From: Rhodothermaceae bacterium
GTDB lineage: Bacteria; Bacteroidota; Rhodothermia; Rhodothermales; Bin80
Assembly (NCBI GenBank): GCA_009838195.1
Contig: VXSC01000007.1
Location: 1 to 64,000 of the forward strand
DNA length: 64,000 nt
Direction of reading: 5' to 3'
Position 1 is the stretch's first letter; each line of letters begins with the position of its first letter. Shown here in pieces: positions 1 through 64,000 of this stretch. The translations under genes were made by a program, and so were the position numbers. The notes beneath the pieces were generated by a model, which worked only from the letters and a program-made list of their open reading frames with translations, was not told the origin of the DNA and did not search any database.

Positions 1-805
1 CCAATCCGATGGTTGCATCTATGATCAGTACTGCCACATCACAATTTCGGATCGCCCTTTCGGTACGGAGTGTGGCATAGAATTCGACATTCTCATGAAC
101 TTTGGTTCGTCGCCGCAGCCCTGCGGTGTCAACCAGTATTACTTCCTGATCATTGTGTATCAGCCTTGCATCCACTGCATCCCGGGTTGTCCCGCTGATT
201 TCCGTGACGATTGAGCGCTCCTGACGCAGCAGAGTATTGGTCAGTTGCGATTTACCGACATTCGGTCGCCCGATGAGTGCAACTCTGACTCCAGTATCCT
301 CCTCCATGGTCTCTTCAGTCGGCAGTTCAGCCGTCACGGCATCAAGAAAATCTCCTGTCCCCATCCCATTCGTGGCGCTGACCGGGTAGACCTCTCCCAG
401 TCCTAGGCTATACATGGATGCTGCGTCCCATCGACGCTGTTGATTGTCTGCCTTATTGGCAACCACGAGAACGGGCTTTCTGCTTCGCCGAAGCATCCGA
501 GCCATTTCTTCATCCAGATCGGTCACGCCAGCCGTGATGTCTGTAACTAGTAAGATGATATCGGCTTCGACGAGTGCGATCTCCACCTGCTCACGTATTG
601 CACGCTCGAAACGATCGGCACTTCGGGGCACATACCCGCCTGTATCTACCAGTGCAAATTCCCGCCCATTCCAGAGCACCTGACCATATACACGATCTCG
701 CGTCACACCCGGGGCATCATGTACAATCGCCTGACGAGTCTCTGTGAGCCGATTAAAGAGCGTGGACTTCCCTACGTTCGGACGACCAACAATAGCAACG
801 AGCAT
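1..805 (-). CDS. der: Ribosome assembly GTPase Der (EngA), N-terminal 268 residues; 3' end beyond window
   Basis: Der is a double-domain GTPase needed for maturation of the 50S ribosomal subunit. Translating the minus strand from the ATG at 805-803 gives a start of MLVAIVGRPNVGKSTLFNRL, with the first P-loop (GRPNVGKS) at residues 7-14. It continues with VDTGGY and NKAD motifs. An acidic linker follows, then a second complete G1 motif (GRPNVGKSQLTN) and a second DTAGL switch II. Two consecutive Era-like G domains in one chain are diagnostic of Der. The C-terminal KH-like domain would lie to the left of base 1, so the gene is cut by the window edge. It is divergent from the TonB-domain gene at 1090. 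The ATG start fits the family because the P-loop begins about seven residues in. Confidence 0.96.
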   Translation of the reverse strand, partial: MLVAIVGRPNVGKSTLFNRLTETRQAIVHDAPGVTRDRVYGQVLWNGREFALVDTGGYVPRSADRFERAIREQVEIALVEADIILLVTDITAGVTDLDEEMARMLRRSRKPVLVVANKADNQQRRWDAASMYSLGLGEVYPVSATNGMGTGDFLDAVTAELPTEETMEEDTGVRVALIGRPNVGKSQLTNTLLRQERSIVTEISGTTRDAVDARLIHNDQEVILVDTAGLRRRTKVHENVEFYATLRTERAIRNCDVAVLIIDATIGL

Positions 806-966
806 CTTGAATTCTTCTGGGATTTTCTATACCTGATTGCACCGGTGCATTGCACGAGCACTACCTTGCAATACTACCTGCTTCTCGCGAGGCTCATGTA
901 GCCTTATGACAAGGCGATTATTGTTATACTCACAATATACAGCCAACAATCCCGGCATAATAATTG

Positions 967-992
967 CAGGAATTCATCGTGATGAATTCCTG
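967..992. promoter_or_regulatory. Perfect 12-bp inverted repeat with 2-nt centre (possible operator)
   Basis: The arms CAGGAATTCATC and GATGAATTCCTG are exact reverse complements separated by GT. They lie in the 284-bp divergent region between der and the TonB-domain gene. No T-run follows on either side, so a protein-binding site is more likely than a terminator. The target gene is not known. Confidence 0.5.
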
Positions 993-1037
993 TACACTGA
1001 ATCGTCAGATCTGCGTGCAGTATTTCACCTGCCTAAT

Positions 1038-1056
1038 GTCAGAAAACATTTCTGAC
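1038..1056. promoter_or_regulatory. 8-bp inverted repeat 34 nt upstream of the TonB-domain gene
   Basis: GTCAGAAA and TTTCTGAC form an exact inverted repeat around ACA. It sits between the larger palindrome at 967 and the ATG at 1090, where an operator or the foot of a 5' leader hairpin would be expected. The role is inferred from position only. Confidence 0.35.
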
Positions 1057-1089
1057 TTATTTGCCTGTTGACTAAACCCTCTCTAAATC

Positions 1090-1848
1090 ATGGAATTACG
1101 CAAATCTCTTTCAACCTCTACCAAAAAAGCTCCTAGCCTCTTCGCGCTGGTTACCGTGGTCACTGCAATCTTTTTGCTGATCATGTTTTGGAATAATCAG
1201 CAAGAATCCGAACCCCTCGAAATCGTTGACCAGATGCCGACACTCATCGGAGGCATCAATGCGCTGGCCTCTGAAGTGAAATACCCGGAAAACGCTCGCA
1301 AAGACCAGATTGAAGGACGGGTGATCGTACAGTTCACGGTAGACAAAAATGGTGATGTGCGTGATCCCGTGGTCGTGCTAGGAATTGGCGGTGGGTGTGA
1401 TGAGGAAGCTGTTCGCGTTGTTACTGAACATGCAAAATTCAAACCAGGAGCCCACCAGGGACGTGTGGTCCCAGTCAAAATGGCCATTCCATTCACATTT
1501 AAGCTGCCTTCACAAGGGGATGATCTGGCGGAAGAGGTTCTTAAATTCGTAGATCAGATGCCGGAACTCATAGGAGGTATCAGCACACTGGCCTCTAACA
1601 TGAAATACCCGGAAATCGCTCGCAAAGACCAGATTGAAGGGCGGGTGATCGTAAGATTCATTGTAGATAAGGAGGGTAATGTTCGTGACGCCTCAATCAC
1701 AAAGGGCATTGGTGGTGGATGTGACGAGGAAGCTATCCGAGTTCTTACCGAACACGCAAAATTCAGGCCCGGAATTCATCAAGGTGAGACCGTTCCGGTT
1801 GAGATGCAAATACCTGTTGTATTCAAACTGGGGTCAGACTCTGCCTAA
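1090..1848 (+). CDS. Membrane-anchored protein with two tandem TonB C-terminal domains
   Basis: TonB C-terminal domains contact outer-membrane receptors and pass on energy from ExbB-ExbD. This 252-residue protein has a short basic N-terminus, one membrane segment at about residues 18-34, and then two near-identical TonB_C domains at about 44-140 and 154-248. Each domain has the order DQMP-LIGGI, KYPE-AR-D-IEGRV, DK-G-VRD, GIGGGCDEEA and V-EHAKF-PG. A normal TonB has one such domain and a long proline-rich periplasmic linker, which is absent here. The repeat clearly arose by internal duplication, because most positions are identical. It could be a TonB paralogue or a periplasmic receptor-like protein. 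No exbB or exbD lies nearby. Confidence 0.85.
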   Translation: MELRKSLSTSTKKAPSLFALVTVVTAIFLLIMFWNNQQESEPLEIVDQMPTLIGGINALASEVKYPENARKDQIEGRVIVQFTVDKNGDVRDPVVVLGIGGGCDEEAVRVVTEHAKFKPGAHQGRVVPVKMAIPFTFKLPSQGDDLAEEVLKFVDQMPELIGGISTLASNMKYPEIARKDQIEGRVIVRFIVDKEGNVRDASITKGIGGGCDEEAIRVLTEHAKFRPGIHQGETVPVEMQIPVVFKLGSDSA

Positions 1849-2478
1849 GGCGCAACCGAAAAACGCTTGATTGCCCTCTGATCTTTAGTTGGGTTTCTGT
1901 GCCTGACTACAAGATGAAATCTATCCTCCGCGGCTAGGCTGCAACCTGCAGGGCGTATCAGACGATGAAAATTTTGGCCTGAAGGGAGGTTATTGCCTTA
2001 TCCGATGAGCCTTGATATTTACGGGTGAAAGACCGGAATCTCGTTGGATGACTCAAGTTTCTGGATACTCCCAAATAAGGAAAGGATATGCGGGTTTTCT
2101 TTCCTTAAAAATTCGCTAAGAAAATTTCTTTCCTTACAGATGCAGTTTGAGCCATTCCCACGCCACATTGGGGAATGGCTAGGGTATCTATTGTTGGCAA
2201 AAGGTCAAGACATCCCTGTCTCCGCTAATACTTGCAGAGGCTGTCAATCTAAAAACTGGTTTCCACGCTCGACGGGATACTCTTGCGCAAGGCGCGAATA
2301 TTTGGTTGACTGGATCCAACAAGGTTTTTTCTAAAATCCCTTTCTACATAGGGAATAATTCATCGCACCCCACCCTTACCGAGTCTCTGACGATTGGACA
2401 TCATGGATTTGCAACAAAGAAAGGATATGCGGGTTTTCTTTCTTTAAAAATTTATTAAAAAAGTTTTTTACCTAACCG
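1849..2478 (+). pseudogene. Decayed partial copy of the Fic gene's promoter and first ~40 codons within a gene-poor gap
   Basis: This 630-bp gap holds no intact gene. From about 2078 to 2260 it matches the stretch from about 2417 to 2590, which is the upstream region and first codons of the Fic gene. Both copies share AAAGGATATGCGGGTTTTC, an A/T-rich spacer, and a start reading MQ(F/V)...HIG.... In the first copy the reading frame continues only as unrelated sequence to 2334 and never reaches a Fic core. The two copies are offset by about 339 bp. It looks like a tandem duplication followed by decay. The shared upstream block may mark the Fic promoter. Confidence 0.6.
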
Positions 2479-3654
2479 ATGCAGGTTAAAAAATCTCCGC
2501 ACCATATTGGGAAAATGGTTGAGGTATCTACCGTTGGCAAAAAGGTTAAGGCATACCTACCACCGCTACTTCCTCTGAAGCCACCGATTGATCTCGGAGA
2601 AATGGCATCTAAGCTTGAGCGGGCTACTCACGCAGTCGGTCAACTGGATGGAATGACTAGAATTTTGCCGAGCACACAGATGTTTCTTCATACATACATC
2701 AGGCAAGAGTCGGTCCTATCATCTCAAATAGAAGGCACAGAGTCATCTTTGTCTGATTTACTGCTCTTCGAAGCTGAAAGCACACCAAAGGTAGCTTTGG
2801 ATGACGTCCAAGAGGTGTCGAACTATGTTAATGCCCTAACATATGGTTTGTTAAGGCTGAAAAGCGGATTTCCACTAAGTCAACGCTTGATGCGGGAAAT
2901 GCATGGAATCCTGCTATCTACAGGACACGGGAGGAGAAAAGATCCCGGAGAATACCGTCGCTCCCAAAACTGGATTGGAGGACTAGATCCAGAAAACGCA
3001 AAATACGTTCCACCGCCTGCCACATATATACTGGACCTAATGAGCAACCTAGAACGATTTATTCACGATGATCATTCGGATATCCCGGTTCTCATTCAGG
3101 CAGGGATACTCCATGTCCAATTCGAAATCATTCACCCCTTTCTGGACGGAAATGGCCGCCTCGGTAGATTGCTGATTACACTTCTGCTTTGTGAGCGTAG
3201 ATTATTAAAAGAACCGCTCCTGTATCTCAGTTTTTTCTTTAATGCTCATAGAGCGAAATACTATGCTCTGTTGCAACGAGTGCACACACATGGAGATTGG
3301 CAATCATGGCTTGAATTCTTTTTGGATGGAGTATTTAAGACTGCCGAACGTGCAACTAGGACTGCAGAGAAGCTTTTAGCTCTTTTTGATAAAGATCAGA
3401 ATCAGATAAAGACCGTGGGAAAATCTCCCCCGTCAATGCCCCGTGTGCATCGAGCATTTCAGGAACGACCATTTCTTACAGTCCCATTCACGGCAAAATC
3501 TGTTGGAATCTCGCCACCCACTGCAAGAAAGTCCATTCGACGTCTTGAGGATATCGGGATCGTCCGAGAGGTAACTGGAAAATCCCGCAATCAAGTATTC
3601 GTTTACGAGGAATACATGAAAATCCTGACGGAAGGAACGGCTACGGATGTGTGA
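2479..3654 (+). CDS. Fic family protein (AMPylase-type) with intramolecular inhibitory motif and C-terminal winged helix
   Basis: Fic enzymes transfer nucleotide moieties, usually AMP, onto hydroxyl groups of target proteins. The catalytic motif HPFLDGNGRLGR is complete at residues 219-230. His219 is the general base and the Gly/Asn loop binds phosphate. An N-terminal helix carries SSQIEG at 81-86, the S-x-x-x-E-G inhibitory signature of class II Fic proteins, so the enzyme is probably autoinhibited. A Fic_N region comes before this, and a winged-helix-like segment fills about residues 330-385. At 391 residues the protein is normal for Fic/DOC solitary proteins. The ATG at 2479 is preceded by the duplicated upstream block described for 1849-2478. 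Physiological targets cannot be told from sequence. Confidence 0.93.
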   Translation: MQVKKSPHHIGKMVEVSTVGKKVKAYLPPLLPLKPPIDLGEMASKLERATHAVGQLDGMTRILPSTQMFLHTYIRQESVLSSQIEGTESSLSDLLLFEAESTPKVALDDVQEVSNYVNALTYGLLRLKSGFPLSQRLMREMHGILLSTGHGRRKDPGEYRRSQNWIGGLDPENAKYVPPPATYILDLMSNLERFIHDDHSDIPVLIQAGILHVQFEIIHPFLDGNGRLGRLLITLLLCERRLLKEPLLYLSFFFNAHRAKYYALLQRVHTHGDWQSWLEFFLDGVFKTAERATRTAEKLLALFDKDQNQIKTVGKSPPSMPRVHRAFQERPFLTVPFTAKSVGISPPTARKSIRRLEDIGIVREVTGKSRNQVFVYEEYMKILTEGTATDV

Positions 3655-3782
3655 TGACCATACTCCACACCCCTTTGGATATATGTATTCAGCAGAGACT
3701 TAAATCCTCTAACCATAATCATCGGAGCAGACCCGGGATAATCACCCCGAACGTCGCTCCAAAGAACCGATTCACCACCGAA

Positions 3783-4601
3783 TCAGCGAAGGCGGTCTTT
3801 GTGCTCAAGATAAAGTGCGCGGAATAACATGTACGATGTCTCTGCCGTCTCTCTTGTGAACCAGTAATTCACCCCCGCACCCACTGCTGCACCAGCCAGC
3901 GGAATGGTCTGTAATAGTTTTCGACCAACAAGATTTTTTGCCAACTCTCTCGGCACGTGACGGGACTGATCCGAGAATACCCCCCGCACACGCCCCTGAT
4001 ACGTCCCACCCCCTGCATAGGAGGCCGCAGCAATACCAACCTCATGCATCGCACCACTGCGAGCTTCTCGTGAATTTGCGGCCGCTGCGTTATAGATCGA
4101 TAAAATAATCGGTCCATGCTCCGGTCCGGTCATTGGAAATCCATACGCTGCGCCAATCCTCTGAATGAGATGAAGGTTAATGGCAAAAAGCAAGGGGATA
4201 TCTGCTGCAATCAGAACCGCGCCACCCAAACCCGTTCCCCCACCACTGAGCGCGGCCAGGACCGTATTCTGAGTAAAAAGTCCCTTCGCCAACTCATCCA
4301 ACGTCTCTAAAGGAGCCCCACGCAAATCTTCCATCTTTTCAACCTCTAATCCTTTCCTGCGCGCCTCTGACTGGATGCCACTCAAATCCACTGCCCATTT
4401 CGTGGCATCATTAAGCCTAGACAGAAATGCACCTATTGCATCACTCATCTGATCCACCAAGTGGGCTGGAACTCCCTGCTCCACCGCCCAATCTACAGGG
4501 CGCATGACCCAGTCCATGGCTCGAGCCGCCAAAGAACCATCTCCACGCAACCACGCATCTACCTCCTTCTGAACAGATTTTTCGTAAGCGGTAAGCCGCA
4601 T
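3783..4601 (-). CDS. EcsC family protein
   Basis: This 272-residue protein matches the EcsC family (named after the Bacillus Ecs transporter locus). It has an N-terminal helical region with TAYEKSVQKEV, a central glycine-rich hydrophobic segment (LSGGGTGLGGA followed by ADIPLLFAINLH) and a C-terminal GVNYWFTRETAE stretch. The biochemical role of EcsC proteins is unsettled; membrane association is likely from the hydrophobic middle. It lies downstream of uppP on the same strand with a 29-nt gap, so the two may be co-transcribed. Confidence in the family is good, but no catalytic function can be assigned. Confidence 0.8.
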   Translation of the reverse strand: MRLTAYEKSVQKEVDAWLRGDGSLAARAMDWVMRPVDWAVEQGVPAHLVDQMSDAIGAFLSRLNDATKWAVDLSGIQSEARRKGLEVEKMEDLRGAPLETLDELAKGLFTQNTVLAALSGGGTGLGGAVLIAADIPLLFAINLHLIQRIGAAYGFPMTGPEHGPIILSIYNAAAANSREARSGAMHEVGIAAASYAGGGTYQGRVRGVFSDQSRHVPRELAKNLVGRKLLQTIPLAGAAVGAGVNYWFTRETAETSYMLFRALYLEHKDRLR

Positions 4602-4630
4602 GAGTTTTTAATGTGGTTGATCGCTGTGAC

Positions 4631-5431
4631 CTACAGAAAGAACAGTCCCAGCACTCCTACTCCTACGCAGTAAATCGCAAATATGTGCAGTCGGCCACGT
4701 CGGACAAACCCAAGCACCACGTGAATTGCAAATATACCGGTTGCAAATGCAATGGTCGTGCCAAGCAGCACCGGGAGCCAATTGACTGGTTCTGGCGATT
4801 GGATCAATCCTAACCCTTTGACGAGGGTTGCTCCAGCAATGGCAGGCAAAACCATAATGAATGAGAAATCTGCCGCAGCTTCAGGTTTGACTCCAGACAG
4901 TAATCCCGTACTGATCGTAGCCCCTGATCTGGACATTCCAGGAAGAAGTGACACGGCCTGAGCCACACCCATCAGGACAGATTTCCAGAGCGTGATATCG
5001 CTGCCCTGGGTACGGGCCAGCAAAGTAGAAGCCAAAATTACGCCCGTAAGGATCAACATCACACACGCGAACCAGGGACGCGCGTAGGTCCATTCCAGTT
5101 GTGTGTCAAGAAATACATAGGCCAACCCGGCAGGAATACTCGCGAAGATCACTTGCCAGGCCATCCGCGCATTTACGTTCACCTGATAAGCCTTTCGGGG
5201 ATGCATCAGCGTACGGATCATGCCCCTCACGATTGCACCTAGTCGGTTCCTGTAGACAATAATGATGCTGAGGGCAGTCCCTGCGTGAAGAAAAACCTCA
5301 AACGTTACATCCGGTGTAAGCTGCAACCCCAATACATGCTGTGCCAATACTAGGTGCCCCGAAGAAGAAACTGGCAGGAACTCCGTCAAGCCCTGCAGAA
5401 GTCCAAGAATCACCGCCTGCCACCAGGTCAT
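4631..5431 (-). CDS. uppP: Undecaprenyl-diphosphatase UppP (BacA)
   Basis: UppP dephosphorylates undecaprenyl pyrophosphate in the inner membrane, recycling the lipid carrier for peptidoglycan and O-antigen synthesis. The 266-residue product starts MTWWQAVILG. It contains the catalytic QGLTEFLPVSSSGH motif at residues 13-26 and the second signature PGMSRSG in the C-terminal half, among about eight hydrophobic helices. The frame stays open upstream to an ATG at 5488, but the start at 5431 puts the first helix at the N-terminus as in the family and avoids overlapping the gene at 5469. It sits just after the rqcH-like gene and before ecsC on the minus strand. Confidence 0.95.
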   Translation of the reverse strand: MTWWQAVILGLLQGLTEFLPVSSSGHLVLAQHVLGLQLTPDVTFEVFLHAGTALSIIIVYRNRLGAIVRGMIRTLMHPRKAYQVNVNARMAWQVIFASIPAGLAYVFLDTQLEWTYARPWFACVMLILTGVILASTLLARTQGSDITLWKSVLMGVAQAVSLLPGMSRSGATISTGLLSGVKPEAAADFSFIMVLPAIAGATLVKGLGLIQSPEPVNWLPVLLGTTIAFATGIFAIHVVLGFVRRGRLHIFAIYCVGVGVLGLFFL

Positions 5432-5468
5432 GAAGATAGTTGAGTCGGTCCAGTGAGGGGAAAATACT

Positions 5469-7046
5469 TCATGGGAGCGCAGGTTCAACCATCACAACCT
5501 CTTCCCGGCTTACGGTGACTTCACCCAATGGGGCCCCACGTGCCTTACGAACATACTTTTTAGGTGTTACAATCACCGGAGCGATACTGCTGGTGCGTGC
5601 CTTGCTGTGCCAGGCCGCAATCGCTGCTGCCTGTTCAATCAGATAACTGCTCGGTTGCGCATCGCGCTTCGGAAGCCGCAGTACTGCGTGGGCTCCGCTC
5701 ACCCCGCGTGCATGGAACCACAAATCAAATGGACGGGCATGTCGAAGTGTCAAAATCTCACTTTCCTTTGCATTGCGCCCTACCCATAATTCATAGGAGG
5801 GCGCAAGAACGTAACGCCGGAATGGCTGTCCGGAGGATGCGGGCTTTGCGCGCCCTTTCTGGAACGTTTTCAGATCCTTATAAGTCTTCGCTTTCTCCAG
5901 TTCCGCCAGTTCCGCTTGCAACGACACAACTTTTTCTTCAGCCTGCTTGATGAGCGTGTCCAGGTGTGCACGGGATGTTCGTGCCTTGCGCGCCTTTGAA
6001 TAATAGCGCTCGGCATTCTGTAAAGAGTTCAGTGCCGGATCCAAAGACACCGTGACCATGGCTCCGGGATGAAATGCATCCTCAAGTTCCACGCAGGATG
6101 CGCCCGCTGGCAGTGGTGGTGAAGCCATCAGAATATGTCCGATCCGTTCGTATTCATCGGCACGTGAGGGTTGTGACTGTTCCGCTCTCATTCGCTCAGC
6201 CGAGCGCTCCGCCTTGTCCAGCATCCGAACAAGGTTTTTCCGTAGAGGATCATACTGTGCGCGATAAGCTCTCACCGACAGTAGGTGCTGCGCATATGCA
6301 CGGAGCCCCTCATCAAGATCACTGTATTTCTGTACCTCTTCCTCACTGTGCTCTGTGAGAGGAAACAGAGAGATCGACGGCAGGTCCCGATAGACATGCA
6401 ACGGACCCTGATCATTCAGCAACCGCAGGTGCATCGCCTGCGCCGCTTTATACACCAAAGCAGGATCCGGTAGATTGGCCCACCCATACAGCTTCATGAC
6501 CCCGCTGGCCTGGTCTCTATTGAAGCGCACATAGATACGCTGCAGTGCCTTGGTCAGATTGCCCTTTGCACGACTCCATCGGGCCGTAAATTCTGCAAGA
6601 TTCTTGGGTTCCGGCGCATTGCGTGCTTGGGGAAACTCCGTCGGGCCACCTTTACGAAATGCTTCCTGGACACGTCCAGCTTCATCTCCCAAAAATACAT
6701 TAGCCCGGCTTCCATACAGATGCGCCTGAAGCTGAAGCCCACCCGTGAATTCCAGTATCAGAATCCGATCGCCTTCAGAAACACTCACCCTCGCAATTGA
6801 CTGCCGCCGCAGTGCACGGAAAAGAGACTTCGTGTTGCGCCGGGGGCGACCAACATCCTCGCGCCGAAACGCACCAACAACCGGTGCATGCGTCAGAAAC
6901 GAAATAGCCGTAACCGCAGAATTGTGTTCCAGTGCGATAATTAACTCTCCAGGAGCATGGCACCACGCATCCGTGACCGTAGCACCCGGGATAGACTGAT
7001 CCCAGACGTGAGCAAGCCTGTGCAGGAGGTAGTAATTGTTTAGCAT
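5469..7046 (-). CDS. NFACT / RqcH (Rqc2 homologue) family protein
   Basis: RqcH-type proteins bind stalled 50S-peptidyl-tRNA complexes and recruit tRNA(Ala) to add alanine tails that mark the chain for degradation. This 525-residue protein has an N-terminal NFACT-N region and a coiled-coil middle (residues about 270-400, rich in E, K, R and L). Its C-terminal NFACT-R domain begins near DLWFHARGVSGAHAVL, the hallmark of the family formerly called FbpA or DUF814. The order NFACT-N, HhH, coiled coil, NFACT-R appears complete. The short linker between the domains is ordinary for Bacteroidota-type members. It is the first gene of a minus-strand run leading into uppP and ecsC. Confidence 0.88.
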   Translation of the reverse strand: MLNNYYLLHRLAHVWDQSIPGATVTDAWCHAPGELIIALEHNSAVTAISFLTHAPVVGAFRREDVGRPRRNTKSLFRALRRQSIARVSVSEGDRILILEFTGGLQLQAHLYGSRANVFLGDEAGRVQEAFRKGGPTEFPQARNAPEPKNLAEFTARWSRAKGNLTKALQRIYVRFNRDQASGVMKLYGWANLPDPALVYKAAQAMHLRLLNDQGPLHVYRDLPSISLFPLTEHSEEEVQKYSDLDEGLRAYAQHLLSVRAYRAQYDPLRKNLVRMLDKAERSAERMRAEQSQPSRADEYERIGHILMASPPLPAGASCVELEDAFHPGAMVTVSLDPALNSLQNAERYYSKARKARTSRAHLDTLIKQAEEKVVSLQAELAELEKAKTYKDLKTFQKGRAKPASSGQPFRRYVLAPSYELWVGRNAKESEILTLRHARPFDLWFHARGVSGAHAVLRLPKRDAQPSSYLIEQAAAIAAWHSKARTSSIAPVIVTPKKYVRKARGAPLGEVTVSREEVVMVEPALP

Positions 7047-7170
7047 CCTGAAAAAGATAATGCGTAGCCGATCCCCTTGGACCGTCTATTGGTTAGCCCC
7101 TGACCATTGATTCCTGCAGGAATTTGATCGTCGTCTTCGGAATGAAATTTGCTCTATACATAATTACACT

Positions 7171-7237
7171 TAATGGCCCTAACAACCCCATTATTACCAA
7201 CCTGGCAAGCCACCCAGGGGGGACTTACAGGCCATTA
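7171..7237 (+). promoter_or_regulatory. Nested inverted repeats in the 5' leader of the T9SS beta-propeller gene (possible structured RNA)
   Basis: TAATGGCC at 7171-7178 pairs exactly with GGCCATTA at 7230-7237. Inside this outer stem, CCTGG (7201-7205) can pair with CCAGG (7214-7218). The element ends about 54 nt before the ATG at 7292. No known riboswitch consensus was recognised, and the role is inferred from position. Confidence 0.3.
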
Positions 7238-7291
7238 TAGAACAATTATCAGAAGATCAAGTACCGCATGTTAATCGGTTCTGAGGGGTTC

Positions 7292-8854
7292 ATGAAAAAG
7301 ATCTGGTACTTAGGATTGGTGGCCCTCTTCGCATCCCAGACTTCCTGGGCACAGTTTTCCCAATCATCCATTCGTGGATCACGTGTAAAGTGCGTAAATA
7401 ATCTGGCCGCCGATCATGCGTGCAGCAATATCGACCTCCTCGCCCGCATGTCTAGGACCGATCTGGAGGTGAGAGGTCGAAGCGTCCTTAACGATATCTG
7501 GGGATGGACTGACCCTGTTACCAAGCGGGAATATGCCCTCGTGGGTACGGGTCAATTTGTGGCTTTCGTTGATGTGACCGATCCCATCAACCCCATCTAC
7601 AATGGAAAACTCCCTGGGCATGAATCGGATTTTCCCATCATTTGGCGGGATATGAAGGTCTACAAAAATCACATGTATGTGACGGTTGATGGACGCAATA
7701 ACGGAATGCAGGTTTTTGATCTTCGCCAGCTGCGTGGCTTTGATGGAACCCCCAGAGATTTCCGTGCAACTGCACACTATGATGGAATAACCTCCGCACA
7801 TAACCTGGCCATCAACGAGGAGTCTGGCTTTGCATATATCACCGGTTATGAACTTTCAAGATCAGCTCAGGGTGCAAAAGATACCTGTGGTGGTAGGGGA
7901 TTGCACATTGTAGACATTCGAATCCCCAGCAATCCAACCTACGCGGGCTGCTTTGCAAATCGCGGCACCGGTAATCGAAACGACGGATACACACACGATG
8001 CTCAGTGTGTGATCTACCGCGGCCCCGATGAAAAATATCAGGGACGGGAAATCTGTATTGGTTCAAACGAGTCCCATATTAGTATTGCCGATGTAACTGA
8101 CAAAAAAGATCCAGTGAACGTAGCGGCTGCAAGCTATCCACACGTGGGATACGCACACCAGGGCTGGCTGACGACCGATCATGAATACTTCCTCATGAAT
8201 GACGAGACGGACGAATTCAGTTTTGAAGTCAGTAACACACGGACGATTATTTGGGACCTTGCCGATCTCGAAGACCCGGTCTACCACTCTGCATTCTATT
8301 TTTCATCCACTGGCCCTGACCACAATCTTTATGTGCATGGGGACTACATGTTTGCGTCCAACTACTCGGAGGGACTTCGCATCGTAGACATTTCGGACAT
8401 AAATCAACCCCAGGAAATCGCCTTCTTTGATACGCATCCGGGACATGATGATACTTTTGCCGGGGCGTGGAGCAATTATCATTTTCCCGAAAGTGGTACG
8501 ACCGTCGTCGGCAGTCATCCAGATGGATTGATGATTTTGGATCCGCTCCCGGTCACAATCACACATACCGAAGCGTCTGCTGCGATTCCTGAGGCTTTTT
8601 CGCTCTCGCCCGCCTATCCCAATCCATTTAATCCAGTAACGTCGACCGTGCTCTCTTTGCCTGAGCAGACAGAGGTTCGCGCAGAAGTTCTGGATATGCT
8701 CGGCCGCTCTGTTGATCTGCTAAAGGACGGAGTCCTGTCCGCCGGGCAACATATCCTCACCTTTGATGCCAGCCAGCTCCCAAGTGGAAGCTACTATATC
8801 CGTGTCCAAACAGACCAATATGCAACCGGCACCCAGGTCGTGCTGATCAAGTAA
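7292..8854 (+). CDS. Secreted choice-of-anchor-B / LVIVD-repeat beta-propeller protein with T9SS sorting domain
   Basis: The 520-residue product starts MKKIWYLGLVALFASQTSWAQ, a clear signal peptide. The body is a seven-fold-like propeller of repeats such as FVAFVDVTDP, GLHIVDIRIP, ISIADVTDK and LRIVDISD, matching the choice-of-anchor-B / LVIVD family. Residues from about 440 onward form a type IX secretion sorting domain with AYPNPFNP, LDMLGR and LPSGSYYIRVQ, so the protein should be exported across the outer membrane and anchored. The ATG at 7292, after GAGGGG, is preferred to the upstream ATG at 7268 because it opens the signal peptide. Its last 8 bases overlap the convergent VTT gene. Confidence 0.87.
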   Translation: MKKIWYLGLVALFASQTSWAQFSQSSIRGSRVKCVNNLAADHACSNIDLLARMSRTDLEVRGRSVLNDIWGWTDPVTKREYALVGTGQFVAFVDVTDPINPIYNGKLPGHESDFPIIWRDMKVYKNHMYVTVDGRNNGMQVFDLRQLRGFDGTPRDFRATAHYDGITSAHNLAINEESGFAYITGYELSRSAQGAKDTCGGRGLHIVDIRIPSNPTYAGCFANRGTGNRNDGYTHDAQCVIYRGPDEKYQGREICIGSNESHISIADVTDKKDPVNVAAASYPHVGYAHQGWLTTDHEYFLMNDETDEFSFEVSNTRTIIWDLADLEDPVYHSAFYFSSTGPDHNLYVHGDYMFASNYSEGLRIVDISDINQPQEIAFFDTHPGHDDTFAGAWSNYHFPESGTTVVGSHPDGLMILDPLPVTITHTEASAAIPEAFSLSPAYPNPFNPVTSTVLSLPEQTEVRAEVLDMLGRSVDLLKDGVLSAGQHILTFDASQLPSGSYYIRVQTDQYATGTQVVLIK

Positions 8855-9458
8855 GGAATTTGAGAAGGGCAAATCCGCCCACCAACAATACAGTAAAGGC
8901 GATTGCGAGCCAGTTGAAATAGCGGTCAATAAAGATTCGAACCGGCTCACCGAACCGCCAGATCAACCCACTTACGAGCATAAACCGGGCTGTTCGGCTC
9001 ACCACAGACGCCAGCAAAAATAGTGGGAAAGATGTCCCGAAAGCGCCCGCACTGATCGTGAATAGCTTGTATGGCACCGGAGTAAACCCGGCGGTAAAAA
9101 TGATGACGAACCCCCACTCATCAAATCTACGTCCCAGATCCGCATACACGGACTCGCTGAACCCGGGCACGTTGTGAAAGAAGAACTGTGCTAGTGGGGT
9201 GAATCCGTCTGGAGTTAACCATACATAATGGCCTAGCATGTATCCGATCGCTCCTCCACATAACGAACCGACGCTGCAAATTAGTCCGAAATACAACGCC
9301 CTTTTTCGCTGCCCCAGAGCAAGTGCAATCAGGAGCACATCCGGAGGAACCGGAAAGAAAATCGACTCAGTAACCGCCAGCACGAACAGTGCCGCCGCCC
9401 CATAGGGTGTCTCCGCCCAACTGAGCACCCAGTCATATAGCCTCCGGATCCAGTGCAC
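8847..9458 (-). CDS. YqaA/DedA-like VTT-domain membrane protein
   Basis: A 203-residue membrane protein of the SNARE-associated/VTT (DedA, YqaA) superfamily. It has a re-entrant-like motif VTESIFFPVPPDVLLIALA, a central GGAIGYMLGHY helix, FTAGFTPVPYKLFTISAG (the conserved F-x-R/G-F-x-P-V-P region, with Gly in place of the usual Arg), and a final helix near residues 178-200. DedA relatives act in polyprenyl-phosphate or phospholipid flipping and membrane homeostasis. The exact substrate is not known for YqaA. It is followed upstream on the same strand by the TPR gene, with only a 2-base gap, so the two are likely co-transcribed. Confidence 0.85.
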   Translation of the reverse strand: MHWIRRLYDWVLSWAETPYGAAALFVLAVTESIFFPVPPDVLLIALALGQRKRALYFGLICSVGSLCGGAIGYMLGHYVWLTPDGFTPLAQFFFHNVPGFSESVYADLGRRFDEWGFVIIFTAGFTPVPYKLFTISAGAFGTSFPLFLLASVVSRTARFMLVSGLIWRFGEPVRIFIDRYFNWLAIAFTVLLVGGFALLKFLT

Positions 9459-9460
9459 GA

Positions 9461-10873
9461 CTAATCGCGTGAGTCAATGCACTCCCGAAAGAGCGGATGG
9501 TTATAGATCTCGGGCGGACACTGCTTCATAAACAATTCCTTATTCTCTGGATCCAGGTCAAAGGATGTCGTGAGTGCGTCCAGACACAGCTCCGTCTGAC
9601 CGAGTAGAAATAGAACCCCGGAATAGAAATACCAGGCCGATGAGCAGGTCGGTTGGAGTTGGATCGCGCGCTCATACGCTGTGCGGGCCGCCCCAAGATT
9701 CTTGTTCGCAGAGAGTGCCGACGCATACTGCATCCATACATGATGATCATCCGGCTCCAACTCTGTCACTTTTTTGAATGAACCCAGAGCTTTTTTCGTA
9801 TAGCCCGCACACATTTCGGCATCTCCCTTGCTGTGCCAGTATTCGGAGTTCCTCGGATTGAGCTCGGTCGCCCGTGTGTGAGCTTTTGCGGCCAATCGAT
9901 ATCTCTGTTGAACCATGTACTCCCGTCCCAGACCATTCCAGGCCTCCGACAGGTTCGGATCAAGCTTGGAAGCTTTTTCATAGAGCTGGATACTGGCTTC
10001 GTGATCCCCCCGCTCCGCCATGACAAGTGCCATGTTACAGTATGCCGGCGCATCCTCCCCTTTGCGCGCAATCACCTCTCCATAACAGGTGATTGCTTCA
10101 TCAAAGCGCTCAAGGACAGAGAGAATATTCCCCCGGTTGTAGTATGCTGGGACGAAATCAGGATCGATATCCAGTGTAAAATCATAGCAGCGCAAAGCGT
10201 CTTCCATACGCTCCATTCTGGTCAGTACAACTGCTTTGTTGAACCATGTCTCACACGAATAGGGGTCCAGATCGATCTGGCGATCATACGCGTCCAGGCA
10301 TGCCGGAAGATCTCCGAGAATATCGTAGCAATAACCCAACTCAAACCAGGCTTCGGGGTGCTCCGGGTTGACCTCCGTACAGGTCTCCAACGCAGCTACC
10401 GCATCGGAAAACTTTTTCGACCGGATCATTGCGTATCCGATATAGAAATGGGCATCATCATTGAGAGGATCCACGCGAGCCGCATTGCGAAAATGCTCCA
10501 ATGCCTCCCGATAGTGCCCCGTCATATCAAGCGTGATGCCTAGATTCAGAAGAACCTCACTGTCTCCCGGGTTCAAACTCAGTGATTTTTCGAATGCCTC
10601 CCGGGCCTCTTCCGTCTCCCCTATATTGCCCAGTACAATGCCGCGTCTAAGCCACGTGTACGCACAAAAAGGCTGAATTGACAGAATCCTGTCTATAACT
10701 ATGAGGGAATCCTCAAGCCGCCCGGACTCGAAATAATGCAGTGCAATATCCTCCAATGAATCCACGTCAAAGTACGCCCCAGAACCGCTGCGCTCAAAGG
10801 CATGGACCAAAGCTTTCAGGTCATCTTCCTCAAACCGATCATCATCCCCGTAACTAAAATCAAATGTACTCAT
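9461..10873 (-). CDS. Tetratricopeptide repeat protein (about 11-12 TPRs)
   Basis: The 470-residue acidic protein is built almost wholly of 34-residue TPR units (for example FEKSLSLNPGDSEVLLNLG, then FRNAARVDPLNDDAHFYIG and so on at regular spacing). It has no signal peptide or membrane segment, so it is probably a cytoplasmic scaffold. An acidic N-terminus (SYGDDDRFEEDD) precedes the repeats. This type of long TPR protein is common in Bacteroidota, but its partners are not known. It immediately precedes the VTT gene on the same strand. Confidence 0.88.
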   Translation of the reverse strand: MSTFDFSYGDDDRFEEDDLKALVHAFERSGSGAYFDVDSLEDIALHYFESGRLEDSLIVIDRILSIQPFCAYTWLRRGIVLGNIGETEEAREAFEKSLSLNPGDSEVLLNLGITLDMTGHYREALEHFRNAARVDPLNDDAHFYIGYAMIRSKKFSDAVAALETCTEVNPEHPEAWFELGYCYDILGDLPACLDAYDRQIDLDPYSCETWFNKAVVLTRMERMEDALRCYDFTLDIDPDFVPAYYNRGNILSVLERFDEAITCYGEVIARKGEDAPAYCNMALVMAERGDHEASIQLYEKASKLDPNLSEAWNGLGREYMVQQRYRLAAKAHTRATELNPRNSEYWHSKGDAEMCAGYTKKALGSFKKVTELEPDDHHVWMQYASALSANKNLGAARTAYERAIQLQPTCSSAWYFYSGVLFLLGQTELCLDALTTSFDLDPENKELFMKQCPPEIYNHPLFRECIDSRD

Positions 10874-10981
10874 TGAGCTAGTTCTTGTGGGTCCTCAAGC
10901 TTCTGCAAAGTTACGTCAATATCTTCTGAACTTCAAATCTTTCCGAGGATTGGAAGCATTAAAAACCATTTGTTCTGACAA

Positions 10982-11000
10982 CGCTTGTGATTTCCAAGCG
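10982..11000. promoter_or_regulatory. 6-bp inverted repeat upstream of the Fur-family gene
   Basis: CGCTTG and CAAGCG are exact reverse complements 7 nt apart, 47 nt before the TTG start of the Fur-family gene in the 173-bp divergent gap with the TPR gene. It could be an autoregulatory operator, but it lacks the A/T-rich look of a classical Fur box. Confidence 0.25.
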
Positions 11001-11046
11001 GAACCCTCCCAAACTCCCTGTGTAGATATACCCAAACAGTAGTAAG

Positions 11047-11535
11047 TTGGCTAAACTCTCTCAAGCTCAGAAAAAGGAAGTTCGGGACCATTTCCGATCG
11101 TTCCTAAAGCATCATGGCCTTCGAGAGACACGAGAACGCCTCGCTGTCCTCGATGCCATATACGATGTCAGTGGTCACATAGATGCGGACGCATTGCATC
11201 TGCGTTTGCAACAGCAGAACCACTCAATCAGCCGTGCAACGGTCTACAACACCCTTAATCTGCTCCTAGAGTGTGATCTTGTCGTGCGCCACCAGTTCGG
11301 GAATTCACAGGCCAAATATGAGTCCTCTTTCCTCTTCGGACAGCACGACCATCTGATTTGCCTGGATTGCGAGAAGATCTTGGAGTTCTGCGACCCACGC
11401 ATCCAAAATATCCAGGAGATGGTTGCCGACGTGTATGCCTTTGAGATTACACGTCATGCGCTCAATCTCTATGGTCATTGTCAGCGGCCTGACTGTGTTA
11501 ACCGCGGTGCATCCCAATCTAGGACAGCGACTTAA
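11047..11535 (+). CDS. Fur/PerR-family metal-dependent transcriptional regulator, TTG start
   Basis: The 162-residue protein has the Fur architecture. An N-terminal winged helix holds the recognition region HSISRATVYNTLNLL at residues 59-73. The dimerisation domain has a CLDC pair at 105/108 and a C-x4-C pair at 145/150, the structural zinc site of Fur and PerR. Histidines 44, 100 and 102 are candidates for the regulatory metal site. No ATG is available in frame between the stop at 11023 and the conserved domain, so the TTG at 11047 is the best start. Whether it senses iron, manganese, zinc or peroxide cannot be decided from this sequence. Confidence 0.93.
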   Translation: MAKLSQAQKKEVRDHFRSFLKHHGLRETRERLAVLDAIYDVSGHIDADALHLRLQQQNHSISRATVYNTLNLLLECDLVVRHQFGNSQAKYESSFLFGQHDHLICLDCEKILEFCDPRIQNIQEMVADVYAFEITRHALNLYGHCQRPDCVNRGASQSRTAT

Positions 11536-11604
11536 TAGGCTAGAATTGGTACTTTGTTGGGTCTGAGCATTATACTCTTTCCAGTAACCGAAAAGTTAAG
11601 TGGT

Positions 11605-11991
11605 ATGAGCACTACGGCGGACCTCGTGAGTGAAGCTAGGAAGTTCACCAAGTATGTTGAACCATTGCCCCATGACTGGGAGTTCTGTATTTCTGCTCAA
11701 AGCGTGTTGACCAGACCCTCTAACACAGAAGATGACGAAGAAATACTCGTGATCACCAGTAACAGCCGTGGAGAACTCACATGTGAAATAAAGAGTGCGC
11801 ACTTTCCTGACTGGGCAATCGACAAAATCAGAGAACTTCAAAGTCAAGATGCATTGGATCTTGAGCGACTAACCAGTATTCTTAAAGAAGCTTTTGAGGA
11901 TTTAGAAGATATCAAAGAGCTTGCAGAAAGGTCCAGTGAGGAGGAGGTCTATGATTGGGACAAAGTGAAGCATGGGGAAGTACCAACTTAG
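11605..11991 (+). CDS. Probable antitoxin with an unusual N-terminal extension
   Basis: The last 35 residues (AFEDLEDIKELAERSSEEEV then YDWDKVKHGE) resemble the toxin-wrapping tail of RelB/DinJ-type antitoxins, which read like ALEDLED...EEVK. The gene overlaps the toxin at 11972 by 20 nt, as expected for a translationally coupled TA pair. The N-terminal 85 residues do not look like a ribbon-helix-helix, Phd or HTH fold, and at 128 residues the protein is longer than most RelB antitoxins. The ATG at 11605 was chosen over an upstream TTG at 11554 because the extra residues look like leader sequence. The N-terminal function is unknown. Confidence 0.65.
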   Translation: MSTTADLVSEARKFTKYVEPLPHDWEFCISAQSVLTRPSNTEDDEEILVITSNSRGELTCEIKSAHFPDWAIDKIRELQSQDALDLERLTSILKEAFEDLEDIKELAERSSEEEVYDWDKVKHGEVPT

Positions 11992-12226
11992 TATTGAGCG
12001 CACCGCACTCAAACAGTTGAGAAAAATTCCAGATCACGACAGAAGGTCGATATCGAGTAAGGTTGATAAGCTGAAGGATTGCGCAAGACCACCAGGGTCA
12101 CGCCAACTTAAGGGTAAGCTTAGAGGCTGGCGATTACGCTATGGGGCCCACCGTATACCCTACGATATAGACTCATCTGCTGTAACGATACGTGCCATCA
12201 AACGACGCGATTCCGCGTACAGGTGA
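11972..12226 (+). CDS. RelE/ParE-family toxin
   Basis: An 84-residue basic protein with the RelE/ParE plasmid-stabilisation fold pattern: ALKQLRKIP, a middle RPPGSRQLKGKLRGWRLRYG, and the ending IPYDIDSSAVTIRAIKRR. The family normally reads YRIRVGDYRIIYEID in the middle. Here RLRYGAHRIPYDID is aligned with it, keeping the arginines used for RNA binding. RelE-type members cleave mRNA in the ribosome and ParE-type members poison gyrase; sequence alone does not separate the two here. It is coupled to the upstream antitoxin by a 20-nt overlap. Confidence 0.85.
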   Translation: MGKYQLSIERTALKQLRKIPDHDRRSISSKVDKLKDCARPPGSRQLKGKLRGWRLRYGAHRIPYDIDSSAVTIRAIKRRDSAYR

Positions 12227-12301
12227 GTCATGGGAATCGTAGTTCCTTGATTGTAGCAACAATTGGGGTTGTCGCGTTTTTCATGAATCTGGGACGGTGA
12301 C

Positions 12302-12568
12302 TTAATCCCGCCAAATAAACCCGTCGTCCACCTCTGGACGCTCCCAAAAAATTTGGCTCCGCTCTCTAGGAGAGTGACCAATTTCATTCATGGTCATCGC
12401 ATCGTAGAGTCGGCCATTCACCATGACATAGGAGATATTGGTTGACTGGCGCAGGTCCTCCAGCGGGTTCCCGTCAATCACAACTAGATCGGCAAGCTTT
12501 CCCACCTCAATTGAGCCCAGGTCCTGTGATGTGTATACGACCAAGCCAGCACCACTGAGGCATACCAA
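12302..12568 (-). pseudogene. C-terminal remnant of an amidohydrolase
   Basis: About 75 residues match only the end of metal-dependent amidohydrolases: DLGSIEVGKLADLVVIDGNPLED followed by VMVNGRLYDAMTMNEIG. The catalytic TIM barrel is missing. Immediately upstream (toward 12,600), an amidohydrolase-like HEDLGMP peptide continues in a different frame, suggesting a frameshift as well as truncation. The fragment lies directly downstream of fabF on the same strand, with a 28-bp gap, so a deletion probably joined the two. It is unlikely to be functional. Confidence 0.75.
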
Positions 12569-12596
12569 GATCTTCGTGAACCTGCGAGAACCGGAC

Positions 12597-13862
12597 TTAG
12601 TCCTCGTATTTACGGAACGCTACCGAGGTGTTGTGGCCACCAAAACCGAATGCATTAGAAACCGCCACATTAACCGTACGCTCCTGCGGCTTGTTGAACG
12701 TGTAATTCAGATCGCAATCTGGATCTGGGTGAGCAAAATTGATGGTCGGAGGCACGCGATCATTGCGGATGGCCTGAATGGTTGCAATGGCCTCTACTGC
12801 ACCTGCCGCTCCCAGCAAATGACCGGTCATGCTCTTGGTGGAGGACAGGTTCATCTTATAGGCATGCTCACCGAAGACATTCTTGACGGATCTTGTTTCT
12901 GCAATATCCCCCAAGGGAGTAGAGGTACCGTGCATGTTCAGATAATCCACTTCCTCCGGAGCCAAATGTGCGTCCGAGAGCATGTTGCGCATTGCCAGTG
13001 TTGCACCACTACCCTCAGGATCGGGAGCCGTAATATGGTTCGCATCCGCACTCATTCCGATGCCGATAATCTCGGCGTAAATTTCTGCCCCACGGGCCTG
13101 CGCATGCTCAAGTGACTCAATGACCAGGACACCTGCCCCCTCTCCGAGCACGAACCCATCCCGTGTTTTGTCAAACGGGCGGCTCGCTGTTGCAGGATCG
13201 TCGTTCCGGGTCGATAGCGCCCGCAGTGCATTAAAGCCTCCGATCCCCAATTCACTGATCGCTGCCTCACTACCCCCGCACAGTGCAGCATCAATCATGC
13301 CCCGCTGCATCATCATAAAAACATCACTGATGTTGTTATTCCCAGTCGCACAGGCACTGACAACGCAGTAGTTCGGCCCTCGAAATTTATACCGGATCGA
13401 GATGTGACCGCTCACAATATCCGGGATCAACTTGGGGATGAAGAACGGCGAAATGCGGCGTGGTCCATTGCCAAGATAGGCCGACGTTTGTTCCAAGAAC
13501 ACCTGAATCCCGCCAATCCCGCTACCAATGATGACCGCGACGCGATCCCGCTCGTCTTGGGACATTTTCTCGGGTGCAAGCCCCGAGTCTTCAACGGCCT
13601 GGATCGCCGCAACCACTGCATACTGGGCGAACGGGTCTATTTTCCGTACCTCACGCCGGTTGAAGTGGTCCATCGGATCAAATCCCTTCAACTCGCAGGC
13701 AAACTTGGTTGCGAAGCCCTCCGTATCAAAATGAGTAATTGGTGCAGCCCCGCTCCGACCCTCCATGAGCCCATCCCAGAATTCATCCGGGGAGTGCCCC
13801 AAGGGGGTCAACATCCCCATTCCTGTGACCACAACGCGGCGCGGCTTGTCTTGAATCGCCAT
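12597..13862 (-). CDS. fabF: Beta-ketoacyl-ACP synthase II
   Basis: FabF condenses malonyl-ACP with acyl-ACP in each round of fatty acid elongation. The 421-residue protein carries the thiolase-fold Cys-His-His triad at C171 (VVSACATG), H311 (NMHGTSTPLGD) and H348 (SMTGHLLGAAG), with the final GFGGHNTS loop at 406-413. Length is normal for the family. It is the second gene after acpP on the minus strand, separated by 24 bp, the usual acpP-fabF pairing. The sequence shows no oddity. Confidence 0.97.
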   Translation of the reverse strand: MAIQDKPRRVVVTGMGMLTPLGHSPDEFWDGLMEGRSGAAPITHFDTEGFATKFACELKGFDPMDHFNRREVRKIDPFAQYAVVAAIQAVEDSGLAPEKMSQDERDRVAVIIGSGIGGIQVFLEQTSAYLGNGPRRISPFFIPKLIPDIVSGHISIRYKFRGPNYCVVSACATGNNNISDVFMMMQRGMIDAALCGGSEAAISELGIGGFNALRALSTRNDDPATASRPFDKTRDGFVLGEGAGVLVIESLEHAQARGAEIYAEIIGIGMSADANHITAPDPEGSGATLAMRNMLSDAHLAPEEVDYLNMHGTSTPLGDIAETRSVKNVFGEHAYKMNLSSTKSMTGHLLGAAGAVEAIATIQAIRNDRVPPTINFAHPDPDCDLNYTFNKPQERTVNVAVSNAFGFGGHNTSVAFRKYED

Positions 13863-13886
13863 GCCTGAAGGCTTTCTATAGGAGGA

Positions 13887-14123
13887 TTATGCGCTCTTCT
13901 CCGCGAGATACTCTATTGCATCTCCAACGGTAGCAATCTTTTCAGCATCTTCGTCCGGGATACTGATATCAAATTCTTTCTCGAATTCCATGATCAACTC
14001 AACCGTATCCAGCGAATCCGCCCCTAAATCATCAGAGAAAGAAGCCTCGGGAGTAATTCCATCTTCAGCAACCCCCAACTGGTCCACCACGATAGCCTTG
14101 ACCTTTTCTGCAAGTTCTGACAT
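13887..14123 (-). CDS. acpP: Acyl carrier protein
   Basis: The 78-residue acidic protein carries the phosphopantetheine attachment site [10 protein letters not shown] with Ser37. It has the four-helix ACP pattern, ending [11 protein letters not shown]. It holds growing acyl chains as thioesters for FabF and the other fatty-acid synthase enzymes. The ATG at 14123 is the only sensible start. It precedes fabF by 24 bp and is divergent from metK. Confidence 0.97.
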
Positions 14124-14256
14124 AATGATCTAATAGTAGTTATTTGAAGAAACCCGCAGAGCGATTTTCCATGCGGGTGCAGTACAACTAAATTACGGCA
14201 AATTCATACAACTTTCGCTAAAGTCACTAAATTCTGCCACAAATCACACCATAAAC

Positions 14257-14300
14257 GGCGGGGTTGAACCAGTAAGAATAGCCACCGGTTCAAATCCGCC
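14257..14300 (+). promoter_or_regulatory. Imperfect 14-bp hairpin in the metK leader
   Basis: GGCGGGGTTGAACC at 14257-14270 can pair with GGTTCAAATCCGCC at 14287-14300 (12 of 14 positions) around a 16-nt loop. It ends 17 nt before the metK ATG, so pairing would come close to the ribosome-binding region. It resembles neither a tRNA nor any SAM-riboswitch consensus I could recognise. A regulatory role is inferred. Confidence 0.35.
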
Positions 14301-14317
14301 ACTCGATTATATTAACT

Positions 14318-15517
14318 ATGTCCACCTACTTGTTTACCTCCGAGTCTGTGTCGGAGGGGCATCCCGATAAAGTTGCCGATCAGATCTCGGATGCTATTCT
14401 TGATGAATACCTGCGGCAAGATCCCAAGAGCCGCGTTGCTGTTGAGACTATGGTAACCTCCAACAACGTGATCCTTGCCGGTGAGGTAAACTCTCGCGTT
14501 GAGGTCAGTCGTGCAAAGATTGAAACGATCGTCCGTAAGGTTGTACGCGATATCGGCTACACCTACAGCGATCTTGATTTTAATGCCGATACCCTTGAGG
14601 TGACCAATCACATTCACGGACAAAGCCCCGACATCCACAAAGGGGTTGACGGTGGAAAGGAATTGGGGGCTGGAGATCAGGGGATGATGTTCGGGTTTGC
14701 CTGTCGGGAGCTTGAGGCTCTGCATGACGGAATTCCGACCCTAATGCCAATGCCGCTCATGTATGCACATGGTTTGGTTCGGGAGCTGGCCAGAATCCGT
14801 AAACAGAAATCCATCATGCCCTACCTTCGACCAGATTCCAAAAGCCAAGTCACCGTTGAGTATGATTCGACCGGACGAACCCCAAAAAGGATTCATACGA
14901 TTGTAATTGCAACCCAGCATGATGCCGGAGTAGAACAGGACGAGATCAGGAAAGACATAGAAGATCACCTTTTGCCGCTTGTGATTGATGGGCGTCTGAG
15001 GGATGACAAGACCGAACTGATTGTGAATAGTACCGGTCAATTCGTTGAGGGTGGTCCGCATGCCGACGCGGGGCTGACTGGTCGCAAAATCATTGTTGAC
15101 ACGTATGGAGGGCGGGGAGCACATGGAGGTGGAGCCTTCAGTGGGAAAGATCCTTCAAAAGTTGACCGCTCTGCTGCCTATGCCGCACGCTATGTGGCCA
15201 AAAACCTAGTGGCCGCTGACTTGGCGGATATGGTTGAGATCCAGCTTGCCTATGCCATTGGCGAACCAAAACCCGTATCCATCTTTGTTGACTCGTCCGG
15301 CACGGCCAAACACGGTTTGTGTGACTCTGCGCTGACAAGAATTTTGCAAAAAACCTTCAAGCTGAAGCCAAGAGGCATCATTGATTACCTCGGACTCGAA
15401 AACCCGATCTATCAGGAGACGGCTGCCTATGGCCATTTTGGGCGGGGATGCTTCCCGTGGGAACAATTAGATGCCGTGGAGAAGCTGCGTGAATATGCAC
15501 GGATTCATTCTGGCTGA
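14318..15517 (+). CDS. metK: S-adenosylmethionine synthetase
   Basis: MetK makes S-adenosylmethionine from methionine and ATP. The 399-residue protein has the signature SEGHPDK at residues 12-18, GAGDQGMMFGFA at 117-128 (ATP and P-loop region) and GGGAFSGKDPSKVDRSAAY near 270-289. Length and motif order are those of bacterial MetK. It is followed after 15 bp by a secreted metallopeptidase and then by ahcY, so both ends of the SAM-to-SAH cycle are in one gene neighbourhood. A hairpin at 14257 lies just upstream of its start. Confidence 0.98.
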   Translation: MSTYLFTSESVSEGHPDKVADQISDAILDEYLRQDPKSRVAVETMVTSNNVILAGEVNSRVEVSRAKIETIVRKVVRDIGYTYSDLDFNADTLEVTNHIHGQSPDIHKGVDGGKELGAGDQGMMFGFACRELEALHDGIPTLMPMPLMYAHGLVRELARIRKQKSIMPYLRPDSKSQVTVEYDSTGRTPKRIHTIVIATQHDAGVEQDEIRKDIEDHLLPLVIDGRLRDDKTELIVNSTGQFVEGGPHADAGLTGRKIIVDTYGGRGAHGGGAFSGKDPSKVDRSAAYAARYVAKNLVAADLADMVEIQLAYAIGEPKPVSIFVDSSGTAKHGLCDSALTRILQKTFKLKPRGIIDYLGLENPIYQETAAYGHFGRGCFPWEQLDAVEKLREYARIHSG

Positions 15518-15532
15518 TGATAAACGTCCCAC

Positions 15533-18500
15533 ATGGTACGTCAATCCATCACGATTCTGCTGACATTTTTTTGTGTAGTGACCGCCGCTGCACAGGAGCG
15601 CCTGGAAGCCATCGAGTCGCTTCCCGCCGCTTCCCGCAGTGCGGTCGTCCAGGAGAATGTCTGGACGAACCTCCCGACGTCCCGTGTAGCGAACGGCCGT
15701 ATTGATGAACAGCTGGGAATTCTGCGGGCAGCCTACCGGCTGAACCCGGACATGACTCCAGAAGCCACACCGGAAGCTACGGCACGTACATGGCTGCTTC
15801 AGGATGGCGAGCCCTTCGGGATCCGTACACCGGAGATCTTGGAGTTGGTGAGTGAACGAGAGAGCACAGGAGCACATCACCTGACATTCCAGCAAACGCT
15901 GGCCGGCATCCCGGTTTATGGTCGTTTTGTGCACGTAAACCTGAACCAGACCGGATTGCCTGTCATGGTAATCAGCGACTATGCACCTCACCTAGAAAAC
16001 GTGGATGCATTTAATTCCGTACCCGCCCTCAACGCAGCGCAGGCCGAATCTCTGGCACAGCGTGCGATTTCCGACGAGGGGGCCACTGCGCAACCGGCTG
16101 AACTTTTGGTCCTGCCCGATGACCCGCCCCGATTGATCTGGCAAACCATTGCGTCGCCAGACACCGGCATAGGGGAATGGGAAGTACTGCTGGATGCCAA
16201 TACCGGAGCATTGATCCAACTAATGGACCTGCTTGTATTCTCTCACACGGATCCCCCCTCCAAAAAAGATGTAGATGGAGAGGGACATATTTGGATGTAT
16301 GACCCCCTGACCGCATCCGGTCAGCCCTACGGTGGGGACTACGTAGATGACGATGACAGGGACAATACGACGCTGAACAGTCTACTCCAGAGCGTCACGC
16401 TTCAGGATATTGAACGGACCAGCAATGGTTCCTACCGACTCAACGGACCATGGGTGGAGATCGTCGGCTCTGCAGCTCCTGTAGAGAGTAACGCTTCTGA
16501 TTTCAAGTACACGCGAAGTGACAAGCATTTTGAAGCGGTCATGGCATACTATTTCATTGACACGAGCGAGCGCTATATCCAATCTCTTGAGGTCGGTGTT
16601 GCCCCACCGTCAAACCCCGTTACTGCGGACCCTCATGCATTCCCAGAAGACGTCTCCTACTATCAGGCTAGTACGAGATCTCTGCACTTCGGAGACGGCG
16701 GCGTAGATGATGCCGAAGATGCTGGCATAATCCTTCACGAGTACGGCCATGCCATAATGCACCACTATCTGGGATTCGCTCCCTTGCCTAGGAGAGAGTG
16801 GGGAGTCCTTGGTGAGGGGTTTTCTGACTATTGGGCCGTCTCTTATCGAAGAGACCTCATGGAGCGTGGAGAGGTTCCAGCAGGAGACTGGAGAGAGGTA
16901 TTTCCCTGGGATGGGATTGCCTGGGGAGGGCGCCGCGCCGATGGAAACGATCACTACAATGTGATTCGATGGGATTGCCTCGGCGTGTGTGATATTTACG
17001 ACTACGGACGAACTTGGGCGGCCCTGATGATGGAACTCTGGGAGCGCGTTGGACGCGAAAATACGGACCGCCTGCATCTGGCCGCGTTTCCGTATCTCGG
17101 CCGCAATTTCGCACTTGAAGATATGGTGGAAGCACTTGTGATGGCCGATGCTGCTCTAAATAACGGGCAGTATACTGCTGATATCTATGACGTTTTTGAG
17201 CCATTAGGGTTTGTTACCTCACCTAGCGGGATTCCCCTGATCATTCATACACCTGTTGCCCGCCATTCTGACCCCACTCTTCCGGTCAAAATTGAAGCGA
17301 ATATCAACGTAACGGGGTCAGGATACCCTCTTACCAATGTGTCCGTCTACTACCGCATAGACTCGGGAGCTTTCGAGATGCAGGCACTGGCACAGGAGGG
17401 TGGAATCACATGGAGCACCGAGATCCTGCTCCCCCAATCTGCCACTCTCCTGGAATACTATCTCTTAGCTACCACGCAAGTTGGTTTGGCGGCTAGTCCT
17501 CGGTCAGCCCCCGCGAATCTCTGGAGCGTGTATGTGGGCACAGATACCCAGGCACCAACCGTCACCTACACTCCCGTGACACACATCGTCCCAGAAGAGG
17601 CCAGGGTTCCCCTTTCAATCCAGGTGGCAGACGACAATGCAGTATCCAAGGTCACGCTCACCTACACGATCAATGACCCCAGTCGGGAAGGGCCGGAGTC
17701 CGGTATGTTCGACTTGCAGGATTCAAACGGCGACACGTATACGTTTAACCTACCGCTGCCAGATACTCCCGAAAGTGTATTGCCAGGAACATGGTTGGAG
17801 TATCGAATTACCGCTCATGACAATGCCGATCCACCAAACATCGCGGTATTCCCTCCCATGGAAGAACCTCAGTTGCGACTGGATGTGATTCCCGACTCCA
17901 GTCTACTCGGGGCATGGAATCCAGATGACTGGCCCGGATTGGCTGCTGGTGAATGGGCCTCTCATGAGGAAGCCTTCGGACATCAGGGATCACTTTGGGT
18001 TACTACACCGGACGGGCCCTATAGCGACAAACCTGCACAGAGCCTGCTCTCTTTCCCCGAAGTCAATGTTGCAGGATACCCTAATGCCCATCTGGAATTC
18101 TGGCATTGGTATGACTTTGAGAATACGGATGTACCTGGTCCAGGGGACGCCGGTGGCATTATTTATGACGGTGGACAGATTCAGCTTTCAACTGATGGAG
18201 GGCAATCCTGGACTGTTGCCGAACCACAGTGGGGCTACAACGGGGACGTTGAATCAACGCTGTCCAACCCACTGTCTGGAACCCCCGCCTTTGGCGGCTC
18301 AAGTTTTGGCTGGCGCCGGGTTCGTGTACCTCTGCCGGATGCGCCTGCCAGGGCTTACCGATCCGAGGTCCATACCCGGCTCGCATTCGGGACCGGAGCC
18401 GGGAACTCAAATTCCACCACCGACAATTTTGCGGGATGGGCGGTCCGGGATGTACGTATTCTAACTGATCCACCTGTTGACACGGTCGTGCCGGTGGTTC

Positions 18501-19558
18501 AACATGCTCCGTTTTCATATCAATTCATTTCTCCTGACGAAGCTACAACGCCCATCCAGGTTGCGGCTTTGGACAATGCAGGTATTGAGTCCGTCCGTCT
18601 TCGCCTCTACGAGGTTGAGAATACACAACTGGAGTTTCTGGGGGCATATAGACTGAATCCTCTTCGGACCATCCCAGACTGGTTCCACGTAGCCATCCCA
18701 ATACCGAATCTCCAAGCGGGTGGAGTACTGGGCTATTACATCACAGTCCGGGACTTCGATAACAATATTCGCACTCTCGGCGAACAATCCGCAGAGGAAC
18801 TCCTCAAATTGTATACACCTTCTGACGACCCGCGCACTGCACTGACGAATGGGCACACGAGTGGTGCATGGACCCACTCCGGCGAGGGTTATCGTGCGCG
18901 GACAAATGCAGATTACCGGCAATCTTCCATCGTACTGGCACCTGTTTACTTTGCAGATCAGCCAGAACTAACGATGTTGCGATTGCGTCATGCCTACCAA
19001 CTGGATGGGGAAAATCTAGGGCGGATAAGCGTGACTGAGGATGGCGGCGACACATGGGAGGTGCTGGCACCCAGAACTCACTCTTTTGATATGGATCAGA
19101 GAGACAGAGTAGAGTTTTCCGGGCGATCCCCTCGAGTCTCTACCTCCTGGTTTGACCTCACGCCATTGCGTCAACCCTATCAACTGCGCATGGATTTAAT
19201 TCATGGGCGACAGCAATCAGGAGACGGGTTCTGGGAGGTCTTCAGCGCAAAGTACTATCGCCTGGCGGGGGATAGTCCAACCGTCCCTTCACCTTCCGAC
19301 CTCGTCCTTTATCCAAACTTCCCGAATCCATTCAGAGACGAGACGACCATTAGTTATATTCTCCCGGAAGCCTCGCACGTGCAGATCACAATCTTCAATA
19401 TCCTTGGTCAGAATGTACAAAACGTCACGGACCGCACATATGAGGCGGGAGGACATGCAATCACCTTGAACCTGCGTGGCCTTGCACCCGGTATATATTG
19501 GGTCAGGATGGAAGCCGACAATACACTTCTGCAGCAACCGATCACACTAGTGCGCTAA
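15533..19558 (+). CDS. Large secreted metallopeptidase (M36 fungalysin-like) with FTP propeptide and T9SS sorting domain
   Basis: A 1341-residue exported protein. A signal peptide (MVRQSITILLTFFCVVTAAAQ) is followed by an FTP-like propeptide (LTFQQTLAGIPVYGRFVHVN, residues about 115-140). The zinc site is HEYGH at residues 402-406, with the third ligand in GEGFSDYW (E428) 22 residues later, the HExxH plus E-x-x-x-D pattern of M36-type gluzincins. Repeated Ig/Fn-like beta modules with PVxxxxP and DNAV/DNAG signatures fill about 560-1230. The C-terminal 80 residues (YPNFPNPFRDETT, then FNILGQ and LAPGIYWVRM) are a T9SS sorting domain. It probably digests extracellular protein. It lies between metK and ahcY on the same strand. 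Confidence 0.87.
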   Translation: MVRQSITILLTFFCVVTAAAQERLEAIESLPAASRSAVVQENVWTNLPTSRVANGRIDEQLGILRAAYRLNPDMTPEATPEATARTWLLQDGEPFGIRTPEILELVSERESTGAHHLTFQQTLAGIPVYGRFVHVNLNQTGLPVMVISDYAPHLENVDAFNSVPALNAAQAESLAQRAISDEGATAQPAELLVLPDDPPRLIWQTIASPDTGIGEWEVLLDANTGALIQLMDLLVFSHTDPPSKKDVDGEGHIWMYDPLTASGQPYGGDYVDDDDRDNTTLNSLLQSVTLQDIERTSNGSYRLNGPWVEIVGSAAPVESNASDFKYTRSDKHFEAVMAYYFIDTSERYIQSLEVGVAPPSNPVTADPHAFPEDVSYYQASTRSLHFGDGGVDDAEDAGIILHEYGHAIMHHYLGFAPLPRREWGVLGEGFSDYWAVSYRRDLMERGEVPAGDWREVFPWDGIAWGGRRADGNDHYNVIRWDCLGVCDIYDYGRTWAALMMELWERVGRENTDRLHLAAFPYLGRNFALEDMVEALVMADAALNNGQYTADIYDVFEPLGFVTSPSGIPLIIHTPVARHSDPTLPVKIEANINVTGSGYPLTNVSVYYRIDSGAFEMQALAQEGGITWSTEILLPQSATLLEYYLLATTQVGLAASPRSAPANLWSVYVGTDTQAPTVTYTPVTHIVPEEARVPLSIQVADDNAVSKVTLTYTINDPSREGPESGMFDLQDSNGDTYTFNLPLPDTPESVLPGTWLEYRITAHDNADPPNIAVFPPMEEPQLRLDVIPDSSLLGAWNPDDWPGLAAGEWASHEEAFGHQGSLWVTTPDGPYSDKPAQSLLSFPEVNVAGYPNAHLEFWHWYDFENTDVPGPGDAGGIIYDGGQIQLSTDGGQSWTVAEPQWGYNGDVESTLSNPLSGTPAFGGSSFGWRRVRVPLPDAPARAYRSEVHTRLAFGTGAGNSNSTTDNFAGWAVRDVRILTDPPVDTVVPVVQHAPFSYQFISPDEATTPIQVAALDNAGIESVRLRLYEVENTQLEFLGAYRLNPLRTIPDWFHVAIPIPNLQAGGVLGYYITVRDFDNNIRTLGEQSAEELLKLYTPSDDPRTALTNGHTSGAWTHSGEGYRARTNADYRQSSIVLAPVYFADQPELTMLRLRHAYQLDGENLGRISVTEDGGDTWEVLAPRTHSFDMDQRDRVEFSGRSPRVSTSWFDLTPLRQPYQLRMDLIHGRQQSGDGFWEVFSAKYYRLAGDSPTVPSPSDLVLYPNFPNPFRDETTISYILPEASHVQITIFNILGQNVQNVTDRTYEAGGHAITLNLRGLAPGIYWVRMEADNTLLQQPITLVR

Positions 19559-19619
19559 ACGAACCGGATGGGGTGCCACGGGTTTGAGCGCTGCCAACCT
19601 ATTTTAATCAAAATAATCC

Positions 19620-20897
19620 ATGAATCATTCGGAGGGGAAATACAAAGTGCGGGACCTGAGTCTTGCCGAAAGTGGTCGAAAGCGGATTGAATGGGCAGAA
19701 AGCCGGATGCCCGTGCTGATGCGTCTGCGTAAGCAATATGCAGACTCTCAACCATTCAAAGGGTATAAAATTACCGGTTGCCTGCATGTGACCAAAGAGA
19801 CGGCTGTGCTCATTGAGACACTGGCTGCATGTGGGGCTGAAGTTTCATGGAGCGGCTGCAATCCCCTCTCTACCAACGACGAGGTTGCAGCGGCACTGGC
19901 ACTTGGTGGAATCCAGATCTATGCCTGGTACGGACAAAATGTTGAAGAATTTTACTGGAGCATTGACCGCACGATTGACATTCCGCCAGACACCACACTG
20001 GATGATGGAGCAGATCTGATTTTTACGATTCATAAGCGGTTTCCACACCTGTCCGATCACATCATTGGTGGCAGCGAGGAAACCACGACCGGTGTACAGC
20101 GACTCCGTGCGATGGCCGATGATGGCAAGCTCCTTTATCCTGTGTACGCCGTAAATGACACGGAAACCAAGTGGGACTTTGATAATGTCTATGGAACCGG
20201 CCAATCAACTCTTGACGGTATCTTGCGTGCCAGCAGTGTGCTTCTGGCCGGAAAAAACCTGGTTGTTGCCGGCTATGGGCACTGCGGCCGGGGAGTTGCC
20301 ACCCGAGGTCGTGGAATGGGGGCCAATGTGATCGTGACCGAGGTGCGTCCTGCAGCGGCACTCAAGGCCACCCTGGACGGTATGCGAGTCATGCCTATGG
20401 AGGAGGCTGCCCGCATTGGTGACGTATTTGTGACGGCCACCGGCATGAAGGATGTGATTCGCGGGCAGCACTTTGAATCCATGAAGGATGGAGCAATCGT
20501 CTGTAACACTGGACACTATGATGTGGAGTTGAATCTGGTTGAGTTGGCTGAACTTGCAACCGCGGAACGGGATATCCGGCCCAATAACCGTGAATACACC
20601 CGTACCGATGGAGCCAAGATTTATGTGCTTGCAGACGGGCGGCTGGTCAACCTTGCCGCAGCAGAAGGACACCCCTCTGAAGTGATGGATATGAGTTTTG
20701 CCAACCAGTTTATGGCGCACCTGAGCCTGATCCAATCCAAGGAGCGCGGCACAAAGCTGCCATGCAAGGTGATTGAACTGCCAGCCTCCGTAGACGAAGA
20801 GATTGCCCGGTTGAAGCTGAATACGATGGGACTCAATATTGATACATTAACCCCAGAGCAAGAGAGGTACGCGAGAGATTACTCCGCTGGTACTTAG
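19620..20897 (+). CDS. ahcY: Adenosylhomocysteinase
   Basis: AhcY hydrolyses S-adenosylhomocysteine to homocysteine and adenosine, relieving inhibition of methyltransferases. The 425-residue protein has the substrate-site residues of SAHH ([32 protein letters not shown]), the NAD-binding loop [10 protein letters not shown], and [10 protein letters not shown]. The ending, [11 protein letters not shown], is slightly shorter than the KPDHYRY tail of many homologues, which suits the shorter Bacteroidota or archaea-like group. The stop codon overlaps the convergent ferredoxin gene by 4 bases. Confidence 0.97.
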
Positions 20898-21238
20898 ACA
20901 TCCCACTCCAGGATGTCTTCTTCGGATTTTTCTTTGGTTTTCCACTCTTCTGCATCTGGCAGAGGATCTTTACGCTCAATGATATTGTAGTCCTGCTCCT
21001 GCCATTTTTCTGCGAGATAGGTGTTCCAGTCGGCGTAATGCGCCCACTTTTCTGGAATTTCGTCGTCAGGATAGATCGCCTCCACCGGGCATACCGGTAC
21101 ACATGCATTGCAATCTATACATTCATCAGGATGGATAACTAGGAAATTGGGGCCTTCATAAAAACAATCTACAGGACACACCTCCACGCAGTCGGTATGC
21201 TTGCAATTAATACATGGTTCAGTAACGATGTATGGCAT
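20894..21238 (-). CDS. Ferredoxin with two Fe-S cluster motifs (7Fe/8Fe type)
   Basis: The 114-residue protein begins [17 protein letters not shown]. Its first cluster motif is C-x2-C-x4-C-x3-C-P-x-D-C, an insertion-bearing site typical of 7Fe ferredoxins. A second motif follows, [15 protein letters not shown], a canonical 4Fe-4S ligand set. An acidic C-terminal extension ([17 protein letters not shown]) matches FdxA-type ferredoxins. It carries electrons at low potential to reductive enzymes. It is convergent with ahcY with a 4-base overlap. Confidence 0.93.
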
Positions 21239-21347
21239 ATCTCAGAAATAATTTCGTTGAGTAATATAAGATACTGGCCTGATTCGCCCTAAAATTGATT
21301 AAGGCTCCCCTTCTACCCACCGAACCCTTTACTGCTCCAATTCATTC

Positions 21348-22493
21348 ATGATTAACACCCCTGAGGCACTGTCGGATCTGTGTTCCCGGATGAAGGAATC
21401 TTCTTCGGTCGCACTGGATACTGAGTTTATTTCCGGCAAACGCCCTGAGACGATTTTGTCCATTGTGCAGGTGGGGCTCAGTGCAAAAGAGGCCTATCTC
21501 ATTGATGTACTCGCCTTTGATGATCTGACTCCACTGAGACCGATCCTAGAAAACCAGACGATTGTTAAAATCCTGCATGATGCAAGTCAGGATCTTGGAT
21601 TGATTGCCAAGGTAACCAAGGCAACGCCGAAAAATATCTTCGATGTAAAGCTTGCAGCCCGCCTGCTTGGAATGGGGACAAACTATTCGTTATCTGAACT
21701 GGTTCAGAACCTCTGTGGCGTACACCTCTCAAAAGGCCAGCAGCGATCAAACTGGCTGCGCCGCCCACTGAAACCGGCCCAGATCAAGTATGCTGAAAGG
21801 GATGTTCTCTACCTGCACCAGATCCAGGAAGTGCTTCTTTCGGAGGCAAACCGGGTGCAGCGCACCACATGGCTGGAGCAGGAGATGTACAACTTTAACG
21901 ACCCGGAGTTATACCTGCCCCCTTCACCCGCAGAGCGACTACTTCGCTCGCCTGCCACCCGTAAATTTGCTCCTCAGCAATGTGCTGTTGTCGCCGCAAT
22001 TGCAGACTGGCGCACAGATGCTGCTCTGACGACCGGGACCTTACCCAAGAATCTGTTACGTGACAAAGAAATTTTGCGACTGGCCAAACAGCGGTGTACA
22101 AAACCTAGCCATGTCCGAGGTACCTGCCCTTCATTGCCTCACCGCTATGAACTTGAGGTTACAAACCTGATCACAGAGGCTCTGGATACCCCGACCAGCG
22201 CATGCCCCACCTCGCTTGCTTCACGCCCGCTTACGGGCACCGAAGTCGCTCAGCTTCACCTTTTGCTGGCAGTCGTTGCCATCCGGGGCTCTGAGTATGG
22301 GATCGAACCGGAGTTGATTGGGACAAACGCGGTCCTCACAGACTTCATCCTGAACTCCGGGAAGCCCTCGAATCCACTAAGGCAGGGCTGGAGACAGGAA
22401 GTGGCAGGCCGGGATCTCATGGAGATCCTGCAGGGGAGATTATCGGTTACGCTTAGTGATGGCGTGCTCAAAGTTCATTCTCATTCCACATGA
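21348..22493 (+). CDS. rnd: Ribonuclease D
   Basis: RNase D is a 3'-5' exoribonuclease that trims tRNA precursors and other RNAs. The 381-residue protein contains the DEDDy exonuclease motifs: VALDTEF at residues 22-28 (D24, E26), LHDASQDL, and YAERDVLYLHQI. One or two helical HRDC-like regions follow (about residues 210-370). The ATG start at 21348 is supported by the first DE motif so near the N-terminus. The 3' end overlaps the convergent NUDIX gene by 26 bases. Confidence 0.93.
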   Translation: MINTPEALSDLCSRMKESSSVALDTEFISGKRPETILSIVQVGLSAKEAYLIDVLAFDDLTPLRPILENQTIVKILHDASQDLGLIAKVTKATPKNIFDVKLAARLLGMGTNYSLSELVQNLCGVHLSKGQQRSNWLRRPLKPAQIKYAERDVLYLHQIQEVLLSEANRVQRTTWLEQEMYNFNDPELYLPPSPAERLLRSPATRKFAPQQCAVVAAIADWRTDAALTTGTLPKNLLRDKEILRLAKQRCTKPSHVRGTCPSLPHRYELEVTNLITEALDTPTSACPTSLASRPLTGTEVAQLHLLLAVVAIRGSEYGIEPELIGTNAVLTDFILNSGKPSNPLRQGWRQEVAGRDLMEILQGRLSVTLSDGVLKVHSHST

Positions 22494-23103
22494 GGGGCCC
22501 CAAGTCAGTCAGAAGATCTCGCAGAACTGGATAGCCCAATTCCCGCACTGCCTGCGCATAGGGAACCCAGTAAACGGCATCAATCCCCTCTTCCAATGCA
22601 GGCGTAAACTGCATGAGCTTGGATGTGAATGCGTACCAGTACGTGGTTTTTACTTCAAAGAAGCCCGATCGGCGATATCCATGTACGGTCGTTCCCAGCA
22701 GTTGTCCCTGAACCAAATCATCGGCTCCCGTCTCCTCCTGTAGCTCCCGCGCTGCACAGGCAGCAATTGATTCATTGGGATCAAGCTTCCCTTTGGGGAG
22801 ATCTAGGACTCCATGGCGCCGGATGCAAAGAAGTTCACCCGTGACTCGGTGCCGGATGAGCCCTCCGGCTGCAGTCACCGCGCGAGGTGGAGCATAAGGG
22901 TTTACATTTAAGATTGCATCCTGGGGAATAAGCCCGGAGTCGTAGGCAGAACCAATTCTTTTGAGATGGCGGAGTGCACTGCGATCTATCACAAGAACCG
23001 CCTCCGAGACCAACCGCTGAGCCTCTATTAAATCTCCCAGTAACAACCCACCTTTTACCACGGATGGGATCTCATTCAGGTTACATGCACAATACAAAAA
23101 CAC
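22468..23103 (-). CDS. NUDIX hydrolase
   Basis: The complete Nudix box G-x5-E-x7-R-E-L-x-E-E-x-G spans residues 105-127 (G105, E111, R119, E120, E123, E124, G126). NUDIX enzymes cleave nucleoside diphosphates linked to other groups. A 75-residue N-terminal extension comes before the box (residues 1-75), with no recognised domain. The substrate cannot be deduced. The gene is convergent with rnd (26-base overlap) and followed upstream by transposon debris, so it may stand alone. Confidence 0.9.
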   Translation of the reverse strand: MFLYCACNLNEIPSVVKGGLLLGDLIEAQRLVSEAVLVIDRSALRHLKRIGSAYDSGLIPQDAILNVNPYAPPRAVTAAGGLIRHRVTGELLCIRRHGVLDLPKGKLDPNESIAACAARELQEETGADDLVQGQLLGTTVHGYRRSGFFEVKTTYWYAFTSKLMQFTPALEEGIDAVYWVPYAQAVRELGYPVLRDLLTDLGPLMWNENEL

Positions 23104-23119
23104 TGGTTCGGGGATCGTA

Positions 23120-23330
23120 TCAGGTGATGTAGGGAATTTCTACAGAAATCCGAATACTCGCATCAATTTTAAGATACACTTCCCGTTGAAAAACTAAGTT
23201 CCGTGCGCACCCATTTGGCAATTCAGATTGCCAGAACGCGACCTCGAACGCCCGCATACCCAATGCTGCATTTAGGTCAGCATTCTCCTCGTATTCGCAC
23301 GCTGGGCATTTGAACCTAGAATAACGCGAT
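23120..23330 (-). pseudogene. TnpB (IS605 OrfB) C-terminal zinc-ribbon remnant
   Basis: The minus strand encodes RFKCPACEYEENADLNAALG, the C-terminal zinc-ribbon signature of TnpB/IS200-IS605 OrfB proteins. The frame then runs without homology to the stop at 23122-23120. The RuvC-like nuclease core, the upstream 300 residues and any start codon are missing. It lies in the 306-bp gap between the NUDIX gene and ribD. This is a dead scar of a former insertion. Confidence 0.8.
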
Positions 23331-23409
23331 TATCAAGCTGAACCCGTATCGGGGAAACGACCGCTTCCCCTGCTGCGTTCGACCCCCTTGATTAAGCCTT
23401 GATGCTCTC

Positions 23410-24531
23410 ATGTCACCAGAGTCAGCTGCACACTGGATGGAACGATGCCTTTCACTAGCTGCAAATGCAGACAGTGCAACCAGCCCCAATCCGCGTGTGG
23501 GTTGTGTCATTCTAAGTCCTGACGGCACGGTGCTTGGAGAGGGTTGGCACAAACGTGCTGGTGCCCTCCATGCGGAGGCAGAAGCCATGGATCAGGTCCG
23601 ATCACGACATGGATCTGACGCGCTCCACGGGGCAACCCTGGTCGTCAATCTTGAGCCTTGCAACCACCAGGGGCGTACACCTCCTTGCACCCGTGATATT
23701 CTAAATGCTGGAATTGTCCGTGTAATCGTTGGAATGCGGGATCCGAATCCAACCGCAGCGGGAGGCATTGATCAATTGAGGTCTGCAAACGTCTCCGTCA
23801 TGACTGATGTACTGAAAACGCGGTGCTACCGGTTTAACGAAGCTTTCGTCCACTGGCAGACCCGACAGGTCCCGTTTGTCACGCTAAAACTTGCCCAAAC
23901 CCTTGATGGCTGCATCGCAACCGCGACGGGAGAAAGCCAATGGATTACTGGCAAGGTAGCGCGAAAACTCGTTCATGTCTGGCGCAGGGAACATGATGCT
24001 ATCCTAATAGGCTCAGGTACGGCACGCACCGATGATCCGTGCCTGACTGTCCGGCATGTATCTGGAACGCAGCCGTGGCGAGTTATACTTGACGGGCAAG
24101 GCAGATTGCCTGGTACGCTGAAAATATTCACAGATGAGTGGGGCTCTAAAACCATTGTCGTGGTTGCGCACGAGTCTGACCCCGCCTACGCCGACAGGCT
24201 CCAGAATAGGGGTGGCCGGCTGATCACTGCTCAATCTGAGGGAAACCATGTGGCACTCCCATCACTGATCCGCCTGCTCGGTAGGGATCTGAACATTCAA
24301 TCGCTCCTTGTGGAAGCCGGACCCGGGCTTGCTTCCGCACTACTGAAGCAGGATCTCGTTGATCGGCTTAGACTCTTTATTGCCCCCAAACTCATTGGCA
24401 ATGGCTTGCGAGGCGTTGAAGATTTAGGAGTTCATAATTTAGACCAGAGTAAGGTGTTTGGAGAGTACTCTTGGGAAACCGTTGAGCACGATCAACTCTT
24501 TACCGGATATAAACATCCAGTTCCTGCTTAG
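23410..24531 (+). CDS. ribD: Bifunctional riboflavin biosynthesis deaminase/reductase RibD
   Basis: RibD catalyses deamination and then side-chain reduction of the pyrimidine intermediate in riboflavin synthesis. The deaminase domain (residues 1-145) has the zinc site H54-A-E56 and PCNHQGRTPPC (C84, C93). The reductase domain (about 150-370) has FVTLKLAQTLDGCIA and a DHFR-like fold, ending with GAGP-type segments (LVEAGPGLASALL). At 373 residues it is a normal full-length fusion. ribE follows after 53 bp on the same strand, making a two-gene riboflavin cluster. No FMN riboswitch was seen upstream. Confidence 0.97.
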   Translation: MSPESAAHWMERCLSLAANADSATSPNPRVGCVILSPDGTVLGEGWHKRAGALHAEAEAMDQVRSRHGSDALHGATLVVNLEPCNHQGRTPPCTRDILNAGIVRVIVGMRDPNPTAAGGIDQLRSANVSVMTDVLKTRCYRFNEAFVHWQTRQVPFVTLKLAQTLDGCIATATGESQWITGKVARKLVHVWRREHDAILIGSGTARTDDPCLTVRHVSGTQPWRVILDGQGRLPGTLKIFTDEWGSKTIVVVAHESDPAYADRLQNRGGRLITAQSEGNHVALPSLIRLLGRDLNIQSLLVEAGPGLASALLKQDLVDRLRLFIAPKLIGNGLRGVEDLGVHNLDQSKVFGEYSWETVEHDQLFTGYKHPVPA

Positions 24532-24584
24532 GTCAAAGACCAGCGCAGGACCACTATTTTAGTAATTGACAGATCCCATCAAAC

Positions 24585-25181
24585 ATGTTCACAGGTCTTG
24601 TAGAGCAGGTTGGCCAACTAACGAGCAGCCGCACAACTCCCTATGGACGGGAACTGGTGATCCGTGCTGCTTTGTCCCCCGAGCTATCGGTGGGACAGAG
24701 CATTGCAGTAAATGGTGTCTGTTTGAGTCTGACGGATCATTCTCCCGATACCTTCACGGTCCTTGCCGTGCCTGAAACGCTCTCCAAAACCACACTCGCC
24801 GAGCTATTACCTGACACTCCTGTCAACCTGGAGAGAGCCCTGCTCGCAAACTCCCGTCTGGATGGACACCTGGTACAGGGACACATCGATACAGCGTGCA
24901 CCATTACAAGTGCATCCATTCAAGAAGATAAACGGATCTATGAGTTCCTGATCCCTGATGAATATTTCGGTCTCGTCGTTCCGCGCGGATCTATTGCTCT
25001 GGATGGTATCAGCCTGACCATCGCAGACCTTCACGAATCGTATATCTCTGTCGCCATCATCCCACAGACTTATCGACATACCAATGTAAGCACCTGGCAG
25101 CCGGGGATGCGTTGTAATGTGGAATTTGACATACTGGCCCAGTACGTGGCACGCCAGATGGCTGTGCAGAGCAAAACCTAA
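24585..25181 (+). CDS. ribE: Riboflavin synthase alpha subunit
   Basis: The 198-residue protein begins with the family signature MFTGLVEQVG. It contains two lumazine-binding repeats (about 1-95 and 100-190), with ALSPELSVGQSIAVNGVCLSL in the first and VPRGSIALDGISLTI in the second. It converts two 6,7-dimethyl-8-ribityllumazine molecules into riboflavin. It lies directly after ribD. Confidence 0.97.
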   Translation: MFTGLVEQVGQLTSSRTTPYGRELVIRAALSPELSVGQSIAVNGVCLSLTDHSPDTFTVLAVPETLSKTTLAELLPDTPVNLERALLANSRLDGHLVQGHIDTACTITSASIQEDKRIYEFLIPDEYFGLVVPRGSIALDGISLTIADLHESYISVAIIPQTYRHTNVSTWQPGMRCNVEFDILAQYVARQMAVQSKT

Positions 25182-25303
25182 CCTCTATCGGACTGGATTC
25201 CCGCAGTGCCTGTCAGGAAATTCACGTTGGGTAACCATGCCAAGACATTGACATGATTCCCTTGAACCTCCCACATGAAACCGCCCGGGGGCAATCCGTG
25301 CAA

Positions 25304-25978
25304 CTATTCGTGGGGAGTCACCTTCAGGTCGCTGACATGTACATTCAGCGCGTGGTTGATTCGAAGACCAGCAATCCCATCCGTCATTACCTGATCACGG
25401 GAAGTGCTGGCGACTTCGGTGCCATTAACGGAAAATGTGACGGTCTCTTCGTGCACGTCAACCCGCAGATGATTCTCAACCGAACTCTCGGTATCGGGAC
25501 CAAAGGTGTTGACGGCTTCACTAGCTGTCCAGTCCTGAATAATGGATGTCTCTGACCCACTCCGACGTTTGAGCAAAAATTCTCCGGTATTCCGAAGAAG
25601 AAAGTAATCGTACATAATTTCATCTCCGTCAAGATTTTGACCACCCATAAACACACCATAGGCTTCGCGACGCTCTCCTGGGTCAAACAGGTGAATGGTG
25701 GCTTCCACAGAATAACTTCCCTCCGCCACCAATTCCGGGTGATAGAAGATCGCAGCAGGACCGGTGGTGATGTGCCATCCGGGGGTCATATTCACGAAGA
25801 AAATATCTGCCGACTCTCCATCCGCGCCAATCACCACATCCGGGTTTGGCCGATCAAGGCGTACTTGCCAGGATTCAGGCACCATTAGATTCTCTCCATC
25901 CGGCGTCGCGGGATCGGGCTGAGCCATTACGGCAAATGGAAGAAAAAGTAGTGTTATGGTAAAAAGAGCTCGTTTCAT
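25304..25978 (-). CDS. Secreted beta-sandwich protein, function unknown
   Basis: The 224-residue product has a signal peptide (MKRALFTITLLFLPFAVMAQ). Its beta-rich body resembles the concanavalin-A-like / DUF1080-type sugar-binding fold: GWHITTGPAAIFYHP, YGVFMGGQNLDGDE, and the ending VTFSVNGTEVASTSRD and VHVSDLKV. No catalytic acid pair stands out. It is isolated on the minus strand between the riboflavin genes and miaB. Family placement is tentative. Confidence 0.6.
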   Translation of the reverse strand: MKRALFTITLLFLPFAVMAQPDPATPDGENLMVPESWQVRLDRPNPDVVIGADGESADIFFVNMTPGWHITTGPAAIFYHPELVAEGSYSVEATIHLFDPGERREAYGVFMGGQNLDGDEIMYDYFLLRNTGEFLLKRRSGSETSIIQDWTASEAVNTFGPDTESSVENHLRVDVHEETVTFSVNGTEVASTSRDQVMTDGIAGLRINHALNVHVSDLKVTPHE

Positions 25979-26107
25979 TTGACTATCGTTGATGAGAGTG
26001 GCGAAGGATCAATTTACGACTCCGAGCCATGTTGAACAAGAGCTTTGGAGAACAAAATCGGGGATTTACGCGTTTTCTGCTGTTGGTTTAGTCGTTTTTA
26101 TAAAGTC

Positions 26108-27496
26108 GTGCAGAATCGTCTCCCCATAATTGAAGATCTGGATACAGTAAAGCTTCCTCGTTCGGAATCTGAAGGCAGTTCGTCCGTATATCTAGAGACC
26201 TACGGATGCCAGATGAATGTGTCCGACTCCGAAATCGTCGCTTCTGTATTGCGTAGCGCCGGATACGGACTGACCCATGACCCTCTCCAGGCAGACGTTG
26301 TCCTTCTGAATACATGCGCAATCCGGGAGAATGCGGAGCAACGGGTCCGGCGGCGTCTTGAATTTTTTCGTGCCCGCAAACGTAAGCACAATCCCGATCT
26401 GATGATTGGTGTACTTGGCTGTATGGCTGAGCGCCTGCGTAGCAAACTTCTCGAACAGGAGCGTCTGGTAGATATCGTTATTGGACCGGATGCATACCGT
26501 GATCTTCCCCGCTTGCTGCGCCAGGTGGAGGAGACTGGCCAGAGTGCGGTCAATGTTCAGTTGTCACGTGAAGAAACCTACGCCGATATTGCACCTGTGA
26601 GATACGATTCCAATGGGGTCAGTGCATTTGTTTCGATCATGCGGGGCTGCGACAATATGTGCGCGTTCTGCGTGGTCCCCTTTACTCGCGGGCGTGAGCG
26701 TAGCCGCAATGCCGCAACCATCGTTCAGGAATGCCAAGAACTCTTTGATGCCGGGTACCGGGAAGTGACGCTGCTTGGGCAGAATGTGAATTCGTACCAG
26801 GATGGACCGGTAGATTTTGCTACCCTGGTCTATCGGGTCAGCCTGCTTTCCCCCGAACTACGCATCCGCTATTCGACCAGTCATCCAAAAGACTGCTCCA
26901 AAGCATTGCTGGAAGTCCATCAAGAGCGTCCGAATGTGTGCAGCTTCATCCACCTGCCCGTGCAGCATGGCAATTCAGAGGTGCTACAACGCATGCGCCG
27001 GGGCTACTCTGCAGATGAGTATCGTGCGCTCATTGAACGTGCACGCCAAATTTGCCCAGGTGTATCGCTTTCGACCGATATTATCGCGGGATTCTGCGGC
27101 GAAACAGAAGCGGAACATCAGGACACGCTCTCACTGATGGCAGAGATTCAGTATGATCATGCCTTCATGTTTATGTACTCCGAGCGCCCTGATACCTATG
27201 CAGCGCGTAAGTACACTGACGATGTTCCTGAAGAGACCAAAAAACGTCGGCTGAGTGAAATCATCTTACTCCAAAATTCGATTTCCCGCCAGAAGAACGA
27301 AGAGGAAATCGGTCTCATACATACCGTATTGGTGGAAGGCCCCAGCAAGCGCAACCCCGAACAACTATGTGGCCGTACAGATACAAACAAAATGGTCATC
27401 TTTGATCGTGGCATGCTTCAGGCCGGAACGTATGCGACAGTGCGGATCAAGGGATGTACCTCTGCGACCCTCTTTGGTGACGTTCTAGCTGGTTGA
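26108..27496 (+). CDS. miaB: tRNA-2-methylthio-N6-dimethylallyladenosine synthase (MiaB)
   Basis: MiaB inserts a methylthio group at A37 of tRNAs. The N-terminal UPF0004 domain supplies three cluster cysteines in [25 protein letters not shown] and GCMAERL. The radical SAM motif C-x3-C-x2-C occurs in [15 protein letters not shown]-like C-terminal region follows. The open frame extends to a TTG at 26045, but residues 1-21 there are unlike the family, so a GTG at 26108 is a better guess; the true start is uncertain by up to 63 bases. It heads a plus-strand operon that continues to anmK. Confidence 0.93.
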
Positions 27497-27519
27497 GCTG
27501 GCCAGCAATTCCTCTCCCC

Positions 27520-28755
27520 ATGGATCGACAAACCGTACAAAAGCGATTTGGAATCATTGGTGAATCTCCTGGGATCCACCATGTCATCGACCGTGTCCGC
27601 CAAGTTGCACGTACGGATATCTCCGTTCTGATTGAGGGAGAGAGTGGTGTTGGCAAGGAGTTGATTGCGCAAGCCATCCATGAATTATCGCTACGCCGAC
27701 ATAAAGCACTTAAGGTCATCAATACAGGAGCAATTCCCGAGGGATTGATTGAGTCTGAACTCTTCGGCGCGGAGAAAGGCGCCTATACCGGTGCGACCGA
27801 ACGTCGGCGCGGACTCTTTGAGGAAGCGGATGGCGGAACGATTTTTCTGGATGAGATTGGCGAAATGCCGCAGTCTACACAAGTCAGGCTGCTTCGTGTG
27901 CTTGAGTCCGGTACCTTTAACCGCGTTGGATCCACTGTCATGCAGCGAACAGATGCACGTGTCGTGGCGGCAACAAATAAGAATCTGGGAAGCGAAGTAG
28001 CAGATGGCCGGTTCAGGGAAGATCTCTATTATCGCCTTAGCACGGTGATTATCCACGTCCCTCCGCTCCGCGAGCGAAGGGACGACATCCGGCCCATCTT
28101 TGATGCTTTCCTGTATTCATCCAGTCAGAAATATCAATCTCCTCCCCGCACATTGACGGCGGCAGCCTACGATCTTCTTGAATCTTATCAATGGCCAGGG
28201 AATGTGCGGGAGCTGCGGAATGTGGCCGACCAAGTCGTGGTCCTGCACCGTGGCGCCAATGTGGATGCTGATGATATTCGTCCTTTTCTGCGTGGAATCA
28301 CTACCAACAGCTCCTCGACATCCCTGATGCCGGTAAAGGCAAAAGCACCAATGGACAGTGAATCGTCACCTGAGCTGAAAGTCGTCTATCGGGCATTGCT
28401 GGAAATTCGTCAGGATATTCAGGATCTACGCAAGGACGTGGGCCAGGTATTTCGCGAAAGCCTTGCAGGCAGCAAACCGGATCCCTCGTATCCAGAGGAA
28501 CTGCAGATTGACCGCCCCGCCTTGCCCATGCTTCCCAGACCTGAAAGGGAGCAGAACCTTGATGGGGTTACCTATGAAGTTGAAGACGATCAGGAGGAAG
28601 ACTCACTGCCAACCATTGAAGAGGCGGAACGAGAACTGATCCTGAAAGCTATGGAGAAATTTGACGGAAACCGTAAAGAGTCTGCGAAGGCGCTTGGGAT
28701 TAGCCCCCGCACTCTGTACCGTAAGCTCAAAGAGCTGGATGAAGACCCGGGTTAA
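27520..28755 (+). CDS. Sigma-54-dependent transcriptional activator (AAA+ and Fis HTH, no receiver domain)
   Basis: The 411-residue protein starts directly with the AAA+ domain. Walker A is GESGVGKE at residues 40-47, the sigma-54 contact loop is GAYTGA at 87-92, Walker B is IFLDEIGEM at 108-116, and RLLRVLESGTFNRVG follows. The C-terminal HTH of the Fis type is KESAKALGISPRTLYRKLKEL. Between them lies a 30-residue coiled-coil-like stretch (LEIRQDIQDLRKDVGQVF). No regulatory receiver or GAF domain is present, so activity may be set by expression. The ATG at 27520 is preferred to a TTG at 27493. It overlaps lptE by 17 nt. Confidence 0.95.
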   Translation: MDRQTVQKRFGIIGESPGIHHVIDRVRQVARTDISVLIEGESGVGKELIAQAIHELSLRRHKALKVINTGAIPEGLIESELFGAEKGAYTGATERRRGLFEEADGGTIFLDEIGEMPQSTQVRLLRVLESGTFNRVGSTVMQRTDARVVAATNKNLGSEVADGRFREDLYYRLSTVIIHVPPLRERRDDIRPIFDAFLYSSSQKYQSPPRTLTAAAYDLLESYQWPGNVRELRNVADQVVVLHRGANVDADDIRPFLRGITTNSSSTSLMPVKAKAPMDSESSPELKVVYRALLEIRQDIQDLRKDVGQVFRESLAGSKPDPSYPEELQIDRPALPMLPRPEREQNLDGVTYEVEDDQEEDSLPTIEEAERELILKAMEKFDGNRKESAKALGISPRTLYRKLKELDEDPG

Positions 28756-29245
28756 CCTCGTATTGATCGGATTTATCTTTTTTCTGCAGGGTTGTTCCTA
28801 TTACAGCTTTAGTGGCGTAAGTATCCCCGCTCATCTGAATACAATTGCGATCCCGCTTGCGGAAGATCAAAGTGTAGGCCCCCTCACACTTCTGGACGAA
28901 TCTCTAACAGAACTTATGATTGAACGGTTTGTCCAGCAGACACGACTCACGCTGGTCGAAGATGGAACTGAGGCCGACCTCTTACTCACCGCCCAGATTA
29001 CCCGATACACGAACGCTCCAACATCTGTGACTGGACAAGAGCGTGCTCAGTACAACAGAGTGACCATCTCTGTTGCGGCACAGTATATGAATCAGGTGGA
29101 CGATGATGTACTGCGACGTACGTTCAGTGGCTTTGACGATTACGATGCGCTGGAAGGAGGATTGGAGGCGGAAGAATCTGCTGCATTGGCTGCGCTTGAA
29201 AATATTGCCGATGATCTTTTCACGGCGGCAACATCCAACTGGTAG
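28739..29245 (+). CDS. LptE-like lipopolysaccharide-assembly lipoprotein
   Basis: The 168-residue protein starts MKTRVNLVLIGFIFFLQGCSYYSF, a lipoprotein signal with the lipobox LQGC and the hallmark SYYSF after the cysteine. This resembles the LptE/RlpB-type lipoproteins of Bacteroidota. A conserved LNTIAIPLAEDQSVGP and ELMIERFVQQTRL region follows, fitting the lpt family. LptE plugs the LptD outer-membrane pore for LPS export. It sits in the miaB to anmK operon, overlapping the sigma-54 gene by 17 nt and preceding the glycosyltransferase by 5 nt. Confidence 0.85.
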   Translation: MKTRVNLVLIGFIFFLQGCSYYSFSGVSIPAHLNTIAIPLAEDQSVGPLTLLDESLTELMIERFVQQTRLTLVEDGTEADLLLTAQITRYTNAPTSVTGQERAQYNRVTISVAAQYMNQVDDDVLRRTFSGFDDYDALEGGLEAEESAALAALENIADDLFTAATSNW

Positions 29246-29250
29246 CGATT

Positions 29251-30681
29251 ATGTTTGCCCTACTGTATGCGGGCGCTATGATCGTGCTTGCCTTCTATGG
29301 TGTTAACCTCCTGTGGATGGCTGTTGTTGTTGCCCGAGGTGGAAAATCTGACACGGGTCCATCACCGGATCCGAACTGCAACGGTTCCTTGCCACGGGTC
29401 ACCGTCCAAATTCCACTGTATAACGAAGCTGGGGTGGCTAGGCGTGTGATTGACGCTTGTGCAGCCATTCAGTATCCCCGTGACCGGTTCCAGTTACAGA
29501 TCCTGGACGACTCATCTGATGAAACTGTGGCGATTTCCCGTCAGGCAGTTGATGACTGGAAAGAGAAAGGACTCAACATCTCCCATATACAACGTTCCCA
29601 TCGTGAAGGATATAAAGCAGGTGCACTGGGGAACGGGTTGAAGTCGGCAGATGGAGACCTTATCGCGATATTTGATGCTGATTTTGTTCCTCCGGAAAAT
29701 TTTCTTCTTTCCCTGGTCCCCTTCATGGAAGAAGAAAAGCTGGGCATGATCCAGGCACGCTGGGGGCATATAAATGCCCATTCCTCGCTACTGACCCAAG
29801 TGCAGGCATGGTCTCTCGACACACATTTTGCCGTTGAGCATGTCGCGCGAAGCGCCTCCGGCTGCTTTATTAATTTTAATGGAACGGCTGGGCTCTGGAA
29901 ACGAAGTTGCATCACGGAATCGGGGGGATGGCACGGCGACACACTGGCGGAGGATCTGGATTTGAGTTATAGAGCACAACTTCGAGGATGGAAATTCAAG
30001 TATCTCCATGAACTGGAGGCTCCTGCCGAACTGCCTGAGACACTGGGAGCCCTGAGAGTTCAGCAAAGCCGATGGACAAAAGGGACCGCAGAAACTGCCC
30101 GTAAGCTACTTCGACCCCTGTGGCGTGCATCCTTTCCCCTGAAAACGAAGGTCCAGGGGACCGTTCATCTGACGGCACATATGGTCTACCCCTGCCTACT
30201 CCTTGCAGCCCTTCTTCATCCACTTCTTCTATTCCAGCAGGCCAGTGGATTTGGACCCGGTGAAACATACTTTGGGATCATGGGACTCGGTTTGGTCGGT
30301 TTGTTAGGATTTTTTCTTGCTCAGATGTTCGCGCAACGTCAACTCTATCCGGACTGGTGGCGTCGGATGCGATTTTTTCCAATTTTTATGGCAGGATCAA
30401 TGGGGCTTGCAATTAGCAATACAAAAGCTGTTTGGGATGCCTGGAGACAGTTTCGTACCCCCTTCGAACGAACTCCAAAAGCCAATGGAAGATATCGTGT
30501 CCGAAGGTCAAAATCGATCGTGGCGCTCGAAGCAGCGATGGCTGTATATTCTGCGGCAGGACTTGTTTTTCTGCTGTGGGAGGGCCTCTGGGCTGCCTCC
30601 GGATTCCAGATGATATTCTCAATGTCCTATATATTTATAACACGGTACAACATTCTTGAACTTCGCTCCCAAACTTTTTGA
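29251..30681 (+). CDS. Membrane glycosyltransferase family 2 (cellulose/mannan synthase-like)
   Basis: The 476-residue protein has an N-terminal membrane helix (residues 5-25) and a GT2 catalytic domain with LDDSSDET (85-92), the D-x-D motif FDADFVP (141-147, D142 and D144), the catalytic-base region AEDLDLS (233-239) and QQSRWTKG (271-278), the Q-x-x-R-W motif of processive synthases. Four or more membrane helices follow at about 305-365 and 415-470. The pattern matches CslA-like glucomannan/glucan synthases or related ceramide-type enzymes. Its acceptor is not clear. It lies within the miaB to anmK operon, 2 nt before the next gene. Confidence 0.87.
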   Translation: MFALLYAGAMIVLAFYGVNLLWMAVVVARGGKSDTGPSPDPNCNGSLPRVTVQIPLYNEAGVARRVIDACAAIQYPRDRFQLQILDDSSDETVAISRQAVDDWKEKGLNISHIQRSHREGYKAGALGNGLKSADGDLIAIFDADFVPPENFLLSLVPFMEEEKLGMIQARWGHINAHSSLLTQVQAWSLDTHFAVEHVARSASGCFINFNGTAGLWKRSCITESGGWHGDTLAEDLDLSYRAQLRGWKFKYLHELEAPAELPETLGALRVQQSRWTKGTAETARKLLRPLWRASFPLKTKVQGTVHLTAHMVYPCLLLAALLHPLLLFQQASGFGPGETYFGIMGLGLVGLLGFFLAQMFAQRQLYPDWWRRMRFFPIFMAGSMGLAISNTKAVWDAWRQFRTPFERTPKANGRYRVRRSKSIVALEAAMAVYSAAGLVFLLWEGLWAASGFQMIFSMSYIFITRYNILELRSQTF

Positions 30682-30683
30682 AC

Positions 30684-31259
30684 ATGCTCACACTCTTTGA
30701 TGCATTGACCATGATCAACGAAGACCGTGCATCGGAAACTGTGGACCAGCTCCGTGATATGCACCTTCATTCCCCCTCAGATATATCGACAAATTATGTT
30801 TTGGGTCATGCATTAGACGTGTGCAACCAGCATAGCCGTGCAAACTCTATCTGGGAAGCTGCAAGTGCTCTCAGTTCCAAAGACAGGACTCGGAAGAAAA
30901 TGAAGCTGCCGGATGGAGTGAATGTATTCACTCATACAGACCGTCTCCAGAGTGGACTGAGTGAGATTCTTGGGGAAGACGAAAGTGATGAAATTCAGAA
31001 CCTGATTCAGCAACTTGATACTTCTGACCGGATCAATTTTGAGGTCGTACTTGACGATGATAATGAGTCCTTCGGCGGACTCACTGACGATGACCCGATT
31101 ACAGAGACCTATGCACGTATCCTGGCGACTCAAAAGAAGTACTCGCAAGCTGCCGCCGTATACAGATCTCTCAGTGAGCAGAATCCAGACGAAAAGGATC
31201 GCTTACTTGATGAAGCTCAGAAGCTGGACCTTCTAGCCAACTCGGAAACGAGCACGTGA
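30684..31259 (+). CDS. Small TPR-containing protein
   Basis: The 191-residue acidic protein begins MLTLFDALTMINEDRA. It has two or three weak tetratricopeptide-like helical pairs, near LRDMHLHSPSDISTNYVLGHAL, then near TYARILATQKKYSQAAAVYRSL. No signal peptide is present. Similar small TPR proteins follow lptE in Bacteroidota operons. The start at 30684 was chosen over the open TTG at 30678. It overlaps anmK by 4 nt (the GTGA junction), implying coupled translation. Confidence 0.75.
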   Translation: MLTLFDALTMINEDRASETVDQLRDMHLHSPSDISTNYVLGHALDVCNQHSRANSIWEAASALSSKDRTRKKMKLPDGVNVFTHTDRLQSGLSEILGEDESDEIQNLIQQLDTSDRINFEVVLDDDNESFGGLTDDDPITETYARILATQKKYSQAAAVYRSLSEQNPDEKDRLLDEAQKLDLLANSETST

Positions 31260-32434
31260 TTATATCTAAAAATCGCCGCTGTGTCGCTGGTGTCATGAGC
31301 GGCACCTCCCTGGATGGGATTGATGTGGTAATCGCCCGTATCCAGGGGCATGGACGTGAGCTTCAAATCGAGAAATGGTACGGAGCTACGTATTCTTTCC
31401 CCGAAGAATTGCACAGCTCTCTGAAACTGGCCGCCAGCCAAGAGTCTATTGGCGTGGCCGAACTCAGTCAACTGAATGTGCGTCTGGCCCACGAATATGC
31501 AAAAGCCGTGACGCGTACACTGGAAGCACACGGAGAACCGATCGAACATCTTGATTTGGTGGGGTGCCATGGCCAAACCATCCGTCATCTACCCGACAAG
31601 GTCATGGTCGCTGGTAAAGAAATCTGCTCCACCCTCCAGATTGGCGATCCTTCAACTATGGCCCAGCTATTGGGGGTGCCGGTGATCGGAGATTTTCGTC
31701 TGGCAGATATGGCACGTGGAGGGCAGGGAGCACCGCTGGTGCCGTATTTTGACTATGTGATATTCACGCACGATACAGAGACCCGCGGCTGCCTGAACGT
31801 TGGCGGCGTAGCAAACCTGACCGTTCTGCCCCCGAATGCACGGACAGATCAGGTCTACGGTTTTGACACGGGCCCCGGTAATATGATTATGGATACTCTG
31901 TGTCGCCAGTGCATGGATCTGCCCTTTGACGAGGGAGGCCACATTGCTAAGTCCGGTACTGTGAACGAACGATTGCTTTCAGAATTACTGCAGGATCCCT
32001 ATTTATCCGCTACCCCGCCCAAATCGACCGGTCGTGAATATCTCAGCCACACATTCCTGCAACGGTTACTGGATTCCTCCCATCGAATGTCATCTGAGGA
32101 CCTGATTGCCACGGCTACCGCGTTAACTGCTGCATCTGTCTGGCAGGCCTACAAGACATTTATACAGCCAACCCACTCGCTTGACCGACTCATCCTATCT
32201 GGAGGCGGAGCACATAACCAGGCGCTCTTGGATCTACTTGGGGGGTATTTCGCGCGGAATAGGACTGCCGTGCAGATTGAGACATCAGACGCGTACGGGA
32301 TTGATGTTGACAGCAAAGAGGCCCTTTGTTTTGCGGTCCTCGCTCATGAGAGTGCGAGTGGTATCCCAACCAACATCCCGTCTGTCACCGGGGCAGATCG
32401 CCCCGCCGTACTTGGTAAGCTCTGTGTTCCATAG
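31256..32434 (+). CDS. anmK: Anhydro-N-acetylmuramic acid kinase
   Basis: AnmK phosphorylates and opens 1,6-anhydro-MurNAc during peptidoglycan recycling. The 392-residue protein contains the family signature CVAGVMSGTSLDGIDVV near residues 10-26, GDFRLADMARGGQGAPLVP (about 145-163), NVGGVANLTVLP, and DTGPGNMIMD. The start is GTG at 31256, overlapping the preceding gene's stop. It is the last gene of the plus-strand operon. The gene ends 64 bp before the convergent SAP-domain gene. Confidence 0.96.
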   Translation: MIISKNRRCVAGVMSGTSLDGIDVVIARIQGHGRELQIEKWYGATYSFPEELHSSLKLAASQESIGVAELSQLNVRLAHEYAKAVTRTLEAHGEPIEHLDLVGCHGQTIRHLPDKVMVAGKEICSTLQIGDPSTMAQLLGVPVIGDFRLADMARGGQGAPLVPYFDYVIFTHDTETRGCLNVGGVANLTVLPPNARTDQVYGFDTGPGNMIMDTLCRQCMDLPFDEGGHIAKSGTVNERLLSELLQDPYLSATPPKSTGREYLSHTFLQRLLDSSHRMSSEDLIATATALTAASVWQAYKTFIQPTHSLDRLILSGGGAHNQALLDLLGGYFARNRTAVQIETSDAYGIDVDSKEALCFAVLAHESASGIPTNIPSVTGADRPAVLGKLCVP

Positions 32435-32498
32435 ATCAAACTGGGACAACGGAAGAATCACTGGGACAGTTTGATGGGGACTTCTCTGACCGTCTTTG

Positions 32499-33146
32499 TC
32501 ACTTGTCCCGACATGGATGGGTTCTGCCTGAATCCTCCGGTGCTTCGGTGTGGACCAGATTACGAAATTCACCATAGGTTTTTGGTCCCGGTTGTTCCTT
32601 TAGCCAATCCCAGGCTTTGAGTACTTCTTTCCTAGAGGTTCCAACATTGGCTGGATCCGCCATGAAATCCGTGATGAAGTTGTTCATGCGCGCTGAAGGG
32701 CACCGGGGGAGACGACCCTTAGTCTGCATCAGCATTCGCAGATGATCCGCCAAATCACCATAGGTGAAGCACTCCTTTGCTTCCCGTCTTTTGCGCCTCC
32801 AATCATTGAGCCAGTACCACTGCCCGGACTTTCGACTGACGCCCGGTGCCTCAGCATAGACTAGCTCTAGCAGGAAAGCCTTTGTTCTCTTGTCTCCGAC
32901 GTAATTGGTTACTGTCGTGTCGGCCTTCAATACATCGCGCGCCTTGCCAGCCTTGCGAGGCAGAACAGGTTTACGATCAGGCACCTTCCCCGTCTGCAAG
33001 AATTCCCGAATCAATTCCTCCAGTTCAAATTTGCGGAAATTACCGACAGTGATGCCGAGGTCACGGGCAAAAGCTTTCAACTCGGCAGCGTAGAAGTACC
33101 CGTTGTCGAACTCTTCAACACTCATCCCCCGATGTAAGGTGCTCAT
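32499..33146 (-). CDS. SAP-like domain protein (intact copy)
   Basis: This 215-residue basic protein has an N-terminal helix-extension-helix segment resembling a SAP DNA-binding motif (AAELKAFARDLGITVGNFRK and ELEELIREFLQTG, residues about 21-52). The remaining residues are rich in K, R and W and include WYWLNDWRRKRREAKECFTYGDL. A similar architecture is seen in small SAP / DUF6434-type proteins, whose job is unknown. A second copy of its first third lies 7 kb away at 40,017-40,207 and is broken. It marks the left edge of a region rich in mobile debris. Confidence 0.7.
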   Translation of the reverse strand: MSTLHRGMSVEEFDNGYFYAAELKAFARDLGITVGNFRKFELEELIREFLQTGKVPDRKPVLPRKAGKARDVLKADTTVTNYVGDKRTKAFLLELVYAEAPGVSRKSGQWYWLNDWRRKRREAKECFTYGDLADHLRMLMQTKGRLPRCPSARMNNFITDFMADPANVGTSRKEVLKAWDWLKEQPGPKTYGEFRNLVHTEAPEDSGRTHPCRDK

Positions 33147-33187
33147 GCTCTGACCGTTTGATAATAAGTTATTTTTTCGCTAGCCCT

Positions 33188-33205
33188 AAGGAATTTTTAT
33201 TCCTT
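33188..33205. repeat. 7-bp perfect hairpin with 4-nt loop
   Basis: AAGGAAT and ATTCCTT flank TTTT between the IS630 remnant and the SAP-domain gene. It lies 42 bp upstream of the latter's ATG. It could be a transcription stop or a repeat left by a mobile element. No T-run follows. Confidence 0.3.
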
Positions 33206-33285
33206 GAACCAACATGCCGTGCATTGAGTGATACAACAAACGTATAGAGGAATCCATGATACTCATTTCGCCACGCAATTCTTCT

Positions 33286-34206
33286 CACACTAGTGTGGTG
33301 TACTATTATTCCTCTTACAGTAGGTTTTGAGAGATTCCAGAATCTGTTCGGCAGATTTGGTCCAATTAAAAGGCTTGGAGGCCTCGTTGTAAATTTCGAG
33401 ATAGTCTTTGATCGCAGTCTCTAATTCCTTCGTACTCCAATGCGTTCCGCGCCGTATTTGATCACTGGTGATTTTGGCGAACCAGCGTTCCACGAGATTT
33501 AGCCTGGATGCACTGGTGGGTGTGGAATAAAGATGAACCCTTGGGCGGCGAAGCAACCAATTATGGATCATTTCCGTTTTGTGGGTGCTGTAATTGTCCA
33601 ACACGAGATGAATCTCTAAATCCTTGGGAACAGATCGGTCAACCACATGCCGGAATTTCAGCAATTCAACGGATCGATATCATCGATAACAGTGACCAAT
33701 CACCTCTCCAATCGCGACATTCAGGGCTGCAAACAGAGAGGCGGTTCTATGTCGCCTGTAGTCATGTGTACGGGATTCTGGTAGACCTGGGCCCATGGGC
33801 AGAATGGGTTCGCCTGAATTTGAGGTTTTTCATCCACGCACAACACCACCGCGCGTTCCGATGGGAACAGGTAGAGTCCGACAATGTCACGTACCTTTTC
33901 AATGAAAAGCGAATCCGTGGAAAGCTTATAGGTCTCCATACGGTGTGGTTTGACCCCAAAGGCACGCCAGATTCGACTGACCGTACTTGCACTCATGCCG
34001 GTGGCCTCGGCCATCTTGCGTGTACTCCATTTGCATTGCATCTCGGGGCATAGACGCCAGCGTCTTTGTGATGACTTTCTCCACATCTTCATCGGATACC
34101 GTGCGAGGCTTACCGGGACGGGGAATATCAAACAACCTATCACAGCGTTTTTCCAAAAAACGCCTTCGCCATTTACCAACGGGCACCCTTCTCCTTGGCT
34201 GGCCAA
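33286..34206 (-). pseudogene. IS630-family transposase, frameshifted
   Basis: Three minus-strand pieces together cover a normal IS630 transposase. The N-terminal HTH part (VGKWRRRFLEKRCDRL, then RPGKPRTVSDEDVEKVITK) is at about 34,190-34,050. A middle piece (STRKMAEATGMSASTVSRIWRAFG, ETYKLSTDSLFIEKVRDIVGLYL, then CVDEKPQIQA with the first catalytic Asp) is in another frame. The C-terminal DDE part (HLVLDNYSTHKT and LNLVERWF, holding the second D and the E) is at 33,664-33,290 in yet another. At least two frameshifts separate them. A CACACTAGTGTG palindrome at 33,286-33,297 lies just past the left end. The copy cannot make an intact transposase. Confidence 0.87.
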
Positions 34207-34215
34207 GGTTGGAGG

Positions 34216-35196
34216 TTATTCTGAAGGAGCAATTGACGACAAGTACTGATAACTGGCTTTGAGCGTGTGGTCGGGGTCGGGAGCCAGGTCACGCTCCAGA
34301 TAGAAATGCTCCACACCGGTTGTGGACGCCACTTTAAGGATCCCGTCAAGATCCAGGACTCCTTCACCGGCATCCGCCATTTTGGGAAAAAGCGGTATCC
34401 ACTGGGACGGATCGCCTCCGTCTCCTTCAAATCGAACCAGCTCGGTCATGTCCTTGATGTGCATAAGCTTAAAGCGACCGGGATAGGCGTTCAGATATTC
34501 CACCGGATCCGCCCTTCCCGCCGTCATCCAAAAGACATCCATTTCCATGACGACTAGGTCTGGATCCGTGCGGTCCAGGATCAGATTGAACGGAATACTG
34601 CCTTCCAATTCAACAAGTCCATAGCCATGGTTGTGGTAGAGAAACTGGAGTCCCACCCCCTTCATGGCCAAGCCGATTTCATTAAAGGTATCGGCAATTC
34701 CCCGGTAATCGTCTAGGTTGGTGCGTTGTTCCGGTGGGATGGCAGCGATACCGGCGTATTTGTGTCCCAGTACCTGTGAAGCCTCGGCCACTTCGTCCAG
34801 ACGGACTCGGAGAGTCCCGAGATCAGTATGCATCGACGGTGAGGTAAGGCCGTTGGCATCCAAAATGTCACGTACCTGCCGTGGGGTATGCCCATAGTAG
34901 CCGCTCTGGGAGAGACCAATGGATTTGGCTATTGGCTCCCATGAAGCTACTACCTCCGGCACGGAGTAGGGGTAGGGGCCAAACAATTCGACTTCCTTAT
35001 AGCCAATGGTCGCCAGTCTTGCCATAGTGCCCGAAAAATCCTCTTCCAACAACTTCGGAATCGTAAACAACCCGAGGCCTACACGTTCAATCTGCGATTG
35101 AGTTTGCACCGGGCCAATGGGTGGGGTCCTGTGCGCAATACCAATCGGCATCGCGGCTGCTAATCTGATAAAGTTTCTTCGGGTGATCATGGTCAA
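34216..35196 (-). CDS. Exported sugar phosphate isomerase/epimerase-like TIM-barrel protein
   Basis: The 326-residue protein has an N-terminal twin-arginine-like signal, MITRRNFIRLAAAM. The body belongs to the xylose-isomerase-like TIM barrel (AP-endonuclease 2 superfamily), with YKEVELFGPYPY, LQFLYHNHGYGL, VVMEMDVFWMTAGRADP and KLMHIKDM. These supply the Glu, His and Asp ligands of a divalent metal. Such proteins isomerise or epimerise sugars, but the substrate is not known. It ends 10 bp from the IS630 remnant, but the coding region appears complete. Confidence 0.82.
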   Translation of the reverse strand: MTMITRRNFIRLAAAMPIGIAHRTPPIGPVQTQSQIERVGLGLFTIPKLLEEDFSGTMARLATIGYKEVELFGPYPYSVPEVVASWEPIAKSIGLSQSGYYGHTPRQVRDILDANGLTSPSMHTDLGTLRVRLDEVAEASQVLGHKYAGIAAIPPEQRTNLDDYRGIADTFNEIGLAMKGVGLQFLYHNHGYGLVELEGSIPFNLILDRTDPDLVVMEMDVFWMTAGRADPVEYLNAYPGRFKLMHIKDMTELVRFEGDGGDPSQWIPLFPKMADAGEGVLDLDGILKVASTTGVEHFYLERDLAPDPDHTLKASYQYLSSIAPSE

Positions 35197-35580
35197 TAAT
35201 GCAAGTAAGGGTCACGCCCAAATAACTGATTGTGAGTTTGGTGGATTTAGCAATAAATGTAATGACTCAGTCCTATAGAATCAACCCTTGGACCTCTTCT
35301 GCTTGTTCCACCAGCCCATCTTTGCTATGAGGCCCTTTTTTCGGCGTCTCTTAAGATTATTGTTTTTGGGAATAATTGGCTCTTCGTCTTTAATTGTGAG
35401 CTGAGTCACAAGTTTAGGGATCCTGAAGAGGTTGAGTAGTCCAATGTCACCGGTCGGCGGTTCGTTCCGATATTGTCAATTATAGAAACCTACTTTTGGC
35501 CCGATATTTGAACCGGTTTGGCCGGTTTTACCGGCAGCAGGATTCACATATTTTACCTTCAACCAGACACTATACAACAC
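35197..35580. other. 384-bp gap with no confident gene
   Basis: A minus-strand open stretch (35,281-35,475, 64 codons) encodes a basic tail ending in KRRRKKGLIAKMGWW but has no start codon and no recognised relative. No other feature was seen apart from a possible promoter region for the plus-strand gene at 35,581. Confidence 0.3.
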
Positions 35581-36615
35581 ATGGAAAAGACGACATGCCC
35601 CATTTGGGGAACCCCCGCAGAGTATGAGATGCGTGATGATTCTTCGTGTCACTATAATTCTCCACGTGCAGGGGGGAAATACATCATTTCTGATTCGTGG
35701 CATCAGAAAGCAGAGGATTGGGATGAGGAACAAAAAGTACTGGTCACATCTTGGCTGATCAGCCAGCGGTCGATGGGAAATTCTGAGCCGAGGATTCCGG
35801 ATACCCTGGCGATTGACTCCATTCGTCATCCGTCCGCTCACCAGCGAGCTGAGAATCTCTTGAAGTACATTGATTCACAGCTTTCCAGCATTAGTGGCAT
35901 CTTTAGGCCCACTCGGAACGAGCAAGACCAAGTCCCCGACGCAAATAATCCATCGTGGGTGTGCTTTGCGGAAATGCTTGCCTGGTCAGCTTCGACAGAA
36001 CTGCACGAGGTAGATTATCTACTTAGGTTTCTGAACGATCAGGGATTGATAGCTCCTCCATCTGAAAGGAATCGTGTATGGGTGCGCTGCAGGCTGACAG
36101 TAAAAGGTCACACTCACCTTGCCAACTTGGAAACTCGAATCATAGATTCAACGCAAGCATTCGTAGCGATGTGGTTTGATTCATCGCTTGATAAGGCGTA
36201 CTACAATGGGATAGTACCCGGAATCGAAGAGTCTGGATATATTCCTGTGCGTATTGACGGGACAGAACATTTGAACAAAATAGACGACGAAATCCTCGCC
36301 AAAATTCGTAGATCGAAATTCTTGGTTGTGGACTTGACCGAAGGAAAGGTCGTCGAAGAAAAAGATGGTACAATAAAGGGTGGCACACGCGGAAGCGTTT
36401 ATTACGAAGCCGGTTTTGCCAAAGGTCTTGACATACCAATCATTTACACTTGCCACGAGGATTCACTTAAAAAGGTCCATTTTGACATACGACAGTATTC
36501 ATGTATCTTCTGGAATACACCTGAAGAACTTAAAGCGCGGCTAGCTCACCGAATCTCAGCCAATTTCGGCGATGGGCCTTCTCACAATGATCTTCCACCT
36601 CCAAAAACTGATTAA
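35581..36615 (+). CDS. Winged-helix plus nucleoside-deoxyribosyltransferase/TIR-like domain protein
   Basis: The 344-residue protein has a Cys-bearing N-terminus (EKTTCPIWGTP, resembling a partial zinc ribbon) and a helical middle with a winged-helix-like segment (LLRFLNDQGLIAP and VRCRLTVKGHTHL, about 147-180). The C-terminal domain is at 190-330: AFVAMWFDSSLDKAYYNGI, ESGYIPVRID, KIDDEILAKIRRSKFLVVDLT, and YYEAGFAKGLDIP. The last block resembles the nucleoside 2-deoxyribosyltransferase/TIR-like fold, where YEAGFA-type motifs sit by the base-binding pocket. Such domains can cleave NAD or nucleotides in anti-phage effectors, but that is inference. The ATG at 35,581 was chosen over a TTG at 35,518. 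It is 1 nt from the next gene. Confidence 0.75.
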   Translation: MEKTTCPIWGTPAEYEMRDDSSCHYNSPRAGGKYIISDSWHQKAEDWDEEQKVLVTSWLISQRSMGNSEPRIPDTLAIDSIRHPSAHQRAENLLKYIDSQLSSISGIFRPTRNEQDQVPDANNPSWVCFAEMLAWSASTELHEVDYLLRFLNDQGLIAPPSERNRVWVRCRLTVKGHTHLANLETRIIDSTQAFVAMWFDSSLDKAYYNGIVPGIEESGYIPVRIDGTEHLNKIDDEILAKIRRSKFLVVDLTEGKVVEEKDGTIKGGTRGSVYYEAGFAKGLDIPIIYTCHEDSLKKVHFDIRQYSCIFWNTPEELKARLAHRISANFGDGPSHNDLPPPKTD

Positions 36616-36616
36616 A

Positions 36617-36883
36617 ATGGTACTCAGAATTGAAATCCCTCTCAATCAAGCTTTTTCCAAACGAAACCTCAGGTTATTGCAATCAAAATGGGAGCGCTAT
36701 GCCCTTCCTGGACAATGGTCCGCCTGTAGTGAGGGGCATCGCGTCAATCGTGGAGAGACGCTCGAAGAGAAACGTTTCTACGATTTGACGATCGACGAAA
36801 AGCTTGATGGCATCCATGAAAAACTGATCAGTGCGTTTGTGGACGACTTTGTGCATTCCACCAGGGCGTTACGGAGAGAATAG
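36617..36883 (+). CDS. Small 88-residue protein of unknown function, coupled to the TIR-like gene
   Basis: It starts one base after the upstream stop (TAA-A-ATG), so it is almost certainly translated from the same message. The product (MVLRIEIPLNQAFSKRN onwards) is mixed alpha/beta in appearance, with a charged C-terminal half (DEKLDGIHEKLISAFVDDF). I do not recognise it. A partner or immunity-like role with the upstream protein is inferred from coupling only. Confidence 0.55.
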   Translation: MVLRIEIPLNQAFSKRNLRLLQSKWERYALPGQWSACSEGHRVNRGETLEEKRFYDLTIDEKLDGIHEKLISAFVDDFVHSTRALRRE

Positions 36884-37095
36884 TATTGATTCATGAACTG
36901 ACGTAGATAACGAGAGAATGGAATCAAAAAAGAGAACGCTCAACGACTCGGGAACTAACCCAATCTTTTATTAAACGCACCGGAATTGGCGCGTGGGCAG
37001 GCGGTAGGAAGCCGTAGTGGCCGACTTTCGCCTGCCATCAGCCCCGCATTTCTACGTACTATAATTACCCTTAGCGGATATAAACCAAGACATTC

Positions 37096-37848
37096 ATGGA
37101 AGCGAAGATGATGCCCAGCCACCATTCGGCGCAGAGGAAGCTGTTGGACGAAATAATACACAAGATTAGGGATTGGCAACCTGGCGAATCGTCTTTCGAA
37201 CCAACCGTTATCGACTGGGTCATCAAACTACAAACATTGGCTGACCACATCCTTCCCAACCACATCGCCGATAGTTTGAACGCAATTGACGTGGATATCG
37301 ATGATCCTACATGTGCGTTTTGGGCCAAGTCGAAACTTGATGCCTTCGTTCCCATCATTGAAGACGCGCTCGCCTCCATCTCGAGAGGTGGGGTGCCACC
37401 TCCTAACCCAGATCTGCCTGACAACATTACCAGAGATTACGAGGAGGCTGCGACTATCGTGGAGCTCTCTCCACGTGGTGCTGCGGCATTGCTGCGCCTG
37501 TGTATTCAGAATCTTTGCATACATCTCGGCGAACCGGGGAAACGTTTGAATAAAGATATAGGTGAGCTGGTTGCGAAGGGCTTGGATGGGCGCGTCCAGC
37601 AAGCATTGGATACGGTCAGAGTCCTAGGCAACGAAGCCGTTCATCCAGGTACACTTGACCTAAAAGACGATCATCAAACTGTCAAGAAGATGTTTGCCCT
37701 CGTCAATATGATTGCCAAAGAGATGATAACCCTTCCAAGGGAGAGGGACGATCTTTTCAACACGCTTCCTGAAAACAAACGCGAGGACATTGATAAGCGC
37801 GATAAGGAGGTGAAAGCTGCAGCCTCCAGATCCCGTAGAGCTGACTGA
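37096..37848 (+). CDS. DUF4145-domain protein
   Basis: The 250-residue protein has a helical N-terminus and a C-terminal DUF4145 region: EAATIVELSPRGAAALLRLC, then LNKDIGELVAKGL, VLGNEAVHPGTLDLKDD and a final helix. DUF4145 is found alone and attached to restriction-system helicases and nucleases, suggesting a role next to defence enzymes, but its reaction is unknown. Here it overlaps the opposite-strand nuclease-like fragment by 92 bases at its 3' end. It follows the TIR-like pair after a 212-bp gap. Confidence 0.75.
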   Translation: MEAKMMPSHHSAQRKLLDEIIHKIRDWQPGESSFEPTVIDWVIKLQTLADHILPNHIADSLNAIDVDIDDPTCAFWAKSKLDAFVPIIEDALASISRGGVPPPNPDLPDNITRDYEEAATIVELSPRGAAALLRLCIQNLCIHLGEPGKRLNKDIGELVAKGLDGRVQQALDTVRVLGNEAVHPGTLDLKDDHQTVKKMFALVNMIAKEMITLPRERDDLFNTLPENKREDIDKRDKEVKAAASRSRRAD

Positions 37849-38140
37849 CTGGGATCGTCTGCACGGCCGCGGGGCGCCCAACGGGCACCTCCGGAATCAA
37901 ACGTGTCTCTAGCACAGGATGCAGTCTTTTGGCTTCTACTATCACACTCGCAGAATGCGAGCCTGACCATGTGCACACATAATCAGGCATACGCCCCTCG
38001 TGGCGGTCCATATCAATCTCGCTGATGGAAAAGCCCAATACTTTCATGAGCGCGGGAGTAATTAAGCGGTTACATACCTCAGATTCCTGAGCCTTGGGCT
38101 TTTTTTTAAGCTCGTTCAGGGCGTTGGCGTACCAAGCCAT
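37757..38140 (-). pseudogene. Truncated PD-(D/E)XK nuclease-like protein
   Basis: The first 80 residues (MAWYANALNELKKKPKAQES, then NRLITPALMKVLGF, PDYVCTW and ASVIVEAKRLHP) look like the N-terminal nuclease region of restriction enzymes, with the PD...(D/E)-x-K core D-x(n)-E-x-K in PDYVC and VEAKRL. After about residue 85 the sequence has no relation to that family, and its 3' end lies inside the DUF4145 gene. The rest of the protein is lost. A group II intron is inserted about 25 bp upstream of its ATG. Confidence 0.6.
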
Positions 38141-38164
38141 TTAAACAATTTGTGAAACTTAGGT

Positions 38165-39560
38165 GAATGTCAAGTAGCCGAGGGGAATCTCACCCCTCGG
38201 CTCTCACGGAACCGTGCGTGAGCCTCTCAACTCACACGGCTCTTACCATACAGCCGTTTGGAATTGAGTAAAGGTGGACCATAAAGAAACTCCCAGTGCA
38301 CAAACAGCCCAGAATTTTGACGCGCAAACTTATCCAGCCATCGCCATGATCGTCTCCAATGCCCTCTAAACCGCTTGTACTTCCGCATCATCCATCGGAT
38401 CAGATGTTGGTTAATGCTCTGAAAGAGCCTTCTCAGCTCGGATTTGAAGAATGCGCCATAGTAGTCTATCCATCCGCGTACCGTGGCATTGATCTTGCCA
38501 GCGATATACTCCATGGGGCGAGGACTCATGCGAGCCAACCCCCAACTACGAATGGTTTCCCGTATGGCCTTCGCCGCCTTCCGGCTCACCGCTGGATTGA
38601 ACCCTAGAAAAATCCTGCCCTCACGACTCATGGTCATTCTTGGTCGAAGCGTGTAGCCCAAAAAATCAAATGAAACGTTTGGATACGTGCCGTTTCGGCG
38701 CGTCTGTTTGCAGTATACAATCCGGGTTTTGTCCGGATGTAAGGTTAGCTGACAAACCGTAAAACGATCCTTCAGCACCTGCCAAAGGTCTCGGGCTTGT
38801 TCCTCGCTTGTGCAGTGACACACGATGTCGTCTGCGTAACGCTCAAATGGAATCTGCGGATAATTCAGTGCCATCCATTTGTCAAACGCGTAATACAGAA
38901 ACAGATTCGCCAACAGTGGACTGATGACTCCGCCTTGCGGGGTCCCGACATCCCGAGCCTCTTCCGTTCCGTCTGGATGGATCACCGGGGCCGTCAGCCA
39001 GCGCTCTATGTATAAGAGTACCCACTTCTGATCCGTGTGACGCCGTACCGCTTTCATCAACAGTTCATGGTCTATCGTGTCAAAATATGCCTTGATATCC
39101 ATGTCCAATACCCATGCTCGCCGCCAGCATCGCGTTCGCGTCTGTCGCAGCGCATCATGTGCCGATTTATTCGGTCGGTATCCATAAGAATCGGAATGGA
39201 ACTCGCGTTCCAAGACCGGCTCTAATTCCTGCTTGACCACCATCTGTGCCACCCGATCCGCTACCGTTGGTATTCCCAGAGGGCCAAAGCCGTAGTCTCG
39301 CCACGTATATGCCGCAGGCCAGTTGGCCAATAAACAGGTTCCCGCAACCTCGTCCCGGAATTAATATACGACCCCGGTTTTGACCATCATCTTCTATTTT
39401 CGACACGTAATCCATGGTTCACTTTCGTTCGACTCTACGACCCACACCTTATAGGTTTCTATACCTACCTTTTCCCAGCACGCTCACCACGATACCTCTT
39501 TAATGCCGCAGCTGTGGGTGGTTTGCAACCTCCGCCTGTACAGCGGTTGCGGGGGGGCCT
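38165..39560 (-). mobile_element. Group II intron, internally deleted
   Basis: On the minus strand the sequence ends with a domain V-like hairpin (GAGCCGTGTGAG... GCACGGTTCC, about 38,242-38,208) and a domain VI-like stem (GAGCCGAGGGG... CCCCTCGGC, about 38,203-38,173) closed by CTACTTGAC. Upstream, 39,560-39,340 carries the conserved intron leader pattern GAACGAAAGTGAACCATGG and GGTTGCGGGAACC. Between them lies a reverse-transcriptase gene lacking its first part. The left limit is uncertain. It sits in front of the truncated nuclease gene. Confidence 0.75.
38227..39330 (-). pseudogene. Group II intron reverse transcriptase/maturase, N-terminus missing
   Basis: The 367-codon frame contains RT motifs PLGIPTVADRVAQMVV, YGYRPNKSAHDAL, LDMDIKAYFDTIDH, GTPQGGVISPLLANLF and the active-site FERYADDIV (YADD). 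These are followed by a maturase X domain (NATVRGWIDYYGAF) and no HNH endonuclease. Intact LtrA-type proteins have 60-80 further residues before the PLGIP block; here that part is absent, and intron leader RNA joins straight to it with a frame change. It may still be transcribed, but self-mobility is unlikely. Confidence 0.85.
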
Positions 39561-39645
39561 GCCCCCATCCCTTGCACAGTTACAATACATGTTGGCTATG
39601 TCATTATCTTCACCTCACATGTATTTAAGTGGCACACTATATATA

Positions 39646-39850
39646 TCAGTAACCCAGATTACTACGTCCGTTTTGACGTTTCTTCACCTGTTGCCGGTCT
39701 TGGTGCACCAAGACCGGTCTTACATAGGCTCCACATCCATTTATGGACGCCATCCCGGACGCCCAGATGATCATTGCTGCGTTAATGTCCGGGTTCCGTT
39801 CAAACCCACACTCCAAGCATCTATACTTGGAGTTCTACCACAAATGTTGC
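39646..39850 (-). pseudogene. TnpB (IS605 OrfB) C-terminal remnant
   Basis: The minus strand encodes YRCLECGFERNPDINAAMII, the zinc-ribbon tail of TnpB, and continues GMASINGCGAYVRP to the stop at 39,648-39,646. The rest of the nuclease is missing. Directly upstream (39,850-39,970) the minus strand gives GYRTFENFRIAILFF in another frame, which resembles the end of a different (ISL3-like) transposase. So two transposon scars abut. Confidence 0.7.
39694..39717. repeat. 24-bp perfect palindrome in the TnpB remnant
   Basis: CCGGTCTTGGTG is followed directly by its reverse complement CACCAAGACCGG. IS200/IS605 elements carry hairpins at their ends that TnpA recognises, so this could be the surviving right-end structure. 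It lies inside the remnant's final codons, which argues that the boundary has shifted by decay. Confidence 0.45.
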
Positions 39851-40016
39851 GGAAAAAGGTCTAGGCCTCCACGGAAGAATAGAATTGCGATTCTGAAATT
39901 TTCAAACGTTCTGTACCCTCTACCGACCGTTTTAATCTCTTGAATTTTTCCGTTGATTCGCTCTCCTTGGTGTTGCACTACGGGCGACGAAGAACGTTGC
40001 GAGTCCGACCGACTTT

Positions 40017-40207
40017 ACGAGAAGAACAGATTCACGGTCCGGCACCTTCCCAGTCTACAGGATCTCTCGAATCAATGCCTCCAGTTCAAGTTTTCGAAAA
40101 TTGCCGGCGGCGATGCCGAGGTCGCGGGCAAAAGCTTTCAACTCGGCAGCGTAGAAGTACCCGTTGTCGAACTCTTCGACACTCATCCCCCGGTGTAATG
40201 TGCTCAT
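40017..40207 (-). pseudogene. Broken second copy of the SAP-like gene
   Basis: The minus strand from the ATG at 40,207 reads MSTLHRGMSVEEFDNGYFYA, identical to the intact gene at 32,499-33,146. It stays nearly identical through LIREIL. There a CAG codon has become TAG (40,057-40,055). The next codons still match (TGKVPDR) before homology is lost near 40,017. It is a fragment, not a functional gene. Confidence 0.88.
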
Positions 40208-40490
40208 GCTCGAACTATTTTGGTGACAATTTACCGGAGTCTATTCATTTAAGCAAGAAACACTCAACCTAGTTTTGCCACATTTAGTGATATAAACCTT
40301 AGGCCGAGACAATTCAAATCGGTGCCATTGTTGAATCACCTTGGCACTGAAAGAGGTGGAGCCATGACCGAAGCCATTCAAACACATGGATCAACTCCGT
40401 GCCCTGCAAGTCATCCATTAGAACATGCGCGGCGACAACAAGTAGAATATGCCCACAAGTGGTCACGAGTGTCATCACGAATGCCATCAT

Positions 40491-41258
40491 ATGTCGACTG
40501 ACTCTGAGACTAGGTCTCGCTATAGCAATCCACCTATAATTGAGGCGATATGCGAGTTTTACTTCGCACCTGGACTGGAATGGGATCCTACCCTACCCGG
40601 CAAACTGCACACTAATTTGGGAGATGAGTATCCGGGGAAACCACGGCATCAGGAAAGTATCGAATTTGGGGTGCAATTTCGAGGAGGATCCCCCCAAAAT
40701 TTCCAGTTTGGGGAGGGGCCTAAGAAAGTCCAGCTGATTACAGAGAACGAGAAACGGATAGTCGGGATTGGGCGTGATGTACTCAGCGTGCACATGCTCC
40801 GTCCTTATCAGGATCCACACGATTCGGACAAGACAGGATGGGACGAGTTTCGACCTCGGATCAGTAGGGCACTCAGCGCTTACTGGGAAGTGGTACGACC
40901 GCAAGGAGTGAAAAGAGTCGGCATCAGGTACATAAACAAGCTTGTTGTCCCCGGAGAAGTGACGACAGCCAAGGAATATCTGAATTGTGCCTTGCCCGAG
41001 GTGGATGGCCTGCCAAGTCGTTTGGTCAACCTTATGAGCCAAGTTGAATATGCCTATCGCGACGGTGTAAAGCTGGCCTTGTCCCAGGGAAAGGTTGAGG
41101 GTGGATTTATACTCGACATCGCCGTGATTGGAGAGAGCGACGACGTACTTACTCTGGAGGACACGGGTGCACTAGTAGACGACCTTCGCGGTCGAGAGAG
41201 AGAAGCGTTTGAAGCTGTTATTACAGATAAAGCAAGAGGACTTTTCAATGCAGCTTGA
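40491..41258 (+). CDS. TIGR04255 family protein
   Basis: The 255-residue protein matches the sporadically distributed TIGR04255 family: RYSNPPIIEAICEFYF at its N-terminus, ENEKRIVGIGRDVLSVHMLRPY, GVKRVGIRYINKL and FILDIAVIGE. The biochemical function of the family is not established. The ATG at 40,491 is preferred. An in-frame ATG at 40,449 would add a His-rich repeat (HECHHECHH) unlike the family. It overlaps the next gene by 11 nt. Confidence 0.8.
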   Translation: MSTDSETRSRYSNPPIIEAICEFYFAPGLEWDPTLPGKLHTNLGDEYPGKPRHQESIEFGVQFRGGSPQNFQFGEGPKKVQLITENEKRIVGIGRDVLSVHMLRPYQDPHDSDKTGWDEFRPRISRALSAYWEVVRPQGVKRVGIRYINKLVVPGEVTTAKEYLNCALPEVDGLPSRLVNLMSQVEYAYRDGVKLALSQGKVEGGFILDIAVIGESDDVLTLEDTGALVDDLRGREREAFEAVITDKARGLFNAA

Positions 41259-41895
41259 GTGGCCCACAGCCGCGCAAAAAACAGACTGGGTTATTATGCT
41301 GCCCCTCCCAGGGCAGCCGCACAGCCGGCCATGGACATCAGATGTTCCGCGCGGTCCATTGATCTCGTCCGTGTCACTTGCGGCTTCGCCGGATGTTGTT
41401 GAGTTACAGAAAATGTATGTGGTTATCAAACAGACACTGCAATCCACTTGGGCCATGGCGGATCAACGGGATGCGATGCAAGGACTGTTCCACTTAAGGA
41501 ACTCGTTGTATGCCTCGTTCGAGGCCGAACCACTTGAAGACGGCATGGATCATCCAGCCGAGGATATCATTGGTGATGTAGTACGATCCACAGATGATCC
41601 TCGCGTGTTTGATTGGCTTTCTAGATTTTGTCTTGATGTCGAGCACCCTGCTTTCTCTTCTTCGATATTACGTTGTCTCGGGCGCCAAATGCGTCCCGGA
41701 ACAGAGTCGTGGCGTGCCGAGCTTGTGCGGAAAGCATTGACAATGAATGATGCCGAGATACGAGACGCAGCACTGCAAGCAGCGGAGTCTTGGGGCGGGT
41801 TGAGTATGCGATATATACTTGAGGCTGGGGTACAAAACGAGCCGTTACCGTGGCTTCGAAAGTACATGCAAGATGTCATTGAGGACCTGAGATAG
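41248..41895 (+). CDS. Unknown protein with HEAT-like helical repeats, second gene of TIGR04255 operon
   Basis: The 215-residue product begins MQLEWPTAAQKTDWVIMLP. Its C-terminal half is built of helical pairs (VFDWLSRFCLDVEHPAFSSS, SILRCLGRQMRPGTESW, LVRKALTMNDAEIRDAALQA and SMRYILEAGVQNE), reminiscent of HEAT/armadillo units. No catalytic motif is visible. The ATG is inside the end of the TIGR04255 gene (11-nt overlap), so the two are coupled. The next gene begins 5 bp after its stop. Confidence 0.7.
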   Translation: MQLEWPTAAQKTDWVIMLPLPGQPHSRPWTSDVPRGPLISSVSLAASPDVVELQKMYVVIKQTLQSTWAMADQRDAMQGLFHLRNSLYASFEAEPLEDGMDHPAEDIIGDVVRSTDDPRVFDWLSRFCLDVEHPAFSSSILRCLGRQMRPGTESWRAELVRKALTMNDAEIRDAALQAAESWGGLSMRYILEAGVQNEPLPWLRKYMQDVIEDLR

Positions 41896-41900
41896 GGAAA

Positions 41901-42416
41901 ATGTATTTAGCGCGGATGATCTCACAGGCTAAATGGGAACGAAAGGAATGGATGGATGAAGGGGAGATCTCGGCAGATGCAGTGACCGCTGATCTTAGAA
42001 CTCAGAATAACAGTCTATCCTTTTGGAAATGCGCCAAGAAAACGCACAAAGAAATCGAGAACGTCGCACTAGCCATAGCGGCCGGTCGCGATAAAATTGA
42101 TAAGGTTGAGATTGTACTAATCGACAACGAAGACCTAAAAACTGATGGTCAAAACATAGAGACCTCCAATGGGCGTACGCCCGTCGAAAGCTTGGTCAAG
42201 CGTCATGTGGATCTGATGCAGCTCGATTATACCCGTCTCGGCAAAGTCGCGCGTCGCGTAGCGTCTGCAGTTGCCGCCAACCAATGCCATAGGGTATCAA
42301 AGCAGCGTGTTCAGACGCTCCTTGTGACAGCGATTACCAGGGATGAGACACTACAGATCGATAGGCTAAACGAAAACCTCCGTCCGCAAGTGCAGAAATT
42401 GCTCAATCGATACTGA
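41901..42416 (+). CDS. Unknown protein, third gene of TIGR04255 operon
   Basis: A 171-residue protein (MYLARMISQAKWERKEWMDE) with helical, charged segments and no recognised domain. It contains ALAIAAGRDKIDKVEIVLID (about 57-76) and RVASAVAANQCHRVSKQRVQ (about 122-141). It starts 5 bp after the upstream stop. Function is unknown. Its place as the last gene of a compact three-gene set suggests it acts with the other two. Confidence 0.7.
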   Translation: MYLARMISQAKWERKEWMDEGEISADAVTADLRTQNNSLSFWKCAKKTHKEIENVALAIAAGRDKIDKVEIVLIDNEDLKTDGQNIETSNGRTPVESLVKRHVDLMQLDYTRLGKVARRVASAVAANQCHRVSKQRVQTLLVTAITRDETLQIDRLNENLRPQVQKLLNRY

Positions 42417-42912
42417 GATACACTCCAGTAACAAATCGCACCTAAACCTTCGGCTGCATGTGATACTGCCAGCAAGGGTATCACGACCATTTGAGCGTTT
42501 GCTCAGCCGTCGCACGGAGCCAATTCCATATTGCTAGCCTCGTTTATGATTGTGTTGTATCCGTAGGTACACGAATTACCACAGTTTTCAGAGTCCGGGG
42601 TTTCTCTCAGTCCATATCCATGCCCCACCACTTCGTACTTTGTATAGACTGCCCGCGCACTCCTTGATATGATTCTGTAGCGAGCTACTTGACCGCCTCT
42701 TCCGCTGCATCACCGAAAGACTACAAACCTGTTCTGATTCCGACTAATGAGTGTCCCTGCCAGCAAAAGATGAGAACGTTGAAAGGGCATTCCTATTCCA
42801 TTCTCTGACCCAATTCGACTGCACAGTGTTTCATTTGATCGGGCAACATTCCCCGGTTATTCGAGAACAAAGCAATGGTCCAAAATCCTCCAATTCATAA
42901 TACGACACCACT
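42417..42912. other. 496-bp gap before thiL with weak hairpins only
   Basis: No gene was recognised on either strand. A 7-bp perfect stem (GTGATAC at 42,460-42,466 with GTATCAC at 42,478-42,484) lies about 40 bp after the three-gene operon, and a second small stem (TGAGC and GCTCA) follows. Neither has a T-run, so a terminator is only possible. The rest shows nothing I can name. Confidence 0.4.
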
Positions 42913-43911
42913 ATGTCTCCCATTGAAGAGGTAGGAGAATTTAACCTGATCCGCCGCCTCGCCTCAATCAGTTTGCCGGGTACCAAGCCACCGGTCATTA
43001 CTGGAGTCGGGGATGACGCGGCGGTGTACCACCCAAAACCCGGGATGGTACAAGTCGTCACGACAGACGCTTTGATTGAGGGCTATCACTTTGATTTTGA
43101 CTTCTACAGGATGGACCATGTCGGTTACAAAGCCATGGTCGTAAATCTCAGTGATATCGCTGCAATGAATGCTCAGCCCATACTGGCGACCGTAGCACTG
43201 GGGATACCTGGATCATTTTCAACGGAAGACCTCGAGTCTCTCTACCGTGGCCTCACTAATGCGGCTTCCAAATACGGTGTCCAGATTATTGGCGGGGATA
43301 CGACGCGTTCGCCGGTGCTTTTGCTGTCAATCACGATCATCGGTGAAGCGCCTGGAACCAACCTAGTGCATCGAAACGGGGCCAGCCCCGGTGACAGCAT
43401 CTGTGTCAGTGGAAATTTAGGGGATGCCGCAGCCGGACTTGATCTGCTACGCAGCCATACTGAACCCAACACACTCGAACCTGAAGTGTGGGATGTCCTC
43501 ACTACCCGTCACCTGATGCCTACCCCCCGGCTTGATCTCATACACGAATGGGCACAGAAAGAAGTGCGCCCCTCTGCCCTCATTGACATATCAGACGGAC
43601 TCGCTAATGAAGTGCATCATATCTGTGCAGCATCCAGCTGTGGAGCTATCCTGTGGGAGTCCAAGCTCCCCCTGTCCCCGGAGTTGCGCTCAGGAGCCCT
43701 GAAATCCCGCACTGTCATTGACTACGCATTAAACGGGGGAGATGACTATGAACTGCTGTTTACCGCCCCTTCTGGAACACTTGAGCGGATGTCTTCAGAC
43801 TCCTTTACCACCATTGGAGTCATTACCTCAAAGGATGTCCTGATCCACCGGGAAGATGGGACGCTTGAGCCTCTGAAGCCTGAGGGACATGATCATTTCA
43901 CGGCTGTCTAA
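42913..43911 (+). CDS. thiL: Thiamine-monophosphate kinase
   Basis: ThiL phosphorylates thiamine monophosphate to thiamine pyrophosphate. The 332-residue protein starts MSPIEEVGEFNLIRRLASIS and has the family motifs GVGDDAAVY (metal/ATP site, residues 32-40), VVNLSDIAAMNA, GGDTTRSP and GGDDYELLFTAP. It belongs to the AIR synthase-like superfamily. Length is normal. No other thiamine genes are nearby and no TPP riboswitch was recognised upstream. Confidence 0.95.
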   Translation: MSPIEEVGEFNLIRRLASISLPGTKPPVITGVGDDAAVYHPKPGMVQVVTTDALIEGYHFDFDFYRMDHVGYKAMVVNLSDIAAMNAQPILATVALGIPGSFSTEDLESLYRGLTNAASKYGVQIIGGDTTRSPVLLLSITIIGEAPGTNLVHRNGASPGDSICVSGNLGDAAAGLDLLRSHTEPNTLEPEVWDVLTTRHLMPTPRLDLIHEWAQKEVRPSALIDISDGLANEVHHICAASSCGAILWESKLPLSPELRSGALKSRTVIDYALNGGDDYELLFTAPSGTLERMSSDSFTTIGVITSKDVLIHREDGTLEPLKPEGHDHFTAV

Positions 43912-43999
43912 GTAACCAGACACTGACGTTCCCCAAACTCCCTGCACCTAATCACACAATCCCCCATTTTTTCGACGGCTTCCTCTTTTTTCCGACCAT

Positions 44000-44881
44000 C
44001 TATTTTGTCTTCCAAACTCTGATGCCCTTCTCCTTTAGCTCCTGACCCTCTGGAGTAGTCGGGCGACCATGTAGCAACCAGCAGTCCGATAAACGCTTCA
44101 AAGCTGCCCCTGTGGTCTTGAATCGGTCCTTTCTCAGTTTTGAATTTGAACCGTCAACATACAATATCTCCTCAGCAAATCCCGCTGCCAGTGAACTGAC
44201 CATTGCTGTTTCACCGGATTCTTTCGACGCTTTCGGGCTTTGCGCCGTGACCATCACCAGTTGGTCGCTGCTGATTGCCTGGCGGTGGGCTTTTTTTAGG
44301 CGCTGCTTCAGTTCTCCATCGTGCAGCACCCAGATTACACGCCCCAGGCACTCTTGCACTGCCTCCACAATCTTACGGGCCATCTTGAGATGTCCAGCTA
44401 CAACCACGGTCTGCCCCTGCTTCGTTGCGTCTGCAGCCACATCGCAAGCTTTCCCAATCCTTCCCTCTGGAATAGCATCCGGCCCGAAAATCGCCAACCC
44501 TTTGCTGGTTAGCAGGCTCTGATCTCCGGTTCCAAAAAGTAACGGCGGCGCATCATTGCGCATACTCGCTCGGATTGCTTTGGGATAATCTGAATCACTG
44601 CGAGCAAACACCCAATAACCTTTTCGCTGCCACTCCTCCAGGCAGAATCCAAGGTTAATCCGACGACCTAGCAGCCAACGAAGACGATCCGAACTAACTC
44701 CCGCAATCTCTGGCAAGGATTGAGCTTCAAGCAGGTCCCGGGGCCACTTCCCAGATCGGTAAAGAACCGTAGCTACCCGATTATACTCTGCGCCTCCGAG
44801 CGGCCTGAACTCCTCCTCCCCTCCTTGAAATGCACACAGAAGCAGGATCGCACGGGCATCATTCGTGAGAGAGTACTTCAT
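44000..44881 (-). CDS. DprA/Smf-like protein, diverged (third gene of RecQ-PRT operon)
   Basis: The 293-residue protein follows the DprA layout: helical N-terminus, LEEWQRKGYWVFARSDSDYPKAI (the Y-P entry into the Rossmann part), then GLAIFGPDAIPEGRIG in place of the usual GSR motif, QTVVVAGHLKMARKIVEA in place of VSGxARGID, and VIWVLHDG. The altered residues suggest it does not load RecA onto DNA in the classical way and may bind nucleotides or single strands differently. It lies 102 bp downstream of the other DprA-like gene. It resembles the ShosA-type DprA homologues of defence systems, by inference. Confidence 0.8.
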   Translation of the reverse strand: MKYSLTNDARAILLLCAFQGGEEEFRPLGGAEYNRVATVLYRSGKWPRDLLEAQSLPEIAGVSSDRLRWLLGRRINLGFCLEEWQRKGYWVFARSDSDYPKAIRASMRNDAPPLLFGTGDQSLLTSKGLAIFGPDAIPEGRIGKACDVAADATKQGQTVVVAGHLKMARKIVEAVQECLGRVIWVLHDGELKQRLKKAHRQAISSDQLVMVTAQSPKASKESGETAMVSSLAAGFAEEILYVDGSNSKLRKDRFKTTGAALKRLSDCWLLHGRPTTPEGQELKEKGIRVWKTK

Positions 44882-44982
44882 TTTTTACCAGGACGATACA
44901 TATGGCATAGTTGTATTTCCCAAGTCACCGGAATTCATTTGTACTGCGCGTTCCCATGCGCCCATATCTGTATCTGCATTGA

Positions 44983-46116
44983 TTAAAATAGCTCAAGCTG
45001 TTCCTCAAATCTTACGGAAACCTTAATACTCGGAGTATCCGTCTTCTTTGCATCACTTTTTTCAGTTCCAGCATCCGCTTTCGACTCATCCTCTGCAGTG
45101 TCCTCAGTAACCAGTGATTTAGGGGGGTCCACCTGCGCCAATTCGCCTTCAGGCTCTGCCAATTGTGAAGGCTCGTGAGAACTGATTTCCGCACGATCTT
45201 CAAACAAACCTTCATGAACCGCCATCTCCATGTCAATCCATGAGGTTGCACCTGCCTTAAGCAGGCGTTCCGCTGCTGCGGTAGTTTGACCCATGCACCA
45301 TACAAAGCACTTTCTCTGGTCCAGTACACGGTACATAGCATCTTCTAGGCAGTAACGATCCCCGCTAAGCTCTGTACCATCTATATACATCGCTGAATCA
45401 CAAAGGGCCATGGCAATGCGTCCAACTTCCGGCTCCTGTGAGAGCGAACGTTTATCGGCAGGACTTCGCCCTGAGAGCATCATGAATTTACCCGCAGCTT
45501 TTGCTCGGCGAAATGATTTTCGGAGCGGCTCCCCAAATACTGGACCCTGAAGCACCCAAATAACAGATCCTCCGTGACCGATTCCGGATTCGGCGACCCC
45601 AGCCGAGATCGTCTGTTTGCCTGCCGCGATAGTGATACGATGACGCTGAGCACAAAAGGCGGCCATGGCTCGAGCGTGTTCATTGGACTGCTCCATGACC
45701 TGGTCCGGACCAATCACGGCCGTTGCAGCTCCATTCAGTAATTTGGGCTCTCCCACGCCAAAAAGCACTGGAGGGGCAAATGATCTAAGATGTTGACGAA
45801 CTCGCTTTGGATAGGCAGCATCCCCCCGGCCAACGATCCAGTAATCTCTCCGCTGCCACTCTTCTAAATAGAATCCCAAGGTAATACTGCGGCCCAAGAG
45901 TGCGATCAAGCGGTCATCACTGAGTCCTGTTTGCCGGGCTGCCGTTTCCACACATGTTCGATCAATCAGATTCCCTGGCCGGTAGTCATTCTGATGGAGC
46001 CACCGCACAAGTACATTATACTCCCGAATCTCAAGGGGAAGGTGCTCTCCTTCTCCTCCAAGCCAAGTGCAGAGGAGCATCGTTACATTGGTGTCACCAG
46101 ACAGTGGCCAAGTCAT
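44983..46116 (-). CDS. DprA/Smf-like protein, diverged (second gene of RecQ-PRT operon)
   Basis: The 377-residue product starts MTWPLSGDTNVTMLLCTWLG. It has the same layout as its neighbour: GFYLEEWQRRDYWIVGRGDAAYPKRVR, then ATAVIGPDQVMEQ in place of the GSR loop, HRITIAAGKQTISAGVAE in place of the GID loop, and VIWVLQGPVFGEPL. The C-terminal 90 residues (from about 285) are acidic and low-complexity (EPEGELAQVD, EDESKADAGTEKSD), absent from the smaller paralogue. An ATG at 46,116 is chosen because it is 1 nt from the recQ stop; the frame opens earlier at 46,176 inside recQ. Confidence 0.8.
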   Translation of the reverse strand: MTWPLSGDTNVTMLLCTWLGGEGEHLPLEIREYNVLVRWLHQNDYRPGNLIDRTCVETAARQTGLSDDRLIALLGRSITLGFYLEEWQRRDYWIVGRGDAAYPKRVRQHLRSFAPPVLFGVGEPKLLNGAATAVIGPDQVMEQSNEHARAMAAFCAQRHRITIAAGKQTISAGVAESGIGHGGSVIWVLQGPVFGEPLRKSFRRAKAAGKFMMLSGRSPADKRSLSQEPEVGRIAMALCDSAMYIDGTELSGDRYCLEDAMYRVLDQRKCFVWCMGQTTAAAERLLKAGATSWIDMEMAVHEGLFEDRAEISSHEPSQLAEPEGELAQVDPPKSLVTEDTAEDESKADAGTEKSDAKKTDTPSIKVSVRFEEQLELF

Positions 46117-46117
46117 A

Positions 46118-48217
46118 TTATTCAGCCAAATTTTGTTTGACCAATGCAGCTGGCAAAACCGCAGGGCAACCGTCATGGCGCAGAAGCGCTGCTAATGTTG
46201 TGACTGTCCAACCACTTACAATTATATCATCAATCAGGATTGTCGGCTGCTTACACGCCTTCTCCACTGTAAATGCATCTGCAATATTTCGAGCACGCTG
46301 GATCGGATTTTTTTGTCGGCTTTGCTGTCCCCCTATACCAGTCCTTGAAGCCGTGCGAACCAAACGCAAACCAAGTCGGTCCGCAACAACTCCTGCCAGA
46401 ATTGGCACATGCTGTCTATCCCTGTGCGGTGGCACGTACGTGACACACCGAAACTTCGAGGCCTTTTTCTTCAACACCCTAACAAATGCCTCCACAACTT
46501 CATCAGAATACTGCTCCGCAAACCTCCTTTCGTTTAGAATCTGATCACTCAGACTTCCTTCAAAAGCTCTACAAAGAGCGATCCCCCACTTCGCACGGTA
46601 CTCCGACCCGATTGTGCTCGTCTCATGAATCGGATGATTTGAGAGAAGGGAAAATGGCCAGTTCTGATTTGGACGGATACGTATTTCGCGCTTACCCATA
46701 AACTGTTCCGCTTCGCGAACCAATTCTTCTTTAGGTCGATATGACTTGTCTGCCCTGTTCGTACAGTTTCGGCATCGCCCACAGCGCGTTGCGGTCTGGT
46801 CATCTAGGGCACGCTGTAAAAATGCCATTAGGCATCCTCTGTGGTCCATGTACTCACGCATCTGTACTTGCTCACGCTCACGAATTTGCCGCAACCGGGC
46901 AATGGAATCCAGAGGGATCTGAAATCCATCTGCCTCTCCCGTTGCATACCATGCCCCCCGCTCCTTTATGACAGGAGAAGGAGATTCGAGTGAAGCAAGC
47001 TTGAGCACTTTTTCAATCCTGCTTTTTTTGAGATTGACCTGTAACATGATTTCGGGGAGAGTCAGTCCACCATCGGCCTCTTCCAGTATTCCAAGAACCT
47101 GATCAATCTCTTCTTGAGGAGGATAGGCGTTGTCCAAAAAGTAATCCGCAATTCGCTCGTCTTCTTTCCCCCACATCAAAAATCCGTACGCATCTTGAAT
47201 ACCTCGACCAGCCCGCCCCACCTGTTGGTAATAATGCACCACTGACCCCGGACGCTGATAATGGATGATGAACTTTAGGTCCGGCTTGTCAAAGCCCATT
47301 CCAAGAGCAATGGTTGCGACCAGAACTTTCAGCTCGTTCTTCAGGAGCGCCTCTTCCAACTCTTCCCGCTCTCCCGTATCTCCGTAGTAGGCTTTCGCAT
47401 CAATCCCCCGGGATTTAAGCCAGTCAGCAACCAGATCCGCATCCTTGCGTGTGAGCACATAAATGATCCCACTTCCCGATAAATGCGGAATCGCCTGAGC
47501 AATCCACGCCAGCCTTGTCTGGGGATCTGTTAATTTGAGATTATGAAGTTGCAGACTGCGTCGGATCAGGCTCCCCCGTGTCACCTGAATGTCCTCCCCC
47601 AGTTGCCTGCGGACATCCTCAACCACCCGGTCATTTGCCGTCGCAGTCGTAGCAACAATCGCAGCTCCCTCGGGAATCATTTCCTGAACTCTGCGAATGC
47701 GCTGATAATCAGGCCGAAAATCATGCCCCCAATCAGAGATACAATGTGCTTCGTCAATAATCAGCATCCCAAATCCACCTTTCACCATCGGGAGCGTTCT
47801 TGAGAAAAATCCTTCATTTGCCAACCGCTCAGGTGTAACCATGAGCAGATCTACCTCATCTGACTTGAGTTCTTTATGGATTTCACCCCAGGAATCAAAA
47901 TTATCCGAGGTCATCCTTCGCGCATTCAATCCGAGTGCGTCTGCTGCCAGTTCCTGGTTACGCATCAATGCCAAGAGGGGAGAAATCATAAGTGAAGGGC
48001 CCGCCCCTCGTTCCCGTCTGAGCTTGGTTGCAATCGTGTATACCATCGTTTTTCCCCAACCCGTACGCTGCACAATCAGGACCCGATTCCCGCTTACGGC
48101 CTGTTCGATACTTTCCCACTGACCGTCGTGAAACTCGGCCTCCTGATTGCCGACCGCATCACGAAGATAACCGGTGGCAATATCCCTGACGGTATCCGGA
48201 TTCTTTAGAGATGGCAT
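46118..48217 (-). CDS. RecQ-family DNA helicase fused to a C-terminal phosphoribosyltransferase domain
   Basis: The 699-residue protein begins with a full RecQ-type SF2 helicase: Walker A TGWGKT (52-57), DEAHCISDWGHDFRPDY (155-171), ATTATA (189-194), ALGMGFDKPDLK (304-315) and QVGRAGRG (332-339). A zinc site has C462 and C479/C482/C485. From about residue 560 a ComF-like phosphoribosyltransferase domain follows, including YVPPHRDRQHVPILAGVVA (594-612) and the PRPP loop TILIDDIIVSGWT (659-671). RNA-binding HRDC is absent. The gene starts 6 bp after the upstream metalloprotease stop and is followed by two DprA-like genes. The combination suggests nucleotide-linked sensing on DNA, by inference. 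Confidence 0.88.
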   Translation of the reverse strand: MPSLKNPDTVRDIATGYLRDAVGNQEAEFHDGQWESIEQAVSGNRVLIVQRTGWGKTMVYTIATKLRRERGAGPSLMISPLLALMRNQELAADALGLNARRMTSDNFDSWGEIHKELKSDEVDLLMVTPERLANEGFFSRTLPMVKGGFGMLIIDEAHCISDWGHDFRPDYQRIRRVQEMIPEGAAIVATTATANDRVVEDVRRQLGEDIQVTRGSLIRRSLQLHNLKLTDPQTRLAWIAQAIPHLSGSGIIYVLTRKDADLVADWLKSRGIDAKAYYGDTGEREELEEALLKNELKVLVATIALGMGFDKPDLKFIIHYQRPGSVVHYYQQVGRAGRGIQDAYGFLMWGKEDERIADYFLDNAYPPQEEIDQVLGILEEADGGLTLPEIMLQVNLKKSRIEKVLKLASLESPSPVIKERGAWYATGEADGFQIPLDSIARLRQIREREQVQMREYMDHRGCLMAFLQRALDDQTATRCGRCRNCTNRADKSYRPKEELVREAEQFMGKREIRIRPNQNWPFSLLSNHPIHETSTIGSEYRAKWGIALCRAFEGSLSDQILNERRFAEQYSDEVVEAFVRVLKKKASKFRCVTYVPPHRDRQHVPILAGVVADRLGLRLVRTASRTGIGGQQSRQKNPIQRARNIADAFTVEKACKQPTILIDDIIVSGWTVTTLAALLRHDGCPAVLPAALVKQNLAE

Positions 48218-48223
48218 AGACGC

Positions 48224-50719
48224 TTAATGACTACACCAGTCAGTGGCAGTGGCATCAAGAAATGCATGTTGCATCTGACGACGTGCCTCAGAACCGATTG
48301 GAGACCCTGGGGGGATCCTGGTGCCGACTAGACGCTCTTCCGGCTCATATTCTCTAAAGAGATAGCGTTCAATATCGGCGAGCACCATCTGACGGTGGTA
48401 ACGGGTTTCCCGATCATTCTGAGAGACTCTGCTGTCGGGAATCCACTCTGCAAACTCACGCAATCGCTCTGCGACCAAGGCTCTGACCGCAGGAGCGGCC
48501 TCCCGGTCACTGGCCAGTCCAATCAACTCATCAATCCATACCTGCTGTACTACACGCTGCAATTCAGCCTCGTACGGGTCATCCGCTACAGACACCCCCC
48601 AGACCACATCACTGACGAGTTCCATTACCCCGTGGAAATCAGGTAATGTGGCATCCCGATCCGTCTGATAGGCCATGCGAGCGGCACGCTCGGGGTTCAG
48701 AATTTGCGTAAATACCATGGTAGCAACTGCAGCAGCAGGAGTATAAGGGTCAAACGTCAAGCCCGTATGCCGCTGAAACAGTTCCCGGTGCATCGGGAAT
48801 CCAGGTGGGCGCGGCGGCAAATTCAGCCGCATACTCTCTGGAACCCGGAGAGCCTCAGCCGAAACGACCTCCAGTAGCACCTCCAGTGCCTCTTCCTGAA
48901 CCGCACCTTCAACCGGCTCAACCAATGCCTGTTGATCCCCACGCATCGCATAGGTGTAGGTCACGCCACCGAGTAATTTGGCGGTCGCCTCTATCTGGTA
49001 GCGATGTCGCAGGTAAAGCGGAACCAGAACTTCCTCCATGGTCGCCAATGGCTGACCTGTACGGATCACCTCCTCCCCAAAACGTGCCATAGCAGCTTCG
49101 CGGACCGCCATTTCATGGCGAAGGGCACGAACCATATCATCGCCGTTATCCCACAGATTAGAGAGCGGGTGTGCTGCACCAGTCGGGCGGGCATCCGCGT
49201 CGGTGATGTAATATAGTCCATCCTCCCATGCCCGCCGTAGGATCGCGTCCAGTAAAGCCCCCTCACTGTCGTCTGGCAGTGGCTGCGCGTACCCATAAGC
49301 AATTGCAACCTTGTCCCACTCACCGATACCAGTCGCGTACGCTGCCTCCAATTCAATTTCTCCGTTCTCATCCAGTACAGCATACGGGGCAGGATAATCC
49401 ATTACAGATGCACGGCTATTGACCGAAGAGGCAAAATTATGACTGAGTCCCAACGTGTGCCCGACTTCATGTGCAGATAACTGTCGGATCCGTGCCAGTG
49501 ACATAGATAGCATCGGATCCTCCGCTGAAAGGGAATCTCCATAAGGAGCCAAGAGCCCTTCGGCAATGAGATAATCCTGCCGCACCCTGAGTGAACCAAG
49601 TGAAACATGCCCCTTGATGATTTCACCGGTACGCGGATCTGTCACACTCGAACCGTAACTCCAGCCTCTGGTCGCACGGTGAACCCACTGGATCGTGTTG
49701 TATCGCACATCCATGGGATCCGCGTCCTCAGGGAGCATCTCAATGCGAAAAGCATTGGAAAACCCTGCTGCCTCAAATGCATCTGCCCACCACCGAGCAC
49801 CATCTAGAAGTGCTCCCCTGACTGGTTCTGGCGTGCCCGGGTCCAGGTAATATATGATCGGAGATACCGGATCACTCATTACTGAATCCGAGTGCTGTTT
49901 AATCAGGCGATGCCGCCGGATATAGCGCTTCCTCATGTCCTCCCCGATCGGTGCTGCATAATCCATGTAACTGATCGAACCATACCCGGCCCCGGGATGG
50001 AAAACTCTCGGTGTGTACCCATCATCGGGCAGCATCACAAATGAATGCCTCACGCTCAAAGTTACCGAATAGGGGTCCGCTGCCACATCACGTACATAAC
50101 GGCCGGGAGCTGTGGATGTAAAAGTGATTCGCGCTTCCATCTCTGTGTTATTTGGAAATGCTTTGAGCATAGATGGAACCGGAGCACTGCGACTCTTATC
50201 CAGGCTGAAGCTCCCCTGCTGTGCACCCCGAAGTCTGCGAACAACGTCGTTCGCATCCCGAACAACGAAATCCGTCGCATTCACAAGTACTCTCCCGGCT
50301 TCCTCCGCTTCCACCTTGAACCCCCAGATAATCGCTTCGGCAAAGGCTTCACGTACCGATGCACGCTCTGCCTCTGATTCAGAATCGGCGCGATAGCGCA
50401 GATTCGGCATGACCAATAGGATTTTGGGACCGCTGCGCTCAAAGCGGACCAGACGTGTACTGCCCAGTTGGCTCCGATCCAGTCCAATATCGTTCGACCC
50501 CAATCCCGCAGGCATCGAGGTCACATAAATAAATTCCTGCTCCAGGGCAGGTATTTCCAGGTAGATCTCTCCACTGGCTGAATTCCAGTATATCGGAAAA
50601 AATCCGTCGCGTTTATCCATGCCCGATGTTTTCTCGGTAATGGATGTGCCCCCCTGTCCGTACACTGGCACAGAGGCAAGGCATAATAGCATGTAAAGAA
50701 AGCGCATAGGGACATTCAT
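48224..50719 (-). CDS. Secreted zinc-dependent metalloprotease (DUF5117/DUF5118 type)
   Basis: The 831-residue product begins MNVPMRFLYMLLCLASVPVYG, a signal peptide. It has the zinc motif HEVGHTLGLSH (H417, H421, H427), the extended H-x3-H-x5-H metzincin pattern, followed by the Met-turn-like SRASVMDYP. A flanking N-terminal domain is of the DUF5118 kind (GFFPIYWNSASGEIYLEI, EFIYVTSMPAGLGSND) and a DUF5117 region follows. It should act outside the cytoplasm. The ATG at 50,719 places the signal peptide correctly; a more upstream ATG at 50,848 adds an unrelated 43 residues. Its stop is 6 bp before the recQ-PRT gene on the same strand. Confidence 0.87.
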   Translation of the reverse strand: MNVPMRFLYMLLCLASVPVYGQGGTSITEKTSGMDKRDGFFPIYWNSASGEIYLEIPALEQEFIYVTSMPAGLGSNDIGLDRSQLGSTRLVRFERSGPKILLVMPNLRYRADSESEAERASVREAFAEAIIWGFKVEAEEAGRVLVNATDFVVRDANDVVRRLRGAQQGSFSLDKSRSAPVPSMLKAFPNNTEMEARITFTSTAPGRYVRDVAADPYSVTLSVRHSFVMLPDDGYTPRVFHPGAGYGSISYMDYAAPIGEDMRKRYIRRHRLIKQHSDSVMSDPVSPIIYYLDPGTPEPVRGALLDGARWWADAFEAAGFSNAFRIEMLPEDADPMDVRYNTIQWVHRATRGWSYGSSVTDPRTGEIIKGHVSLGSLRVRQDYLIAEGLLAPYGDSLSAEDPMLSMSLARIRQLSAHEVGHTLGLSHNFASSVNSRASVMDYPAPYAVLDENGEIELEAAYATGIGEWDKVAIAYGYAQPLPDDSEGALLDAILRRAWEDGLYYITDADARPTGAAHPLSNLWDNGDDMVRALRHEMAVREAAMARFGEEVIRTGQPLATMEEVLVPLYLRHRYQIEATAKLLGGVTYTYAMRGDQQALVEPVEGAVQEEALEVLLEVVSAEALRVPESMRLNLPPRPPGFPMHRELFQRHTGLTFDPYTPAAAVATMVFTQILNPERAARMAYQTDRDATLPDFHGVMELVSDVVWGVSVADDPYEAELQRVVQQVWIDELIGLASDREAAPAVRALVAERLREFAEWIPDSRVSQNDRETRYHRQMVLADIERYLFREYEPEERLVGTRIPPGSPIGSEARRQMQHAFLDATATDWCSH

Positions 50720-50900
50720 GGTCAATTGAGTCTGTTGTGGACGAAATGGAATAAAGGGAAGGGATCTCGGTTCCATCCGCCTCGGCAATATAGATATTTC
50801 GCCGCTTGGTTCACGAACTGGAGCTTTGAACTCTAAAAATGAAGCCATTTTTCGCTAACCTCGTTAAACCGTGTTCCTGGTCAGCAACCCATCGCGATGA

Positions 50901-52915
<2,015 letters not shown>

Positions 52916-52932
52916 CCTTATTCACAGTCTTC

Positions 52933-53781
52933 GTGTATAGACTCACCTTGTTATTGGTCCTTTTGGGATCCGCTGCGCCGAGTAGTACTGCGCAGTCCGA
53001 CTCCACCTGGACTACCGAGGTGCAAGGATCGGTTTCCTTTACCCAGGTTGGATTCCGGCGATGGCACGATGGCGGCGTAAGTTCTCTTGCATTGGGGACA
53101 GGCATCCATGCTCAGGCAACCAGGATTTCTGGAAGAGCCCCACAGGAGCATGAGGTCCGCCTCGCGTTTGGAATCGTAAAACAGAATGGGATTGAACTGC
53201 GCAAGTCGGAGGATCTGATTCATGTGCGAAGTGCAGTCAGCTTTTCTGAAGTCCCTGTCTTCGGGCGGCTAAGTCCTGCTATCACGTTCGATTTTCGATC
53301 CCAGTTTGCGGATGGCTATCAGTACAACGAGACAGACTCGGGGACAGATGCTCTGAGAATTTCTGGATTTTTATCTCCTGCAACCTTCACGCAGTCCATT
53401 GGCCTGGATTACCCAGTCAAGACCTGGCTTGATCTGCAACTGGGGATCGCTGCCAAGGAAACCATCGTCACCATTCGCAGCCTGCGCGGTCGCTACAAGG
53501 TATCCCCGGACACACCTTTTCGCTGGCAGATGGGGATTGCGGGGCTGTTCATTTTTGATCGAACGATCTTCCCCAATGTGGATCTGAAGTCAACTCTGAC
53601 CCTCTTTATTGCTTTCAACCAGCAATCACCTGACACGATCTGGGAGACCTTACTGACCATGAAGGTGAATTCATGGCTTCAGGTCAACGCGGAATACACT
53701 GCACTCTTCGACAGAGACCTGTCCCCTTACATCCAGCGGAAGCAGTCCTTGGCCGCCGGGATCTCATTCAAGCTTCTGTAG
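52933..53781 (+). CDS. DUF3078-domain secreted protein
   Basis: The 282-residue product has a signal peptide (MYRLTLLLVLLGSAAPSSTAQ, GTG start) and a beta-rich body typical of the Bacteroidota DUF3078 family: VQGSVSFTQVGFRRWHDGG, then FDFRSQFADGYQYN, SPATFTQSIGLDYPV, and the ending YIQRKQSLAAGISFKLL. It likely forms an outer-membrane or periplasmic beta structure. Function is not known. It lies 17 bp after atpC and overlaps the convergent MFS gene by 14 nt. Confidence 0.8.
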   Translation: MYRLTLLLVLLGSAAPSSTAQSDSTWTTEVQGSVSFTQVGFRRWHDGGVSSLALGTGIHAQATRISGRAPQEHEVRLAFGIVKQNGIELRKSEDLIHVRSAVSFSEVPVFGRLSPAITFDFRSQFADGYQYNETDSGTDALRISGFLSPATFTQSIGLDYPVKTWLDLQLGIAAKETIVTIRSLRGRYKVSPDTPFRWQMGIAGLFIFDRTIFPNVDLKSTLTLFIAFNQQSPDTIWETLLTMKVNSWLQVNAEYTALFDRDLSPYIQRKQSLAAGISFKLL

Positions 53782-55000
53782 GCTCTGGAAGCAGACGCCA
53801 GACCACCCAGGCCATGAGAACGACTGCAATGGTCGCTGCAAGCACATTGTATGGGAAGCCCGGGTGTTCATAAAACCACCCGGCCGCAGCCGTTGCCACC
53901 CCCAATCCAAGCTGCCCGGATGCAATGGCCAGTCCCATCATGGAACCCCGTTGCGTGTGTGCTGTGAGTGCCGTCAGCAGTGCCATGATCGGCCCGGTAC
54001 GCATGGCCCCCAAAATCAATATCACTGCAGTGAACACGGCCGCACTAGTAAATCCTCGCACCCAAAAGGTCACAAATGGAAGCACAAGGGTCAGAGCCCC
54101 GCATGCAAAGATCAAGATTGGCTTCCGTCCGAAGCGGTCCGAAAGAACTCCACCCGAGGTCGTCCCTACAACAATTCCGATTCCCGCGATCACAAACAGC
54201 AGGGCCAGTTGCTGTATCGAAATTCCCACATCCTCTTCCAGCCATTTTGGGAAAAAGAACAGGAATACGCCGAGACTTGCAAAGAGAAGGAAATAAATTA
54301 CAACCCCTGCACACGGCCCTCGGCTCTGCAAAAGTGTGGCATAGGTTCTCAGCACAGCGGGAATGGAAAATGGCACCTCATCATACTTCACGTTGGACTG
54401 CGGCAAATACCACCAGGCCATTGCACTCGCCAAGACCATCAACCCACCGAAAACAATGAATGGAGTCTGAAATCCATAGGCGTTTGCTAATAGAATCCCT
54501 GCTGGCATCCCAAGGATCTGACCACATGCCACGCCGGTCAGGATCCACCCGGTGGCCCACCCGCGACGTTTGTAGGGAAAGTAGTCACCCACAAATGCGA
54601 CCATACTACCACTGTATACCCCTGTCGCCATTCCAGTGAGCGCACGCATGACCAAGAGTGACTCGTAGTGAACTGCTACTCCATGTAATAACAGTACCGC
54701 AGCAATGAGGGCGGTTCCGACAACTAGTACACGACGTCGTCCTACACGATCAGAGATCGGGCCTACGATCAGTGTGGAGAAAGCTAATACAACTGAATAG
54801 GCGGTGCCCAAAAAGCCAAGTGCAAAGTCTGTCGGAGGAGTCCGATTGAGGAGTTCATCCTGAATGATTGGTAAAAGGGGTGACACAATAAAGAGCTGGC
54901 AGCTTACGATGAACGCAGTCAGCCACAGCGGAGCGATTATGAAAAATGGATGGAGCCTGTCTTCAAGAACGGGAGTATCCAATGAAATTTCTTTTGTCAC
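53768..55000 (-). CDS. MFS-family transporter
   Basis: The 410-residue membrane protein has about twelve hydrophobic segments and the loop motif GPISDRVGRRRVLV (MFS motif A) near residue 80. A second such loop, VLSDRFGRKPILIF, follows at about 280. The substrate cannot be deduced. The stop overlaps the convergent DUF3078 gene by 14 nt. It is the last core-type gene before the AT-richer island. Confidence 0.9.
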   Translation of the reverse strand: MTKEISLDTPVLEDRLHPFFIIAPLWLTAFIVSCQLFIVSPLLPIIQDELLNRTPPTDFALGFLGTAYSVVLAFSTLIVGPISDRVGRRRVLVVGTALIAAVLLLHGVAVHYESLLVMRALTGMATGVYSGSMVAFVGDYFPYKRRGWATGWILTGVACGQILGMPAGILLANAYGFQTPFIVFGGLMVLASAMAWWYLPQSNVKYDEVPFSIPAVLRTYATLLQSRGPCAGVVIYFLLFASLGVFLFFFPKWLEEDVGISIQQLALLFVIAGIGIVVGTTSGGVLSDRFGRKPILIFACGALTLVLPFVTFWVRGFTSAAVFTAVILILGAMRTGPIMALLTALTAHTQRGSMMGLAIASGQLGLGVATAAAGWFYEHPGFPYNVLAATIAVVLMAWVVWRLLPEPTEA

Positions 55001-55454
55001 CGTTGTTGGAATTATATAGAGTTCGGTTGACAGATGGTACGATTACAAACACGCAGGATTACATCCATCGACTTGAATCCCCACGCCCGCGAGCATATAC
55101 ATGCCCAAATCTACGAAACCCATTTACTATTCTTCCCGAACTTGATATACAATCAAGAAATCCTCCTCTTTGTCATCCACGGCATAGTCCCCGCCTTGTT
55201 GAATCACACGTAGATTCGTGTTGGTAATGAGTTGGACTCGGCCAAAGAAATGTTGATGCACCATGCATATATGTCTCCTCTGGCGAATCCGAAAGCTCAA
55301 TGTTTGTCTAGCATACCAACTATTCGACTCACCATAGTCTGATTCCCTTACTCTACAGCAGTGTGACCATTTTAGTGAAAAACATTCATGCTTCTTGTTT
55401 GAAAAATCATCCTCAACCCTCTAATATCATTCTTGAATCAAGAAAAAGAGCAAA
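55001..55454. other. 454-bp gap with one tiny possible reading frame
   Basis: Between the MFS gene and the FRG gene the minus strand has one 45-codon frame, 55,127-55,264 (MVHQHFFGRVQLITNTN to EEDFLIVYQVREE). Its ending looks protein-like but lacks recognised relatives, and no Shine-Dalgarno is clear. It may be the tail of a lost gene. Otherwise nothing was seen. Confidence 0.3.
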
Positions 55455-56966
55455 TTACCTCGTCTGTGTCCCGCGAAAGTTACCATAATTCCGTGTTTTT
55501 CCTGATTCCTGGAAACCAGATTCTGGTAATGACGAATATTCATCAATTATTGCTTTGGCTGACTCATCAAGACTAGGAAGCAGTGTTTCTCGGGTGATGT
55601 TGACTAAATCGAGTTGATGCAAAATTCTCTCCTTATCCTTTGTTGTCGGTATCTCCCAAGTGTGATGGCCATAAATCGGAACCCCTGAGGTGAAATTTAG
55701 AACCTCATTGCGTTCAAATCTTTCGTGAAATGCCGAGATAAGGAAGGCACCGGATTGCGCCTGGATGCGCTCAAAAGATTGCTCGGGCTCTACAACAAAT
55801 ACCCTATAAAAATCCTTAGGGTCAATGCGATCATCGAAATATGGCTTTTCCTCTCGAATCAGCTGGTAAAGACGGCGCAGAGCATCCAGGTAAGTATCTC
55901 GATAACTGAGGTATGACTCCCTACCCTTTGTGCCTTGCGGCGTCCAACCTAATAGTATATTTTGAACTTCCCGTGGAAGTTTAGCAAAATTGGCAATAAT
56001 TGATACCGTATCACTGTTGAAGGGTTTAACCAATTCCCTGGGCAAGGAGAATACATGTAATATCCCGGGGTTTGGTTTATTGTAATCTGCATCTAGACAA
56101 GACCAGAACAATGCTACCAGTGGATTACGTGTAATATCAAGGAGTCTGGTTTTGAGTCCATGGTGCTGGGCGATCACCCATTGGGCCATAGCTGATCGGG
56201 TGCCTTCAAAATCTTTTGGCCGCCTTGCCATGAGGTCGAGAAGCATTTTCCCCTCGTTGGCACGGAGCCTGAATTTTCCCTCTTGTGATTGTCGCATCAC
56301 TGAGGGTCGCAAATCCCAACCACTTACGGCCTCACCTCGGAAAAACAAAATCGCATCGGGGAGATGCGATTTAATAACTCTGCATGCCTCAAGAAAATCT
56401 TCTATGCATTCAACGGTAGCAGTAGAAATCCATGTTTCCTCATAGGATGGGAATGACATATGCTCGGGAAACATTAAAGCTTCCCAAGGCCTTGACCCTC
56501 TTAAATCTGTACCCACAAGGTTAGCCGTTGTAAGATCTACTCCTTTAAGAGATATATTTGATAAGCGAGCTCCCTTGAAGTTAGTATCATAGCTGAATTT
56601 CGCATTTGTGACATATCCTCCTGAAAGATCTGTCCCTTGAAGGTCAGCACCCGTAAAGTCAGCATCTTTAAATCTTGAATTAGAAAGATCAGCCCCCCTT
56701 AGGTCGGCAAAGTGGAACGTCGCTCCCCTGTAATCTCCTCCATCATCAAAAGGAAGACCCGCTAAAATGGCCTTACTCAAGTTAGCCCTATTGAGATTAA
56801 TTCCGGGAAGAGAAACATGGCCATTGTTATTCACAAGTCCCGCGTTATGGCACTCCCTGTATATATGCACACCTGAGAGATCTGGAATGAAAGGTTGGAT
56901 TGCCCGCCTTTTGTTCCAACTAGAGACTCCCTCCAGGATCCATTGGAGATGCTGTCGATTCGCCAT
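55455..56966 (-). CDS. Pentapeptide-repeat / FRG-domain fusion protein
   Basis: The 503-residue protein has an N-terminal WNKRRAIQPFIPDLSGVHI lead-in. Pentapeptide repeats follow (residues about 55-158: LRGADLSNSRFKDADF, TGADLQGTDLSGG, ANLVGTDLRGS), which form a right-handed beta helix. A C-terminal FRG domain follows: ILFFRGEAVSGWDLRPSVM (FRG at 209-211) and QHHGLKTRLLDITRNPL (267-283). FRG domains are often in mobile or defence loci, with no settled reaction. The gene lies next to a type III restriction system on the same strand, with a 215-bp gap. The fusion of these two parts is unusual. Confidence 0.8.
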   Translation of the reverse strand: MANRQHLQWILEGVSSWNKRRAIQPFIPDLSGVHIYRECHNAGLVNNNGHVSLPGINLNRANLSKAILAGLPFDDGGDYRGATFHFADLRGADLSNSRFKDADFTGADLQGTDLSGGYVTNAKFSYDTNFKGARLSNISLKGVDLTTANLVGTDLRGSRPWEALMFPEHMSFPSYEETWISTATVECIEDFLEACRVIKSHLPDAILFFRGEAVSGWDLRPSVMRQSQEGKFRLRANEGKMLLDLMARRPKDFEGTRSAMAQWVIAQHHGLKTRLLDITRNPLVALFWSCLDADYNKPNPGILHVFSLPRELVKPFNSDTVSIIANFAKLPREVQNILLGWTPQGTKGRESYLSYRDTYLDALRRLYQLIREEKPYFDDRIDPKDFYRVFVVEPEQSFERIQAQSGAFLISAFHERFERNEVLNFTSGVPIYGHHTWEIPTTKDKERILHQLDLVNITRETLLPSLDESAKAIIDEYSSLPESGFQESGKTRNYGNFRGTQTR

Positions 56967-57181
56967 GTAACTTTCTGATTTATTTCGCTATGTTCCCACT
57001 CTATACTCTGCTTGTATGCTGATAAAAACTTCTCGGACACACCAGGGGTCGAGACAAGGTGCTATTGCTCGCACCAGCCATTCTCTCGACCTTTCCCATC
57101 CCGAACTGACTTAACCCGAGCTCATTTGATCTTGCAAGAGCAACGTAGTAGACAGCACAAGAATGAGACCCCCTAATCCTT

Positions 57182-59233
57182 CTAAACCGTACGGAGATTG
57201 TCACCAAATGCGTTTCGAAGTGTCCAGTTTTTCGCGGTGCAGAGGGCCCGTCTGGACAAGATGAGTTGATCCTCTGGATACCGTTCAGCCAAGATCCTAA
57301 CGTTCTTCTCTTGCAGCTCAACATCAAGGCAGAGAAGCGCGCCTTTTCCGTTGCCGGACAAGCGGTAAACCGTATTCCCCGGGAATCGTCTCTTCATGTG
57401 CTCAAGTGTGTAAAACAGACCATAGCCGTTTTTCAACGAGATTTCGGTGATGATGTCAGCAATCTCATTTTTGTCAAAAATTCTGGGCTGGCTGGCGGTC
57501 TCAAGATGCTTCCTCAGTGCGGCTACATTTTCCTTCTCTGACTTGGATGGGTCGAATTCAAAGTGATTTTCCGGAAAATAGCTTTCAGTGAGACGATAGA
57601 CACGAAAGCCCACGTCAAGTATACTTCCACTATCTTCAATTCTCCTCCTCCCCGCTTTCTCCAAACGGTCAATGCAGAGTTCCGCAATTGTCTTATGCCC
57701 AGCTTTGTACGCGCTATGCTTTTCGTTAATGCGTTCGGGAATTTGAACCAAGATGAATCGTACATCTTTGTGACTCTCAGAATTCATTTCCATGATCGCC
57801 TGACCTGCCGTACCGGACCCAGCAAAGAAATCTAAAACTAGATCTCCGTTGCCTACAACTCCGGTCATCAGGCGCTTTGCAACCTCAACAGGCTTGGGAT
57901 TTTCAAAGTGAATCCCCATCTTCTTTAGTGAAGCATCATCACTAGATCCGTAGTACAGCAGGGAAGCAAGGTTCTCCGACATATTTTCCTCAAGAATGTA
58001 TTTGCGTCGGGGCTGCGTAGTCTCATTTACTCCAAACACAATACGGCCTTGATTCAGAAGTTTCTTCATGGTTCCTGGTGGATTGCGCCATCCTTTGGCG
58101 GGGACGGGGCAAGGTTTGCCCACTACGGGATGCTGCAATGGCATAAAGTATTCCCTCGGTGCCTGCTTATTGTTGGGCCAGGCCATGGATACCGTCTGAA
58201 AAACTTTGCCTTCGTCGTCAATGTGTTTGTATGCTGCTTCCCCACCAGACAGAGCTGTACCCTGCGAGGCCAGCCACTTCTGATAGTCCTGATTCGCATC
58301 CTCCAGAGTATATTCTTCTTCGTAATCCTTTGTCTCACTTAAGCCAAGTATACTTAGAGCCTCGGATACACGGGGTGGCACTATTTTCTGACCGACAAAG
58401 GAAAAATAATGAGCCGCCTTTTTCAACATGATTTCGGCATTTCTCTTGGGGACTGTCAATTCGTTGTGTTCTCTGAACGAGGCCAGATTTTTTGCAAATA
58501 GAAGAATAGATTCGTGCTGATATGAAACCTTCCCGCTGTCCCCTTTTGGGTTTCTTTTGTCCTAAATGATTTCACCAAGAAAGTTTGTGTTTCCGAATAC
58601 ATCTTCAAGCAAGATGCGCAATCTATGCCCCTCGTTCTCATCAATATGAATGATGACCACCCCGTCCTCTCGTAACAGACTTCTTGCCGCGTACAAGCGT
58701 GATTGCATCATGCTCAACCATTCAGAATGCCTCCTACCGCTGGTTTCGGCCAAAGCAACTAGCTTCACACCATCCTTGATTATTCCACTTTTCTGCCAAT
58801 ATGCCTCCCTCTTCTCGGCATAATTGTCTGGGTAGATAAAATCGCTGCCGGTGTTGTAGGGGGGATCAATATAGATGCATTTTACCTGTTCAAAATAAGT
58901 AGATTTCAAAAGCTTCAGGACTTCAAGATTATCACCTTCAATGAAAAGGTTCTTGGTCTGATCATAATTTACACTACGCCCTTTGTCAGCAACTAGGGTG
59001 GCTCGGCTCGGTGTAAAAGCTCGGTGTTTGGATTCTTGCTTCCCCACCCATTCAAAGCGGTATTTCTCTATCCCTCTAATTTTCTCCGAGGGAAAAAGTT
59101 GACGTACTGCAGCTTCATCGAGTTGCCCGTCTCCATCAAATAGGTCAGGCATAATTCGACGTAGTTCAGCAAGCCTCTCAGCATTCATATCTGGACTTGT
59201 GATGTTGATTCTTGGTACTTGATTCTCGGTCAT
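57182..59233 (-). pseudogene. Type III restriction-modification methyltransferase (Mod), interrupted by one in-frame amber codon
   Basis: Read through, the 683-codon frame is a complete Mod subunit. The beta-class catalytic motif DPPY is at residues 123-126 (CIYIDPPYNTGSDF), and the SAM-binding FFAGSG lies at 469-474 (DLVLDFFAGSGTAG). At codon 224 (58,564-58,562) a TAG interrupts the otherwise collinear NFLGEII-[stop]-DKRNPKGDSGKVS; homologues have Trp (TGG) here. No frameshift is present. If real, translation gives a 223-residue fragment without the SAM motif, and possibly a restart at 58,459. It sits 11 bp after the res gene's partner start and upstream of the FRG gene. Confidence 0.88.
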
Positions 59234-59244
59234 ACTGGACTAGC

Positions 59245-61926
59245 TTACTGGTCAAAAAATTTTTCTCTGACTGCCTTAAAGGCTTTATCATCAAAAGCTT
59301 TGGTATTGTTAACGGGGGCCAGATAGCTTCCCATTCCTAATGCCTCAAAGTACTTGATAGCGAATTGGATTTTCATCCGTTCATCCGGTCTCAGTTCGCA
59401 CAGCTCGCTTGTACCCTTGGTTTCGACAACAAAATAAAACCCATCCTCCGCATCTGAATTGCCAAGATTTCGCTTTTCCATTACCAAAGCAAAATCGGGA
59501 GTGTAATTGCCAATCGGCGTTGGGATTTTGTATTTTTTGGGCAGTTTCAGAAACAAGCGCACGGTTGAATGATTGTCGAAAATGATCGCCAAATCTCTTT
59601 CTACATCGGACTCGGGAATGATATGGTCATAGAGACCGCGCTTCGGAGTCGGTGTCAGTTCACGCCTAGTTTCTTCCTCGTCGCCGAAGAATTCTTGTAG
59701 TGGTAGGATTGTGCCCGTCTTCTCATAGCGAATAAGTCTTACCAACTCGTGGCCTACAATCCGTCTCAAGCTTTTCGTGGCCTCCGCCATGAATTTTATT
59801 GGATTGCGAGCCAGCATAGCCAGTTGTGCATCCGGTAGTCCGGTTAGAATTGCAGCAATGGTCGTTGTTGCAAGTGCAGTATCGCGAGACAGTTCGTCAA
59901 CCACATTGAGCGCAGCATTTTGGCCTTTAATGCTGACACGGGTTGCTCCTTCCAGTTCATCTTGAATCACATCATTTTTTATTGCTGACCATCTGTGTAG
60001 CGAAATGTTTAGCTCATTTTTTGCAATTCCTATCTCAGATAAGGCCTTAATTCCTTGCTCAATCAGACTTTTCTCACGAAAATGAACCATACACCGCGTT
60101 TCGGCGGCAATTTGACCCCAAAGACGCTTGAAAGTTTTTGATTTAACACGGTTGTCATTACGCCTGATTTTGGCTGGTGTGCGGTTCTCATCTCGCATCT
60201 CTGGTGCCTCTGCATGTTCGCCTAACTCCTCACGTAACTCGGTCTGATAGGTGATCACGAATGCCTGATAGCTCTCGTTCGGCACCACGGTCAAACGATT
60301 AATTTCTTGACCTTCCACGGTGCCCTCTGGATCACGATAGCGCCTGCCATCTTGCCGAATGCACAATCTAAGACCGCGCCCAATCTCCTGGCGCTTCTTG
60401 ATCTGACTGATACTCTGATTGAGAGTGCAGATGGTGAACACATTGGGATTATCCCATCCAACACCTAGGGCAGAATGTGAGAAAATGAATTCAAGCGGAT
60501 CATCAAAGGAAAGTAACTGCATTTTTTCCTTTAGAATCCGGTCATAGATAGCCTTACTGGCCTCACTTTCCATGGATTTTACATGATCGGTGTATTTGCC
60601 CTCACGAGTCTTCGCAAAGTATCCTCCATGGACTGCGTCAATATTGGTAGGATTCTGGCGATACTGCTGCTGGTAAAGGTTTTTGTACTCCTCCACAAAC
60701 AGACGACGAATCAGTCCATCTGGCTGAATATAGTTGGCTACCCGATCAATGAAGAATAAGACAAGAGGCTTGATCCCCATAGGCACAAGCTGTTTCTTTC
60801 TACGGAAATGATTTTGGATTGAGTGGCGAATCTGCTGACGAAAAATTTCTTCCTTATCGCTGCCAGTCGTGCCTCCCTCATAAATCCGTTCACCGTTGTC
60901 AAACTTTATACAGCCCTCTCCACCAAAAACATCGGCCGTCCTAATATCTTCAACAATCCAGCCCGTATATACGGGGTTGTTGGTTTTCTTCACCAAGTCG
61001 TCCAGACGCCTAACAGTGACGGCCTTTTCCTTGACTTCTCCATCTTTCAAACGAACATTTAATAGTAGACTGGCTGTGGGACCTCCCTTGACAAGATTAA
61101 GACGACGGAATTTGATGGCCACATTGCTTTGCGTGTCGGTCTCATGGATAGAGAGAACGGCGATTTTCTTAACCAGTCCACTGTTATAGGCATCATAAGG
61201 TGTTAGGCGATTGATAACGTTTTTCGGGTGTCTGTGGGTCGCCGAATAGCGCAGTTTGAACAAAGGATTAAATGCGGCAAGCCGCTTCTGCATGTTCGGG
61301 GTATCCATGCCTTCCTGTGGCTCATCCATAATGATTATCGGCTGCACTTTTTGAAGTTGCTCTAACAGGTTTCCACTGTCCCGATCCTCGGCATTGATAA
61401 TCTTGTTGTCACTGTCAAAAGCCTGCTTGTTCACCACTATGACGGACAAGTGATTGGTCGCGCAGAAATTCAGCACGTCAGACAAACGCCTACTATCGTA
61501 CTTAATAACGGATGCGATCTCTCCGTAAATTTCCCAGAAATGCTGACGGGTATCACGCAAGGCGGCCAGAACACCTTCGCGGATCGCCACACTTGGCACC
61601 ACGATCATGAATTTGTGTAAGCCGTATTGCTTATGAAGCTGGAAGATGGTCCGTATATAGACATAGGTCTTGCCCGTGCCGGTCTCCATCTCAATTGAAA
61701 AATCTGGCTCGTCGGTAGGGGCATATTCCTCTATATTTCTCTCCTCCGCCAGCTTGGCTACATTCGTTCGAATCTTCTCTGCATCTATGTACAACACGTT
61801 ACCGGACACATCGCCTGCCCAAAGTTTTTCCTCCTGGTGGGTATAGGGAGCTCCTTCAAATACACGGATCACAGCGTCAACAGCGGCTGACTGGTGCTTG
61901 AGATTGGGTTCAAAATGAATGTGCAT
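59245..61926 (-). CDS. Type III restriction enzyme Res subunit (helicase-nuclease)
   Basis: The 893-residue Res protein has the SF2 helicase motifs of type III enzymes: Walker A ETGTGKTYVY (residues 81-90), IIIMDEPQ (the DEPQ form of motif II at 201-204), LRYSATHRHPKN, and SALGVGWDNPNVF with QEIGRGLRL. The C-terminal nuclease has PD-x(n)-E-x-K in NYTPDFALVM and FYFVVETKGT. It cuts DNA at unmethylated sites when joined with Mod. The ATG at 61,926 with AGAAG upstream is chosen over a distant one at 61,974. It is the first gene of a minus-strand pair with mod, 11 bp apart. Confidence 0.95.
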   Translation of the reverse strand: MHIHFEPNLKHQSAAVDAVIRVFEGAPYTHQEEKLWAGDVSGNVLYIDAEKIRTNVAKLAEERNIEEYAPTDEPDFSIEMETGTGKTYVYIRTIFQLHKQYGLHKFMIVVPSVAIREGVLAALRDTRQHFWEIYGEIASVIKYDSRRLSDVLNFCATNHLSVIVVNKQAFDSDNKIINAEDRDSGNLLEQLQKVQPIIIMDEPQEGMDTPNMQKRLAAFNPLFKLRYSATHRHPKNVINRLTPYDAYNSGLVKKIAVLSIHETDTQSNVAIKFRRLNLVKGGPTASLLLNVRLKDGEVKEKAVTVRRLDDLVKKTNNPVYTGWIVEDIRTADVFGGEGCIKFDNGERIYEGGTTGSDKEEIFRQQIRHSIQNHFRRKKQLVPMGIKPLVLFFIDRVANYIQPDGLIRRLFVEEYKNLYQQQYRQNPTNIDAVHGGYFAKTREGKYTDHVKSMESEASKAIYDRILKEKMQLLSFDDPLEFIFSHSALGVGWDNPNVFTICTLNQSISQIKKRQEIGRGLRLCIRQDGRRYRDPEGTVEGQEINRLTVVPNESYQAFVITYQTELREELGEHAEAPEMRDENRTPAKIRRNDNRVKSKTFKRLWGQIAAETRCMVHFREKSLIEQGIKALSEIGIAKNELNISLHRWSAIKNDVIQDELEGATRVSIKGQNAALNVVDELSRDTALATTTIAAILTGLPDAQLAMLARNPIKFMAEATKSLRRIVGHELVRLIRYEKTGTILPLQEFFGDEEETRRELTPTPKRGLYDHIIPESDVERDLAIIFDNHSTVRLFLKLPKKYKIPTPIGNYTPDFALVMEKRNLGNSDAEDGFYFVVETKGTSELCELRPDERMKIQFAIKYFEALGMGSYLAPVNNTKAFDDKAFKAVREKFFDQ

Positions 61927-62557
61927 TGATGAACTTCTTTGCCATATTGTGTATGCTGACATCGTAGCCAACAAAAACCATATTGAAACTCATATTCTGA
62001 GGAGTATTTTGTAAAACTCTTCTTATTGCAATCAATGGCCCAGCTACCTAGGGCATTCATTGTCTAGTTGCTCTAGATTACATGAATAATTGGCGTGTGT
62101 TTGCGGTTTTTCGAACTTGGACGAATTGCTTCCAATTCCGACTTGAATGCAACGTATCAAAAATTTTGTGCATCGCTCCGATCTATGAACCTCACCGGTA
62201 CGTGCAAAAACTACATGATTAGTTTTGGATCTAAACTGGACATGCTTACGAAACCCTAAATGCTCAACTAAACGCCCAAAATACGAAGTATGATTAGATA
62301 CATCGGTCCATTGCTCTATTCGCAGCTACATGTACACTCAACTTTTTCGTGATATCTTCGGCTGTGAGCGGAATTGAAGATAAATCGCGAATGTGTGCTT
62401 TCCTAATCTTTTATAGGCAAGACCTTGATCGAAATAGACTTGGTCTATCCTCGGTCCGTGATGCTCTGGTATAATTCCTGTAATCTGTACGGAGAATCAG
62501 GCAAGAACCCGCGGATCGGTCGTATATTGGGGGCGTTATCGGAAGGTCATATACATC
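61927..62557. other. 631-bp gap between res and recJ, no gene recognised
   Basis: The AT-rich stretch contains no frame with a plausible start or recognisable product on either strand. It should hold the promoters of res (minus) and recJ (plus). Its composition looks closer to the restriction island than to recJ, so the island edge is probably within it. Confidence 0.4.
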
Positions 62558-64000
62558 ATGCGATGGATTGAGCGTCCCATCGAAAATCCAACCAATGTGC
62601 AGGTACTCAGTGATGCACTGAATTCATTACCAGAACCGCTCACACGCTTTTTGATTCTGCGCGGAGTTGATTCGCTAGATGCCGCGCGAGGTTACTTTCG
62701 TGCAACCAAAGAAGATCTTCACGATCCACACCTCTTGGCAGATGTGGACTTGGCTGCTGGGCGGATCGCGCGTGCCATCACAGAAAAAGAGAATGTCCTA
62801 GTATATGGGGACTTTGATGCCGATGGCGTGACTTCGACCGCACTCGTTCTGCAATTCCTGAAATCCCACGGGATTACAACCGCGTCCTACATCCCTCATC
62901 GCCAAAAAGAAAATCACGGATTTCACACCAGCGGAGTGGAACTGGCACGCGCAAAGGAATGCTCACTCATCATTGTCGTAGACTGCGGCACCAACGATGA
63001 GGAGACCGCACGACAGGCAAACAAGGCCGGGATTGACCTCGTAATCTGTGACCATCACGAGAATGAGGACAAACATCCCATCTGTCACGCTCATGTAAAC
63101 CCGAATCGTAGAGGCTGCACCTACCCTGTCAAGGAGATTTCTGCCTGTGCGCTGGCCTACAAGATGATTCAAGTTACCTTTGAGGCCCTCGGCAAACCCG
63201 CCCACCTCGCGGACCAGTACCTTGATCTTGTTGCCATCTCCACGGTATGTGATATCATGCCCTTAGTTGGAGAAAACCGCGTTCTGGTACGGGAAGGGTT
63301 AAATCTCCTCCGCACATCAGAGCATCCCGGACTCACCACTCTTGTCTCTGTTTCAAAATGCAATCAAGAGCATCTGACCGCTACCGATATCGGGATGCAA
63401 TTGGGGCCCCGACTCAATGCAGCCGGCCGACTGGCACATGCAGATCAGGCCTTAGCACTGCTGATGGTTGATGCGGAAGACGAAGCGCAAAAACTCGCCA
63501 AGCAGCTTGATGAGCTCAATGTGTCCCGAAAGACTCTTGCGGCAGAGCTACGCCCGGTGGCCAGCAAGCTCGCCCGAACACAACTGGCGGGTGAACACAC
63601 CAGCGCCCTGGTGCTCTACCACCCGGATTGGCACCCTGGAATCCTGGGCTCTGCAGCCTCCCAAATGGTTCGAGAATTTGCCCGGCCAGCCGTGATGCTG
63701 ACCGATGTTCCGAATTCGGACGGTGAGGAAATATTTGGCAGTGTGCGTACTTGGGGAGATATCCATATGCTGAAGGCTCTCACCGGCTGCCAGGACCTGT
63801 TAACTCGATTTGGAGGTCACGCAAAAGCGGCAGGACTCACGCTGAAGAAAGAAGATTTGCCTCTTCTTAGAGCACAACTTAATACTGAGGTGCTCTCCCA
63901 GATTGGAGATCAGAAGATTGAGACCTCCTTGGAATATGACGCCCGATTGCCCATGGAGATGATCCCGGGGAAATTTGAGCGTATACTCAAGCTATGCCAG
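62558..64000 (+). CDS. recJ: Single-stranded-DNA exonuclease RecJ, N-terminal 481 residues; 3' end beyond window
   Basis: RecJ is a 5'-3' single-strand exonuclease in recombination and mismatch repair. The frame from the ATG at 62,558 gives MRWIERPIENPTNVQVLSDA and contains DHH phosphoesterase motifs: YGDFDADGVTST (about 87-98), VVDCGTNDEE, ICDHHEN and STVCDIMPL. The DHHA1 part includes HPDWHPGILGSAAS and RFGGHAKAAGLTL. The frame is open to base 64,000, so the rest lies outside. It is a conserved core gene and sets the right limit of the island. Confidence 0.95.
   Translation, partial: MRWIERPIENPTNVQVLSDALNSLPEPLTRFLILRGVDSLDAARGYFRATKEDLHDPHLLADVDLAAGRIARAITEKENVLVYGDFDADGVTSTALVLQFLKSHGITTASYIPHRQKENHGFHTSGVELARAKECSLIIVVDCGTNDEETARQANKAGIDLVICDHHENEDKHPICHAHVNPNRRGCTYPVKEISACALAYKMIQVTFEALGKPAHLADQYLDLVAISTVCDIMPLVGENRVLVREGLNLLRTSEHPGLTTLVSVSKCNQEHLTATDIGMQLGPRLNAAGRLAHADQALALLMVDAEDEAQKLAKQLDELNVSRKTLAAELRPVASKLARTQLAGEHTSALVLYHPDWHPGILGSAASQMVREFARPAVMLTDVPNSDGEEIFGSVRTWGDIHMLKALTGCQDLLTRFGGHAKAAGLTLKKEDLPLLRAQLNTEVLSQIGDQKIETSLEYDARLPMEMIPGKFERILKLCQ

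What the first reader, a model, noticed from the sequence alone, without database searches (positions are those of the whole stretch)
44000..48217. Operon of RecQ fused to a phosphoribosyltransferase plus two diverged DprA-like proteins
Seen directly: a 699-residue RecQ helicase with a PRPP-type loop (ILIDDIIVSGWT) at its C-terminus, one base away from a DprA-like gene and then a second DprA-like gene. Both DprA proteins have lost the GSR and GID loops, and the first has an acidic tail. Known: ShosTA defence pairs a phosphoribosyltransferase with a DprA-like protein, and ComF/RecQ/DprA all handle single-stranded DNA. Inference: this could be a RecQ-armed relative of such a pair that recognises invading DNA and uses the PRT domain as effector, with two DprA-like regulators. 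The duplicated DprA pair and helicase fusion are unusual.
Basis: partly seen in the sequence, partly recalled or inferred. Interest (0 to 1): 0.82.

Follow-up and report, generated by a model that had tools for sequence, protein, structure and literature searches.

The report
Fixed PsyrTA operon with paired regulators
This is a known type of bacterial self-poison and anti-virus module (a DNA helicase joined to a nucleotide-transferring enzyme, held by DprA-like partners) that one bacterial genus has made a permanent chromosomal fixture, doubled its regulator, and apparently tied by a short tail to the DNA-replication clamp.

Summary
In detail: on the minus strand a 699-aa RecQ-like helicase with a C-terminal phosphoribosyltransferase (PRT) domain is followed 1 nt later by a DprA-like gene and then a second one. 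The architecture is not new. It is PsyrTA (= RqlHI), a published toxin-antitoxin/defence system (PADLOC PsyrT 786 bits, full length; both DprA-like genes match PsyrA).

What is unusual is new evidence. The operon sits at one site (met-zincin/psyrTA/thiL) in all 10 genomes of its Rhodothermales genus, its tree equals that of its neighbours, and it is under purifying selection. The genus has no canonical RecQ, canonical DprA or ComEC. The regulator duplicated at the base of the genus (the sister genus has one copy at the same site); mobile PsyrTAs of the family doubled theirs independently, by fusion. The GSR/GID loops are lost across this clade. The first regulator ends in an acidic linker plus QLELF, the beta-sliding-clamp-binding consensus. 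Such a tail is kept in 10/10 genus members, recurs in 22/57 PsyrA (0/46 canonical DprA), and was predicted, then found, in 5/6 PRT- or HAD-linked DprA-like proteins on plasmids.

Most likely: a clamp-docked, vertically fixed PsyrTA. Clamp binding, toxicity and defence are inferred, not shown.

The parts
46118..48217 (-). psyrT: RecQ-like helicase fused to a C-terminal phosphoribosyltransferase domain, 699 aa
   Evidence: PADLOC PsyrT PDLC03928 785.9 bits over residues 14-696; RecQ subfamily TIGR00614 250.6 bits; Foldseek to RecQ cores
48047..48067 (-). Walker A RTGWGKT (residues 51-57) of PsyrT
   Evidence: invariant in 11 syntenic orthologues
46121..46570 (-). phosphoribosyltransferase domain (about residues 550-699)
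   Evidence: PF00156 in 6 of 11 orthologues, best E 8.7e-4; ComF-family GntX model at 634-687, E 0.001; pLDDT mostly 80-90
46205..46240 (-). PRPP loop ILIDDIIVSGWT (residues 660-671)
   Evidence: D663, D664, S668, T671 invariant in 11 orthologues
44983..46116 (-). psyrA1: first DprA-like regulator, 377 aa from ATG 46116
   Evidence: PADLOC PsyrA PDLC03927 155.4 bits; PF02481 36.8 bits; A1 clade of 10 species
45001..45228 (-). acidic, probably disordered linker of PsyrA1
   Evidence: 22 D+E against 8 K+R in the 81 residues after the DprA-like domain; residues 305-377 have pLDDT under 50
44986..45000 (-). C-terminal QLELF of PsyrA1: putative beta-sliding-clamp-binding motif
   Evidence: matches the published consensus QL(S/D)LF (PMC9690074); Q-x-x-L-F kept in all 10 genus PsyrA1; MutS of the genus has QM[STPA]LF
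44000..44881 (-). psyrA2: second DprA-like regulator, 293 aa, no tail
   Evidence: PADLOC PsyrA 156.9 bits; PF02481 28.1 bits; A2 clade of 10 species
48224..50848 (-). context: DUF4953/DUF5117 met-zincin gene, 6 nt upstream of psyrT on the same strand, conserved neighbour
   Evidence: Pfam; synteny in all 10 genus genomes and in the sister genus; spacing
42913..43911 (+). context: gene labelled thiL here, the other conserved neighbour (convergent)
   Evidence: beside the operon in most genus genomes; lies directly beside the met-zincin gene in relatives without psyrTA

Best explanation
A PsyrTA (RqlHI-type) operon that has become a fixed chromosomal locus of a Rhodothermales genus. PsyrT is a RecQ-like helicase carrying a PRT effector domain. 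Its regulator was duplicated into PsyrA1 and PsyrA2, which probably act together as a hetero-pair that holds the PRT in check. PsyrA1 carries an acidic tether ending in a beta-clamp-binding motif, which would station the complex at replication forks. When the fork is disturbed (phage replication, or single-stranded DNA unwound by the helicase) the hold on the PRT is released, and it modifies nucleotides or DNA and stops growth. Because the genus has no other RecQ or canonical DprA, the complex may also do fork maintenance. Shown here: gene identity, conservation, vertical inheritance, duplication, loop loss, conserved tail motif. Inferred: hetero-pair, clamp binding, release, defence or maintenance role.
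For: Identity: PADLOC PsyrT 786 bits full length and PsyrA 155/157 bits. RqlH toxicity needs its PRT domain, RqlI counters it, and the two proteins interact (PMC4670107). Fixed locus: syntenic in 10/10 genus genomes and in sister-genus G010; empty site in G011, G013 and G023; T tree topology identical to that of six flanking genes; dN/dS 0.13-0.18 for T and 0.21-0.30 for A1/A2. Only RecQ of the genus. Pairing: A1 and A2 each a clade of all 10 species, G010 with one copy outside both; mobile systems of the family carry fused double-DprA PsyrAs in separate clades. Clamp motif; positive control MutS; out-of-sample prediction met in 5/6. RqlI 1-320, lacking the C-terminal 80 residues, still rescues nearly fully, so the C-terminus looks like a targeting rather than an inhibiting part.
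Against: No experiment, and no complex could be modelled here. The PsyrA1 model is poor (pLDDT 48). The motif was noticed before it was counted, only the plasmid set is out of sample, and that result used the loose form of the pattern (strict form 1/6). Position 2 is often G rather than L/M. Many PsyrA (E. coli, Acinetobacter) lack the motif and end in a winged-helix-like C-terminus. PsyrA2 of the window has none. The ligand loops are lost in this clade, so sensing may differ from mobile PsyrTA or be absent.
Confidence: 0.55

Rival explanations
1. An ordinary PsyrTA defence/toxin-antitoxin cassette that simply has not been lost yet; its fixation and double regulator mean nothing special.
For: All hallmark genes are present; other members of the genus also carry mobile PsyrTA copies; TA modules resist loss.
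Against: Same site in all 10 species with a tree identical to the flanks, strong purifying selection over dS about 1, both paralogues kept in all 10, and loop changes shared by the whole clade. Selfish persistence alone does not explain the conserved tail motif.
Confidence: 0.25
2. Domesticated genome-maintenance complex: psyrT replaces RecQ and the DprA-like pair loads or shields ssDNA at the clamp; no toxin or defence role remains.
For: Genus has no other RecQ and no canonical DprA, although nearly all other families of the order have both; fixed locus close behind a met-zincin gene; ligand loops changed.
Against: PRT catalytic residues are invariant, so the effector is still selected. The sister genus keeps canonical RecQ as well as this locus, so the locus arose before the loss.
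Confidence: 0.15
3. The QxxLF tail is not a clamp motif but binds PsyrT itself (antitoxin contact) or mimics the SSB C-terminal tail.
For: Acidic linker plus terminal LF resembles an SSB tail (own knowledge; for the tail); antitoxins often use short linear motifs.
Against: The F is followed by residues in several orthologues (QGELFA, QIDLFSSVTDE), unlike SSB tails. The first-position Q is nearly invariant. The same tail occurs on DprA-like proteins whose partner is a stand-alone PRT and on MutS. The RqlI C-terminus is dispensable for inhibition (PMC4670107).
Confidence: 0.2
4. Housekeeping DprA pair plus RecQ serving natural transformation.
For: They are the only DprA-superfamily and RecQ genes found in the genome.
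Against: ComEC is absent in all 10 genus genomes; scores far below the DprA cut-off; GSR/GID loops lost.
Confidence: 0.03

Closest known systems
PsyrTA (Sberro 2013; PADLOC/DefenseFinder system)
   Same: RecQ-PRT toxin followed immediately by a DprA-like antitoxin; both profile models match
   Different: vertical fixed locus, two separate regulator genes, GSR/GID loops lost, clamp-type tail; most other PsyrTA loci looked at have one PsyrA and a sporadic distribution
RqlHI of extraintestinal E. coli (Russell and Mulvey 2015, PMC4670107)
   Same: helicase-PRT plus downstream DprA-like regulator with close spacing; PRT acid loop intact
   Different: RqlI has a predicted C-terminal HTH; the window PsyrA1 has an acidic linker and QLELF instead; paired regulators
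ShosTA (PRT + DprA; Rousset 2022, PMC9122126)
   Same: PRT effector with DprA-like partner; ShosA-like proteins also often end in a clamp-type motif
   Different: PRT is stand-alone, no RecQ helicase; some loci add a HAD hydrolase
Canonical RecQ and DprA
   Same: helicase core; SLOG/Rossmann domain
   Different: no RQC or HRDC domain match in PsyrT; DprA loops and winged helix absent, scores under cut-off

Membership tests
PsyrTA/RqlHI | RecQ-like helicase with C-terminal PRT domain in one protein | tested here: met
   PDLC03928 786 bits, 14-696 of 699; PF00156 in 6/11 orthologues
PsyrTA/RqlHI | DprA-like regulator encoded immediately downstream | tested here: met
   1 nt spacing; PDLC03927 155 bits; a second copy follows
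PsyrTA/RqlHI | PRT-dependent toxicity neutralised by the DprA-like partner | not testable with these tools
   catalytic acids invariant, which is compatible with it
PsyrTA/RqlHI | anti-phage activity | not testable with these tools
   none here
PsyrTA/RqlHI | sporadic, mobile distribution typical of defence cassettes (usual, not strictly defining) | tested here: not met
   syntenic and vertical in 10/10 genus genomes
ShosTA | stand-alone PRT effector | tested here: not met
   PRT is fused to a RecQ helicase
housekeeping DprA | score over the equivalog cut-off and GSR/GID loops | tested here: not met
   18.7-29.9 bits against 191.15; loops GPD / AGHLKMA
canonical RecQ | RQC winged-helix and HRDC domains; over the equivalog cut-off | tested here: not met
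   270 bits against 640; no RQC/HRDC Pfam match
beta-clamp-binding proteins | Q-L/x-x-L-F type motif in a disordered tail, conserved | tested here: met
   10/10 genus PsyrA1; consensus from PMC9690074
beta-clamp-binding proteins | physical binding to DnaN | not testable with these tools
   needs a binding assay

The most novel reading that the evidence does not exclude
PRT + DprA-like immune/toxin-antitoxin modules (PsyrTA and ShosTA-like) as a class are docked on the replication sliding clamp through a C-terminal motif of the DprA-like subunit, so that they read the state of the replication fork. In this genus such a module has become the permanent, only RecQ/DprA complex of the cell, with a duplicated hetero-pair regulator.
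Probability: 0.45. Interest if true: 0.78.

Novelty: new variant of a known kind. Interest (0 to 1): 0.6.

Why it matters
What PsyrTA/RqlHI and ShosTA sense is not stated in any paper found in the searched library. A conserved clamp-binding-type tail on the DprA-like subunit gives a direct, cheap hypothesis: the modules are stationed at the replisome and respond to its takeover. A lineage in which such a module is fixed, duplicated and the sole RecQ/DprA complex is also a natural case of a toxin-antitoxin/defence system turned into, or kept as, part of core DNA metabolism.

Tried and rejected
A defence-island setting: rejected, the neighbours are core genes (atpD/atpC, met-zincin) in all species. 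Housekeeping DprA: rejected by score, loops and lack of ComEC. Viral origin: 15 distant helicase matches only in viral contigs and three partial ones in phages. PDB profile search with PsyrA2: nothing. PDB sequence search with the PRT region: only a chance-level hit to ribose-phosphate pyrophosphokinase, E 0.37. AlphaFold: PsyrT pLDDT 63, PsyrA1 48; too weak for a fold search of PsyrA1, so none was run. The Foldseek rows shown for PsyrT are all RecQ helicases and do not test the PRT domain. Y-family polymerases as a clamp-motif control: the genus has none, so MutS was used. The ShosA profile detects every canonical DprA, so it says nothing about ShosTA occurrence.

Full report
What is there. 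On the minus strand lie psyrT (46118-48217, 699 aa), psyrA1 (ATG 46116 to 44983, 377 aa) and psyrA2 (44881-44000, 293 aa). The ORF tool's longer psyrA1 start (46176) is unlikely because the PsyrA profile match begins at residue 25 of that ORF. PsyrT matches the PADLOC PsyrT model over its whole length (785.9 bits) and both downstream proteins match PsyrA (155.4, 156.9 bits). Pfam sees DEAD, Helicase_C and a weak RecQ zinc domain, and the PRT domain in 6 of 11 orthologues. The system is therefore PsyrTA, equivalent to RqlHI. In extraintestinal E. coli the PRT domain of RqlH is genotoxic, RqlI restrains it and binds it, and a C-terminally truncated RqlI (1-320) still rescues (PMC4670107). [quoted passage not shown]).

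A fixed locus. All 10 genomes of the genus carry a PsyrT of 773-791 bits. In all ten it lies beside the met-zincin gene, atpD, atpC, an outer-membrane-like gene and an MFS gene, and in most also near thiL. Sister-genus genome G010 has the same locus with one psyrA. In G011, G013 and G023 the met-zincin gene lies directly beside thiL, an empty site. The PsyrT tree has exactly the topology of a tree of six flanking genes, with all splits supported. dN/dS is 0.13-0.18 for T and 0.21-0.30 for A1 and A2. In 7 of the 10 genomes psyrT starts 5-13 nt after the met-zincin stop codon, so the operon may be co-transcribed with it (inference). Named records place the relatives in Rhodothermales metagenome-assembled genomes. 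Several genus members have further, probably mobile PsyrTA copies elsewhere, for instance 913 and 930 bits in G005 and G007.

No other RecQ or canonical DprA. The own genome (99% complete) has no second RecQ: the next match is 39 bits. In the genus nothing exceeds 269 bits against the RecQ equivalog, whereas G010, G011, G013, G014 and G015 of the family score 388-793. No genome of the family passes the DprA cut-off, while 41 of 43 genomes of the rest of the order do. ComEC and Y-family polymerases are absent from all 10 genus genomes. The DprA-like genes are thus not competence DprAs. Four genus members (G002, G003, G005, G006) have one further, ShosA-like DprA gene below the cut-off. Absence claims rest on draft genomes, but ten of them agree.

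Duplicated regulator. In a tree of 67 DprA-like domains the genus A1 and A2 form separate clades of all ten species, with G010's single PsyrA outside both: a duplication at the base of the genus. G001 and G009 carry a further A2-like domain fused behind A1. The mobile PsyrTAs of the same family (G002, G003, G005, G007, G014, G015) have single proteins of 642-717 aa with two DprA-like domains, whose halves form their own clades elsewhere in the tree. Doubling therefore arose at least twice, which suggests that two DprA-like units work together (inference).

Lost loops. In both paralogues and in G010 GSR is replaced by GP[DES] and the GID loop by AG[HKRQ]... (a few A2 vary in the second loop). 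Mobile PsyrAs mostly keep GSR and SGGA[RK]G; besides this clade, the PsyrA in L047 also reads GP. The loss is therefore a feature of this clade and not of PsyrA in general. The PRT acids and helicase motifs stay invariant, so the effector half is still under selection.

The tail. PsyrA1 ends ...EEQLELF. The published bacterial clamp-binding consensus is QL(S/D)LF, C-terminal (PMC9690074). In the genus the linker between the DprA-like domain and the end is acidic and of variable length and sequence, yet Q-x-x-L-F is kept. The script finds it in 9 of 10 linkers, 14 motifs in all against 0.16 expected in shuffles (maximum 3 in 20,000). In the tenth (G001) the QGELF falls just across the domain boundary used. 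Across 57 PsyrA proteins, 22 have Q..[LMI]F in the last 20 residues (shuffle mean 0.47, maximum 4 of 2000; other ORFs 1/283). Of 46 canonical DprAs none has it (Fisher 2.6e-7). Counted by sequence cluster it is 4 of 15 (loose form 8 of 15, shuffle mean 0.59). The genus MutS, a known clamp binder in other bacteria (own knowledge), has QM[STPA]LF in 10 of 10. The pattern was chosen after seeing the tails, so I then predicted it for plasmid-borne ShosA-like proteins before reading them. Of six linked to a PRT and/or HAD gene, five carry it at the very end (QISMDF, QTSMAF, QMSML twice, QMTLF; the sixth ends QYKFF), and none of five others does (lone, helicase-linked, HAD-fused or canonical). That result uses the loose form; by the strict form it is 1 of 6. 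The two QMSML proteins (Bradyrhizobium, Sinorhizobium) have similar tails and are not independent. ShosA-like genes in the genus and family also end QLELF, QLQLGF or QFSLF, some beside a PRT and a HAD gene.

Mechanism. Best supported: PsyrT is held by PsyrA1/PsyrA2 and the complex is docked on the sliding clamp through PsyrA1. Disturbance of the fork releases the PRT. Gene identity, fixation, duplication, loop loss and motif conservation are shown; docking, release and the biological role are inferred. The strongest rivals are an ordinary retained cassette, a purely domesticated maintenance complex, and a tail that binds PsyrT rather than the clamp. I found no paper in the searched library that mentions a clamp motif in these systems (titles, abstracts and selected passages were read, not every paper in full), and subscription papers and preprints are not covered.

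Noticed in passing
L080:10528-12438, L081:8722-11208, L085:9233-11638, L237:792-2928, L238:784-2952: Three-gene cluster PRT + DprA (ShosA-like) + HAD hydrolase, in this family and on rhizobial plasmids (PRT and HAD not annotated in L238); the DprA ends in a clamp-type motif (QLQLGF, QFSLF, QISMDF, QTSMAF).
   Followed up: partly
G000-G009 (own genus): The genus lacks ComEC, Y-family polymerases, canonical RecQ and canonical DprA, an unusual set of losses in DNA uptake and repair.
   Followed up: partly
L038, L039, L044, L046, L078, L079: Probably mobile PsyrTAs with PsyrA proteins of 642-717 aa made of two fused DprA-like domains; where loops could be read, the first half usually keeps GSR and the second often does not.
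   Followed up: partly
L029:1013-2848 and L037:9585-11774: PsyrA1 fused to an additional A2-like domain (611 and 729 aa).
   Followed up: partly
L086 (G012:C127:3404-4519) and L087 (G007:C88:37237-38370): Open frames of 1256-1404 aa with a RecQ-like helicase core about 28% identical to PsyrT; identity not determined.
   Followed up: no
window 38227-39330 and 37757-38140: Group II intron reverse transcriptase/maturase next to a short ORF without a Pfam match that looks like a broken gene.
   Followed up: no
window 40449-42416: Three plus-strand ORFs (269, 228, 171 aa) with no Pfam match over the curated cut-off and no PADLOC match.
   Followed up: no
window 48217-48224: psyrT starts 6 nt after the met-zincin stop; spacing is 13 nt or less in 7 of 10 genus genomes, suggesting co-transcription.
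   Followed up: partly
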